Translations under genes and position numbers: made by a program | DNA from: Trueperaceae bacterium | GTDB taxonomy: Bacteria; Deinococcota; Deinococci; Deinococcales; Trueperaceae | Direction: 5' to 3' | Assembly: GCA_030147925.1 (NCBI GenBank) | Contig: JASBUK010000078.1 | Span: 1 to 39,392 of the forward strand | DNA length: 39,392 nt | The notes under the pieces: generated by a model | What the model was told of the DNA's origin: nothing | The model's database searches: none | What the model saw: only the letters and a program-made list of their open reading frames with translations | Shown: in pieces, positions 1 to 39,392 of the stretch | Position numbering within the stretch: the first letter of the stretch is position 1 | Layout of the letters: every line of letters begins with the position of its first letter

Positions 1-123
1 TCATCCCTATGGATGGCAACTAGCAATTACGGTACCTTATCTGTTTGGGAAAAGGGGGTTACTTTTGAATATGTGACCGTGTTAGGTCAAATTCTCATTA
101 CTTTTCTTATCTCTATGCTGTGA
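1..123 (+). CDS. C-terminal end of an unidentified protein (partial)
   Basis: An open frame enters from the left edge and ends at a TGA at 121-123, giving about 40 residues with a hydrophobic tail (ILITFLISML at the very end). It could be the last membrane segment of a membrane protein. I do not recognise the family. It could equally be non-coding sequence that happens to be open, because only 123 nt are visible. A 7-bp inverted repeat (ATAACAC / GTGTTAT) follows directly. Confidence 0.3.
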   Translation, partial: SSLWMATSNYGTLSVWEKGVTFEYVTVLGQILITFLISML

Positions 124-147
124 TAACACACTCATTTGGGGTGTTAT
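123..147. other. small inverted repeat after the partial ORF
   Basis: ATAACAC at 123-129 is matched by GTGTTAT at 141-147, an exact 7-bp stem with an 11-nt loop. There is no T-run behind it, so it is a weak candidate for a terminator of the left-hand partial ORF. It could also be an operator for the toxin-antitoxin remnant that starts 60 nt later. Confidence 0.3.
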
Positions 148-207
148 ATGAAAGAGTGCAATACAACCATAGTTAAGCTCCTCCGTGATTTCTTGCCAAA
201 ATAAGTT

Positions 208-442
208 ATGAAAACCGTGTCTGTAACCGCACACTTTGATAGCGAACACATTCAGCTTGATGAGCCTTTAGATTTCGCACTAGATACAAAACTTATGGTT
301 ACGGTCTTGTCGGGACAGGATACTGAGCGCGAATCGTGGCTTCAGTTTTTTCTTCAGGGCTTAGCTCGAGCCTATGCCGATGATGAAAAGCTATGACTTG
401 AGTGACACTAAAGTGCCCAATCCCGCTTGTGAACGGAGGTGA
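208..442 (+). pseudogene. frameshifted antitoxin of a MazF/PemK-type module
   Basis: The first 60 codons read as the small antitoxin-like protein often found directly upstream of PemK/MazF-like toxins in cyanobacteria and Chloroflexi (start MKTVSVTAHFD, then LDEP, DTKL and VTVL, then a QGLARAY segment). The frame stops at TGA 394-396, earlier than the family's usual length of about 75-80 residues. Shifting frame at the AAAA run near 386-390 restores the expected tail (SYDLSD, then VPNPACERR) up to a TGA at 440-442. A 1-nt insertion or 2-nt deletion has therefore truncated the protein. The restored end overlaps the toxin start at 429, the usual coupling of such pairs. The family assignment is from memory of the motif pattern; the frameshift is seen directly. 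One GCTCGAGC octamer lies inside (364-371). Confidence 0.65.
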
Positions 443-470
443 TATTGTTCTGGTTACCCTTGTCAATTAG
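429..470 (+). pseudogene. N-terminal stub of a MazF/PemK-like toxin
   Basis: A GTG at 429 overlaps the restored antitoxin tail and opens a frame reading MNGGDIVLVTLVN before a TAG at 468-470. GDIVLV followed by Thr or Asn and a hydrophobic residue is the start of MazF/PemK-family endoribonucleases, normally 105-120 residues long. Only 13 residues remain, because the sequence becomes the 3' end of the minus-strand crtI remnant at about 467. The stub cannot encode an active RNase. It marks a deletion or rearrangement breakpoint. Confidence 0.6.
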
Positions 471-1963
471 ACCGTACCAATCAGCTTATCGGCAATTTTG
501 GCGCTGGAGAGCACCCCGGGTAAGCCTGCGCCGGGGTGAGTACCGGTGCCGACAAAATAGAGGTTGTCAAAATCTTCCGAACGGTTGTGGGGTCTAAACC
601 AGGCAGATTGAGTCAGGATAGGCTCGAGGCTAAAAGCGGAACCTTGATAAGAATTAGAATTAAGGGTGTTCTGAAAATGCAGCGGGTCAATGTAGTGTTC
701 ACTCACAAGGTTTTCTTGTAAATCCGGCAAGTAATTGTCCTCCAAAAATTGTATGATGGCGTCGCGATAAGGTTTGGCGGCCTGTTGCCAGTCAGTACCC
801 GAGGCCAGGTTGGGAACCGGTGAAAGCACATAAAACGATTCGTGCCCAGCCGGGGCAATGTCGGGGGCGGTCAGTGTGGGCATATGCAGATAAAGCGAAA
901 AGTCTTTAGCCAGTGTTTTGGCCCTGAAAATATCGTCCAAAAGACCTTTGTAGCGTGGTCCTAAGATGATGTTGTGGTGCTTAAGACCGACATTACGGTA
1001 GAGTTTTTTGGCGCCAAAGTAAATAACAAAAAGTGACATGGAGTATTTCATGCTGGCAAGCTTTTGTTCGTATACTTTTTGCGATAGTTTTCAGGAATCA
1101 TATTGCGATTAGGTAAAGGCGATATCGGCATTAGAGACAATCTCATCGGCCTGCTTTAAGTTATCGTCCGCTAGGCGAATGCCGCCCACGCGGTTTTTGC
1201 CCTGATACTCTTTTACCAGGATTTCCGTAACTTCGGCATTTAACTGTATTTTGCCGCCCAGCTCACAGATGAGTTTGCCCAAAGCCTCAACCAGCGCACC
1301 GGTGCCGCCCAGAGCGTACCAGACGCCCCACTGGCGTTCAAGATAGTGAATCATGGCGTAGATTGAAGTCGTGTCAAAGGGGTTGCCTCCCACCAATAAT
1401 GGGTGAAACGAAAAACACTGCCGTAGAAAATCGTCCTGGATATATTGGCTTACATAACTATAAACGTTCTTATAAGATTGCAAACGCAGAAGGTCGGGAG
1501 CTACTTTAAGCATGTCCCAGATGCTTAAAAAGGGTTGGTCTGCCAGCTCGATAAAACCCTTGTTGAAAATGGCTTTGGTGCTGTGCAAAAAATTTAGATA
1601 GCCGCGCTTATCTGCCGGGTTGCGCTTTTCTATTTCGCTCAGGGTCAAAAGCTCGTCATCACTGTAGTCAAAGCTTTGTTTTTGTGCATTAAAGATGCGG
1701 TAAAAAGGATCGCAGTTCACAAAGCCTATATAATCTTCGCGGCGTTTGCCTGCTCTGGCCCAGATTTCGTCAAACATAAAGGGCGCGGTAATTATGGTTG
1801 GCCCACCGTCAAACTTAAAACCGTCTTGCTCATAGACATAGGCGCGGCCACCGAGCTTGTCACGCTTTTCAAAGATTTCCACTTCGTGACCAGCCGCCAG
1901 CAAACGAGCAGCGGTTGCCAAGCCGCCAAAACCGCTACCGATAATGATAATTTTCTTCTTCAC
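467..1963 (-). pseudogene. crtI: phytoene desaturase (CrtI-type), broken by two indels
   Basis: Reading leftward from a GTG at 1963 ([14 protein letters not shown]), the N-terminal half (about 285 codons) has the FAD dinucleotide-binding motif [13 protein letters not shown] and the KLGGRA and FDGGPT motifs of carotenoid desaturases. The C-terminal half (1051-467) has the family signature FDNLYFVGTGTHPGAGLPGV. The frame breaks at a stop at 1109-1111. Removing one base there gives the expected YRNMIPENYRK, and adding one base to the T5 run at 1076-1080 joins it to the YSMSLF segment. Repaired, the protein is about 500 residues, the normal CrtI length. It would desaturate phytoene at the membrane for carotenoid synthesis. 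No other crt genes are visible nearby. Real decay and residual assembly indels cannot be told apart here. An ATG-initiated extension to 2002 also exists but lacks family similarity. Confidence 0.85.
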
Positions 1964-2031
1964 AGTGCCACTATAAGCATGACCTAAGCCACAAAGGTGC
2001 ACGCCTCGCCACAGTTTTAACGAGGCGGCAT

Positions 2032-2060
2032 TACTTGTGCTGGAATTCCCCGGTTACAAT
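2032..2060 (+). promoter_or_regulatory. probable leaderless promoter of the CoA-disulfide-reductase-like gene
   Basis: A TACAAT hexamer at 2055-2060 ends 6 nt before the ATG at 2067, so transcription would start at or next to the start codon. A weak -35 (TACTTG at 2032-2037) is 17 nt upstream. No ribosome-binding site precedes the ATG, which fits a leaderless message. Confidence 0.45.
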
Positions 2061-2066
2061 CAGACT

Positions 2067-3428
2067 ATGACTAGTCAAGCAAAGAAAGTGCTGATTATCG
2101 GTGGTGTGGCAGCAGGAATGAGTACTGCGGCCAAAGCCAAACGCGAAGACCCGAGTCTTGAGGTGGTCGTTTATGAACGCAATCCTTATATTTCATATGG
2201 TGCTTGTGGCATGCCTTACTACGTTGAAGGCATTATTCCTCGCTTGGAGTCACTCATTGCCCGCAGTCCTGAACGTATGGAGCGTGAGGGCGTTACGGTG
2301 AAGGTGCGGCATGAGGTTACGGCTATCAACCACGACCGCAAAAAGGTAAGTGTTAGCAACTTAGAGACCGGAGAAAATTTTGAGGACAACTACGATGTAT
2401 TGGTTTTTGCCACTGGGGCTCGTCCAGTCATCCCACCCTTTCCCGGTAGAGAGCTAAAGGGCGTGCACAGCTTGCGATTGCTCGAGGACGCTAAGGCGCT
2501 TAGAGAGGCTACAAATTGGGCAAAAGATGCGCTTATTGTTGGCGGGGGCTACATCGGCCTGGAGATGGCGGAGGCGTTTAAAGTCGCTGGTCTGAATGTT
2601 CACATTGTCGAGATTTTAGACAGGCTGCTGTTTAATTGTGACGAGGAGTTCTCAGAGCTTGCCTTAGCGGAGCTTAAGAAGTATGACGTCAAAGTGCACT
2701 TAAGGAGCAAGGTTACGGCCTTTGCCGGTGCTGAACGCTTGTGCGGCGTGGAGACGGATAACGGGAAAATTGACGCTGACTTGGCCCTTATTTCGGTTGG
2801 GGTGCGGCCCAACAGCGAACTTGCCGCAAGTATCGGCGTAGAGCTTAACCCGCAACGGGTCATTGTCTGTAATGACAAGATGCAGACCAACCTTAAAGAT
2901 ATATATGCTGTTGGTGACGTGGCCACAAGCAGACACCTGCTGACTGGACAAGACGTGTGGATTCCGCTTGGAGATACGGCGAATAAACACGGGCGCGTGG
3001 CCGGCATGGTCATTGCCAATAAAGAAGCCAGCTTCCGGGGTGTTGTGGGTACAGTTATCAGCAAGGTTTTTGATCTTGCCTTTGCTCGCACCGGGCTCAG
3101 TAGCCAGGAAGCTAAGGACGCAGGTTATAGCTTTGCGAGCAAGATGATTCGTAGTTCTGATCATGCGGGTTACTATCCGGATAAGCGACCGCTGCATATC
3201 AAACTCATCTGGGAGCAAGGCTCACGGCGTCTTTTGGGTGCCCAGATTGCCGGTTATGGCGACGCTGCTAAGCGGATTGACGTAATAGCCACGCTGTTAC
3301 ACCAACAAGCAGGTTTACAAGACCTAGCTGATCTTGACTTAGCCTATGCACCGCCTTTTAGTAGTGCCTTAGATGCCTTGTTAGTGGCGGCTAATGTGGC
3401 TTTGGCACAGGCAACTGCAACTGTATAA
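2067..3428 (+). CDS. CoA-disulfide reductase / NADH oxidase-family flavoprotein
   Basis: A 453-residue FAD and NAD(P)H-dependent pyridine nucleotide-disulfide oxidoreductase. The N-terminal FAD motif IGGVAAGMSTA (10-20) is followed by the single-cysteine active site SYGACGMPYYV, with Cys47 in the position of Cys43 of CoA-disulfide reductases. The second nucleotide motif VGGGYIGLE comes next, then the FAD-closing motif DIYAVGDVA and a C-terminal dimerisation domain ending YAPPFSSALDALLVAAN, typical of the CoADR/NOX branch. Likely roles are reduction of CoA disulfide, per- or polysulfide, or O2, in redox homeostasis. The exact substrate cannot be fixed from sequence. I chose the ATG at 2067 rather than the upstream in-frame codon at 2037 because homology begins there and a -10 hexamer lies 6 nt upstream. 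Confidence 0.88.
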   Translation: MTSQAKKVLIIGGVAAGMSTAAKAKREDPSLEVVVYERNPYISYGACGMPYYVEGIIPRLESLIARSPERMEREGVTVKVRHEVTAINHDRKKVSVSNLETGENFEDNYDVLVFATGARPVIPPFPGRELKGVHSLRLLEDAKALREATNWAKDALIVGGGYIGLEMAEAFKVAGLNVHIVEILDRLLFNCDEEFSELALAELKKYDVKVHLRSKVTAFAGAERLCGVETDNGKIDADLALISVGVRPNSELAASIGVELNPQRVIVCNDKMQTNLKDIYAVGDVATSRHLLTGQDVWIPLGDTANKHGRVAGMVIANKEASFRGVVGTVISKVFDLAFARTGLSSQEAKDAGYSFASKMIRSSDHAGYYPDKRPLHIKLIWEQGSRRLLGAQIAGYGDAAKRIDVIATLLHQQAGLQDLADLDLAYAPPFSSALDALLVAANVALAQATATV

Positions 3429-3452
3429 GCTCAGTCGTAGCCTAAGAACTTG

Positions 3453-3459
3453 GTATAAG
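3453..3459 (+). promoter_or_regulatory. probable leaderless promoter (-10) of the basic membrane protein gene
   Basis: TATAAG at 3454-3459 is preceded by TGG, giving an extended -10 element, and ends only 5 nt before the ATG at 3465. No good -35 is visible. The geometry again predicts a leaderless transcript. Confidence 0.4.
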
Positions 3460-3464
3460 TAGGT

Positions 3465-3965
3465 ATGAACAGACAAGTCCGTAGAGCTACGGAAAAAGCC
3501 GAAAAGAAAAAAGAAAAAGAAAAGGCTCAGCGCAAGCAAGCCCGCTTGGCGGCTCGAGCCACCAGAAGAGCCACACCTAAAAAAAGCAACAAACCTGCTT
3601 CCAAACCAGGACGAGGGCGTGACCCCGGTCGCTTCAGTGGTTGGATGACTCTGTTAACCATTGTTTTTATTGCCTTACAAGCCCTGCGTGCCGAAGCCGG
3701 ACCAACTACAACTCAACTGGTGGTTGACATGCTCTTTTACCCGCTTTTGGGCTACTTTATGGGCATGTGGTTGCTGCGCCGGGGTGTGCAGCAGGCTCTG
3801 TGGTTGACAGTTTCCAGCGGTATTGTGCTTAGCTCTTTGGTTGAGTTGGCCAAGCTGTTAAGGCCGGGGATAAGTGCCGAACCACTGCTGGTCTTTTTGG
3901 CTGCGCCCGGTCTGCTGCTGGGTTTTTTGCTGGCGCGTTTTGTGCACCGGCAGTCGCCTGGTTAA
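3465..3965 (+). CDS. small membrane protein with a highly basic N-terminus, unknown function
   Basis: The protein has 166 residues. Residues 1-55 are extremely rich in Lys, Arg and Ala with runs such as KKKEKEKAQRKQ, so they should be cytosolic and could bind nucleic acid or lipid headgroups. Hydrophobic stretches at about 60-77, 87-104, 112-128 and 136-158 suggest three or four membrane segments. I do not recognise a named family. It lies 36 nt after the flavoprotein gene, with its own extended -10, and 26 nt before mtnN on the same strand. One GCTCGAGC octamer is in the basic region. Confidence 0.7.
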   Translation: MNRQVRRATEKAEKKKEKEKAQRKQARLAARATRRATPKKSNKPASKPGRGRDPGRFSGWMTLLTIVFIALQALRAEAGPTTTQLVVDMLFYPLLGYFMGMWLLRRGVQQALWLTVSSGIVLSSLVELAKLLRPGISAEPLLVFLAAPGLLLGFLLARFVHRQSPG

Positions 3966-3991
3966 AGCCGCTCACTGATTGGCTTGGTTTC

Positions 3992-4684
3992 ATGATCGGA
4001 ATTATCGGCGCCATGCCTGAGGAGCTGGCCACGCTTTTGGCTGACCTGGAAGATGCTGAGAAATTACCCAGCGGAGACTTTGTACTCTACCGGGGCGTGC
4101 TCGAGCAGCAGCCAGTACTGATTGCTCAGTGCGGCATAGGCAAGGTAAATGCCGCAGCGCTCACCCAGCTCATGTTGTTAAAGGGCGCAAGCAGCATCAT
4201 CTTTACCGGCGTGGCCGGAGCGCTGGCGCCGGAGCTGGATGTCGGCGACATTGTTATTAGCACCGACGCCGTACAGCATGACTTAGACGTCACTGCGCTC
4301 GGCTACGAACCGGGGCAGATACCCGGCGAATCTTTTAGCTGGTCGGCAGATGAACAGATGCGCAATGTGGCCTTAGCGGCGGCCCAAGAACTAAATGAAG
4401 TCAAGGTTGTCTCGGGGCGGATTGCCTCGGGTGATCAGTTTATTGCCAGCCCAGCAAAGGTCGCAAACCTGCGCGAAACCTTTGCCGCGGCCTGTGCCGA
4501 GATGGAAGGGGCCAGTGTGGCCCAGGTTTGCGCCAAAAGCCGAGTGCCCTTTGTGATTATCCGCAGTATCAGCGACACCGCCGACCACGATGCTAGCGTT
4601 AACTTTCGTGAGTTTACGCCCTTAGCAGCCAAACGAGCTAAGCATGTAGTGAGAGCAATGCTGCGCCGTCTTAAGGCCGCCTAA
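3992..4684 (+). CDS. mtnN: 5'-methylthioadenosine/S-adenosylhomocysteine nucleosidase
   Basis: A 230-residue cytosolic enzyme that hydrolyses methylthioadenosine and S-adenosylhomocysteine to adenine plus the thioribose sugar, in methionine salvage and the activated methyl cycle. It starts IGIIGAMPEEL, with Glu11 matching catalytic Glu12 of the E. coli enzyme. It contains the FTGVAGAL segment, the substrate-binding EMEGAS (Glu172), and ISDTAD with Asp195 matching the catalytic Asp197. The length is normal for the family. It ends convergently with the glycosidase gene: its TAA (4682-4684) and the other gene's TAG (complement of 4681-4683) share the four bases CTAA, so there is no room for a terminator between them. 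Confidence 0.95.
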   Translation: MIGIIGAMPEELATLLADLEDAEKLPSGDFVLYRGVLEQQPVLIAQCGIGKVNAAALTQLMLLKGASSIIFTGVAGALAPELDVGDIVISTDAVQHDLDVTALGYEPGQIPGESFSWSADEQMRNVALAAAQELNEVKVVSGRIASGDQFIASPAKVANLRETFAAACAEMEGASVAQVCAKSRVPFVIIRSISDTADHDASVNFREFTPLAAKRAKHVVRAMLRRLKAA

Positions 4685-6516
4685 AGACGCAGGAGATATA
4701 ACAGAGCCGCAGCGTCCCAGGCTTGTGGACGGCAGGCCACCGGATAAGGCACCGGCGGGGCATCGCTGCGGTTATAGCCGGCGATAAGTTCAGGCAAACG
4801 TTTATCGGCCTGGCTGGCGGCCAGATCATAAAGCGCTTGGCGAATCTTAGCTGCCTCGTCATGAAAGCCGTAACGAACCAGTCCACCGGCAATGAGGGCC
4901 GTGTCATGGGGCCAGACCGAACCGTTGTGATAACTAACGGGGTTGTAGCGCGCTTCACTCTTGCCCAGCGTGCGGATGCCCCAGCCACTCCAGAGCTCTT
5001 CAGACATAAGCGTTTTTACCAGCTTAGCTGCAAATTCTTCAGGAACGATACCCGCCCAGAGCAGTTGTCCGGCATCGGAGTTGTGCACGGCCAGAGGTTT
5101 TTTCTTACCGTCTAAGGCCATGGCGTAAGTTTGTAGCTGCTTAAGCCAGTAGGCCTCATGGAACTTTGCTTTTAACTCGGCGGCAGACTCAAGCCACTGG
5201 GCTGCTTTGTCTGCTTCGTTTAGCGCCTGGTAAAAATCGGCGGTGGCTAAGTAGGCGGCATAGGCATAAGCCTGAACTTCACTCACGGCCAGCGCGCCCT
5301 GAGCCAGCTCACCGTTTGCGTGACTCATCGAGTCAGCGGAGTCTTTCCAGGACTGTATGACCAGCCCTTTGCCGGGCTCGGCCCCTTCAAATTCAATAAA
5401 GCCGTCACCGTCAATATCGCCATCGTTTTTTAGCCACTGTAGCGCCGCCTCCCAGTTGGGTTTGAGCTCAGAAACAAGGTCTAGCCTGCCGCTGTGCTTA
5501 TACAGTTCATGCAAGACGATGATAAAAAGCGCGGTGGCGTCGACAGTACCGTAATAGGGACGGTGGGGGGTTTTACCCAAACGGCTTAACTCGCCAAAGC
5601 GTAGCTCGTGCATTATCTTGCCTGGAGCCTCGGTGCTAAAGGCGTCATATTTTTTCCCTTGCAAGGCAGCTAGATAGCGCAAAGTGCCCTCAGCCACTTG
5701 GCTTTGCCAGGGCAGCAGCATATAGGCTGTCAGCAGCGCATCACGGCCAAAGGCAGCCACAAACCAGGGAATGCCGGCAGCAGGTATAGGGCCATTTTCG
5801 GTAAAAAGCAAGAGGGCACGCAAGTCGTCAATGGCTCGGTTTAAGACTTGCTGCTTAGCGGCACTATCAAGCTTTAAGGCAAAACCTTCACGCCAGTTTT
5901 CATAGCTAGTGACAGTTGCCGGGCTATCCAAAGGGTTTTCAAGTAAAATTTCCACCTGCAAATCTTTATGTTCACCTGGGTTTAGCCGAAGTTCAAACAG
6001 GGCGCCATTATCAGACAATTTTTGTGGAGCCGGGCTAAACTTAGCTCGAGCTCCCATCACTAGGTTGTCCTGGCCGCGGTAGCTAAAGTTCAGGCTGTGC
6101 CGAGTGCTTTTAGTCTTTACTGCTTCGCGCTCTAACTCAAACCAACCCCGCACTGCAAACAGGTCCAGGAAATCTGCCGCTAGGGAAAGCTCGAGCTCAA
6201 TAGTCCTTATCTCCTGGCTGCTGTTTTCCAAGACGAGCTTATCTGTTAGACGCTGCGGCGCAAGTTCTAACTCCCGCCGAATACCAATAGCCTGCGCGGG
6301 ATCTTCGATGAGTGCATAGTGCGCCTGATAACGGTCCGGGCGCGGCGAATGGCTGAGCAGCGTTTGAAAGCCCGCGCCAAAATCCCAGGCATAACGGCTT
6401 AAGTGGCGTGTGTCCCGGCAGTAAAGGCCGTGTTCGCCGCATTGTATTTGCCCCGATTCATCGGCCACCAAAAACGTGTAATTTTCTTTTAGAACGAGAT
6501 TCTTGCTAAAGTCCAT
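4681..6516 (-). CDS. glycogen-debranching-enzyme-family glycosidase (amylo-alpha-1,6-glucosidase-like)
   Basis: A 611-residue protein with the two-domain layout of bacterial GDE-family proteins. Residues about 4-200 form the beta-rich GDE_N_bis-type domain (LVADESGQI, YCRDTRHLSRY). Residues about 220-605 form an (alpha/alpha)6-barrel with WFVAAFGRDALLT (251-263), YGTVDATALF (322-331), WKDSADSM (390-397) and SVWPHDTALIAGG. These motifs mark the catalytic pocket of amylo-1,6-glucosidase-like enzymes. No signal peptide is present, so it should act in the cytosol on sugars brought in by the adjacent ABC transporter. It is the last gene of the lacI operon, 41 nt after the second permease gene. Its substrate could be a branched alpha-glucan oligomer or a glucoside/mannoside; the GH130 neighbour argues for the latter. 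Confidence 0.82.
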   Translation of the reverse strand: MDFSKNLVLKENYTFLVADESGQIQCGEHGLYCRDTRHLSRYAWDFGAGFQTLLSHSPRPDRYQAHYALIEDPAQAIGIRRELELAPQRLTDKLVLENSSQEIRTIELELSLAADFLDLFAVRGWFELEREAVKTKSTRHSLNFSYRGQDNLVMGARAKFSPAPQKLSDNGALFELRLNPGEHKDLQVEILLENPLDSPATVTSYENWREGFALKLDSAAKQQVLNRAIDDLRALLLFTENGPIPAAGIPWFVAAFGRDALLTAYMLLPWQSQVAEGTLRYLAALQGKKYDAFSTEAPGKIMHELRFGELSRLGKTPHRPYYGTVDATALFIIVLHELYKHSGRLDLVSELKPNWEAALQWLKNDGDIDGDGFIEFEGAEPGKGLVIQSWKDSADSMSHANGELAQGALAVSEVQAYAYAAYLATADFYQALNEADKAAQWLESAAELKAKFHEAYWLKQLQTYAMALDGKKKPLAVHNSDAGQLLWAGIVPEEFAAKLVKTLMSEELWSGWGIRTLGKSEARYNPVSYHNGSVWPHDTALIAGGLVRYGFHDEAAKIRQALYDLAASQADKRLPELIAGYNRSDAPPVPYPVACRPQAWDAAALLYLLRL

Positions 6517-6557
6517 GAGTTAACCTTTGCCAATAAGAGATAGAGCTGGCGGTGATT

Positions 6558-7988
6558 CTAGCCTTTTGTGCCGCCAAACGACACACCTTCTAGAAAGTAT
6601 TTCTGGAAAACGATAAAGAGAATGACAATCGGCAGAGCGCTCATAACCGCCCCGGCTAAGATGATGCCCCAGTCACCGGTACCGCCATAGACGTTGCGAA
6701 AAGTCAACAGGCCGATGGGTAGGGTCTTGATGTCTTCGGGGGTGGTGAGCACCACAAAGGGCCAGAAAAAGTCGTTCCAGGCCCCCTGGAAGGTGAGAAT
6801 GGTCAGCGCGCCCAGTGCTGGGCGGGCCATTGGCAAAACCACGTTCCAGTAGCGTTGCCACTGACTGGCCCCATCAATCATGGCGGCCTCTTCGATCTCC
6901 CGGGGGATTGACTCAAAAAATTGCTTCATGATAAAGACTGCACCTGCCCCTACCAGACCTGAGAGGATGACCCCCGTGAGGCTATTTAGGAGGGTAGTCT
7001 GGCCCCAGAGGCGTGAGAGGCTGAAGATGCCGTCACGCAGAACCAGATAGTTGGAGATAAAGATGACCTGCCCGGGGATCATTTGCGCAAAGAGAATCAG
7101 GATGAAGATGAGGTTTTTACCCGGGAAACTGAGCCGAGCCAGCGCATAACCGGCCATGGAGGCAAAGAGCAGGGTAGTCAGCACTTTGGCAAAGCCGATA
7201 ATAAAAGAATTGCTGACCCAGTTAAGAAACAGACTGCGTTCGGTGGTGATGCTGCGGGCTTCGCTAAAGGTGCGTCGGTAGTTATACAAGACATAGCCAA
7301 GCACGCCGGGCGCCACATTGTCATACGAGGCTACGCGCCCACGCCGCTCGAGCCGACTTAGCGATAGCGTTGATCTTGCATAGCTCTGCCTGCGAGGAGC
7401 AGTGATGTCTAAGGGCAAACGGTTTATCTCAGGGCCATCACCTTCGTAGAGGATACGAAAGGCATAGGTCACAAACTGGCCGCTGAGCTCCTCGTCACGA
7501 ACCACAAAACGACCAGTTTTACGCTCAATTTCTTTAACCGGAGTTATGGTGGCATAATCTGCGGCATAGTCAATTGCTAGTACCGAGCCAAGACCTGCTC
7601 CGGGACGGCGGCGTGGCACTACCGGCTCGGGCAATTCGGGCTCTTGACCCTCGGGCACGAAATAAATTATTTCAAAAGGAACATCGGCTCCGGGAGCAAA
7701 TCCACCCCACCAGCGATTGTTAGCCCCGGCTCTGCCTAATCTGGCAGCGGCGGCCCAATTGCGCGGTGAAAGCTGCGGAATATTTAGCGTCGGTGGGTAG
7801 GCGGTGGGATCGGTTCTTACGCTGGAGATCGTGGCAAACAGAATTGGGCCTAAAAAGATGATGGCAAAAGCAAGCATGACTGCGTAGGTGAGGCCTGCTC
7901 TGGCCCAGAGGCGGCGGGCTTGCCAACGGTTGAATTGTTGCTGGCTGATCCAGTTGGGTTTGGCACTGCTGCTTAGGGCTCGAGCCAT
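6558..7988 (-). CDS. MalG-type sugar ABC transporter permease with a large extra-cytoplasmic insert
   Basis: A 476-residue inner-membrane permease; MalG-type proteins are usually about 270-300. The first membrane segment (about 34-56) is followed by roughly 190 residues of polar, Pro/Arg-rich sequence (about 57-250) facing the periplasm, then the canonical membrane segments. The EAA loop (EEAAMIDGASQWQRYWNVV, about 366-384) docks the ATPase. The C-terminus has FQGAWNDFFWPFVVL and ends in GTKG, typical of the family. The ATG at 7988 overlaps the TGA of the preceding gene by one base and has GGAGG 8 nt upstream, so I chose it over the GTG at 7991. A GCTCGAGC octamer covers codons 2-4. Confidence 0.92.
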   Translation of the reverse strand: MARALSSSAKPNWISQQQFNRWQARRLWARAGLTYAVMLAFAIIFLGPILFATISSVRTDPTAYPPTLNIPQLSPRNWAAAARLGRAGANNRWWGGFAPGADVPFEIIYFVPEGQEPELPEPVVPRRRPGAGLGSVLAIDYAADYATITPVKEIERKTGRFVVRDEELSGQFVTYAFRILYEGDGPEINRLPLDITAPRRQSYARSTLSLSRLERRGRVASYDNVAPGVLGYVLYNYRRTFSEARSITTERSLFLNWVSNSFIIGFAKVLTTLLFASMAGYALARLSFPGKNLIFILILFAQMIPGQVIFISNYLVLRDGIFSLSRLWGQTTLLNSLTGVILSGLVGAGAVFIMKQFFESIPREIEEAAMIDGASQWQRYWNVVLPMARPALGALTILTFQGAWNDFFWPFVVLTTPEDIKTLPIGLLTFRNVYGGTGDWGIILAGAVMSALPIVILFIVFQKYFLEGVSFGGTKG

Positions 7989-9124
7989 CACTGTGCCTCC
8001 GAGCGAATAAAGCGCCGCTGAATAAGCACCACCAGCAAGGTGAGTGCCGCTAAGAAGATAGCCGCAGCCGCAGCAAAGCCAACTTCTGGCGTTTGCGCCC
8101 CGGGAAACATGCGGTTGTAGACAAAAAAGGCCAGCGTGATAACCGACCTTAAGGGCACGGCACTGCCAAAAATTGCCACCTGGTCAAACATTTGTAAAGT
8201 GCCGATAAGACCCAGGGTGATTACCAAAAAGGTCACGGGCTGCACTGCCGGAATGGTGATGTAGAAAAATTGCTGCACAGGACTGGCACCATCCAGCGAA
8301 GCCGCCTCGTACTGCGATTTGGGTACATCTTGCAGGGCCGCTAGAAACATCAGCATAAAGGTGGGTATGGTGGTAAAGATATTTTGAATCATGATGGCAA
8401 TAAGCGGCACAGCGGCGCGTAAAAAGGTGGGGAAGGCTGCGGGCACTTCCTGCCGCGTTTGCAGCCAGATAAAGTCAACCGGGACAATTTCACGAGGGAC
8501 AATGACGCCACTGATATTGAGAAGCCAGGTACCGGCGAGCGCCAATAAAAACGAAACAACAAAGAGTGCCGGGTCAAACCAGCCTGCCGGTAGACCCCGG
8601 CGTCGTTCGATAAATACCTGTAACAGCTGAGCGATGAGCAATATGGCGAAAAATACAGCTATGAGCGGTAAATAACTGAGCAGTTGAGTGCTCAGATAGT
8701 TAAAGACACCACGGCGCTGGTACATCCACATAAAGATGAGCGTGATTACCACACTGCTGGTGATGCTGGGCATGTAATAGGCCGCGCGAAAGAAATCGAG
8801 GCCGCGAATTTTAGTGTTTAGGGCCGCGGCCATAACCAGCGCGCCAAAGGTCTGTACCGAAGTAACGATAAACGCAAAGATTATAGAGTTCCTTAAGGCA
8901 ATCAAAAAAAGCTCTTCTTTGAACAGGTTGAGATAGTTTAGTAGGCCCACCCATCTAAAAGGGTCTTCGCCACTGTAGTTGGGGTCTAAGTTAAAAAGAT
9001 TGTAATTGCTAAAGCTAAAGATAACGGCACGTACCGTGGCGTAGACAAAAAAGATAAGCAGCGTAATTAAAAAGGGCGCTAAGAAGAGATAGGCTGCAGT
9101 GATTTCTTGCCGTCTAATTCTCAC
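7988..9124 (-). CDS. MalF-type sugar ABC transporter permease
   Basis: About 378 residues with many membrane segments. The EAA loop (EAASLDGASPVQQFFYIT, about 273-290) contacts the ATPase. Between the early segments (about 12-38, 78-100, 113-134) and the core lies an extra hydrophobic block (about 148-170 and 185-205) with an intervening basic loop, making it larger than a minimal MalF-like permease of about 290 residues. The GTG at 9124 is preceded by AAAGG at 8-nt spacing; upstream in-frame codons reach 9229 but have no clear ribosome-binding site. No MalK-like ATPase gene is in this locus, so a shared ATPase encoded elsewhere is likely. Confidence 0.9.
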   Translation of the reverse strand: MRIRRQEITAAYLFLAPFLITLLIFFVYATVRAVIFSFSNYNLFNLDPNYSGEDPFRWVGLLNYLNLFKEELFLIALRNSIIFAFIVTSVQTFGALVMAAALNTKIRGLDFFRAAYYMPSITSSVVITLIFMWMYQRRGVFNYLSTQLLSYLPLIAVFFAILLIAQLLQVFIERRRGLPAGWFDPALFVVSFLLALAGTWLLNISGVIVPREIVPVDFIWLQTRQEVPAAFPTFLRAAVPLIAIMIQNIFTTIPTFMLMFLAALQDVPKSQYEAASLDGASPVQQFFYITIPAVQPVTFLVITLGLIGTLQMFDQVAIFGSAVPLRSVITLAFFVYNRMFPGAQTPEVGFAAAAAIFLAALTLLVVLIQRRFIRSEAQ

Positions 9125-9240
9125 CGTCACTACCTTTCTGCGATGGCTAAACGCAAATTGTGTGTACTGAAACATTGGATAAGTCCTGCTAAAAACATAA
9201 ACTGCGACACACAATTTGGGGCACGACATTAAAGAGTGCC

Positions 9241-9271
9241 AAAAAGAGGGTGGTTAATTAACCACCCTCTT
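9241..9271 (-). terminator. strong intrinsic terminator/attenuator between binding-protein and permease genes
   Basis: AAGAGGGTGGTTAA (9244-9257) is followed at once by its exact reverse complement (9258-9271), a perfect 28-bp palindrome. On the minus strand it is followed by five Us (complement of 9241-9245). It starts 8 nt after the binding-protein stop codon. Partial termination here would keep the binding protein more abundant than the membrane subunits, a common arrangement in sugar ABC operons. Confidence 0.85.
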
Positions 9272-9279
9272 AATTGTTA

Positions 9280-10509
9280 TTAGCGATTGGCGCGTTCGAT
9301 CAGGGCGTCAATTTCGTTCTGAGCAGCGCTAAGCGCGGCATTTACATCCTGCTGACCGGTCATTACAGCGGTCAGGGCGTTGTTAATCGGCGCCATCCAA
9401 TCGGTGCCTACCTTGCCAAACTGGAAGCCAATGACATTACCGCTGGCCGCACCCTCAAAGACAATACGGTTGGCTTCCGATTCGACCGTTCCCTCGGCAA
9501 AGAAGGGATTGTCAGCTAGGGCCGTGCGGCTGGGGATGGCCAGGCCGTTTTCAAGTACGAACTGCTGGGTATCCGTGCTGGTTAGCGCTTTCAATACAGC
9601 CACGGCGGCATCACGGTTGGCGGTGTCCGCGTTGATGCCCCAGGCAACGGTGTAGAGGAAGTTACCGCGCTCGCCAGAAGGCCCAATGGGCATAAAGGTC
9701 GTGCCGAATTGCAGATTGGGGGCGGCGTCGCGCAGGAAGCCCAGAATCCAGGCACCCTCTATGGCAACGCCGACATTATCGGTGGCAAAGCAGCCGCCGG
9801 TCCAGCCTTCACCAAGATCGCTTGGTTGTACGGCAACGCCTTCTTTGACCAGATCGGTGTAGTAGCTAAAGGCCTCGACAAAGCGCTCGTCAAGCAGATC
9901 GGTATTGCCAGCAGCGTCAAAGGGTTGCCAGCCGGCAGCGAAAGCAAAAGCGCCAAAGCGGGCAAACTCGGCGGGGAAGCAAGCGCCATAAACATCATCG
10001 TCCAAGGCGGCTACGCCGCGAAGCTTATTAGCAAAGCTGTCCCAGTCGTCGTTTTCATTGGGGTATTCGACAGCGGCTTCATCAAAGAGGTCCTTGTTGT
10101 AGTGGATGGCCAGGGTGTTAAAGTCCTTGGCAATGCCATAGAGCTGGTTATCGATGGTGTAAGTGTCTACCAGACTAGTGATGAAGGGACCGGAGTCGAC
10201 AAGATCATCAAGCGGCAGCACTTTACCGCTGGCGATGATGCCGGGGGCGGTTTCGGCGGGGATATAGAAAAGATCGGCGGCGGTGCCTGCCGAGAGCGCA
10301 TTGGTTAGTGCAGCGTTGTAGTCACCCTCTAAGGGTTCGTACTGCACGGTGATTCCTTGTTCGGCCAAATCATCGCCGATTACTTCATCTAAAAGACGAG
10401 CGACAATACGTGGGTCTTCGCCGCCATAACCCATGATGCGTACAGTGGTTTGGGCCAGGGCGGCGGTGACAAAGGCCAATACCAGGATACTGATAGCAAG
10501 CTTCTTCAT
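9280..10509 (-). CDS. sugar ABC transporter substrate-binding protein
   Basis: A 409-residue secreted solute-binding protein of the MalE/family 1 type. A Sec signal peptide (KK, then a hydrophobic core, ending AALA with cleavage before Gln20) lacks a lipobox cysteine. The mature protein therefore may be periplasmic or held in some other way. The mature part has the DLFYIPAE hinge region, LYGIAKDFNTLAI, AIEGAWILGFL, and YTVAWGINADT, typical of oligosaccharide binders. The start has a GGGAGGAAAT ribosome-binding site. It follows lacI by about 77 nt and is separated from the permeases by a strong terminator. The sugar is unknown; GH130 and debranching-type neighbours suggest a mannoside or mixed glucoside oligomer. 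Confidence 0.93.
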   Translation of the reverse strand: MKKLAISILVLAFVTAALAQTTVRIMGYGGEDPRIVARLLDEVIGDDLAEQGITVQYEPLEGDYNAALTNALSAGTAADLFYIPAETAPGIIASGKVLPLDDLVDSGPFITSLVDTYTIDNQLYGIAKDFNTLAIHYNKDLFDEAAVEYPNENDDWDSFANKLRGVAALDDDVYGACFPAEFARFGAFAFAAGWQPFDAAGNTDLLDERFVEAFSYYTDLVKEGVAVQPSDLGEGWTGGCFATDNVGVAIEGAWILGFLRDAAPNLQFGTTFMPIGPSGERGNFLYTVAWGINADTANRDAAVAVLKALTSTDTQQFVLENGLAIPSRTALADNPFFAEGTVESEANRIVFEGAASGNVIGFQFGKVGTDWMAPINNALTAVMTGQQDVNAALSAAQNEIDALIERANR

Positions 10510-10586
10510 ATTTCCTCCCTAAAGGTTTCATGACATTTACTGGATAAAGAAAGTGGTGATTTATTGCCAGTGAGTCAAAAAGGCCC

Positions 10587-11585
10587 TCACCTCCTTTTGG
10601 CGGTAGTACCGCGAACGATTAACTGTACGGGAACGGTTTCATGCCTGATGGGTTTGCCACTGAGTCCTTCCTTAAGCAGGTCTACGGCCACGGCGGTGAT
10701 TTGTTCTATGTCTTGTCTGATGGTGGTCAGGGTTTCGCCAATTTCTGGTAAATCGTCAAAGCCAACCACCGAGATATCCAGCGGCACACGCAAGCCAAGG
10801 TCTTCAAGAGCGGCAATTGCCCCTATCGCCATCTCATCGGAAGCAGCAAAGACAGCGCTAAAATTCAGGCCATCTTCAAGCGCCTTGCGTACAGCGCGAT
10901 AGCCGCCTAATGAGCTGAAGTCGCCATCTAACAACAACTCGGGGTGAGGTTTAATACCGGCGTTGTTTAAAGCAGCGAGATGACCCTGATAGCGATCTTG
11001 AAAGGCCTGATTGTTCATAAGGCCACTTAAGTGGACGATGTCACGATGCCCCAAACGCAAGAGGTGCTCAACCGCCTGGCGTCCACCATCGTAATCGTCT
11101 GGTACTACCCAGCGAATACCTTCACCGTGTCCCACCAAAACAAAGGGAATATTGTGCTCTTGCAAATAATGAATCCGTGGGTCATCGTCGTGAGCGCCAA
11201 AAAGCACCATGCCGTCAGTCAGTTCTGTCGGCAGGCCCTGGCTGTCTGACTGAACCTCTTCAAATCGGAAACCTTCAGCTTGCAACTCACCCATTAAATA
11301 TTCGAGAAATAGCGTAAAAAAAGGCGTTAAGCGGCGGCTTCCCGCAGCGATGCTGAGGCCGATGCGGGTCGGTTGGCGAAAAGACAATTCTCTGGCGGCA
11401 AGATCAGGCTGATAATTGAGGTGGATGATGGCTGCCTGTACGCGTGCTCGGGTTTGAGCCTTTACTCCGGCGCGATTATTGAGTACACGACTAACTGTAC
11501 CGGTAGAAACGCCGGCCTCTTTAGCCACATCCTGGATGGTGGGCCGGGGTTTTTGGGGGCTCGAGCTTAGCGGTCTTGCCATCAT
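10587..11585 (-). CDS. LacI-family transcriptional regulator
   Basis: About 332 residues. The N-terminal helix-turn-helix (TIQDVAKEAGVSTGTVSRVLNN) and hinge are classic LacI/PurR. The remainder is the periplasmic-binding-like sensor with VGFDDLPEIGETLTTIRQD near the C-terminus, where family members have the DDxP...LTTIRQ motif. It would bind the palindrome at 11603-11622, just upstream of its own start, and repress both itself with the transporter operon and the divergent GH130 gene until an inducing sugar is present. Of two adjacent ATGs (11585, 11582) the first fits AGGTGAGG upstream. A GCTCGAGC octamer lies at codons 7-9. Confidence 0.93.
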   Translation of the reverse strand: MMARPLSSSPQKPRPTIQDVAKEAGVSTGTVSRVLNNRAGVKAQTRARVQAAIIHLNYQPDLAARELSFRQPTRIGLSIAAGSRRLTPFFTLFLEYLMGELQAEGFRFEEVQSDSQGLPTELTDGMVLFGAHDDDPRIHYLQEHNIPFVLVGHGEGIRWVVPDDYDGGRQAVEHLLRLGHRDIVHLSGLMNNQAFQDRYQGHLAALNNAGIKPHPELLLDGDFSSLGGYRAVRKALEDGLNFSAVFAASDEMAIGAIAALEDLGLRVPLDISVVGFDDLPEIGETLTTIRQDIEQITAVAVDLLKEGLSGKPIRHETVPVQLIVRGTTAKRR

Positions 11586-11602
11586 ACTTTTTAACCTCAC
11601 CT

Positions 11603-11622
11603 TTTTGTAAGCGGTTACAAAA
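11603..11622. promoter_or_regulatory. LacI-family operator between the divergent genes
   Basis: TTTTGTAA (11603-11610) and TTACAAAA (11615-11622) are exact inverted repeats flanking GCGG. The core TGTAAnCGnTTACA is the textbook LacI-family operator. It lies 18 nt upstream of the lacI start and directly next to the -35 of the GH130 promoter, so one dimer could control both directions. Confidence 0.85.
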
Positions 11623-11623
11623 C

Positions 11624-11652
11624 TTGATGTCGTTAGCTTAATCCCTTAGTAT
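11624..11652 (+). promoter_or_regulatory. sigma70-like promoter of the GH130 gene
   Basis: TTGATG (11624-11629) and TAGTAT (11647-11652) are separated by 17 nt, and the operator ends one base before the -35. A start site near 11659 would give about a 30-nt leader containing the GGAGG site in front of the ATG at 11690. Confidence 0.7.
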
Positions 11653-11689
11653 TTTATTGTCAAGAGGCAATGAATTATTGGAGGTCAAC

Positions 11690-12601
11690 ATGAGGCTCGA
11701 GCGACACCCCAACAACCCGCTGTTAAAACCCAATGTCCAGCACGATTGGGAGGCGTTAAATGTCTTTAATGCCGGCGTGGTTTATCACGAGGGGCTTTTT
11801 CATATGCACTACCGGGCGCAAGGCCTGGACTACATATCCCATATCGGCTATGCGGTCTCAGAAGATGGTGTAAATTGGAACCGCTTACAAAATCCCATCT
11901 TATCCCCAAGCTCTGAACAGGATGCTCGAGGAGTCGAGGACCCTCGAGTCACTTACTTAGGCGGTCGTTTTTATATGGCTTACACGGCCTATGGCCGACT
12001 TGGCCCCTACCCGGAAACGGGGGTGCCACCGACCGGCATCACGCCAATGTACGCAGTGAGTGATAACCTCATCAGCTGGGAGCCTTTAGGCCCAATGATC
12101 GTCGGTGAGGATAACAAAGATCACGCCCTCTTTCCGGCGAAGATTGACGGGCGCTACGTCAGCTTTCACAGGCGACCGCCCAGCATCTGGCTGGCCTTTA
12201 GTGTGGATATGAAAAATTGGGGAAAACACGTTGAGGTCATTAAGCCTCGCCCCGGCCTCTGGGACGGCAAGCGTGTAGGAGCGGGAGGGCCACCGCTTGA
12301 GACCGAAGCCGGCTGGCTGCTGATTTATCACGGCTATGACGAGAATCATGTTTATTGTTTGGGTACTGCATTGTTAGACAAGGATGACCCGCGCAAGCTG
12401 CTAAAGCGACCCACCCAGCCTATTCTCGTGCCCGAGGAACCCTGGGAGATAAAGGGCGACGTAGCCAATGTGGTCTTTAGCTGCGCCAACCCGGTGGTGG
12501 ACGGCACTGTATACGTTTATTACGGTGGTGCCGACAGGGTGATTGCCTTGGCGACGATAGAGCTGGAGGATTTGCTGGCCTGGACTATTGGTGAAGGTTG
12601 A
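11690..12601 (+). CDS. GH130-family glycoside phosphorylase/hydrolase (beta-mannoside type)
   Basis: A 303-residue five-bladed beta-propeller enzyme of the GH130 type. It starts RLERHPNNPLLKP and has FNAGVVYHEGLFHMHYRA, GYAVSEDGVNW, and the conserved GVEDPRV motif (82-88), which holds the catalytic acidic residue in this family. VYVYYGGADRVIALA is the closing blade. Known GH130 members phosphorolyse or hydrolyse beta-1,2- or beta-1,4-mannosides. No signal peptide is present, so it is cytosolic. I chose the ATG at 11690 because GGAGG lies 7 nt upstream and homology starts there. It diverges from lacI across a LacI operator and carries a second half-operator inside the gene. Phosphorylase or hydrolase activity cannot be decided without alignment of phosphate-binding residues. 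Confidence 0.9.
   Translation: MRLERHPNNPLLKPNVQHDWEALNVFNAGVVYHEGLFHMHYRAQGLDYISHIGYAVSEDGVNWNRLQNPILSPSSEQDARGVEDPRVTYLGGRFYMAYTAYGRLGPYPETGVPPTGITPMYAVSDNLISWEPLGPMIVGEDNKDHALFPAKIDGRYVSFHRRPPSIWLAFSVDMKNWGKHVEVIKPRPGLWDGKRVGAGGPPLETEAGWLLIYHGYDENHVYCLGTALLDKDDPRKLLKRPTQPILVPEEPWEIKGDVANVVFSCANPVVDGTVYVYYGGADRVIALATIELEDLLAWTIGEG
11879..11892. promoter_or_regulatory. candidate auxiliary LacI operator inside the GH130 gene
   Basis: Fourteen bases here (AACCGCTTACAAAA) are identical to one arm plus the centre of the main operator (11603-11622, read on the other strand). The centres are about 267 bp apart. A second arm is imperfect, so this would be a weaker site, placed like lacO2 within lacZ to allow looping. 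Confidence 0.45.
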
Positions 12602-12722
12602 TGTTACTTAAGATAAATTTATGGAAAACCAGGTAGAGTACTAGCTGTGAATTTGTAAGTTAGCTCGAGCCTGTGGCGGGAACCATTTTCTTAAGTAATG
12701 TGCAGATGTTTTGCTTAATGGT

Positions 12723-13151
12723 ATGAGACTTTGGTCATTACACCCAAAATACTTAGATGCTAAGGGACTGGTGGCCTTGTGGCGTGAGGCTTTACTGGCG
12801 CAGAAGGTTTTATGCGGTGAAACTAAAGGCTATCACCAGCACCCGCAGATCGAGCGCTTTAAGGTTGTGGTGGAGCCAAGCGAGACTATAGCAGGCTATT
12901 TGCAAGAAGTTTTTAGCGAGTCGCTAAGGCGGAGTTACCGTTTTGATTGCAGCAAATTTCTCTGGGTAAAAGCAAAAGCGCCGCTTGTAGTTACAGATGG
13001 CCAGCTTAGCTATGAGTTTTCGCACCTAAAAGCCAAGCTAGCTCGGCGTGACCGGCAGCTATACGCAGAATTGCAAGAGGTCAAATCACCCGAGCCGTAC
13101 CCGCTGTTCAAAGTCGTTCCGGGTCTGGTGGCTTCCTGGGAGAAAGTCTAA
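12723..13151 (+). CDS. pyrimidine-dimer DNA glycosylase-like protein (Pyr_excise family)
   Basis: About 142 residues beginning [25 protein letters not shown], the hallmark of small proteins annotated as pyrimidine-dimer DNA glycosylase. Family knowledge says T4 endonuclease V uses its N-terminal threonine amine and Glu23. Here the WRE segment (Glu22) aligns with that glutamate, but residue 2 is Arg rather than Thr, so dimer-glycosylase chemistry is not assured. The ATG at 12723 is preferred to the in-frame TTG at 12711, which would add MLNG. It converges on glnS, the two stop codons sharing CTAA. A role in UV-damage repair fits a Deinococcota host but is inference. Confidence 0.75.
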
Positions 13152-15484
13152 GCGAGTTTTTCTTGTACTAATTGCTGCACCAGTTGTGGTTTGGTCTTAC
13201 CCTGGGTCTCGCGCATCACCTGGCCTACAAAAAAGCCCAAAAGACCAGTTTTGCCCGCCCTAAAGGCCGCGACCTTATCCGGATGAGCCGCCAGCAGCTT
13301 ATCCACGATGGCTTCTAAAGCGGCAGTGTCGCTGACTTGCTCGAGCCCTTTTGCCGTAACAATGTCCTGGGGCTTGTCGCCGCTTTTAAGCATTTCAGCA
13401 AAAACGTCTTTGGCAATGCGGTTTGAGATAATACCGTCATCAATGAGCGCCACCAGTGCGGCAAGGTCGGCGGCGGCAAAGGGCAAGTCTGCTAAGCTTT
13501 TGTTCTTTAGTTCGCGCAGCAGGTCGTTGATTAACCAGTTGGCAAGGCCCTGCGGATTAGCATAGGCTTTTACAGCATCCTCAAAAAACTTGCTCAAAGC
13601 CGGGTCGGCAGCCAGAATAATTGCGTCAGTGCGGCTGAGTTTAAGGGCACTTAGGTAGTGCTCGAGCCTTGCCTTTTGCTCAGCACTAAAATCCTCGCTG
13701 GGATCAGGTTCTTTGCCGACAGACTCTGGTTTTTTAGCTTCGGCCCGGGTTTTGGGTTTTATAGTTGTCTTCTCCGGCTGACGCTGTTTGGCCCAGGAAT
13801 CACGCAGCCCGACAATGCGATTAAACACCGGTTTTTCTGCCGTCGAGTCTAGCGCATCGCTAATAAAGTAACCCTGCCGTTCAAACTGGTAGCGGCTACC
13901 CGCCGGGTCGTTTTTGACGCTGGGCTCAACAAGGCTGCCCGTGAGAGTTAGCAATGACTCGGGGTTTAAATAGTCTGTATAATCGGAGCCTTCGTCGGGA
14001 TTGGGCACGTTAAAAAGGCGGTCATAGAGCCTGACTTCGGCAGCTAGAGCATGTTTGGCGGAAACCCAGTGAATTACACCTTTGACTTTGCGCCCATCGG
14101 CAGGGTCTCGGCCTAGAGTAGCCGGGTCATAGCTGCAGCGGAGTTCGCTGATATTACCTTGTGCGTCTTTGATGACCTCTTCGCATTTGATGACGTAGCC
14201 GTAGCGCAGCCGCACTTCACCCCCAGGGCTTAGACGAAAGAAGCCTTTGGGCGCTTCTTCCATAAAATCTTCGCGCTCTATAAAAATCTCGCGCGAAAAC
14301 GGCAGTGAGCGCGAACCCTCCTTGGGTACGTCATGAGGCCAATAGGGAGCGTCTAATTCCTCGGTTTTATCCCCCGGGTAGTTGCTGATAACCACCTTGA
14401 GTGGTTGCAATACCGCCATGACGCGGGGGGCCTTGTCATTTAGGTCTTCGCGAATGCTGTGCTCGAGCAAGGCTATGTCAACGCGGCTGTTGGTCTTGGC
14501 AACACCAATGTGGTTGGCAAAATTGCGGATGGCCTCGGGGGTGACGCCACGCCGCCGCAAGCCGGCAATGGTGGGCAAACGCGGATCATCCCAGCCGTTA
14601 ACATGCTGGTTTTTGACCAGTTCGATGAGTTTGCGTTTGCTGAGCACGGTGTAATCCAGGTTGAGCCGGGCAAATTCGTACTGATACGGGCGCATTGCAG
14701 GCTGGGTGTTGTCCATAAGCCAGTCGTAAATATCGCGGTTGTTTTCAAATTCGAGCGTGCACAGCGAGTGCGTCACGCCTTCGAGGGCATCCGAGAGGGG
14801 GTGAGCAAAGTCGTACATCGGGTAAATCGGCCAGTCGTCAGCCGTGCGGTAATGATGTGCGTGGCGTATGCGATAAAGCAAGGGGTCACGCATTTTCATG
14901 TTTGGCGAGGCCATGTCGATTTTGGCCCTTAAAACGTGACTGCCATCAGGAAATTCGCCAGCGCGCATACGTTTAAAGAGATCGAGATTTTCTGCTATCG
15001 AGCGCTCACGATAAGGGCTGGCCCGACCGGCTTCGGTAACGGTGCCGCGATATTCGCGGATTTCTTCTTCACTTAGGCTGTCCACATAGGCCTTGCCGCT
15101 TTTAATCAGCTCGAGAGCATGTAGGTAGAACTGCTCGAAATAATCCGAGGCAAAATACAGCCTATCTTCCCAATCAAAACCAAGCCAGCTTATGTCCCCT
15201 TTTATAGACTCGACATATTCCAAGTCTTCGGTAGTGGGGTTGGTGTCATCAAAACGCAAATTGCACCGGCCCTGGTAATCCTGAGCCAAGCCAAAGTTAA
15301 GGCAGATTGACTTGGCATGTCCGATATGCAGGTAGCCGTTGGGTTCCGGCGGAAAGCGGGTGACAACGCTCTCATGCTTGCGGGTTTTTAAATCTTCATC
15401 GATGATGGCCGTGATGAAGTTGGGGCTCAGCAGGCGCTTGACCGGTTCTTTATTAGTTTTGGGGCTGGGGGCTCGAGTGCTCAT
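13148..15484 (-). CDS. glnS: glutaminyl-tRNA synthetase with C-terminal GatB/YqeY-type domain
   Basis: About 778 residues; ordinary GlnRS is about 550. The class I catalytic core has the HIGH motif ([14 protein letters not shown]), FDDTNP, FEFNNR-like ENNRDIYDW and the KMSKS-equivalent VLSKRKL. The anticodon-binding barrels follow. A charged linker ([17 protein letters not shown]) leads to about 180 residues resembling the tail domain of GatB and YqeY ([39 protein letters not shown]). This chimera is described for Deinococcus radiodurans GlnRS, where the added domain helps tRNA(Gln) recognition. The ATG at 15484 has GAGG 7 nt upstream; the longer frame to 15526 lacks such a site. Confidence 0.95.
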
Positions 15485-15542
15485 AACTATCCTCGTGAGC
15501 CTACCACTGCTGATAAATCCCGGCAAGCTTAGCTTAAGGCTA

Positions 15543-15606
15543 GTGGAAAGTAAAAAGTAAAAAGCGAAAAGTGGGTTCCTTAACTTTTACTACCAACCAC
15601 TCACCC
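15543..15606. repeat. intergenic palindromic repeat, copy A (short)
   Basis: An AG-rich left arm (AGTAAAAAGT repeats, then GTGGGT) and a CT-rich right arm (ACTTTTACTACCAACCACTC) form an imperfect inverted repeat. It ends at the korB stop codon (15607-15609) and lies in front of glnS. Its composition and the ACCAACCACTC motif match the other four copies in the window. Confidence 0.65.
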
Positions 15607-16494
15607 CTACATCATCCGGCGCAAGACAGTTTGCGCCTGCTCTTGGCTCAAACCCAAGCTGCGCTTTGCCATAGGTGGGCCGCTGAGCACCGGTTCTTGT
15701 TCGCCAAGTGTTGGCACGCCTTCAACCTTGAAAAACAGCCCGGTATAGATACTGTCATCCCAGATCATGGCTTTTTCACAGGCGGTTTTCCAATCGCTGG
15801 AGTCATGGCCTTCGTCTTCAAGTTTGCGAACACGCTCGCGGAAAAAGTTGTAGTCGTTATCGTGGTTAAAGGTCACACAAGGGCTAAAGACATCGATGTG
15901 GGCAAAGCCCTTGTGTTCAATGGCTTGCTTCATGAGGTCGATCAGATGCCGGCCATGACCGGTAAAGCCACGGGCCACAAAGGTAGCACCGTTCATTATT
16001 GCGGCGGTAGTGGGGTTGACAGGCCGCTCGATACTGCCAAAGGGACTGCTCTTAGTGCGCATTCCTTCGCGGCTGGTAGGGGAGAGCTGCCCGGTAGTCA
16101 GACCGTAAATCTGATTGTTCATAACGATATAGGTCAGGTCAACATTGCGCCGGGCCGTATGTGTAAAGTGGTTGCCGCCGATACCGTAGCCGTCACCATC
16201 GCCACCGGTGGCAATAACCGTCAGCTGGTGATTGGCCATTTTGGCGCCGGTGGCTACGGCTAGGGAGCGTCCATGCAGGGTGTGCATGCCAAAGGCGTTA
16301 AAAAAGCCTGGAAAATTAGATGAGCAGCCGATGCCACTGACATTGAGAATGTTGTGGGGCATAAGCTCCAATTCTGCGCAGGCCTTTTGCAGGGCATTGA
16401 GCACACCAAAATCACCACAGCCTGGACACCAGTCGGGGTCGACCTTACCCTTGAAATCCTTGGCATTGAGTTGTGGGGCTGCGCTGTCTAACAT
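15607..16494 (-). CDS. korB: 2-oxoacid:ferredoxin oxidoreductase, beta subunit
   Basis: A 295-residue thiamine-diphosphate and [4Fe-4S] subunit. WCPGCGDFG (Cys23, Cys26), IGCSS (Cys57) and FSPCVTFN (Cys206) give the four cysteines known to ligate the cluster in two-subunit enzymes of this family. GGDGDGYGIGGNH through the following NN is the ThDP/Mg motif. With korA it would oxidise a 2-oxoacid, likely 2-oxoglutarate, to the acyl-CoA with reduction of ferredoxin. AAAGGAG precedes the ATG. It lies 120 nt downstream of korA, separated by repeat copy B. No ferredoxin gene is adjacent. Confidence 0.94.
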   Translation of the reverse strand: MLDSAAPQLNAKDFKGKVDPDWCPGCGDFGVLNALQKACAELELMPHNILNVSGIGCSSNFPGFFNAFGMHTLHGRSLAVATGAKMANHQLTVIATGGDGDGYGIGGNHFTHTARRNVDLTYIVMNNQIYGLTTGQLSPTSREGMRTKSSPFGSIERPVNPTTAAIMNGATFVARGFTGHGRHLIDLMKQAIEHKGFAHIDVFSPCVTFNHDNDYNFFRERVRKLEDEGHDSSDWKTACEKAMIWDDSIYTGLFFKVEGVPTLGEQEPVLSGPPMAKRSLGLSQEQAQTVLRRMM

Positions 16495-16530
16495 TTTTGC
16501 TCCTTTCGCAAATAAATTTCAAAATTTGAA

Positions 16531-16613
16531 ATAGTTAGTGGTAGGTGGTTAGTAGAAGGTAGTAAGTAGAGATTTTCCTACAAACTACTCACTACTAACC
16601 ACTTTCTATCTTG
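16531..16613. repeat. intergenic palindromic repeat, copy B (short)
   Basis: A long imperfect inverted repeat. GTGGTTAGTAG in the left arm is the exact reverse complement of CTACTAACCAC in the right arm, with further pairing inward and a central GATTTTCCTAC segment shared with copy D. It ends next to the korA stop codon, so the transcript between korA and korB would carry a hairpin with arms of roughly 30 nt. Confidence 0.75.
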
Positions 16614-16614
16614 T

Positions 16615-18396
16615 TTAGACCATGACCTCCTGCTGAGGGACGTATATATCTGTTTTACCCTCAAGAATCTCAAGTACACCCATAACAAGATGATGTGGCA
16701 TAAAGGGTTCGCCGTCGTATTTGCGGATGTGACCGTCAGCCTTAAAGCCGGTTTCGCTGCGCAGATAGCGAGCAAACTGACCGGAGTAGTTGTTTTCGAC
16801 GATGATAGTCTTTTTGGCTCCACTTAGAATTTCCGATACTGCCTCGGCGTGGAAGGGTACGAGCCACTTTATCGCCAGCTGGTTGCCACTTACGCCCTGT
16901 TGTTTTAGCAAGGCCAGGGCCTCTTTGATAACGCCATGGCTCGAGCCCCAACCGATTAAGGTCAGTTCGGCATCTTCTGGCCCCTCCAAAGCAGGCGGGG
17001 CAATATCTTTGGCGACAAGGGCGAACTTGCGGGCACGTTTTTCCACCATCTGGCGGCGCTTGTGCGGATTGGTGAACATATCGCTTATCAGGATGCCTTC
17101 TTCGTCATGTTCATCGCTGGCGACCACGTGTTCATAGCCCTGTAAACCGGGGACGGCCCGGGGCGAAATACCGCTGGCGGTGTCTTTATAACGCAGATAA
17201 GTTTCATTACTTGCTAGAGCTTCGGTGATCAGCTCGCCCCGGTCAATTTGCGGCTGCATATCAATATCGCTAGGGTCGACGCTAAAAGTGCCTTCAGAAA
17301 TTAGCAGGTCGGATAAGACTATGGCGGGGCATTGTGCTTTGTCACTTAAATTAAAGAGTTCTGGCAGTGTATTAAAGGCGTCAAGAGCATTTTTGGGCGC
17401 TATGATAAAGCGTTCAAAATCGCCCTGGCTGGCGCCTAAAGCTTGCCACAGGTCGCCTTGCTCGGTCTTGGTGGGCACGCCGGTAGAGGGTCCGGCACGT
17501 TGTACGTTGATAAATACGCAGGGAATCTCCATCATCCCGGCCATGCCAATAGCCTCGGTCATCAGGGCAAAACCACCGCCCGAAGTGGCGCACATGGCGC
17601 GTGCTCCGGTGTGAGCCGCACCAATGGTCATGTTGGCCACGGCAATTTCACTTTCGGCCTGCCGCACCATTATCTCTAAGTCCCGGGCGTTTTTGGCCAT
17701 CCAGTGCAAAATACCGGTAGAGGGGCTCATCGGATAAGCGCAGTAAAACTTGACCCCGGCAGCAGCGCCAGCTATGGCCAGTGCTTCATTACCTGTCCAG
17801 ACGGCCAGCGCTTTGTCGCTGCTGGGCAGTTCAAACGGAAAAGGCTCGAAGTTGTCTTTAGCAAAGTTAAAACCAGCCAGCGCCACAGCGGTGTTTTCGC
17901 TGATGACTTCTGCGCCTTTGCGCTGAAACTGCGCTGCTATGGCTTGTTCCAGAACCTCAAATTTCAGACCCAGCAGCGCGGCAATAGCACCTAGAGCCAC
18001 GGTGTTTTGCATGAGTTTGTTACGGTTGTTATCAGTCAATTCCGCAACCGGCAAGGGGCAGAGCTGAGCGCCGTCAGCCGCCTCGCCCGGCGTGATGAGG
18101 TTGCTGTTATAAAGCACTTTTGTGCCGCTTTTCATCAAGCTCAAGTGCCGGTTCATAGTGTCCTGGTTTAAGCAAAGCAACAGGTCAAGCTTGTCACCGT
18201 GGCTGCTTAACGGCTTCTCACTGGTTCTCACGGTCAGGAAGATATGCCCGCCCCGGATAATGGATTGATAAGCGTTATAAGCATAAAAATGCAAGCCGCG
18301 GCGAACAAATAATTTCGCCAGGATATTGCCGGGGGTGGCAATGCCCTGTCCGGCTGCGCCGCCAATACCTATGGATAAATCAAAGTTGTCGGTCAT
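16615..18396 (-). CDS. korA: 2-oxoacid:ferredoxin oxidoreductase, fused gamma-alpha subunit
   Basis: About 593 residues. The N-terminal third (LSIGIGGAAGQGIATPGNILA, IIRGGHIFLTVR) is the gamma domain. The remainder is the alpha domain with TGNEALAIAGAAAGVKFYCAYPMSPSTGI, ESEIAVANMTIGAAHTGARA, GPSTGVPTKTEQGDL, and a C-terminal domain with IGWGSSHGVIKEAL. This two-gene KorAB form is common in aerobes and archaea. Adjacency to pyruvate dehydrogenase genes argues for 2-oxoglutarate rather than pyruvate as main substrate (inference). The ATG at 18396 with GGAGAG upstream is preferred; the open frame to 18495 shows no similarity in its extra 33 codons. It diverges from aceE across about 400 nt. Confidence 0.93.
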   Translation of the reverse strand: MTDNFDLSIGIGGAAGQGIATPGNILAKLFVRRGLHFYAYNAYQSIIRGGHIFLTVRTSEKPLSSHGDKLDLLLCLNQDTMNRHLSLMKSGTKVLYNSNLITPGEAADGAQLCPLPVAELTDNNRNKLMQNTVALGAIAALLGLKFEVLEQAIAAQFQRKGAEVISENTAVALAGFNFAKDNFEPFPFELPSSDKALAVWTGNEALAIAGAAAGVKFYCAYPMSPSTGILHWMAKNARDLEIMVRQAESEIAVANMTIGAAHTGARAMCATSGGGFALMTEAIGMAGMMEIPCVFINVQRAGPSTGVPTKTEQGDLWQALGASQGDFERFIIAPKNALDAFNTLPELFNLSDKAQCPAIVLSDLLISEGTFSVDPSDIDMQPQIDRGELITEALASNETYLRYKDTASGISPRAVPGLQGYEHVVASDEHDEEGILISDMFTNPHKRRQMVEKRARKFALVAKDIAPPALEGPEDAELTLIGWGSSHGVIKEALALLKQQGVSGNQLAIKWLVPFHAEAVSEILSGAKKTIIVENNYSGQFARYLRSETGFKADGHIRKYDGEPFMPHHLVMGVLEILEGKTDIYVPQQEVMV

Positions 18397-18539
18397 TTTG
18401 CGCTCTCCAGTCCAGAATCTCGATTGCCAGCAAAAACTTTTCTCTGCCGTGTGCGCCTCTTGGTCGGGGTGAAAACGCGGGAAAGTTAAGACCAAATTGC
18501 TTAGTAGCCAACACTGGCGCTTAATATTTGGGCTCTTTA

Positions 18540-18566
18540 ACTATACAATATGAGCTAATTTATCAA
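18540..18566 (-). promoter_or_regulatory. candidate korA promoter
   Basis: On the minus strand, TTGATA (complement of 18561-18566) and TATAGT (complement of 18540-18545) are spaced by 15 nt within an AT-rich patch. The spacing is short, but the hexamers match well. It would give a leader of about 140 nt before the korA ATG. Confidence 0.4.
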
Positions 18567-18655
18567 CTAAATTCCAAATCACAGAAGCCCTTATAAGTTA
18601 GCTAGGCATTGCAGTCCAGATTTGGGTTACTTCAGCCTCTTGATAGTAGGATAGG

Positions 18656-18694
18656 GGCGGTTTGTTCACCGCCACGTTTGCGGTTGGTTACAAT
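18656..18694 (+). promoter_or_regulatory. candidate aceE promoter with palindrome over the -35
   Basis: TACAAT (18689-18694) has an upstream TTCACC (18665-18670) at 18 nt. The -35 lies inside an exact 6-bp inverted repeat, GGCGGT (18656-18661) and ACCGCC (18668-18673). A repressor binding this palindrome would block the promoter, which suggests regulated pyruvate dehydrogenase expression. A start site near 18701 gives a leader of about 100 nt. Confidence 0.45.
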
Positions 18695-18721
18695 CTAGAA
18701 TTGCTTTAAGGTGGCTATACG

Positions 18722-18736
18722 CTGCTGCGGCAGCAG
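18722..18736. other. short palindrome in the aceE leader
   Basis: CTGCTGC and GCAGCAG flank a single G, an exact 7-bp inverted repeat (a 6-bp stem with a triloop in RNA). It lies between the promoter candidate and the aceE ribosome-binding site. It could be an operator or a leader hairpin; no T-run follows. Confidence 0.35.
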
Positions 18737-18802
18737 AAAAATGTCTTAGTTAAATTCCCTTTTGCGTTGACGTTAGGGATGTGGGAAAGGAGCTATCACT
18801 CG

Positions 18803-21529
18803 ATGGCTGATGTGCTGGACAAGGTTTTGGATGTAAGCAGGGCGCAACTATCTCCTGAAGAACTTAGCGAGCTAAACCAAATTGAATTGCAGGAATGGCT
18901 CGAGTCACTTGATTATGTGCTGGCTAGTGCGGGGCAAGAGCGGGTCAAAGAGATTTTAGAAAGGCTCGAGCTGCATGCGCGGCGCGAGGGCGTAGGCATT
19001 CCCTTTAGCGCTAATACGCCTTATATAAATACCATTGCCGCCCAGGAGAAACCGGAATATCCAGGCGATGTGGAGATAGAGCGCCGCATTCGCAGCCTGA
19101 TTCGCTGGAATGCCATGGCTATGGTGGTGCGGGCCAACAAATATTCTGACGGCATCGGTGGGCACATTTCTTCTTATGCCTCTTCGGCTACCCTCTACGA
19201 AGTGGCCTATAACCACTTCTTCCGGGGTAAAGACAAAGGGGTGGACGCCGATATGGTTTACTTCCAGGGGCACATCTCCCCAGGGATTTATGCTCGAGCC
19301 TATCTCGAACGCCGTTTACCGGTCGAGAAATTGCGTAACTTCCGTCGCGAATTGGCCAAAGGTGGTGGCCTATCAAGCTATCCCCACCCCTGGTTGATGC
19401 CAGACTTTTGGGAATTCCCTACGGTGTCAATGGGCTTAGGGCCTATTAATTCGATCTATCAGGCGCGTTTTAATCGCTATTTAGAAGATCGGGGCTTCCA
19501 GGAAAAAGGTGATGGTAAGGTCTGGGCCTTTTTAGGCGACGGCGAAACCGACGAGCCGGAAACCTTGGGGGCTATCGGTTTAGCAGCCCGGGAACAGCTT
19601 GATAACTTAATCTGGGTGATTAACTGCAATTTGCAGCGCTTAGACGGCCCGGTGCGGGGTAACGGCCAGATTATTCAGGAGCTCGAGCGCAGCTTCCGTG
19701 GTGCCGGTTGGAACGTCATCAAGGTAGTTTGGGGCCGCCACTGGGACAAATTGCTGGAAAAAGACAAAACAGGCGCCCTGGTCAAGCGTTTTGAAGCGCT
19801 GGTTGACGGGGAATCGCAGCGCTACGCCGCTTATGGGGCACAAGAACTCCGGGAGAACTTCTTTAATACGCCCGAACTAAAAAAACTCATCGAGGGTTGG
19901 AGTGACGATGACTTAGCCAAACTCAACCGGGGCGGACACGATCCTTACAAGGTCTATGCAGCCTATAAAAGGGCCACCACCAAGGCCAACGGTAAACCGA
20001 CGGTGATTTTGGCTCGCACGGTTAAGGGTTATGGTCTGGGTGAAGCTGGTGAAGGCAAGAACGTCACCCACCAGCAAAAGAAGCTAAACGAAGAAGAAAT
20101 GCGTTTCTTTCGGGACCGTTTCGACATTCCTATAGCTGATGATGAGATTGACAAATTCCCCTTTTATCGCCCGGATGAAGATAGCGAGGAATACAAATAT
20201 CTAATAGAGCGCCGCCAGGCACTGGGTGGCCCCGTGCCCGAAAGGCGTGTGAGCGCAGCGCCACTCAGCTTGCCCGACGAGAAGCTCTTTGAGGAGTTTT
20301 ATCAGGGCACCGAAGGCCGCGAAGTCTCCACCACCATGGTTTTTGTGCGGGTGCTCAACAAGCTTCTGCGCGATAAAGAACTGGGCAAGCTCATCGTGCC
20401 TATAATCCCCGACGAGGCGCGCACCTTTGGCATGGAGGCGCTTTTTAGACAAATTGGCATTTACTCGCATGTCGGACAGCTCTACGAGCCGGTGGATGCC
20501 GACAACCTGCTCCATTACAAAGAAGCCAAAAACGGCCAGATTTTAGAAGAAGGCATTACCGAAGCGGGCTCGATGGCCTCATTTTTGGCTGCCGGTACCG
20601 CCTATGCCAGCCACGGTATCAACACCATTCCTTTTTATATCTACTATTCGATGTTTGGCTTCCAGCGCATCGGTGACCAGATATGGTTAGCGGGTGATAT
20701 GCGGGCGCGAGGCTTTTTGGTAGGCGCCACGGCTGGCCGCACCACCTTAGCGGGTGAGGGTTTGCAACACCAGGATGGTCACAGTCACGTGCTGGCCTAT
20801 CCCATTCCCAACTTAAAGGCCTATGATCCGTCGTTTGCCTATGAGATGGCGGTGATTATCCGCGAGGGGATTCGCCGCATGTATGTCGAACAGGAGAGCC
20901 TCTTTTACTATTTGACGGTAGGCAACGAAAATTACGCCCAACCCGCCCTACCCGAGCACTTGAGCCTTGAGCAGCTAAAAGAAGGCATTTTGAAGGGCAT
21001 GTACAAGTTTAAGCTCTCGGCCAAAAAACGCAGCAAGCTACGCGCTCAGCTCTTTGGCAGCGGTTCGATCATGAACGAGGTCTTAAAGGCCCAGGATTTG
21101 CTGACGCAATACCAGGTCGCCGCCGATGTGTGGAGCGTCACTTCCTATAAAGAGCTGCATCGTGACGCCCTCGAAGTTGAGCGCTGGAACCGCCTGCATC
21201 CCGAACAGCAGCCTAAGACGGCCTATGTCTTTGACACGCTCAAAGACGAAGCGGGCGTTTTTGTAGCGGCCTCGGATTATATGAAAATTTTGCCGGACGC
21301 CCTGGCCAGGCATCTGCCCAAGCCGCTGGTCTCACTTGGTACCGATGGCTTTGGCCGCAGCGAAGCCAGGGCCGAACTGCGTGACTTTTTTGAGGTGGAC
21401 GCGCGTCATATCACCATTGCTACCCTCTATGCCCTGGCCCAGGAAGGTCGGCTTGACAAGTCGGTGGTGGCTCAGGCCATTAAGGATCTGGCGCTTGATC
21501 CGGAGAAGCTAAACCCCTATGAGGTTTAA
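18803..21529 (+). CDS. aceE: pyruvate dehydrogenase E1 component (homodimeric type)
   Basis: About 908 residues, the length of the single-chain E1 of the E. coli type. It decarboxylates pyruvate with thiamine diphosphate and passes the acetyl group to E2 lipoate. The ThDP/Mg motif GDGETDEPE (245-253) runs to the [15 protein letters not shown] segment. The N-terminal region has [22 protein letters not shown], and the C-terminal region has [11 protein letters not shown], both highly conserved in AceE. AAAGGAG precedes the ATG at 18803; the frame is open to 18767 without homology. aceF follows about 100 nt later; no E3 gene is in the window. Confidence 0.97.
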
Positions 21530-21626
21530 GCTTGGCCCAATTTTCTAAATCAATTTGGCCCGTAAGCGGAATGAATGTCGGCCAAAGATGAATTCTTAAG
21601 TTATTACTTGGTGAAAGGAACGTTTG

Positions 21627-22919
21627 ATGGCAACTGAGTTTAAATTACCCGAAGTCGGCGAAGGGATTGAGTCAGGTGTGGTAGTCGGCCTGCTTGTCTC
21701 GGCTGGAGACAAGGTGGAAAAAGACCAACCGGTCTTAGAGCTAGAGACCGATAAGGCTGTAGTGGAGGTGCCTTCCGCAGTAAGCGGAGTTGTGCAGGCA
21801 GTTCACGTGCAGGAAAACGACGAAGTTAAGATTGGCCAGTTGCTGCTGACGGTTGCCGCCGAAGCTGAGGCTGACGCGGTTCCCGTAGCGGCAGCGGAGC
21901 CCAAGGTTGCCCCGGCGGAAGCCAAACCCACGGCAGAGATTGAAGGTGCCGAAGCTCCGTTAAAAGAGCCTGCAAGAATTGCAGCAGCCAAGCCGCCCGC
22001 GCCAAAAAGCAGCGAGAGGGTGCTAATCCCTGCTGCTCCTTCGGTGCGCCGCTTGGCACGCGAGAAAGGTGTAGATATGCGCGAGGTCAGTGGTTCTGGT
22101 ATTTTAGGGCGCATTTCCCCGGCTGATGTGATTCAGCATGTTGCCGGTGGCCAAGTTGCAGACGGATTAACCGCTCCCGCGGCGCCGCCACTGCCGGACT
22201 TTAGTGTTTGGGGTGAGCTCGAGCGCCAACCCATGAAAGGCATTCGCAAGGCTACCGTTCGCTCTATGAGTAATGCTTGGGCCACTGTGCCTATGGTCAC
22301 ACAGTTTGACAAGGCGGATGTCACCGAATTCGAGCAGCTACGCAAAAAATATCAGGCCAAGGCCGAAGCTAGTGGCGCCAAACTAACGCCGACCGCCATG
22401 ATCATCAAAATAGTTGCCGGCGCCTTGCGCAAATTCCCGGATTTTAACGCCAGCATCGATGTTGCCGCTGGTGAGATCATCTATAAAAAATATGTCAATA
22501 TCGGTGTGGCGGTAGATACCGACAATGGTTTGTTGGTGCCGGTAATTAAAAATGCTGATCGGAAGAATATGCTTGACCTGGCCAAAGAGCTGGGTGAACT
22601 GGCGGAAAAAGCCCGCATGCGCAAGCTCAGCCCCGACGATATGCAGGGAGGTAACTTTAGCGTGTCGAATTTAGGGGGCATTGGCGGTACTAATTTCACG
22701 CCTATTGTCAATCCGCCCGATGTTGCCATTTTGGGGGTATCACGTGGCAGTTATGAGCCTGTTTACAACCGTGAGAGCGGAGAATTTGAGCCAAGACTGT
22801 TGATGCCGCTATCGCTTAGCTATGACCACCGCCTGATTGACGGTGCGGCGGCAGCGCGGTTTCTGCGCTGGATTTGTCAGGCCATCGAAGAGCCCTTCTT
22901 GATGCCCTTAGAAGGCTGA
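21627..22919 (+). CDS. aceF: dihydrolipoamide acetyltransferase, pyruvate dehydrogenase E2
   Basis: A 430-residue E2 with one lipoyl domain (1-78; lipoyl Lys43 in ETDKAVVEVPS) and an Ala/Pro/Glu-rich hinge (about 80-130). A peripheral-subunit-binding domain (about 134-170, APSVRRLAREKGVD and GRISPADV) follows, then a catalytic acetyltransferase domain (about 195-430) with active-site His401 in SYDHRLIDGAAAARF. It forms the core of the complex and transfers acetyl to CoA. AAAGGA lies 7 nt before the ATG at 21627. A convincing intrinsic terminator follows 22 nt after the stop, closing an aceE-aceF operon. Confidence 0.97.
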   Translation: MATEFKLPEVGEGIESGVVVGLLVSAGDKVEKDQPVLELETDKAVVEVPSAVSGVVQAVHVQENDEVKIGQLLLTVAAEAEADAVPVAAAEPKVAPAEAKPTAEIEGAEAPLKEPARIAAAKPPAPKSSERVLIPAAPSVRRLAREKGVDMREVSGSGILGRISPADVIQHVAGGQVADGLTAPAAPPLPDFSVWGELERQPMKGIRKATVRSMSNAWATVPMVTQFDKADVTEFEQLRKKYQAKAEASGAKLTPTAMIIKIVAGALRKFPDFNASIDVAAGEIIYKKYVNIGVAVDTDNGLLVPVIKNADRKNMLDLAKELGELAEKARMRKLSPDDMQGGNFSVSNLGGIGGTNFTPIVNPPDVAILGVSRGSYEPVYNRESGEFEPRLLMPLSLSYDHRLIDGAAAARFLRWICQAIEEPFLMPLEG

Positions 22920-22940
22920 TACTGTTGGGCTAAAATTTCT

Positions 22941-22966
22941 TGGGAGGCCACCGGCTTCCCATTTTT
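22941..22966 (+). terminator. intrinsic terminator after aceF
   Basis: TGGGAGGCC (22941-22949) pairs with GGCTTCCCA (22953-22961), one pair being G-U, around a 3-nt loop, followed by five Ts (22962-22966). Confidence 0.85.
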
Positions 22967-23011
22967 GTGTCAATTTGCATAACCTGGCGCACGGACAGCG
23001 CATTTCTCACC

Positions 23012-23040
23012 TTGACCATGGTAGCATGCTTGCGTATGTC
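23012..23040 (+). promoter_or_regulatory. candidate promoter of the lptB-like gene
   Basis: TTGACC (23012-23017) and TATGTC (23035-23040) are exactly 17 nt apart. A start site near 23047 would give about a 30-nt leader to the GTG at 23078. The -10 match is imperfect in its last base. Confidence 0.45.
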
Positions 23041-23077
23041 GACGACTGCCGGTTTGCGCCAGGGAGCATCTAATTAC

Positions 23078-23809
23078 GTGCGTACCACCAGTTTGCACGC
23101 CAAGGACCTGGTCAAAAAATACAACGGTCGCGCAGTAGTTAACCACGTCAATCTGCACCTGAACCCGGGAGAGATCGTGGCGTTGTTAGGCCCCAACGGT
23201 GCGGGCAAGACCACCAGCTTTTATATGATGGTGGGGTTCATACGCCCCACGACCGGCCGCATTTTCTTAGGCCGTGACGAGATTACCGGTTGGCCGATGT
23301 ACAAGCGTGCTAGGCATGGTCTGGGTTATCTGGCACAGGAACCAAGTGCCTTTCGCAAGATGAGCGTAAGAGACAATTTGCTGGCGGTATTAGAGTTCCA
23401 GGGCCTTAGTCGCGAAGAGCAACAGCAGCGTGCCGAAGGATTATTAACTGAGTTTGGTTTAAGCAGTTTAGTCGGTCATCGCGCCGATACGCTTTCCGGG
23501 GGTGAGCGACGACGACTCGAAATTGCCCGGAGTCTTACTGTAGATCCGGGATTTTTATTGCTTGACGAGCCCTTTACCGGTGTTGACCCCAAATCGATTC
23601 GGGAGATTCAAACCCTTATTGCCGAATTGCGCGAACGGCGTGGTTTGGGGGTTTTGCTCACCGATCACAGCGTGCGCGAGACGCTGGCTATTGCCGATCG
23701 CGTCTATCTGATGTTTGACGGTAGGGTACGTTTTGAAGGTACGCCGAAGGCGTTTATGGCTGATGATGAGGTGCGGCATTACTATCTGGGGAGCGATTTT
23801 CAACTTTGA
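23078..23809 (+). CDS. lptB: LptB-like ABC transporter ATP-binding protein
   Basis: About 243 residues, a complete stand-alone ATPase. Walker A is [14 protein letters not shown], the Q-loop region is [19 protein letters not shown], the signature [15 protein letters not shown], Walker [14 protein letters not shown] and the H-loop [10 protein letters not shown]. The [18 protein letters not shown] and [10 protein letters not shown] strings are those of LptB. LptB drives lipopolysaccharide export in LPS bacteria; classic Deinococcota lack LPS, so here it may power export of another envelope lipid or glycan. The GTG at 23078 fits the usual N-terminus and AGGGAG is 12 nt upstream; the frame is open further up, including an ATG at 23036 and a longer one at 22940, which would cover the candidate promoter and the terminator. 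Confidence 0.88.
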
Positions 23810-23874
23810 TTGCAGCTTGTATCTGGGGGAGAAGCAACCTCTTGCTTTCTTGTTGTGAGGTGGACGGTTAAATC

Positions 23875-25692
23875 ATGCTTTACACCCTGACACTGATAGC
23901 CTTGCTGGTTTTTCTCGCCGGATTTATCGCCTATTCAGGTGATCGTTTGGGGACGGTGGTGGGGCGTCGTCGCTTGAGCCTTTTTGGTTGGCGACCCAAG
24001 CGCACCGGACAAGTGGTGGGGATTGCTGCGGGCATTCTGATTATGCTTACTACCTTAGCGGTCTTAGCACTAGCATTTCGCGGTGCTGCTGATGCGCTAC
24101 TTAATGCCCAGCGGACGGCGGTAGAGCTGCAAGGTTTGCAGGCACAGCAACTGCGCTTAGAAGCCGAAATTCGTAGTTTAGAGCAAAGGATTGCCGATAG
24201 CGCCGCCGAGCTGGCACAGGCCCAGGAGACGATTGCCACGGCTGAATCTGCTCGAGCCGAGGCGCTTAAAGCTCGTGATGACGCACTGGCCGAGCGTAAT
24301 GTTTTAGAAGAAGAAACAGCGGTCTTGCGTCAGGAGATTGTGGGTTTAAACCAGGAGATTGCTGATATCAATGAGCAACTTCGTGCTGCTCAGAACGAAG
24401 TCTTGGATGCTCAGGCTTCACTGGGGAACGTACAAGGGCAGCTTGATCAGGCCAACGCAGACTTATCTCAGGCCAAGCAGGAAGCGGCTAGAGCGCAGCA
24501 GACAGCCTCCGAAGCGGCCCAGGAGGTGACGCGTTTAGAAACTCAGATAGTGCAGGTGCGTCAACAGTCTGAAATGGCCAATGCCGAACTGCTGGCGCTC
24601 GAGCAGGAACTGAACACGGCGCGAAGCGAGCTGACTGCCTCACAAGAGCGCTTAAATGCCGCCGAAGCCAGCCGCCAGCAGGCCTTAGACGCGCGGGAAC
24701 AGGCGCTGGCCGACCGCGACAAGGCCATATCTGACGCTAATAATGCCATCGAGCAGGTAAGCCGTTTGCGCGAAGCCAGCACGCGTTTAGAGAGTGAAAT
24801 CGTCAGTAAAAACAGTGAAATCGAAGACCTGAACTTTAGAGCGGAGCGCTTGCAGCAACAAAATCAGGACTTAGAGGGTCAAAACGCAAGCTTGCAGGAG
24901 GTTAACCGCGAGCTTCTAGACGGCAACAACCGTCTGCGCTTAGCCAATGGCGTCTTGCAGGAGCAAAACCAGCAGTTGCAGGAAAACATTCGTAGCGCTA
25001 ATGAGCAGGTTACAGCTTTACAGAATCAGGTGCTTGACCTAGAAGCAAGGATTGACGAGCAGGCCAGGGCCCTGGTCGACGCGCAGGAGAAGGTAGCCCA
25101 GGTTGACTCTGGGGCGCTCACCTATCGCAAAAACGAAATTGTTCACAGCGGAATCATTGCCAGCCAGGAGCCGAGCCTGATTCAGGAGTCTTTGATCCAG
25201 TTGGTGCAGGCGGCAAACCGCCAGACGCTGAACCGGGGGGCAGGCTCGGTGACGCTCAGCCCCGAGCAGACGAGCGTACTGATTGAGGCCATTTCGCAGA
25301 CTCCGGGAGAAGACTTAGTCGTCTTGATTTCCAAGGCTAACCAGTTCCGGCAAGCACCGGTAGCAGTTGAAGTTGAAGCCTTTGAAAACCTCAAACTTTT
25401 AGATGCCGGGCAGTTGGTGGTGAGCCGACAAGTTCACTTGGGCTCGAGCTCCCTGCCGGTCAGCCAGACGGATTTGCGTGCGGCGCTTACCCGCCTTATC
25501 GTGGAAGGCACTAGCAAGTTGCAACGTTTAGGACTCTTTGAGGGTGAGTTGCCCAGTTTAGCTACGGTTTCCGAGGAGATTTTTATAGCCCAGCTTTCAC
25601 GGATGACCGGTCCGGTGGTCATTGGCTTGCTGGCTACCGAGCCTATCTATAAGAGCGGCCCGGCAAAGCTCGAGCTGGTTATTTTGCGCTAA
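23875..25692 (+). CDS. DUF3084 coiled-coil membrane protein
   Basis: A 605-residue protein of the DUF3084 family known from Deinococcus and cyanobacteria; its function is unknown. Two membrane segments (about 1-21 and 47-69) flank the conserved DRLGTVVGRRRLSLFGWRPKRT. Then comes an uninterrupted coiled coil of about 320 residues (about 80-410, heptads rich in Gln, Glu, Ala and Leu), and a folded C-terminal part (about 420-605) including SGIIASQEPSLIQESLIQLVQAANRQ and a final strand LELVILR. The shape suggests an envelope-spanning tether or scaffold. It follows lptB by 65 nt with a weak hairpin (AAGCAA/TTGCTT, 23832-23847) between them. The pairing with the transporter ATPase hints at an envelope role (inference). 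Confidence 0.87.
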   Translation: MLYTLTLIALLVFLAGFIAYSGDRLGTVVGRRRLSLFGWRPKRTGQVVGIAAGILIMLTTLAVLALAFRGAADALLNAQRTAVELQGLQAQQLRLEAEIRSLEQRIADSAAELAQAQETIATAESARAEALKARDDALAERNVLEEETAVLRQEIVGLNQEIADINEQLRAAQNEVLDAQASLGNVQGQLDQANADLSQAKQEAARAQQTASEAAQEVTRLETQIVQVRQQSEMANAELLALEQELNTARSELTASQERLNAAEASRQQALDAREQALADRDKAISDANNAIEQVSRLREASTRLESEIVSKNSEIEDLNFRAERLQQQNQDLEGQNASLQEVNRELLDGNNRLRLANGVLQEQNQQLQENIRSANEQVTALQNQVLDLEARIDEQARALVDAQEKVAQVDSGALTYRKNEIVHSGIIASQEPSLIQESLIQLVQAANRQTLNRGAGSVTLSPEQTSVLIEAISQTPGEDLVVLISKANQFRQAPVAVEVEAFENLKLLDAGQLVVSRQVHLGSSSLPVSQTDLRAALTRLIVEGTSKLQRLGLFEGELPSLATVSEEIFIAQLSRMTGPVVIGLLATEPIYKSGPAKLELVILR

Positions 25693-25696
25693 GGAA

Positions 25697-25893
25697 GGTC
25701 AGGGGAAAGTAGAAAGTAAAGAAACAGTAAAAAGTGAAAAGTAAATGGAAAGTAGTTAGTAGGGGGTAGAAACCAGGGGTTTTCCAGAGGTGGCAAGAAC
25801 CAGGTAATTGAGAATTGACATAACCCCTCACACCTCACAGCTAACTTTGTAGAAATGCTTTTCCCACAAACTACCAACCACCTACTACTCACC
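25697..25893. repeat. intergenic palindromic repeat, copy C (long)
   Basis: About 200 bp filling the gap between two convergent stop codons. The AG-rich left third and the CT-rich right end (CTACCAACCACCTACTACTC) are imperfect inverted repeats. The centre contains GGGGTTTTCCAGAGG (from 25776) and a 23-nt segment from 25813 that recur in copy E with 1 and 2 mismatches. No ORF of note lies in it. Confidence 0.8.
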
Positions 25894-25895
25894 AC

Positions 25896-26342
25896 CTAAG
25901 AATTCAATTTAGTGGGGCGGCTAAGCAGATAAAAGCTCACTGCCAAGCCTACGAGTATCAAGATGAGTTTGCCGATTATCGCCGATACAAAAAAGATGGC
26001 GCTCGAGCCAATCGTGAGGGCAATTAGTGATACCGCCATGACTTTGGCCCGCAAAGGGATGCCCAAACCCGCTCGCCAGTCGCGGATAAGCTGGCCAAAG
26101 ACGGGGTTGTTGAGCAGCCAATTATAAAAACGGGGGCTGCTGCGGGCAAAAAAATAGGCGGCAATTAGCAAAAATACCGTGGTCGGCATAACCGGCAAAA
26201 ACGCGCCGACAAAACCCAGCCCGGTAAAGACAAAACCCAAACTTAGCCACAGATAGCGTAGCGCCGGGTTGTTAGCTACTTTGGTTTCATGGCTGTAGTC
26301 AACCACTACTTTGGGGTTGCTATCAGGCCGAGATTTGCTCAT
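25896..26342 (-). CDS. DUF454 (YbaN-type) inner-membrane protein
   Basis: A 148-residue membrane protein of unknown function. A polar N-terminus (about 1-27) precedes LWLSLGFVFTGLGFVGAFLPVMPTTVFLL, the family signature, then AYFFARSSPRFYNWLLNNPVFGQLIRDW, another conserved block, and two more hydrophobic segments (about 103-140). The length is normal for the family. The gene ends against repeat copy C, and its ATG is preceded by a close TATGAT rather than a ribosome-binding site. Confidence 0.88.
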   Translation of the reverse strand: MSKSRPDSNPKVVVDYSHETKVANNPALRYLWLSLGFVFTGLGFVGAFLPVMPTTVFLLIAAYFFARSSPRFYNWLLNNPVFGQLIRDWRAGLGIPLRAKVMAVSLIALTIGSSAIFFVSAIIGKLILILVGLAVSFYLLSRPTKLNS

Positions 26343-26350
26343 GGATTTCT

Positions 26351-26356
26351 ATCATA
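26351..26356 (-). promoter_or_regulatory. candidate leaderless promoter (-10) of the DUF454 gene
   Basis: TATGAT on the minus strand ends 8 nt before the ATG at 26342, so transcription would begin at about the start codon. No convincing -35 is seen. Confidence 0.35.
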
Positions 26357-26424
26357 GCCTGCCCATTCGCCAGAATTTGCACTCTAAGCACTAAAGCGGG
26401 ACAATCAGGTCAAGACGCACGGTC

Positions 26425-26449
26425 TATACTAAGGAAGAATAAAGGAGGG
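26425..26449 (+). promoter_or_regulatory. -10 element and strong ribosome-binding site of uspA
   Basis: TATACT at 26425-26430 is a good -10, but its -35 is poor. AAAGGAGGG at 26441-26449 is the strongest ribosome-binding site in the window and ends 6 nt before the ATG, suggesting abundant expression. Confidence 0.5.
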
Positions 26450-26455
26450 AAAATT

Positions 26456-27286
26456 ATGATCAAGTCGATCCTGCTTGCTGTTGACGCTTCGGAGAACGCT
26501 AAAGTGGCAGCGACCTACGCCAACTTTCTTTGCTACAAACTCGACGCTACTTTAGATGTGGTTTACGTCGTGGACAGTCGCTTGGTCAATATGCCCTACT
26601 GGACGGATTATGGCGCCATCAGTCTGCCGGTGACGCGTTTTTCCGAGGAAATGCGCAATGTGTTGGAGAGCCAGGGAAAGTTATTGCTCGAGCAAATCAA
26701 AGAGAAGGCTGAACACGCCGAGGTACGCTCCCGTACAGAAATGCGCAGTGGCATTCCCGCCGCCGAAATTATCGAAGCGGCTAAAGATTGCGACCTCATC
26801 GTGATAGGTCGGCATGGCGAGTCGAGCACTCTAGAGGATCACAAGGGTTTAGGGGCCGTGGCGGAGCGTGTCTTGCGCAGCTCCAATCAACCCGTTTTGG
26901 TGGCCCCGGTCAAGATGCAGGAAATCAAACGCGTGCTGCTGGGTTTTGATGGCTCGGACCGGGCCCGTGAAGCCATGACTTATGCTGCAGAGCTGTCCCG
27001 GCGTCTCAACGTGCCGATGACGGCCTTGAGCGCAGATCAGGATGAAGAGTTGGTGCAAGAGCGCCTAGCTACGGTCAGGAGCTACGCCGAAGCACACGGG
27101 CTCGAGCTGGTAACCATGCCGCTGCTTAACGTCGACCCGGTAGAAGCGATTTTGGGCGTGGCGCAAGAAGGCGATTTGATTGCCATGGGTGCTTTTGGCG
27201 AGGGGCGGATTCGTGAGTGGTTGCTGGGTTCTACCACCGAGTCGGTGCTGCGTGTGGCAGAGCAGCCGGTGTTACTGCACCGTTAA
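26456..27286 (+). CDS. tandem universal stress protein (UspA family)
   Basis: A 276-residue protein made of two Usp domains (about 1-150 and 155-276). The second carries an intact ATP-binding pattern G-x2-G-x9-G-S (GAFGEGRIREWLLGST). The first has GRHGESSTLEDHKGLG, where the final Ser/Thr is missing, so it may not bind ATP. Such tandem proteins are cytosolic stress-survival factors. The gene has its own -10 and a very strong ribosome-binding site and is convergent with mscL, 4 nt apart, with no terminator between. Confidence 0.92.
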   Translation: MIKSILLAVDASENAKVAATYANFLCYKLDATLDVVYVVDSRLVNMPYWTDYGAISLPVTRFSEEMRNVLESQGKLLLEQIKEKAEHAEVRSRTEMRSGIPAAEIIEAAKDCDLIVIGRHGESSTLEDHKGLGAVAERVLRSSNQPVLVAPVKMQEIKRVLLGFDGSDRAREAMTYAAELSRRLNVPMTALSADQDEELVQERLATVRSYAEAHGLELVTMPLLNVDPVEAILGVAQEGDLIAMGAFGEGRIREWLLGSTTESVLRVAEQPVLLHR

Positions 27287-27290
27287 AGCT

Positions 27291-27746
27291 CTATTCCCCT
27301 TGCTGACGCGCCAGTAAGTCACGTATTTCCTGTAGCAAGACAATGTCCCTTGGGGGTTCCACCGGCGAGGCCGGGTCGTCTTCTTCGGCCTGGCGCAAGT
27401 CCTGAATGATAGTGCCGGTTTTTACCACCACAAACATGGCTAGTGAGACGATCAGGAAATTGATGATGGTGTTTATAAACACGCCGTAACGCAGTATGGG
27501 TGCACCTGCTGCAACGGCCTCCTCAAGCGAAGCATATTCACCCTTTAAGATGATGGCGAGGTTGCTAAAATCCATCCCGCCCACCAGCAGGCCGATGGGA
27601 GGCATGAGGATATCTTTGACCAGCGAGTTGGTGATAGCGCCAAAGGCTGTGCCCATGACCACCGCAACTGCTAAGTCAACAACGTTGCCACGCGCGATAA
27701 ACTTTTGAAACTCCTGCAAAAACGTGTTTAGGCCGCTTCTTTTCAT
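27291..27746 (-). CDS. mscL: large-conductance mechanosensitive channel
   Basis: A 151-residue channel subunit. The N-terminal helix FLQEFQKFIARGNVVDLAVAVVMGTAFGAI is the MscL pore-lining signature, followed by the periplasmic loop and the second membrane helix (YGVFINTIINFLIVSLAMFVVV). The cytoplasmic helix bundle follows (IVLLQEIRDLLARQ). It opens under membrane tension to relieve osmotic down-shock. The ATG at 27746 (MKRSGLN) is taken as start; the frame is open to 27773 but would run through the -10 element. Confidence 0.96.
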   Translation of the reverse strand: MKRSGLNTFLQEFQKFIARGNVVDLAVAVVMGTAFGAITNSLVKDILMPPIGLLVGGMDFSNLAIILKGEYASLEEAVAAGAPILRYGVFINTIINFLIVSLAMFVVVKTGTIIQDLRQAEEDDPASPVEPPRDIVLLQEIRDLLARQQGE

Positions 27747-27755
27747 AGCGGCTGG

Positions 27756-27761
27756 AGTATA
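27756..27761 (-). promoter_or_regulatory. candidate leaderless promoter (-10) of mscL
   Basis: TATACT on the minus strand ends 9 nt before the mscL ATG. No ribosome-binding site lies between, so the message would be leaderless or nearly so. The -35 is weak. Confidence 0.4.
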
Positions 27762-27921
27762 ACGCACTGCCATGAGTGGGGGCTATAGGTGCTTGGGGCT
27801 GATACTCTTGCGCTTTCCTGGGTTTTAGCAGAAAAATCCCGCTTGCTGCCGCTAGAACCCCAAGGCAATGGTTGCGTACAAGATAGGGTGATTTAACTTA
27901 CGAATCTCTTACTTTTCGTGT

Positions 27922-29778
27922 CTATATGTACTCAAACAACAGTTCAACACAGCGTAAACCCCGCAGCGAATTGCCCAGATAGACGGCGTCGGCATGTTTT
28001 AAGTCTTTGAGATAGAGCACTGCTTCATGGGCTTTAGCCCTATCCAAAAGCTCTTGTCTGAGCACTCCGGGAAGCAAGCCACAGCTTAGTGATGGCGTGA
28101 GTAACTGGCCTTCTCGCTCAATAAAGACATTGCTGATAGCGCCCTCGGTGAGTTCTTCGCGCTCGTTAAAAAAAAGCAGATCGGCTAATCTGGCTTTATT
28201 TGCTTTTTGTGCGGCTCGGTCATAAAGATGTCGGCGGCTGGTCTTGTGATACAAAAAACGGTCCTGGGAGTTGCTGCGTATTTTGGAAAGTCCGGCTAAG
28301 AGAGTTTGCCCGGGCGATTGTGGATAAAAGGGCTGGTGCTCGAGCTTGATTTCTCCATCGGCAAAAAGCCGGATTTTTATGCGGTAAGCCTGCGAGCGGT
28401 CAAAAGCTTGTTCGGCTTGCTTGAGCAATTGTTGTAATTTGTCATAGTCCAGCGGATAGTTGAAGTATTCAGCAGAGCGCCTCAGCCTTGCTAAGTGTTT
28501 CTCCAGCAGGTGATAACCAGCTTTATGACGTAGGGTTTCAAAGATTTCAAAAGGTGCGGCAGATTCAGTTAGAAAGCGGGCCTTTAATTGACACTCGGCA
28601 TATTCTGCTGCAGCCTGGGAGTCGTAAACGATGCCGCTGCCAACACCCATTGCGCCCTGCTGTTGCCTGATAAGCAGCGTGCGGATAGCCACGTTAAAAA
28701 CGGCCTTACCCTCCGGTGCCAGATAGCCGATTGCGCCGGTATAAACGCCGCGAGGACGAGCCTCTAATTCACGGATAATCTCCATAGAGCGCCGCTTGGG
28801 TGCGCCTGTGACCGAGCCACAGGGGAAAAGACTGCTAAAAATTTCGCTTAGTTTGTTTTTTGTCTCAAGTCGACCTGTTACCGTAGAGGTCATTTGCAAG
28901 AGGCTGTCATAACGTTCGACCTCAAATAGCTTTGGCACTTTGATTGAGCCAGTTTGACAGATGCGCCCTAAGTCGTTGCGCAGCAAATCTACAATCATGA
29001 TGTTCTCGGCGCGGCTCTTTTCATCCTGGCTGAGCTGCTTAATTAGCTTTTTATCCTCTGCTAGCGTTTTGCCACGATGAATAGTCCCCTTCATGGGTTT
29101 AGTGGTGATCTGGGAGTGCTCGAGCCTAAAAAACAGCTCAGGTGACAAACAGGCGATGTCAAATTCACTACAGTTTAGATAAGCCCCGTAAGAAACACGT
29201 TGAGCAGCTTTTAGTCGGCGATAAAGCGCCAGCGGGCTGCCCTCAAGCTCAAAGCTGTAGGCGCTGGTGAAATTTATCTGGTAGCTGTCGCCAGCACCAA
29301 GATAGGCATGAATGCGCTTCAGTTGAGCCAGATAAGCTGCTTTGCTTATTTCTAGTTGCAGAGACTGCAACTTGGCAATAGTGGGGTTTAACACCCATTT
29401 TGTGCCTATTGCCAGATCATCATTGCCCTTAATTGCCCCGCTGAGATGGTCAAAGCGTAGCGGTTCACGGTACACCCCCAGCCAGGCCAGCGGGTAATCC
29501 AGAGGTGGCGTGTCGCCCAGACCCAGCAAAGCGTAGCCCGTTTCGTAGGCGACATAGCCCGCAAGATAGTAGCCCTGGTTCTGAAAGTCTGCTGCAGCCT
29601 CAAAAAAATCTTGCGGATTATCGCCTGAAGTTAATTTAAGAATTGTTAGGGGGTTGTAAAATAGCAGGCTTTCATGCTCGCTAGCATCAGGTTTGCTGCT
29701 TTCTAACAAGACTGCATTAGTTGAACGCTTAAGCAAATCATAAAAGCTTTCGGGAAGGTCAAAAAAGCGCTCGAGCAT
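27922..29778 (-). CDS. pabB: fused aminodeoxychorismate synthase component I / aminodeoxychorismate lyase
   Basis: About 618 residues. The first about 390 form a chorismate-utilising PabB domain with the nucleophilic-lysine motif KPMKGT, then DEKSRAENIMIVDLLRNDLGR and CGSVTGAPKRRSMEIIREL. Residues about 395-618 form a PLP-dependent PabC (class IV aminotransferase fold) domain with ETLRHKAGYHLLEKHLARL, the lysine-containing YHKTSRR, and LTEGAISNVFIE. Together they convert chorismate plus ammonia to 4-aminobenzoate for folate. The glutaminase subunit PabA is not encoded nearby. The ATG at 29778 has TAGGA about 8 nt upstream; an in-frame ATG at 29784 would add two residues. A GCTCGAGC octamer covers codons 2-3. 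Confidence 0.94.
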   Translation of the reverse strand: MLERFFDLPESFYDLLKRSTNAVLLESSKPDASEHESLLFYNPLTILKLTSGDNPQDFFEAAADFQNQGYYLAGYVAYETGYALLGLGDTPPLDYPLAWLGVYREPLRFDHLSGAIKGNDDLAIGTKWVLNPTIAKLQSLQLEISKAAYLAQLKRIHAYLGAGDSYQINFTSAYSFELEGSPLALYRRLKAAQRVSYGAYLNCSEFDIACLSPELFFRLEHSQITTKPMKGTIHRGKTLAEDKKLIKQLSQDEKSRAENIMIVDLLRNDLGRICQTGSIKVPKLFEVERYDSLLQMTSTVTGRLETKNKLSEIFSSLFPCGSVTGAPKRRSMEIIRELEARPRGVYTGAIGYLAPEGKAVFNVAIRTLLIRQQQGAMGVGSGIVYDSQAAAEYAECQLKARFLTESAAPFEIFETLRHKAGYHLLEKHLARLRRSAEYFNYPLDYDKLQQLLKQAEQAFDRSQAYRIKIRLFADGEIKLEHQPFYPQSPGQTLLAGLSKIRSNSQDRFLYHKTSRRHLYDRAAQKANKARLADLLFFNEREELTEGAISNVFIEREGQLLTPSLSCGLLPGVLRQELLDRAKAHEAVLYLKDLKHADAVYLGNSLRGLRCVELLFEYI

Positions 29779-29832
29779 GTACATATCCTACGGAGTGGGG
29801 TTTAAGGCGTGAGTCGTTGAGTTTGGCGTCTT

Positions 29833-29914
29833 TGGTGAGTAGAAAGTAATTGGTAGTAGGTGGAAAGTAGGAAGGTGGAGACTTTCCTACAAACCACCAA
29901 CCACCTGCTCAGCT
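29833..29914. repeat. intergenic palindromic repeat, copy D (short)
   Basis: It begins GGTGAGTAGAAAGTA and ends CCACCAACCACCTGCTCAGC. GGTGG and GTAGGAA in the left arm pair with TTCCTAC and CCACC in the right arm with small internal loops. The central TTTCCTACAAAC matches copy B. It lies about 38 nt after the nadE stop and upstream of pabB. Confidence 0.75.
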
Positions 29915-29952
29915 CTTTACATAGTTTGTTATACACTACTGAATTTTTTATC

Positions 29953-30834
29953 CTAATAATCCACCGGACGCAGATAAAACTCATCGATAGCGGTTGCTGA
30001 TATCATCGCCTGGATTGGCCCCTTGCGTTTCCAGTGAGTACGCGCCACCCGCCGTTTGACTAAGTTGATTTCCACCTGGGTAAAGCCAAGGCCGCAGATG
30101 TATTCATCCTCATAGCCAGCTAAGTGATGCACCAAGATGGTGTCGGCGCGTTCATAAGAAATGCCCAGATCGACTTCGTCGGATTGTCCGGGGATCAGGT
30201 CGGCACTGGGGGCTTTGCTGATGATTTCTTTAGTCACACCCAGATGCTTTGCCAGCGCCCAGACCTGTGTTTTGAAAAGATCACCCAAGGGGTTGACCGG
30301 CGGGGCATCATCGCCATGCCAGGTGTAATAGCCGAAAAGACGCTCAGTTTTGTTGCCGGTGCCTAAAGGCAGGGCACTATATTCCATGGATTTGTCAAAG
30401 CAAATCATCATGCGAACCCTGCTCATGAGATTGCCTTTGCGGTGCGGGGTCATGTCGGCAACTTGTCCGGCGTAGCCTTCTACGGCTGCAGTTATGTCAA
30501 TGGTTTCGCTGTGAATGCCCAGGTCGTCAATAACCAGTGCGGCGTGCGTAAGCGACTCGGGGCTCGAGCTGTGAAAGGGTAGCCGCAGGGCAATGACATT
30601 TTCCGGACCGAAGGCTTTGGCCGCCAGATAGGTGGTAACGGCGCTGTCTACACCGCCGGAAAGTGCGATAAGGACTTTTTCAAAACCTTTGCGCCTGCTT
30701 ACTTCGTCACGCAAAAAGGCCAGCAAAAAATTAGTTACGGTGGGCAAATGCAGTTCCAGGCGCTTTTGAGGTCGCCCTTCACTTCTGATTATAGGAAGAG
30801 ACTTTTTAATAGCTGGCACGGCACTGTGGCTCAT
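29953..30834 (-). CDS. nadE: NAD+ synthetase (synthetase subunit)
   Basis: A 293-residue ATP-pyrophosphatase-type enzyme that amidates deamido-NAD. The P-loop-like SGGVDS (59-64) binds ATP pyrophosphate. GTGNKTERLFGYYTWHGDDAPPVNPLGDLFKTQV is the adenylate/deamido-NAD region, and KAPSADLIPGQSDEVDLG the conserved loop. It lacks the fused N-terminal glutaminase found in large NadE proteins, but the preceding gene encodes a nitrilase-type amidase and overlaps it by 4 nt (ATGA), indicating translational coupling and probably a complex that uses glutamine. Confidence 0.95.
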   Translation of the reverse strand: MSHSAVPAIKKSLPIIRSEGRPQKRLELHLPTVTNFLLAFLRDEVSRRKGFEKVLIALSGGVDSAVTTYLAAKAFGPENVIALRLPFHSSSPESLTHAALVIDDLGIHSETIDITAAVEGYAGQVADMTPHRKGNLMSRVRMMICFDKSMEYSALPLGTGNKTERLFGYYTWHGDDAPPVNPLGDLFKTQVWALAKHLGVTKEIISKAPSADLIPGQSDEVDLGISYERADTILVHHLAGYEDEYICGLGFTQVEINLVKRRVARTHWKRKGPIQAMISATAIDEFYLRPVDY

Positions 30835-31718
30835 GGTCGGCCCTTTCGCATGCTGGCCTCGGCGGCTTCTGTAAAGGCGCTGACCAGCTCGGAGAGATTG
30901 GCGTGCAAGTCGGCTAAGAGCGGACTTTCATAACGCGCGACCTGAATGCTCTCTAGATGAATGTCAGTGATAAGAACTTGTTCGTCAAGCAGTGGTGCCT
31001 GAGCAACTACCTGTCCGTAAGGGTCAACGACATTGGAATAGCCGGTAAAACCCTTGCCGCCCTCAAAACCCACCAGGCTGGTAGTCAGCACATAGACCCC
31101 GTGCTCGGCAGCTATGCCTATAGCGGTAGAGCGCCAGCGCCGGGCGTTGGTGGGTTCAGGGTCATGAATTTCGCGTATAGGCGTAGCCGTGGGAATATAG
31201 AGGATGTCGGCACCTTTGAGGGCTAAAACGGCGGCGGTGCTGCTGTGCCAGGCGTCTTCGCAAATGAGCATACCGGCTCGGCCAAAACGCGTTGCAAAGG
31301 CGGCCAGCTGATGTCCTTGAGAGACGTAGCGCTCCTCGTCAAATACGCCATAGGTTGGCAAGAAAATCTTGCGGTGGATGTGTTTGATGCCTGCCTGGGC
31401 CGTGTTGAATTCGGCATAGAGCGCACTGTTAAAAAAATCATCGGCAAAACGCTCATAAAAACCCAAACAGATGTCTACTGGTTTTTGCCAGCCGATCTCT
31501 TGCAGGATTTGCTCGAGCATCTCATAGACCTGTTCGGCGCTAAGTGCCTGCTCGCGTACGCCCGCTTGCAGAAAATAGCCCGATAGCGAAGCCTCGGGTA
31601 AGGTGACTACATCGACGTCTTCATTCTTTAATTGGTCGAGGATGTCCGCCAGGCTGTCAAAATTGCGCTTTATTTGCGCTTTGTGTGGCTTGAACTGAAT
31701 GAGTGCGTGGCGAATCAT
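30831..31718 (-). CDS. nitrilase-superfamily amidase, likely glutaminase partner of NadE
   Basis: A 295-residue carbon-nitrogen hydrolase with a complete Glu-Lys-Cys catalytic triad: Glu42 in LPEASLSGY, Lys117 in HRKIFLPTYGVFDEERY, and Cys153 in MLICEDAWHSS. The KIFLPTYGVFDEERY and ICEDAW strings are those of the glutaminase domain fused to NAD synthetase in many bacteria. Here it is a separate gene whose TGA overlaps the nadE ATG. It would hydrolyse glutamine and pass ammonia to NadE (inference from context). A generic amidase acting on another amide is the alternative. Confidence 0.9.
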   Translation of the reverse strand: MIRHALIQFKPHKAQIKRNFDSLADILDQLKNEDVDVVTLPEASLSGYFLQAGVREQALSAEQVYEMLEQILQEIGWQKPVDICLGFYERFADDFFNSALYAEFNTAQAGIKHIHRKIFLPTYGVFDEERYVSQGHQLAAFATRFGRAGMLICEDAWHSSTAAVLALKGADILYIPTATPIREIHDPEPTNARRWRSTAIGIAAEHGVYVLTTSLVGFEGGKGFTGYSNVVDPYGQVVAQAPLLDEQVLITDIHLESIQVARYESPLLADLHANLSELVSAFTEAAEASMRKGRP

Positions 31719-31874
31719 GCACTTATCTTAACGCCAGCTCGGCTGAGCAAGCTTATCACTGCCGACGACGAGTGATCCTTGTTTGGGTACAGAGCCTTGC
31801 TTGTGCGATACTGAGGCGTGTTTGGGCGGCAACAAGGCTTCTAACTTAAAGATTAGCGACTGGGGTTTGAGGGC

Positions 31875-32267
31875 ATGGATGAAAGTCAGCAAAAAACCAT
31901 ACTTATAGCCGATGATGAACCGGGGCAGCGGGCCTTGCTGGAAATGGTGCTGTCGGCTGAGGGCTACCGGGTGACAGCAGTTGAAGATGGCCGCCAGGTG
32001 CTTGATTATCTGAAAGAACAGACCCCGGACCTGATGATTTTAGACGTCAAAATGCCGGTTTTGAGCGGTATTGACGTTTGTGACCGAGTAAAGCGCATAA
32101 AACGTTTGCAGCACATACCCATTATCATTCTTACCGCCCTAAAAGACGAGCGTATTCAGACCGAGGCCAGGCTGGCAAAAGCCGATGCTGTAGTGCTTAA
32201 GCCACTCAGCGGCAAAGACTTCAGGCTTAAAGTCAAGTCTTTGCTTAGTGGGGCAACTACCGAATAA
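31875..32267 (+). CDS. stand-alone response-regulator receiver domain
   Basis: A 130-residue CheY-like protein with no output domain. The acidic pocket Asp13-Asp14, phospho-acceptor Asp57 (LMILDVKMP), Thr87 (ILTALKD) and Lys109 (VVLKPLSG) are all present, so it should be phosphorylatable. No histidine kinase is in the window. It probably signals by protein-protein contact. It has about 155 nt of upstream sequence with no clear promoter and stands 34 nt before the GNAT gene. Confidence 0.93.
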   Translation: MDESQQKTILIADDEPGQRALLEMVLSAEGYRVTAVEDGRQVLDYLKEQTPDLMILDVKMPVLSGIDVCDRVKRIKRLQHIPIIILTALKDERIQTEARLAKADAVVLKPLSGKDFRLKVKSLLSGATTE

Positions 32268-32301
32268 AGCTAGTTAGTCAGGCTGCCATCTTAGTTCAAA
32301 T

Positions 32302-32736
32302 ATGTTCTATCTCAGCCCAGTAACAAAAGAAGATTTACCCTGGCTTTTTGATTTGCACAAAGCCGCTTTAAAAGAGTATGTCGAGCAAATCTGGGCTTGG
32401 GATGAAGCGTGGCAGCAAGATTACTTTTACAAAAAGTTTAATCAAAACTCACAACTCATCATGCTTGACGGCAAACGTGTCGGCAGAGTCACTGTGGAAG
32501 AAAAGTCTGACCACATTTTCCTGGCTTACATTGCTTTACTACCTGCTTATCAAAATAAAGGCATTGGTACTGAAGTCATTAGCTCAGTTATGAAAGAAGC
32601 AAGTGACAAGGGCAAACCTTTAACCTTGACGGTATTGTGCTCCAATCCTGCCAAAGCACTATATGAACGGCTTGGTTTTGTGATTGTTGAAAGTGATGAG
32701 GTTCGACACAGGTTGACCTACTGGTTAGCAGCTTAA
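32302..32736 (+). CDS. GNAT-family N-acetyltransferase
   Basis: A 144-residue protein with the acetyl-CoA-binding core: LAYIALLPAYQNKGIGTEVI is the Q/R-x-x-G-x-G/A motif A region, and NPAKALYERLGFVIVE is the C-terminal motif B region. The acceptor is unknown. By eye it is more AT-rich than its neighbours, with lysines mostly AAA, and contains no CTCGAG word, so it may be a more recent arrival. Confidence 0.88.
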   Translation: MFYLSPVTKEDLPWLFDLHKAALKEYVEQIWAWDEAWQQDYFYKKFNQNSQLIMLDGKRVGRVTVEEKSDHIFLAYIALLPAYQNKGIGTEVISSVMKEASDKGKPLTLTVLCSNPAKALYERLGFVIVESDEVRHRLTYWLAA

Positions 32737-32844
32737 ACAATTACCAGAAAAACTGCTCTCATAGCTCGCTACGTTTTTAACGGCGCTAAGTGCAACGTTG
32801 TGAAAAGCCCTGTTTTGCTTTTGCTAAAGCGTTAATCTAGAGTT

Positions 32845-33813
32845 ATGGAAAGCATGAGAACAGAGACGGCTAGCTTTACGGATTTTACCGAGAAATTTAG
32901 GGTCCTTAAAAATGCCATAGGGCGCGTAATTTTGGGTCAGGAAGAAGTAGTCGAAGATTTGCTGATTGCGGTGCTTGCCAAAGGGCACATGCTGATTGAG
33001 GGTGCTCCTGGTTTGGGCAAGACGAGGCTGGTGCGAGCCTTTGCCGAGGCCACACAACTGGAGTTTGGCCGCATTCAGTTCACCCCCGACTTAATGCCGG
33101 CGGATGTCACCGGCACTACGGTTTTTATCGAAGAAAAGGGAGTCTCGCGTTTTGAGTTTCAGCAGGGCCCTGTCTTTAGCAACGTGCTTTTGGCCGACGA
33201 GATCAACCGCGCGACGCCCAAGACCCAGTCAGCCTTGTTAGAAGCTATGCAAGAGCGTGCGGTCACAGCCTCCGGCACACGCTACAAACTCCCTAAACCC
33301 TTTGTGGTGCTGGCCACACAAAACCCACTGGAGATGGAAGGTACCTATCCACTACCCGAGGCGCAGCTAGACCGCTTCTTGTTTAAGATTTTGATCGAGC
33401 GCCCCGATGCGGAGACGCTGGAGCGCATCATCGAGGCTACTACCGGGGCGCAGGAAATCAAGCTCGAGCCCATTTTCAGCCGTGAAGAGCTGTTAGAACT
33501 GCAAATCCTGCTGCGGGCCGTACCGATTGCCAGCACTGCCCTGCGCTATGTCGTTCGGCTCACCGAGGCAACGCATGAGCACGATATGGTGCGGCTGGGC
33601 GCCAGCCCACGCGGGGCTCAGGCGATGGTGCTGGCGGCCAAAGGCTACGCTCTAGCAGCGGGTCGGCCCAATGTGGAAATGGTCGATATACGCCGGGCCG
33701 CGCTGCCTTCGCTGCGTCACCGTTTGCTCCTGAGTTTCGAGGCCGAGGTCGAAGGCGTGAACACCGACGACATCATTCGTGATGTTTTGAAATCTGTTGA
33801 TAGCGAAAAATAA
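32845..33813 (+). CDS. MoxR-family AAA+ ATPase
   Basis: A 322-residue AAA_3 ATPase. Walker A is GAPGLGKT (53-60), Walker B NVLLADEINRA (113-123), and sensor 1 is ATQNPLEMEGTYPLPEAQLDRFLFK, all typical of MoxR. ASPRGAQAM supplies sensor 2 in the lid. MoxR proteins act as chaperone-like remodellers, often with von Willebrand A partners. The DUF58 gene follows 7 nt after its stop, so the two form an operon. Confidence 0.95.
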   Translation: MESMRTETASFTDFTEKFRVLKNAIGRVILGQEEVVEDLLIAVLAKGHMLIEGAPGLGKTRLVRAFAEATQLEFGRIQFTPDLMPADVTGTTVFIEEKGVSRFEFQQGPVFSNVLLADEINRATPKTQSALLEAMQERAVTASGTRYKLPKPFVVLATQNPLEMEGTYPLPEAQLDRFLFKILIERPDAETLERIIEATTGAQEIKLEPIFSREELLELQILLRAVPIASTALRYVVRLTEATHEHDMVRLGASPRGAQAMVLAAKGYALAAGRPNVEMVDIRRAALPSLRHRLLLSFEAEVEGVNTDDIIRDVLKSVDSEK

Positions 33814-33820
33814 TTTGCTG

Positions 33821-34690
33821 ATGATTAGTCCTCGTAGCCGTGTCCTATTAGACCGCTATGCCCTAGCTTCGCGGGCGCTTAGCCGGGAATCGGGAGAGCG
33901 TCTGGCTACCGAAACGGGGCAGAGCGTGGAATTTCACGATTTTCGCCCCTACCAGCCAGGTGATGAGCTTCGCTATGTCGATTGGAAGGTTTATGCCCGT
34001 ACCGGGCGTCTTTATACCCGTTTGTATCAGGCCGAACGCAATATTGCCGTGCACATAGTGCTGGATACCAGCCCCAGTATGGCTTTGGGTAAAAAGGCAG
34101 TCTTTGCACGCATCGTGGCCGAATTACTTGCCTATGTCGCGCAGCGCGACGCTCTTAGTCAGGTACATCTTTTTAGCGGTCAGCACAGTCAGCCGACGCA
34201 TGGGCGGGCGCAGATTTCCTCGGCCTGGTCGTTTATCGAAGACGCGCCGCCGCTTAAAGGAGCCGAGCCGCGCCCGACGGTGGCGCTTAAAGACTTTGCG
34301 CTTAGCTCGAGCTTTCCTGCCGGTACGGGTTTGGCCATCATCATCTCCGACTTGTTTGACGAGGCTCCGCTGCAACCGGCTCTGGTCGCTTTAAAAGCTC
34401 GTGGGCTTGACGCCAGCTTCTTACAATTGCTTTCAGCCGATGACCTAGAACCCCAGGAGGGTCAGCTCGAGCTGATAGACGCTGAAACAAATGTCAAGTT
34501 GCTGGTCGGCCCCGAAGAGGTCCGGGCTTACCGTCAGACCGTGCAGCGCTTTATGGAGCGCAGTCGCGCGGCAATATTGCGAGCCGGTTTTCGGCATGCT
34601 CTGCTAAAAGTGAATAACGAAGATGAGGCCGATTTAGAGCGGCAGGCATTTGCCGCTCTGATCCGCGCCGGGATTTTGCAAAAACGCTAA
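33821..34690 (+). CDS. DUF58 protein with von Willebrand A-like fold
   Basis: About 289 residues. The DUF58 hallmark RPYQPGDELRYVDWKVYART (42-61) is followed by a vWA-type strand with a MIDAS-like DTSPSM (82-87) and a second metal-loop region (ISDLFDEAPL). No membrane segment is present, unlike longer DUF58 proteins, so it should be cytosolic. It is the standard partner of MoxR. The ATG at 33821 gives the usual N-terminus; the frame also contains an upstream TTG at 33797 overlapping moxR. The usual third and fourth genes (vWA or TPR membrane proteins, transglutaminase) are absent. Confidence 0.92.
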   Translation: MISPRSRVLLDRYALASRALSRESGERLATETGQSVEFHDFRPYQPGDELRYVDWKVYARTGRLYTRLYQAERNIAVHIVLDTSPSMALGKKAVFARIVAELLAYVAQRDALSQVHLFSGQHSQPTHGRAQISSAWSFIEDAPPLKGAEPRPTVALKDFALSSSFPAGTGLAIIISDLFDEAPLQPALVALKARGLDASFLQLLSADDLEPQEGQLELIDAETNVKLLVGPEEVRAYRQTVQRFMERSRAAILRAGFRHALLKVNNEDEADLERQAFAALIRAGILQKR

Positions 34691-34718
34691 AGAGCATGTG
34701 GTAAAGAGCATTTCGGTG

Positions 34719-34738
34719 GTATTGACAGTGGTCAATAC
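34719..34738. promoter_or_regulatory. perfect palindrome after the DUF58 gene (candidate operator)
   Basis: GTATTGAC (34719-34726) and GTCAATAC (34731-34738) are exact inverted repeats around AGTG. No T-run follows, so it looks more like a protein-binding site than a terminator. It lies 28 nt after the DUF58 stop and about 140 nt before the kinase start. Confidence 0.45.
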
Positions 34739-34802
34739 TATCCGAGCATTGCCGACGTAGTCGAGACTGAATCGCGAGTAGAAATAAAGGCGGTCAGTCA
34801 AA

Positions 34803-34851
34803 ATCAACCAGAATGAAACGGACTATAAATTTCATTCGTCCTGATTTTTTT
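34803..34851 (+). terminator. intrinsic terminator between the MoxR-DUF58 operon and the kinase gene
   Basis: GAATGAAA (34811-34818) pairs with TTTCATTC (34830-34837). An outer ATCA/TGAT pair is separated by a 4x4 internal loop. A run of seven Ts ends at 34851. It closes the upstream transcription unit. Confidence 0.7.
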
Positions 34852-34861
34852 CTAATGGCAG

Positions 34862-34867
34862 TATAAG
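34862..34867 (+). promoter_or_regulatory. candidate leaderless promoter (-10) of the kinase gene
   Basis: TATAAG at 34862-34867 ends 10 nt before the GTG start at 34878, and no ribosome-binding site lies between. No clear -35 is visible in the T-rich terminator just upstream. Confidence 0.4.
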
Positions 34868-34877
34868 ATGAGTTTAA

Positions 34878-35684
34878 GTGAAACTCATCGGTAAAGAACT
34901 GGGAAGTGGCTTTAGAATCTTACAAGAGATTGCCCGTGGCACGGTTGCTCGGGTTTACCTGGCCAGTGACGGGCATACGCTCAGGGTAGTAAAGCTGTTC
35001 CCGGTAGAGTACCGGGCTCGAGCCGCGCGCGAATTTGCCTTGGGCCGTGACCTTGTCCAGCCACATCTCAATCCGGTGGCAGGAGAGATAGAAGTTGAGG
35101 GTTTGCCGGGTGTCTGGATGGCCTATGTGCCGGGTAAGCGCTTTGACGACTGGTTTGACGGTGGTGAAAGGTGCTCCGAGCGCTTATTCAATTGCTTTGA
35201 CGGTGTTTTGGCGGCACTAGCTTATCTCCATGAAAGGGGTATTGTCCATCAGGACTTAAAGCCGGAAAACATCCTGGTCGATAAACAGGATTTTGCCCGC
35301 TTGCTTGATTTTGATTTGGCTACCCTTGAGGGCGAGCCTCAGGCCTGGAGTTTTGCCGGGACAATTGCCTATTTAAGTCCTGAACAGGCCAGGGGAGAGG
35401 CGGCTACGCACCTAAGCGACCTGTATGCCGCCGGAGTCATTCTCTACCAGGGACTCACTGGACAAGTGCCCTTTACCGGCAGTGTGGCCGAGGTCATGAT
35501 TGCGCACCGTCAACTTAAACCCGAGACCCCCTCAAGCTTGCTACCTGCCTTGACTCCCTTTGACGACTTTTTTGCCAAACTGCTGGCTAAAGAAGCGTGG
35601 CAGCGCTTCCAAAGCGCTGCCGAAGTGGTTCAAACCCTTGCGGTCATACGCTCGCAAAGCGGAGATATTCGACTAGCAAGTTGA
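34878..35684 (+). CDS. minimal Ser/Thr protein kinase with altered HRD and DFG motifs
   Basis: A 268-residue protein consisting only of a Hanks-type kinase domain, with no membrane segment or sensor. The glycine loop is ARGTVARVYLA, ATP Lys39 is in LRVVKLF, and Glu52 is the probable alphaC glutamate. The catalytic loop is IVHQDLKPENIL (Asp126, Asn131), with Gln in place of Arg (a non-RD kinase). The metal-binding motif is DFD (144-146) instead of DFG. The APE segment is SPE, and DLYAAGVILYQGLTGQVPF follows as in bacterial PknB-like kinases. Catalytic Lys, Asp, Asn and metal Asp are present, so activity is plausible. It sits alone behind a terminator, after MoxR-DUF58. The target is unknown. 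Confidence 0.92.
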   Translation: MKLIGKELGSGFRILQEIARGTVARVYLASDGHTLRVVKLFPVEYRARAAREFALGRDLVQPHLNPVAGEIEVEGLPGVWMAYVPGKRFDDWFDGGERCSERLFNCFDGVLAALAYLHERGIVHQDLKPENILVDKQDFARLLDFDLATLEGEPQAWSFAGTIAYLSPEQARGEAATHLSDLYAAGVILYQGLTGQVPFTGSVAEVMIAHRQLKPETPSSLLPALTPFDDFFAKLLAKEAWQRFQSAAEVVQTLAVIRSQSGDIRLAS

Positions 35685-35716
35685 GGTGGCAAATTGCATG
35701 ATTGGGCGAAATGTCC

Positions 35717-35745
35717 TTGCTATGAATAGCTAAAAACACTATAGA
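35717..35745 (+). promoter_or_regulatory. sigma70-like promoter of the nucleoside-type permease operon
   Basis: TTGCTA (35717-35722) and TATAGA (35740-35745) are exactly 17 nt apart. A start site near 35752 gives a leader of about 70-110 nt that contains the AACCGCA palindrome. Confidence 0.65.
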
Positions 35746-35764
35746 ATGTACAGACACATTTTTT

Positions 35765-35786
35765 AACCGCAGTGGCTAATGCGGTT
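35765..35786. other. palindrome in the permease leader
   Basis: AACCGCA (35765-35771) and TGCGGTT (35780-35786) are exact inverted repeats around an 8-nt loop, just downstream of the predicted start site. No T-run follows it on the plus strand, so it is an operator or leader hairpin candidate rather than a terminator. It does not match a purine riboswitch. Confidence 0.4.
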
Positions 35787-35864
35787 GCCGCTAGGAAATT
35801 TGAGGAAAAGAGTTGGCAATGAAAGAGATTTTAGCTTTTTTTGGCGTTCAGGGATTGGCCTGCT

Positions 35865-38108
35865 ATGGCTGAGCGGCTGACTGTGGCTGCCCTGGCAATA
35901 CTCACTCTGTTGAGTTTATGGGTGGCTCCCTGGGCAGCGATTAACCGCGAAGTGGGTGCGCGTAGCACCCTGCTTCTTTTACCCAATCGTATAATTGACT
36001 TTACCGGGCGTACCGAGCCGCTAACATTTCCCGGTCAGGGAACTACCATGCTGATAACGATAACGGCGCTGGCGCTTATCGCGGCAGCCGCGGTTATTAA
36101 CAGACGTCGCCGTTACACCCTTTGGTTTGTGTCCGGGCTGGCGCTTATCGTGGTGACTGCTACGGGGCTTACCAGCTTAAGTCGTGCAGTGAGTACGGCA
36201 CGGGTTTCCGCTTTTAGCGAGGCTGTACAAAGAGCCCTGGAAAGACCGCGAGACAACATGGATATTCCTGCGCTCGAGCAGATTATCGCTCAAGCGCCCG
36301 AGCGTCCCCTTGAAGCCTCTCGCACAGCGGCTCGAGCCGCTGGTGTGAACGTAAGACGCCTACCCTATAACGATGCCGGGATAGGCTTGGCAGCATTTTT
36401 AAGCATTACCGTTGGCGCTTTGGCGATGCTGTTCAGCCTGCGCCTTTCTCAGCGACTGAGCAAACTCATAGACCGGATGCTGGCAGCCGCAGCAGTGCCG
36501 GCAACCTCGATTTTGCTTTCGCTGTTAGCGGCGGCAGTGGTGGTGCTGGCCTTGCAGCCCACACCCATTGGGCGCGATGTTGAAATAAGCGGTGGCTTTT
36601 TAGCCTTAGTTGGGCGCCTAGACACTTTATGGTATGCCTATCAGACACTCTTCGCCGATTCGCTGGGCACGCTGGGCGGTTTCATGGAGTCGCTTAAGTT
36701 CTCCACGCCGCTTATCTTTACTGGTCTGGCCGTTGCCTTTGGTTTTCGCGCTGGCCTGTTTAATATCGGCGCGCCCGGTCAAATGGTCTTAGGCGCCATT
36801 GCTGCGATGCTGGTGGGGGTGTATATGCCCGGCCCGCGTGTCATCGTGCTGCCCTTAGCCGTGCTGGCTTCTGCTGTGGGTGGCGGAATTTGGGGTGCGA
36901 TTCCCGGTTGGCTCAAGGCGCGTTTTGGCGCCAATGAAGTTATCAATACCATCATGATGAACTTTATCGCGGCGTCATTACTACTCTTTGTGCTTTCTTC
37001 CGAGCAAATCTTCACCGCCTCGGCGCTACGCATGATTACGGTTATTGGACTATTTGCCTTAGTAGCGCTGATTGTCAGTATCATTGCTCCTCTGCGTGCG
37101 ATTTTTTCGCGTTCGCCACGGATATTTCTTGCCGTCAGTGGGGTAGCTTTGTTGGCCCTGGTCATCGTATTTGGATTGCCCCGGGCGAGCGATACTGCCG
37201 TCGATCTCAATTTGAACCTCAAAGCCCCGGGGCTGGAAGCAAAATCCTACCCCTTGTCTGAGGCTTCACGTCTAAATCAACTTCCTGCCTTAGCCGGTAT
37301 TGATCTTGAGGAAACACCCGGGGCGCAGGTGGTGCCAATCAACTATGCCCTGTACTTAGCATCGCTGGCTGCTTTGTTAGCGCTTATTTTTGCGCCACGC
37401 CTAAACAAGCGTTTGCAGGGTTGGGGCGGCAGAATTATTGCGGCTGTGGTTACGGGGGGCGTAATATACGCACTTGCCGCAGCATTTGGCCTAAGCGCTT
37501 TGGACACGCTGGTGCCTCCTGCCAAGCTCAACACCTCCTTTATTTTGGCTTTGCTCACAGCCGTACTTATGTACTATCTGATGTGGCGAACCAAATGGGG
37601 CTATGAACTGCGAGCAGTGGGCTTAGCGCCAAAAGCGGCTGAATATGGCGGAGCAAGCATTGCTCGCAATGTGATTTTGGCCATGGCGATAAGCGGGGCC
37701 TTTGCGGGCTTGACGGCAACACACTATGTATTGGGCGGTGCGCTTGAGGATTATTCTTTGCGTCAATCGCTGCCGACCAACGATGGTTTTGATGGTATTG
37801 CGGTCGCTTTGCTCGGGGCCAATACCCCGGTTGGCGTGGTGCTATCCGCCTTTCTCTTTGGCGTGCTTAAAAACGGCGGCTCGGTTTTAAATATTACTTT
37901 TAGCGGCTTAACCCGCGACGTGGTGAGCATGATTTTGGCACTGGTCGTGCTCTTTATTGCCGCCAAGGGCTTTTTGCCCGATAGCGTAACCAACCCATTG
38001 CGTCGCCGTGTGGAAGCATTGGGAGTGCTAGACCCGAAAGACAATGCGCCTATAGACGCGCCGGGCAAGCCTGTGCGCACTAGCGAAGAAAGAGCAAAGG
38101 GCGACTGA
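35865..38108 (+). CDS. oversized nucleoside/BMP-type ABC transporter permease
   Basis: About 747 residues from the ATG at 35865; NupP/YufP-type permeases are about 350. The canonical core starts near residue 205 and has LKFSTPLIFTGLAVAFGFRAGLFNIGAPGQ (277-306), GANEVINTIMMNFIA and, late, LRAVGLAPKAAEYGG and DGFDGIAVALLGANTP. Before it lie about 200 extra residues with about four membrane segments and a soluble helical stretch (about 110-170). A second insert of about 150 residues with more membrane segments divides the core. Reading from an ATG at 35819, behind GAGG, and removing one T from the T7 run at about 35838 would add 15 codons in frame. No binding-protein or ATPase gene precedes it. 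It would move nucleosides or related solutes across the inner membrane. Confidence 0.88.
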   Translation: MAERLTVAALAILTLLSLWVAPWAAINREVGARSTLLLLPNRIIDFTGRTEPLTFPGQGTTMLITITALALIAAAAVINRRRRYTLWFVSGLALIVVTATGLTSLSRAVSTARVSAFSEAVQRALERPRDNMDIPALEQIIAQAPERPLEASRTAARAAGVNVRRLPYNDAGIGLAAFLSITVGALAMLFSLRLSQRLSKLIDRMLAAAAVPATSILLSLLAAAVVVLALQPTPIGRDVEISGGFLALVGRLDTLWYAYQTLFADSLGTLGGFMESLKFSTPLIFTGLAVAFGFRAGLFNIGAPGQMVLGAIAAMLVGVYMPGPRVIVLPLAVLASAVGGGIWGAIPGWLKARFGANEVINTIMMNFIAASLLLFVLSSEQIFTASALRMITVIGLFALVALIVSIIAPLRAIFSRSPRIFLAVSGVALLALVIVFGLPRASDTAVDLNLNLKAPGLEAKSYPLSEASRLNQLPALAGIDLEETPGAQVVPINYALYLASLAALLALIFAPRLNKRLQGWGGRIIAAVVTGGVIYALAAAFGLSALDTLVPPAKLNTSFILALLTAVLMYYLMWRTKWGYELRAVGLAPKAAEYGGASIARNVILAMAISGAFAGLTATHYVLGGALEDYSLRQSLPTNDGFDGIAVALLGANTPVGVVLSAFLFGVLKNGGSVLNITFSGLTRDVVSMILALVVLFIAAKGFLPDSVTNPLRRRVEALGVLDPKDNAPIDAPGKPVRTSEERAKGD

Positions 38109-39037
38109 TGGACACTTTGATTTTAATTACCCTTATTGGGTCGGCTTTGCGTGCCACTACCCCCTTATTGTTAGCGGCTCTGGGCGGGATGTTTAGTGAA
38201 CGCTCCGGGGTGGTTAACATTGCGCTTGAAGGCATCATGTTATTTGGTGCTTTGGGTGCGGCAGTCACGTCCCAACTTATCGAAGCGCCCTTTTTACGCG
38301 AAGACCCCAACGCCGTGGTTGCCTATGCCCCCTGGATTGGTGTTTTGGTCGCCGCAGTGTTAGGTGCGGTGGTGGGCTGGATACATGCGGTGATCAGCAT
38401 TCGTTACAAGGCTGATCAGATTATCTCGGCGACGGCGATTAACCTCATGGCTATTGGTATTCCGGCGGTGATTCTAACCGGGCTTTACCAAAACTCCTCT
38501 AACAGTCAGCCGATAGTCAACCGCTTGCCTCAATGGGGTGTTGGGGCGTTTAGTTTTAGCCCGCTGGTTTATCTGGCCTTTTTGCTGGTTCCCGTAGCCT
38601 TGTATGTGCTTTTTCGCACTCCGTTCGGCCTGCGCTTGCGCTCAGTTGGTGAGCACCCCGAAGCCGCTGACAGTGTGGGTATAGATGTGCGGCGCATGCG
38701 TTACTATGGCGTGATTATTTCCGGGGTTTTGGCTGGTCTGGGCGGCGCTTATCTCAGTATCGGCAACCTGAACCAGTTTGTTTCCGAGATGTCCGGAGGA
38801 CGTGGTTTTATTGCCTTAGCAGCGCTAATCTTTGGCAAGTGGCATCCGTTGGGTGTCTTAGGCGCAACCTTGCTCTTTGGCGCTTTTGAGGCCGCAGCAA
38901 CTTTGTTGGGAAGCGGTCAGTTCATGCCTACGACCATTGTGCAGAGCATGCCCTTTATTCTGACCATGCTGGTATTGGCAGGCTTTATTGGCCGGGCTAT
39001 TCCGCCTAAGGCAATTGGCAAGCCCTACGAAAAATAA
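38108..39037 (+). CDS. nucleoside/BMP-type ABC transporter permease, second subunit
   Basis: A 309-residue membrane protein of the NupQ/YufQ type at normal length. RATTPLLLAALGGMFSERSGVVNIALEGIMLFGAL is the family's N-terminal signature. ADQIISATAINLMAIGIP follows, then LRLRSVGEHPEAADSVGIDV, the ATPase-contact loop, and GGAYLSIGNLNQFVSEMSGGRGFIALAALIFGKW. The ATG overlaps the TGA of the first permease by one base, so the two are translationally coupled and should form the heterodimeric channel. Repeat copy E follows the stop. Confidence 0.95.
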   Translation: MDTLILITLIGSALRATTPLLLAALGGMFSERSGVVNIALEGIMLFGALGAAVTSQLIEAPFLREDPNAVVAYAPWIGVLVAAVLGAVVGWIHAVISIRYKADQIISATAINLMAIGIPAVILTGLYQNSSNSQPIVNRLPQWGVGAFSFSPLVYLAFLLVPVALYVLFRTPFGLRLRSVGEHPEAADSVGIDVRRMRYYGVIISGVLAGLGGAYLSIGNLNQFVSEMSGGRGFIALAALIFGKWHPLGVLGATLLFGAFEAAATLLGSGQFMPTTIVQSMPFILTMLVLAGFIGRAIPPKAIGKPYEK

Positions 39038-39042
39038 TGCCA

Positions 39043-39236
39043 TTGGTGAGAAGTAGGGTAAAAGGAGGAAAGTAAAAAGGGGTCGTTAGGAGGTGGAAAC
39101 TCGGGGTTTTCCAGAGGTAGCAAGCCGGCAACGGAAATTTGTCGTAATTATCAGTGGTATTCATAACCTCTTAGTTGCAAAATTGGCATAAGCCCTCACA
39201 CCTTAGTTCTCACTTTGTGGGGACGCCTTTTAGCAA
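39043..39236. repeat. intergenic palindromic repeat, copy E (long)
   Basis: It begins GGTGAGAAGTAGGG and runs through AG-rich sequence. GGGGTTTTCCAGAGG (from 39103) and a 23-nt block at 39181-39203 match copy C with 1 and 2 mismatches. It ends in a CTTTGTGGGG segment also like copy C. It separates the permease operon from the IS630 transposase start by about 55 nt. Confidence 0.75.
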
Positions 39237-39292
39237 GGTTATTCACCTTTCATAGCACTTGCAAGATTTATAACTACAGACGATACTAGGGA

Positions 39293-39392
39293 ATGAGAGC
39301 GTATTCACTAGATTTAAGAGAACGGATTGTAGCAGCAGTCAAGGCAGGGATGTCAAAAGCAGAAGTAGCCCGACAATTTAGCGTTGATAGAA
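39293..39392 (+). CDS. IS630-family transposase, N-terminal part (runs off the window)
   Basis: Thirty-three codons are visible, starting MRAYSLDLRERIVAAVKAG and continuing MSKAEVARQFSVDR. This is the N-terminal helix-turn-helix of IS630/Tc1-type transposases, which bind the element's terminal repeats and normally insert at TA. The catalytic DDE domain lies beyond the window. The left terminal repeat should lie within the 39237-39292 stretch, but only one end is present so it cannot be delimited. Confidence 0.85.
   Translation, partial: MRAYSLDLRERIVAAVKAGMSKAEVARQFSVDR

Follow-up and report, generated by a model that had tools for sequence, protein, structure and literature searches.

The window analysed here, i.e. 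the whole stretch of 39,392 nucleotides from a Trueperaceae bacterium (contig JASBUK010000078.1), contains a putative importer locus on its minus strand. A MalG-like permease with a large insert in its first periplasmic loop (P1) is encoded directly downstream of a MalF-like permease, and genes for a solute-binding protein (SBP) and a LacI-family regulator lie further upstream. The features, in coordinates of the window, are:

4681..6516, minus: GDE_N_bis / MGH1-like glycoside hydrolase, downstream of malG (PF14742 E 8e-42; PF22422 E 1e-17)
6558..7991, minus: MalG-like permease, 477 amino acids, GTG start, ATG at 7988 possible (PF00528)
7818..7952, minus: first helix including TM1, residues 14-58 (AlphaFold2 secondary structure)
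7254..7817, minus: P1-loop insert, residues 59-246 (conservation in 56 homologues of <92 % identity; AlphaFold2)
7323..7766, minus: ordered region within the insert, comprising a helix (76-90) and a beta domain (103-223) (AlphaFold2)
6561..7253, minus: permease core, residues 247-477, TM2 onward with EAA loop and C-terminus (Foldseek and VIA-align to E. coli MalG chains)
6828..6902, minus: EAA-type coupling loop EIEEAAMIDGASQWQRYWNVVLP (read in translation)
7988..9229, minus: MalF-like partner permease, 413 amino acids, directly upstream of the MalG-like gene (PF00528 E 1e-8)
8510..8665, minus: extra MalF transmembrane hairpin, residues 189-240, with ERRRGLPAGWFDP loop, between core TM3 and TM4 (alignment of partners)
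9280..10509, minus: cognate SBP, family 1/8 (PF13416 E 4.5e-26)
10587..11600, minus: LacI-family regulator (PF00356 and PF13377)
11657..12601, plus: GH130 protein, divergent from the LacI gene (PF04041 E 2e-67)

The PF00528 (BPD_transp_1) match in the MalG-like ORF covers residues 279-465 only (E 3e-17, 63.4 bits against a cut-off of 26.4), and the best sequence relatives of the ORF in the PDB are SugB, MalG and AlgM2. The coupling loop between the core helices, known as the EAA motif, reads EIEEAAMIDGA...LP, with E367, E368 and A370 invariant in 57 sequences. The BPD_transp_1 core, the EAA loop and the MalF-like and SBP partners together mark the system as a predicted CUT1-type sugar importer. 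With the profile of the maltose MalG equivalog (NF008231) the MalG of the window scored 116.4 bits against a cut-off of 261, and it is therefore not a maltose MalG equivalog. The N-terminus of the cognate SBP has a signal peptide ending ALAQ and is without a lipobox. The nearest model to the GH130 protein, beta-1,2-mannobiose phosphorylase (NF052550), gave 356.8 bits, below its cut-off of 450, and the tie between this gene and the importer is uncertain. The GH130 and GDE_N/MGH1-like genes nearby give a loose hint as to the substrate, which may be an oligosaccharide or a glucosyl or mannosyl compound. The genome of the window is very rich in CUT1-type permeases; the MalG query had 51 matches there (E ≤0.001), a count that includes MalF homologues.

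The P1-loop insert of the MalG-like permease

In the MalG of the window 191 residues separate TM1 from the core, compared with 29-35 in every one of the 11 relatives without the insert. Among 26 paralogues from the same genome the figure was 23-46 in 23, the exceptions being L131 (168), L140 (94) and L145 (75). An earlier note on this DNA had described an insert of about 190 residues that is absent from ordinary MalG. The extra domain is real and ordinary MalG indeed lacks it, but 190 residues corresponds to the whole loop, the net gain being about 145-168 residues. A phmmer alignment to E. coli MalG gave about 154 extra residues, but the TM1 part of that alignment was not significant (-0.3 bits). 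ORFs of at least 180 amino acids in 25 stretches of the same genome that carry paralogues had no match to the insert profiles at E ≤10. One paralogue (L140, MalG ORF 4001-5104, minus strand) has a smaller hydrophilic insert in the roughly 94 residues between TM1 and core, matched by neither insert profile. Two others, L132 and L135, which in that genome matched the profile of maltose MalG best, carry additional membrane-like segments in the stretch from TM1 to TM2; there the same loop is enlarged by membrane helices rather than by a soluble domain.

The insert of the window contains 12.2 % Arg and 9.6 % Pro, against 4.5 and 3.8 % in the rest of the protein. Across the 57 aligned inserts Pro was high (mean 9.1 %, 6.1-12.1), whereas Arg ranged from 2.8 to 13.6 %, so that Arg-richness is not a family trait; the earlier description of the insert as Pro/Arg-rich fits the insert of the window.

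Altogether 121 loci were examined, 79 of them full-length and insert-bearing, which corresponded to 65 distinct proteins including that of the window (57 at <92 % identity); the window itself occurred twice among the 79 (L001, L009), as did 13 other proteins. The other 42 loci were dropped by a length rule, including L038, L081, L084, L085, L090 and L106, which are apparently split, frame-broken or contig-end relatives of the insert family. The insert was thus present in 64 distinct full-length homologues, 56 of these at <92 % identity, from several phyla, with carriers among Trueperaceae, Thermaceae, Spirochaetota, Bacillota, Atribacterota, Alphaproteobacteria and Vibrio. In the survey of homologues that the earlier note had suggested, covering 57 sequences with the window included, at least 90 % conservation was found at 24 of 165 positions in the insert, compared with 77 of 233 in the core, so that the insert is more than a chance feature. 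Conservation peaked in the C-terminal part of the insert (201-240) and was lowest in the middle (161-180), which is variable and gapped. The conserved positions included Trp and Arg residues, e.g. W79, R213 and R216.

When genomes were surveyed with the insert profile at E 0.001 (the known carriers G113, G114 and G115 being counted among the matches), the window's phylum gave 84 positive genomes out of 111, 58 at E <1e-20 and 26 only at 1e-12 to 2e-4, the latter mostly of the type B-like kind described below. Matches were found in 3 of 149 genomes of Spirochaetota and, with candidates scored in part, in 8 of 249 of Bacillota and 1 of 240 of the class of an alphaproteobacterial carrier. None of 246 genomes of Actinomycetota matched, an empty answer that shows nothing alone, since candidates were scored in part and the set contained no known positive. 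Outside the window's phylum the insert is patchy. Viral contigs had no match to the insert peptide patterns.

AlphaFold2 modelled the full-length MalG, from a 55-sequence alignment, with a mean pLDDT of 85.4 and a pTM of 0.77; the ten-residue blocks of residues 71-240 had pLDDT values of 90-98, except for 77 at 131-140. The insert modelled alone (mean pLDDT 90.6, pTM 0.85) was a compact beta domain, in which a helix is followed by nine strands of at least three residues, with a short helix among them, and then by a helix leading to TM2. The insert is a conserved domain that is predicted to be well folded. Predicted disorder and poor conservation, the two outcomes that the earlier note had named as speaking against its proposal, were both absent. 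Disorder or an annotation error (read-through, fused ORF or wrong start) was ruled out as an origin of the extra residues by the open frame, the conservation and the ordered prediction.

A known fold for the insert was unsupported: Foldseek against solved structures gave nothing at E ≤0.001, and the best VIA-align result, Z 6.0 with 3.4 Å over 96 residues, is at a level that is common without a true relative. A profile search of solved structures with the insert likewise gave 0 matches at E 10. The weak fold neighbours were, going by their titles, mostly Ig-like domains, and four of the 57 members matched Pfam DUF11 weakly (best E 5e-4); both being weak, the insert is called beta-sandwich-like here and not a proven Ig-fold. 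The window's own insert had no match in Pfam. At E 1, the 57 members together matched twelve Pfam families, none of them a carbohydrate-binding module family; the NPCBM-associated match was that of one member, at 0.028. The insert is apparently without a curated family of its own.

A second group of MalG proteins, type B (L147-L158, from five family codes of the window's order; L155, with a split frame, excluded), are 404-438 amino acids long where the start is clear. Their inserts of 152-177 residues are homologous to those of the window's group, type A (hhalign 99.9 %, E 6e-32). A quick tree of the core placed the 36 type A rows and the 11 type B rows in separate groups, with SH-aLRT values of 95 and 98, and the sister of type A among the sampled rows consisted of insert-less actinobacterial permeases of a similar operon. 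The best quick tree splits the two types, yet a single clade of both was not rejected (p-AU 0.21), and the data are therefore compatible both with a move of the insert between the subfamilies and with a single origin followed by losses. While sharing the homologous insert, type B differs from type A in its separate place in the core tree, in other extras of its MalF and in an SBP-like gene downstream in several systems. Additional N-terminal membrane-like segments were seen in the seven type B MalF proteins looked at, and the gene downstream of malG in those several systems is SBP-sized with a signal peptide.

Partner proteins of the insert-bearing MalG

A MalF-like gene was found upstream of the insert-bearing MalG at all 49 loci with enough sequence, and an SBP gene upstream at all 41 testable loci. 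A LacI-family gene was present at 36 of 40 testable loci, a GDE_N/MGH1-like gene downstream on the same strand at 22 of 43, and a GH130 gene at 4 of 49. ABC-ATPase motifs were seen in ORFs of 2 of 49 insert loci, several of which are short, and in none of the window; with such motifs near so few loci, the importer probably uses an ATPase encoded elsewhere.

The extra hydrophobic block that had been noticed earlier in the partner MalF was confirmed, and consists of two helix-like peaks, at residues 189-207 and 222-240. Both helices were above the threshold in all 56 aligned MalF sequences, the window's own and those of 55 partners; of the 56 non-redundant loci one was left out of the alignment, as its MalF is cut by a contig end. 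For the hairpin, a subset of the partners was compared with 16 ordinary MalF. The loop of the hairpin has a net charge of 0 to +4, and the positive-inside rule would place it in the cytoplasm. The block is a conserved membrane hairpin, not a second periplasmic domain. The stretch at the hairpin site is shorter in the MalF of the insert-less systems of the actinobacterial sisters, and also in the seven type B sequences as judged by eye.

The insert-less actinobacterial MalG proteins (among L092-L119) resemble the MalG of the window in forming the sister core clade and in a similar operon (LacI, SBP, MalF and usually GDE), but differ in having no insert, a lipoprotein-type SBP and a shorter MalF extension at the hairpin site. 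The comparison set (L092-L121) comprised 30 loci, of which L106 is a fragment of the insert type and 15 had an SBP hit. No lipobox-like match was found in the SBPs of 38 of the 42 insert loci scored (37 of the 79 could not be scored), whereas the sisters had one in 15 of 15 loci with an SBP hit; the lipobox patterns differed between the two sets, and the contrast cannot be separated from phylum, as the sister loci, 15 in number, are actinobacterial throughout (five of them Herbidospora). Among the four flagged insert loci, L075 has a clear lipobox, and L062, L066 and L068 have an AxA-type site after the Cys. The SBP of L067, an unflagged insert locus, has no recognisable signal at the chosen start.

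As a control within the window's own genome, 24 ORFs beside insert-less permeases, from 23 of 25 stretches, were picked by eye for a signal ending AQ or SQ. Of these ORFs, 23 matched SBP_bac_1 or SBP_bac_8, and that of L145 matched nothing. In their first 75 residues the sole lipobox-like match was that of L128, far behind the signal. With 23 Pfam-confirmed SBPs of insert-less systems in the same genome lacking a lipobox, soluble SBPs do not need the insert domain, and the idea that the insert goes with a soluble SBP was weakened.

Once shared ancestry was allowed for, insert and SBP showed no significant co-divergence: the partial distance correlation was 0.13, a value attained in 141 of 999 permutations (28 loci and the window). 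The corresponding values were 0.51 for MalF and SBP and 0.20 for insert and MalF.

Relation to known permeases and possible role of the insert

The MalG of the window is like E. coli MalG (chain G of 2r6g and 3rlf) in its core, its EAA loop and its pairing with a MalF-like subunit and an SBP, and the alignment to 3rlf_G (VIA-align) gave a Z of 18.9 over 256 residues at 3.3 Å. It differs in about 150 extra residues in P1. MalF and MalG are related by pseudo-symmetry, and the P2 domain of MalF follows the helix that corresponds to the first core helix of MalG. The MalE protein of E. coli was reportedly found by Daus et al. in 2007, going by the title (cited in PMC3150292), to contact both P2 of MalF and P1 of MalG. 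The insert resembles P2 (PF14785) in its length, in being periplasmic and in coming after the first core helix of its subunit, so that the two lie at pseudo-symmetric places; it differs in sitting in MalG and in having no sequence match to P2. Homology to P2 was unsupported: none of the 57 members matched PF14785 at E 1 (E. coli MalF as a control gave 4e-61), and hhalign of insert and P2 gave a probability of 1.0 %. Foldseek alignments of the full-length MalG with E. coli MalF chains, six in all, spanned 503-531 columns, with rmsd values as high as 16.8-19.7 Å. The likeness to P2 put forward in the earlier note therefore stands for the place of the loop, and not for sequence ancestry.

MalF has a periplasmic domain of 180 residues between helices 3 and 4 (PMC2246101). 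The same paper reports that in MalG1 and MalG2 of Thermotogales helices 1 and 2 are separated by about 500 hydrophilic residues, and assigns them no function. These proteins share with the MalG of the window a large hydrophilic insert in the same loop, but their insert is two to three times longer and the MalF of the lineage also has a P2 loop (PMC2246101). Given this precedent, a large insert in this loop of MalG is not new as a kind. In the open-licence literature, no description of a window-type insert was found beyond the Thermotogales precedent.

The insert, then, is a real and conserved feature of P1 that is predicted to fold by itself; MalF and SBP genes accompany it, and usually a LacI gene as well. 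We lean slightly towards its being a contact domain for the cognate SBP, a reading based on the P1 position, the predicted autonomy, the conservation and the constant company of an SBP gene (41 of 41 testable loci). The MalG subunit would have gained an autonomous, beta-sandwich-like domain in P1, which would be placed at the periplasmic face beside the translocation pore and would touch the SBP lobe over MalG. It may thereby raise the local concentration of the SBP and help to align it for delivery, a role that would parallel, from the other subunit, the one thought for MalF P2 in E. coli; the MalF transmembrane hairpin could add membrane contacts within the same complex. The mostly lipobox-less SBPs of the insert systems, against 15 of 15 sister loci with a match, would make sense if a freely diffusing partner had to be retained. 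Contact with the SBP is made less probable by the phylum-bound nature of that contrast, by L075, by the 23 own-genome SBPs, by the negative co-divergence result and by the absence of homology to P2.

The main rival to SBP contact is bracing of the complex. As a structural brace or assembly factor, the insert would pack on the periplasmic side with the MalF hairpin and stabilise MalF-MalG with no specific contact to the SBP, which we hold to be unlikely. The co-occurrence of insert and hairpin in type A (55 of 55 partners and the window), the lack of significant insert-SBP co-divergence and the thermophily of several carriers (Thermus, Meiothermus) argue for it, but mesophiles such as Sinorhizobium and Vibrio are carriers too, the insert-MalF correlation is likewise low and type B combines its insert with the shorter stretch in MalF. 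It is distinctly improbable that the insert itself binds the sugar, in the manner of a carbohydrate-binding module, and passes it on to the pore or the SBP. The beta-sandwich-like prediction and the conserved W79, R213 and R216 would suit such binding; many of the conserved positions are, however, Gly or Pro, as in a scaffold, no carbohydrate-binding module family was among the Pfam matches of the 57 members at E 1, and a dedicated SBP is encoded alongside at every testable locus.

Many insert carriers belong to diderm groups, and the Alkaliphilus group is monoderm. In the diderms the insert might tether the importer to an envelope component, peptidoglycan or outer-membrane, which is consistent with these many carriers and with the 0 of 246 actinobacterial genomes, a partly scored set with no known positive that shows nothing alone. 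This appears very improbable, as the insert is carried by L075, a MAG of Alkaliphilus, the domain is small, and the many other CUT1 systems of the genome, as far as examined, lack it. That the insert is a decoration tolerated with no role in transport, as its variable, gapped middle could suggest, is hardly credible given the invariant residues kept across several phyla and its presence in a second permease subfamily as well.

A broader idea may tentatively be entertained, with more doubt than confidence: CUT1 importers would have evolved an SBP-docking domain repeatedly, each time in the pseudo-symmetric loop that follows core helix 1, as P2 of MalF in the maltose lineage and as a MalG P1 domain of unrelated sequence here, the MalG version having arisen in, or moved between, two permease subfamilies. 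The choice of the docking subunit would then be an evolvable module. MalF P2 is usually viewed as a peculiarity of maltose importers, and a domain at the mirror position in MalG would offer a natural experiment on whether P2-like domains matter through their position and contacts or through ancestry. The topology of MalF with P2 is called unusual in PMC2246101.

As no Pfam family matches convincingly, annotations such as 'carbohydrate ABC transporter permease' (e.g. in Thermus and Sinorhizobium records) hide the insert domain. The record NC_003037.1 of S. meliloti 1021 has no gene annotated at 746865-747431, and the insert domain is encoded at these positions of the symbiotic megaplasmid pSymA (NC_003037.1:746865-747431, minus strand), in a laboratory strain that is genetically tractable.
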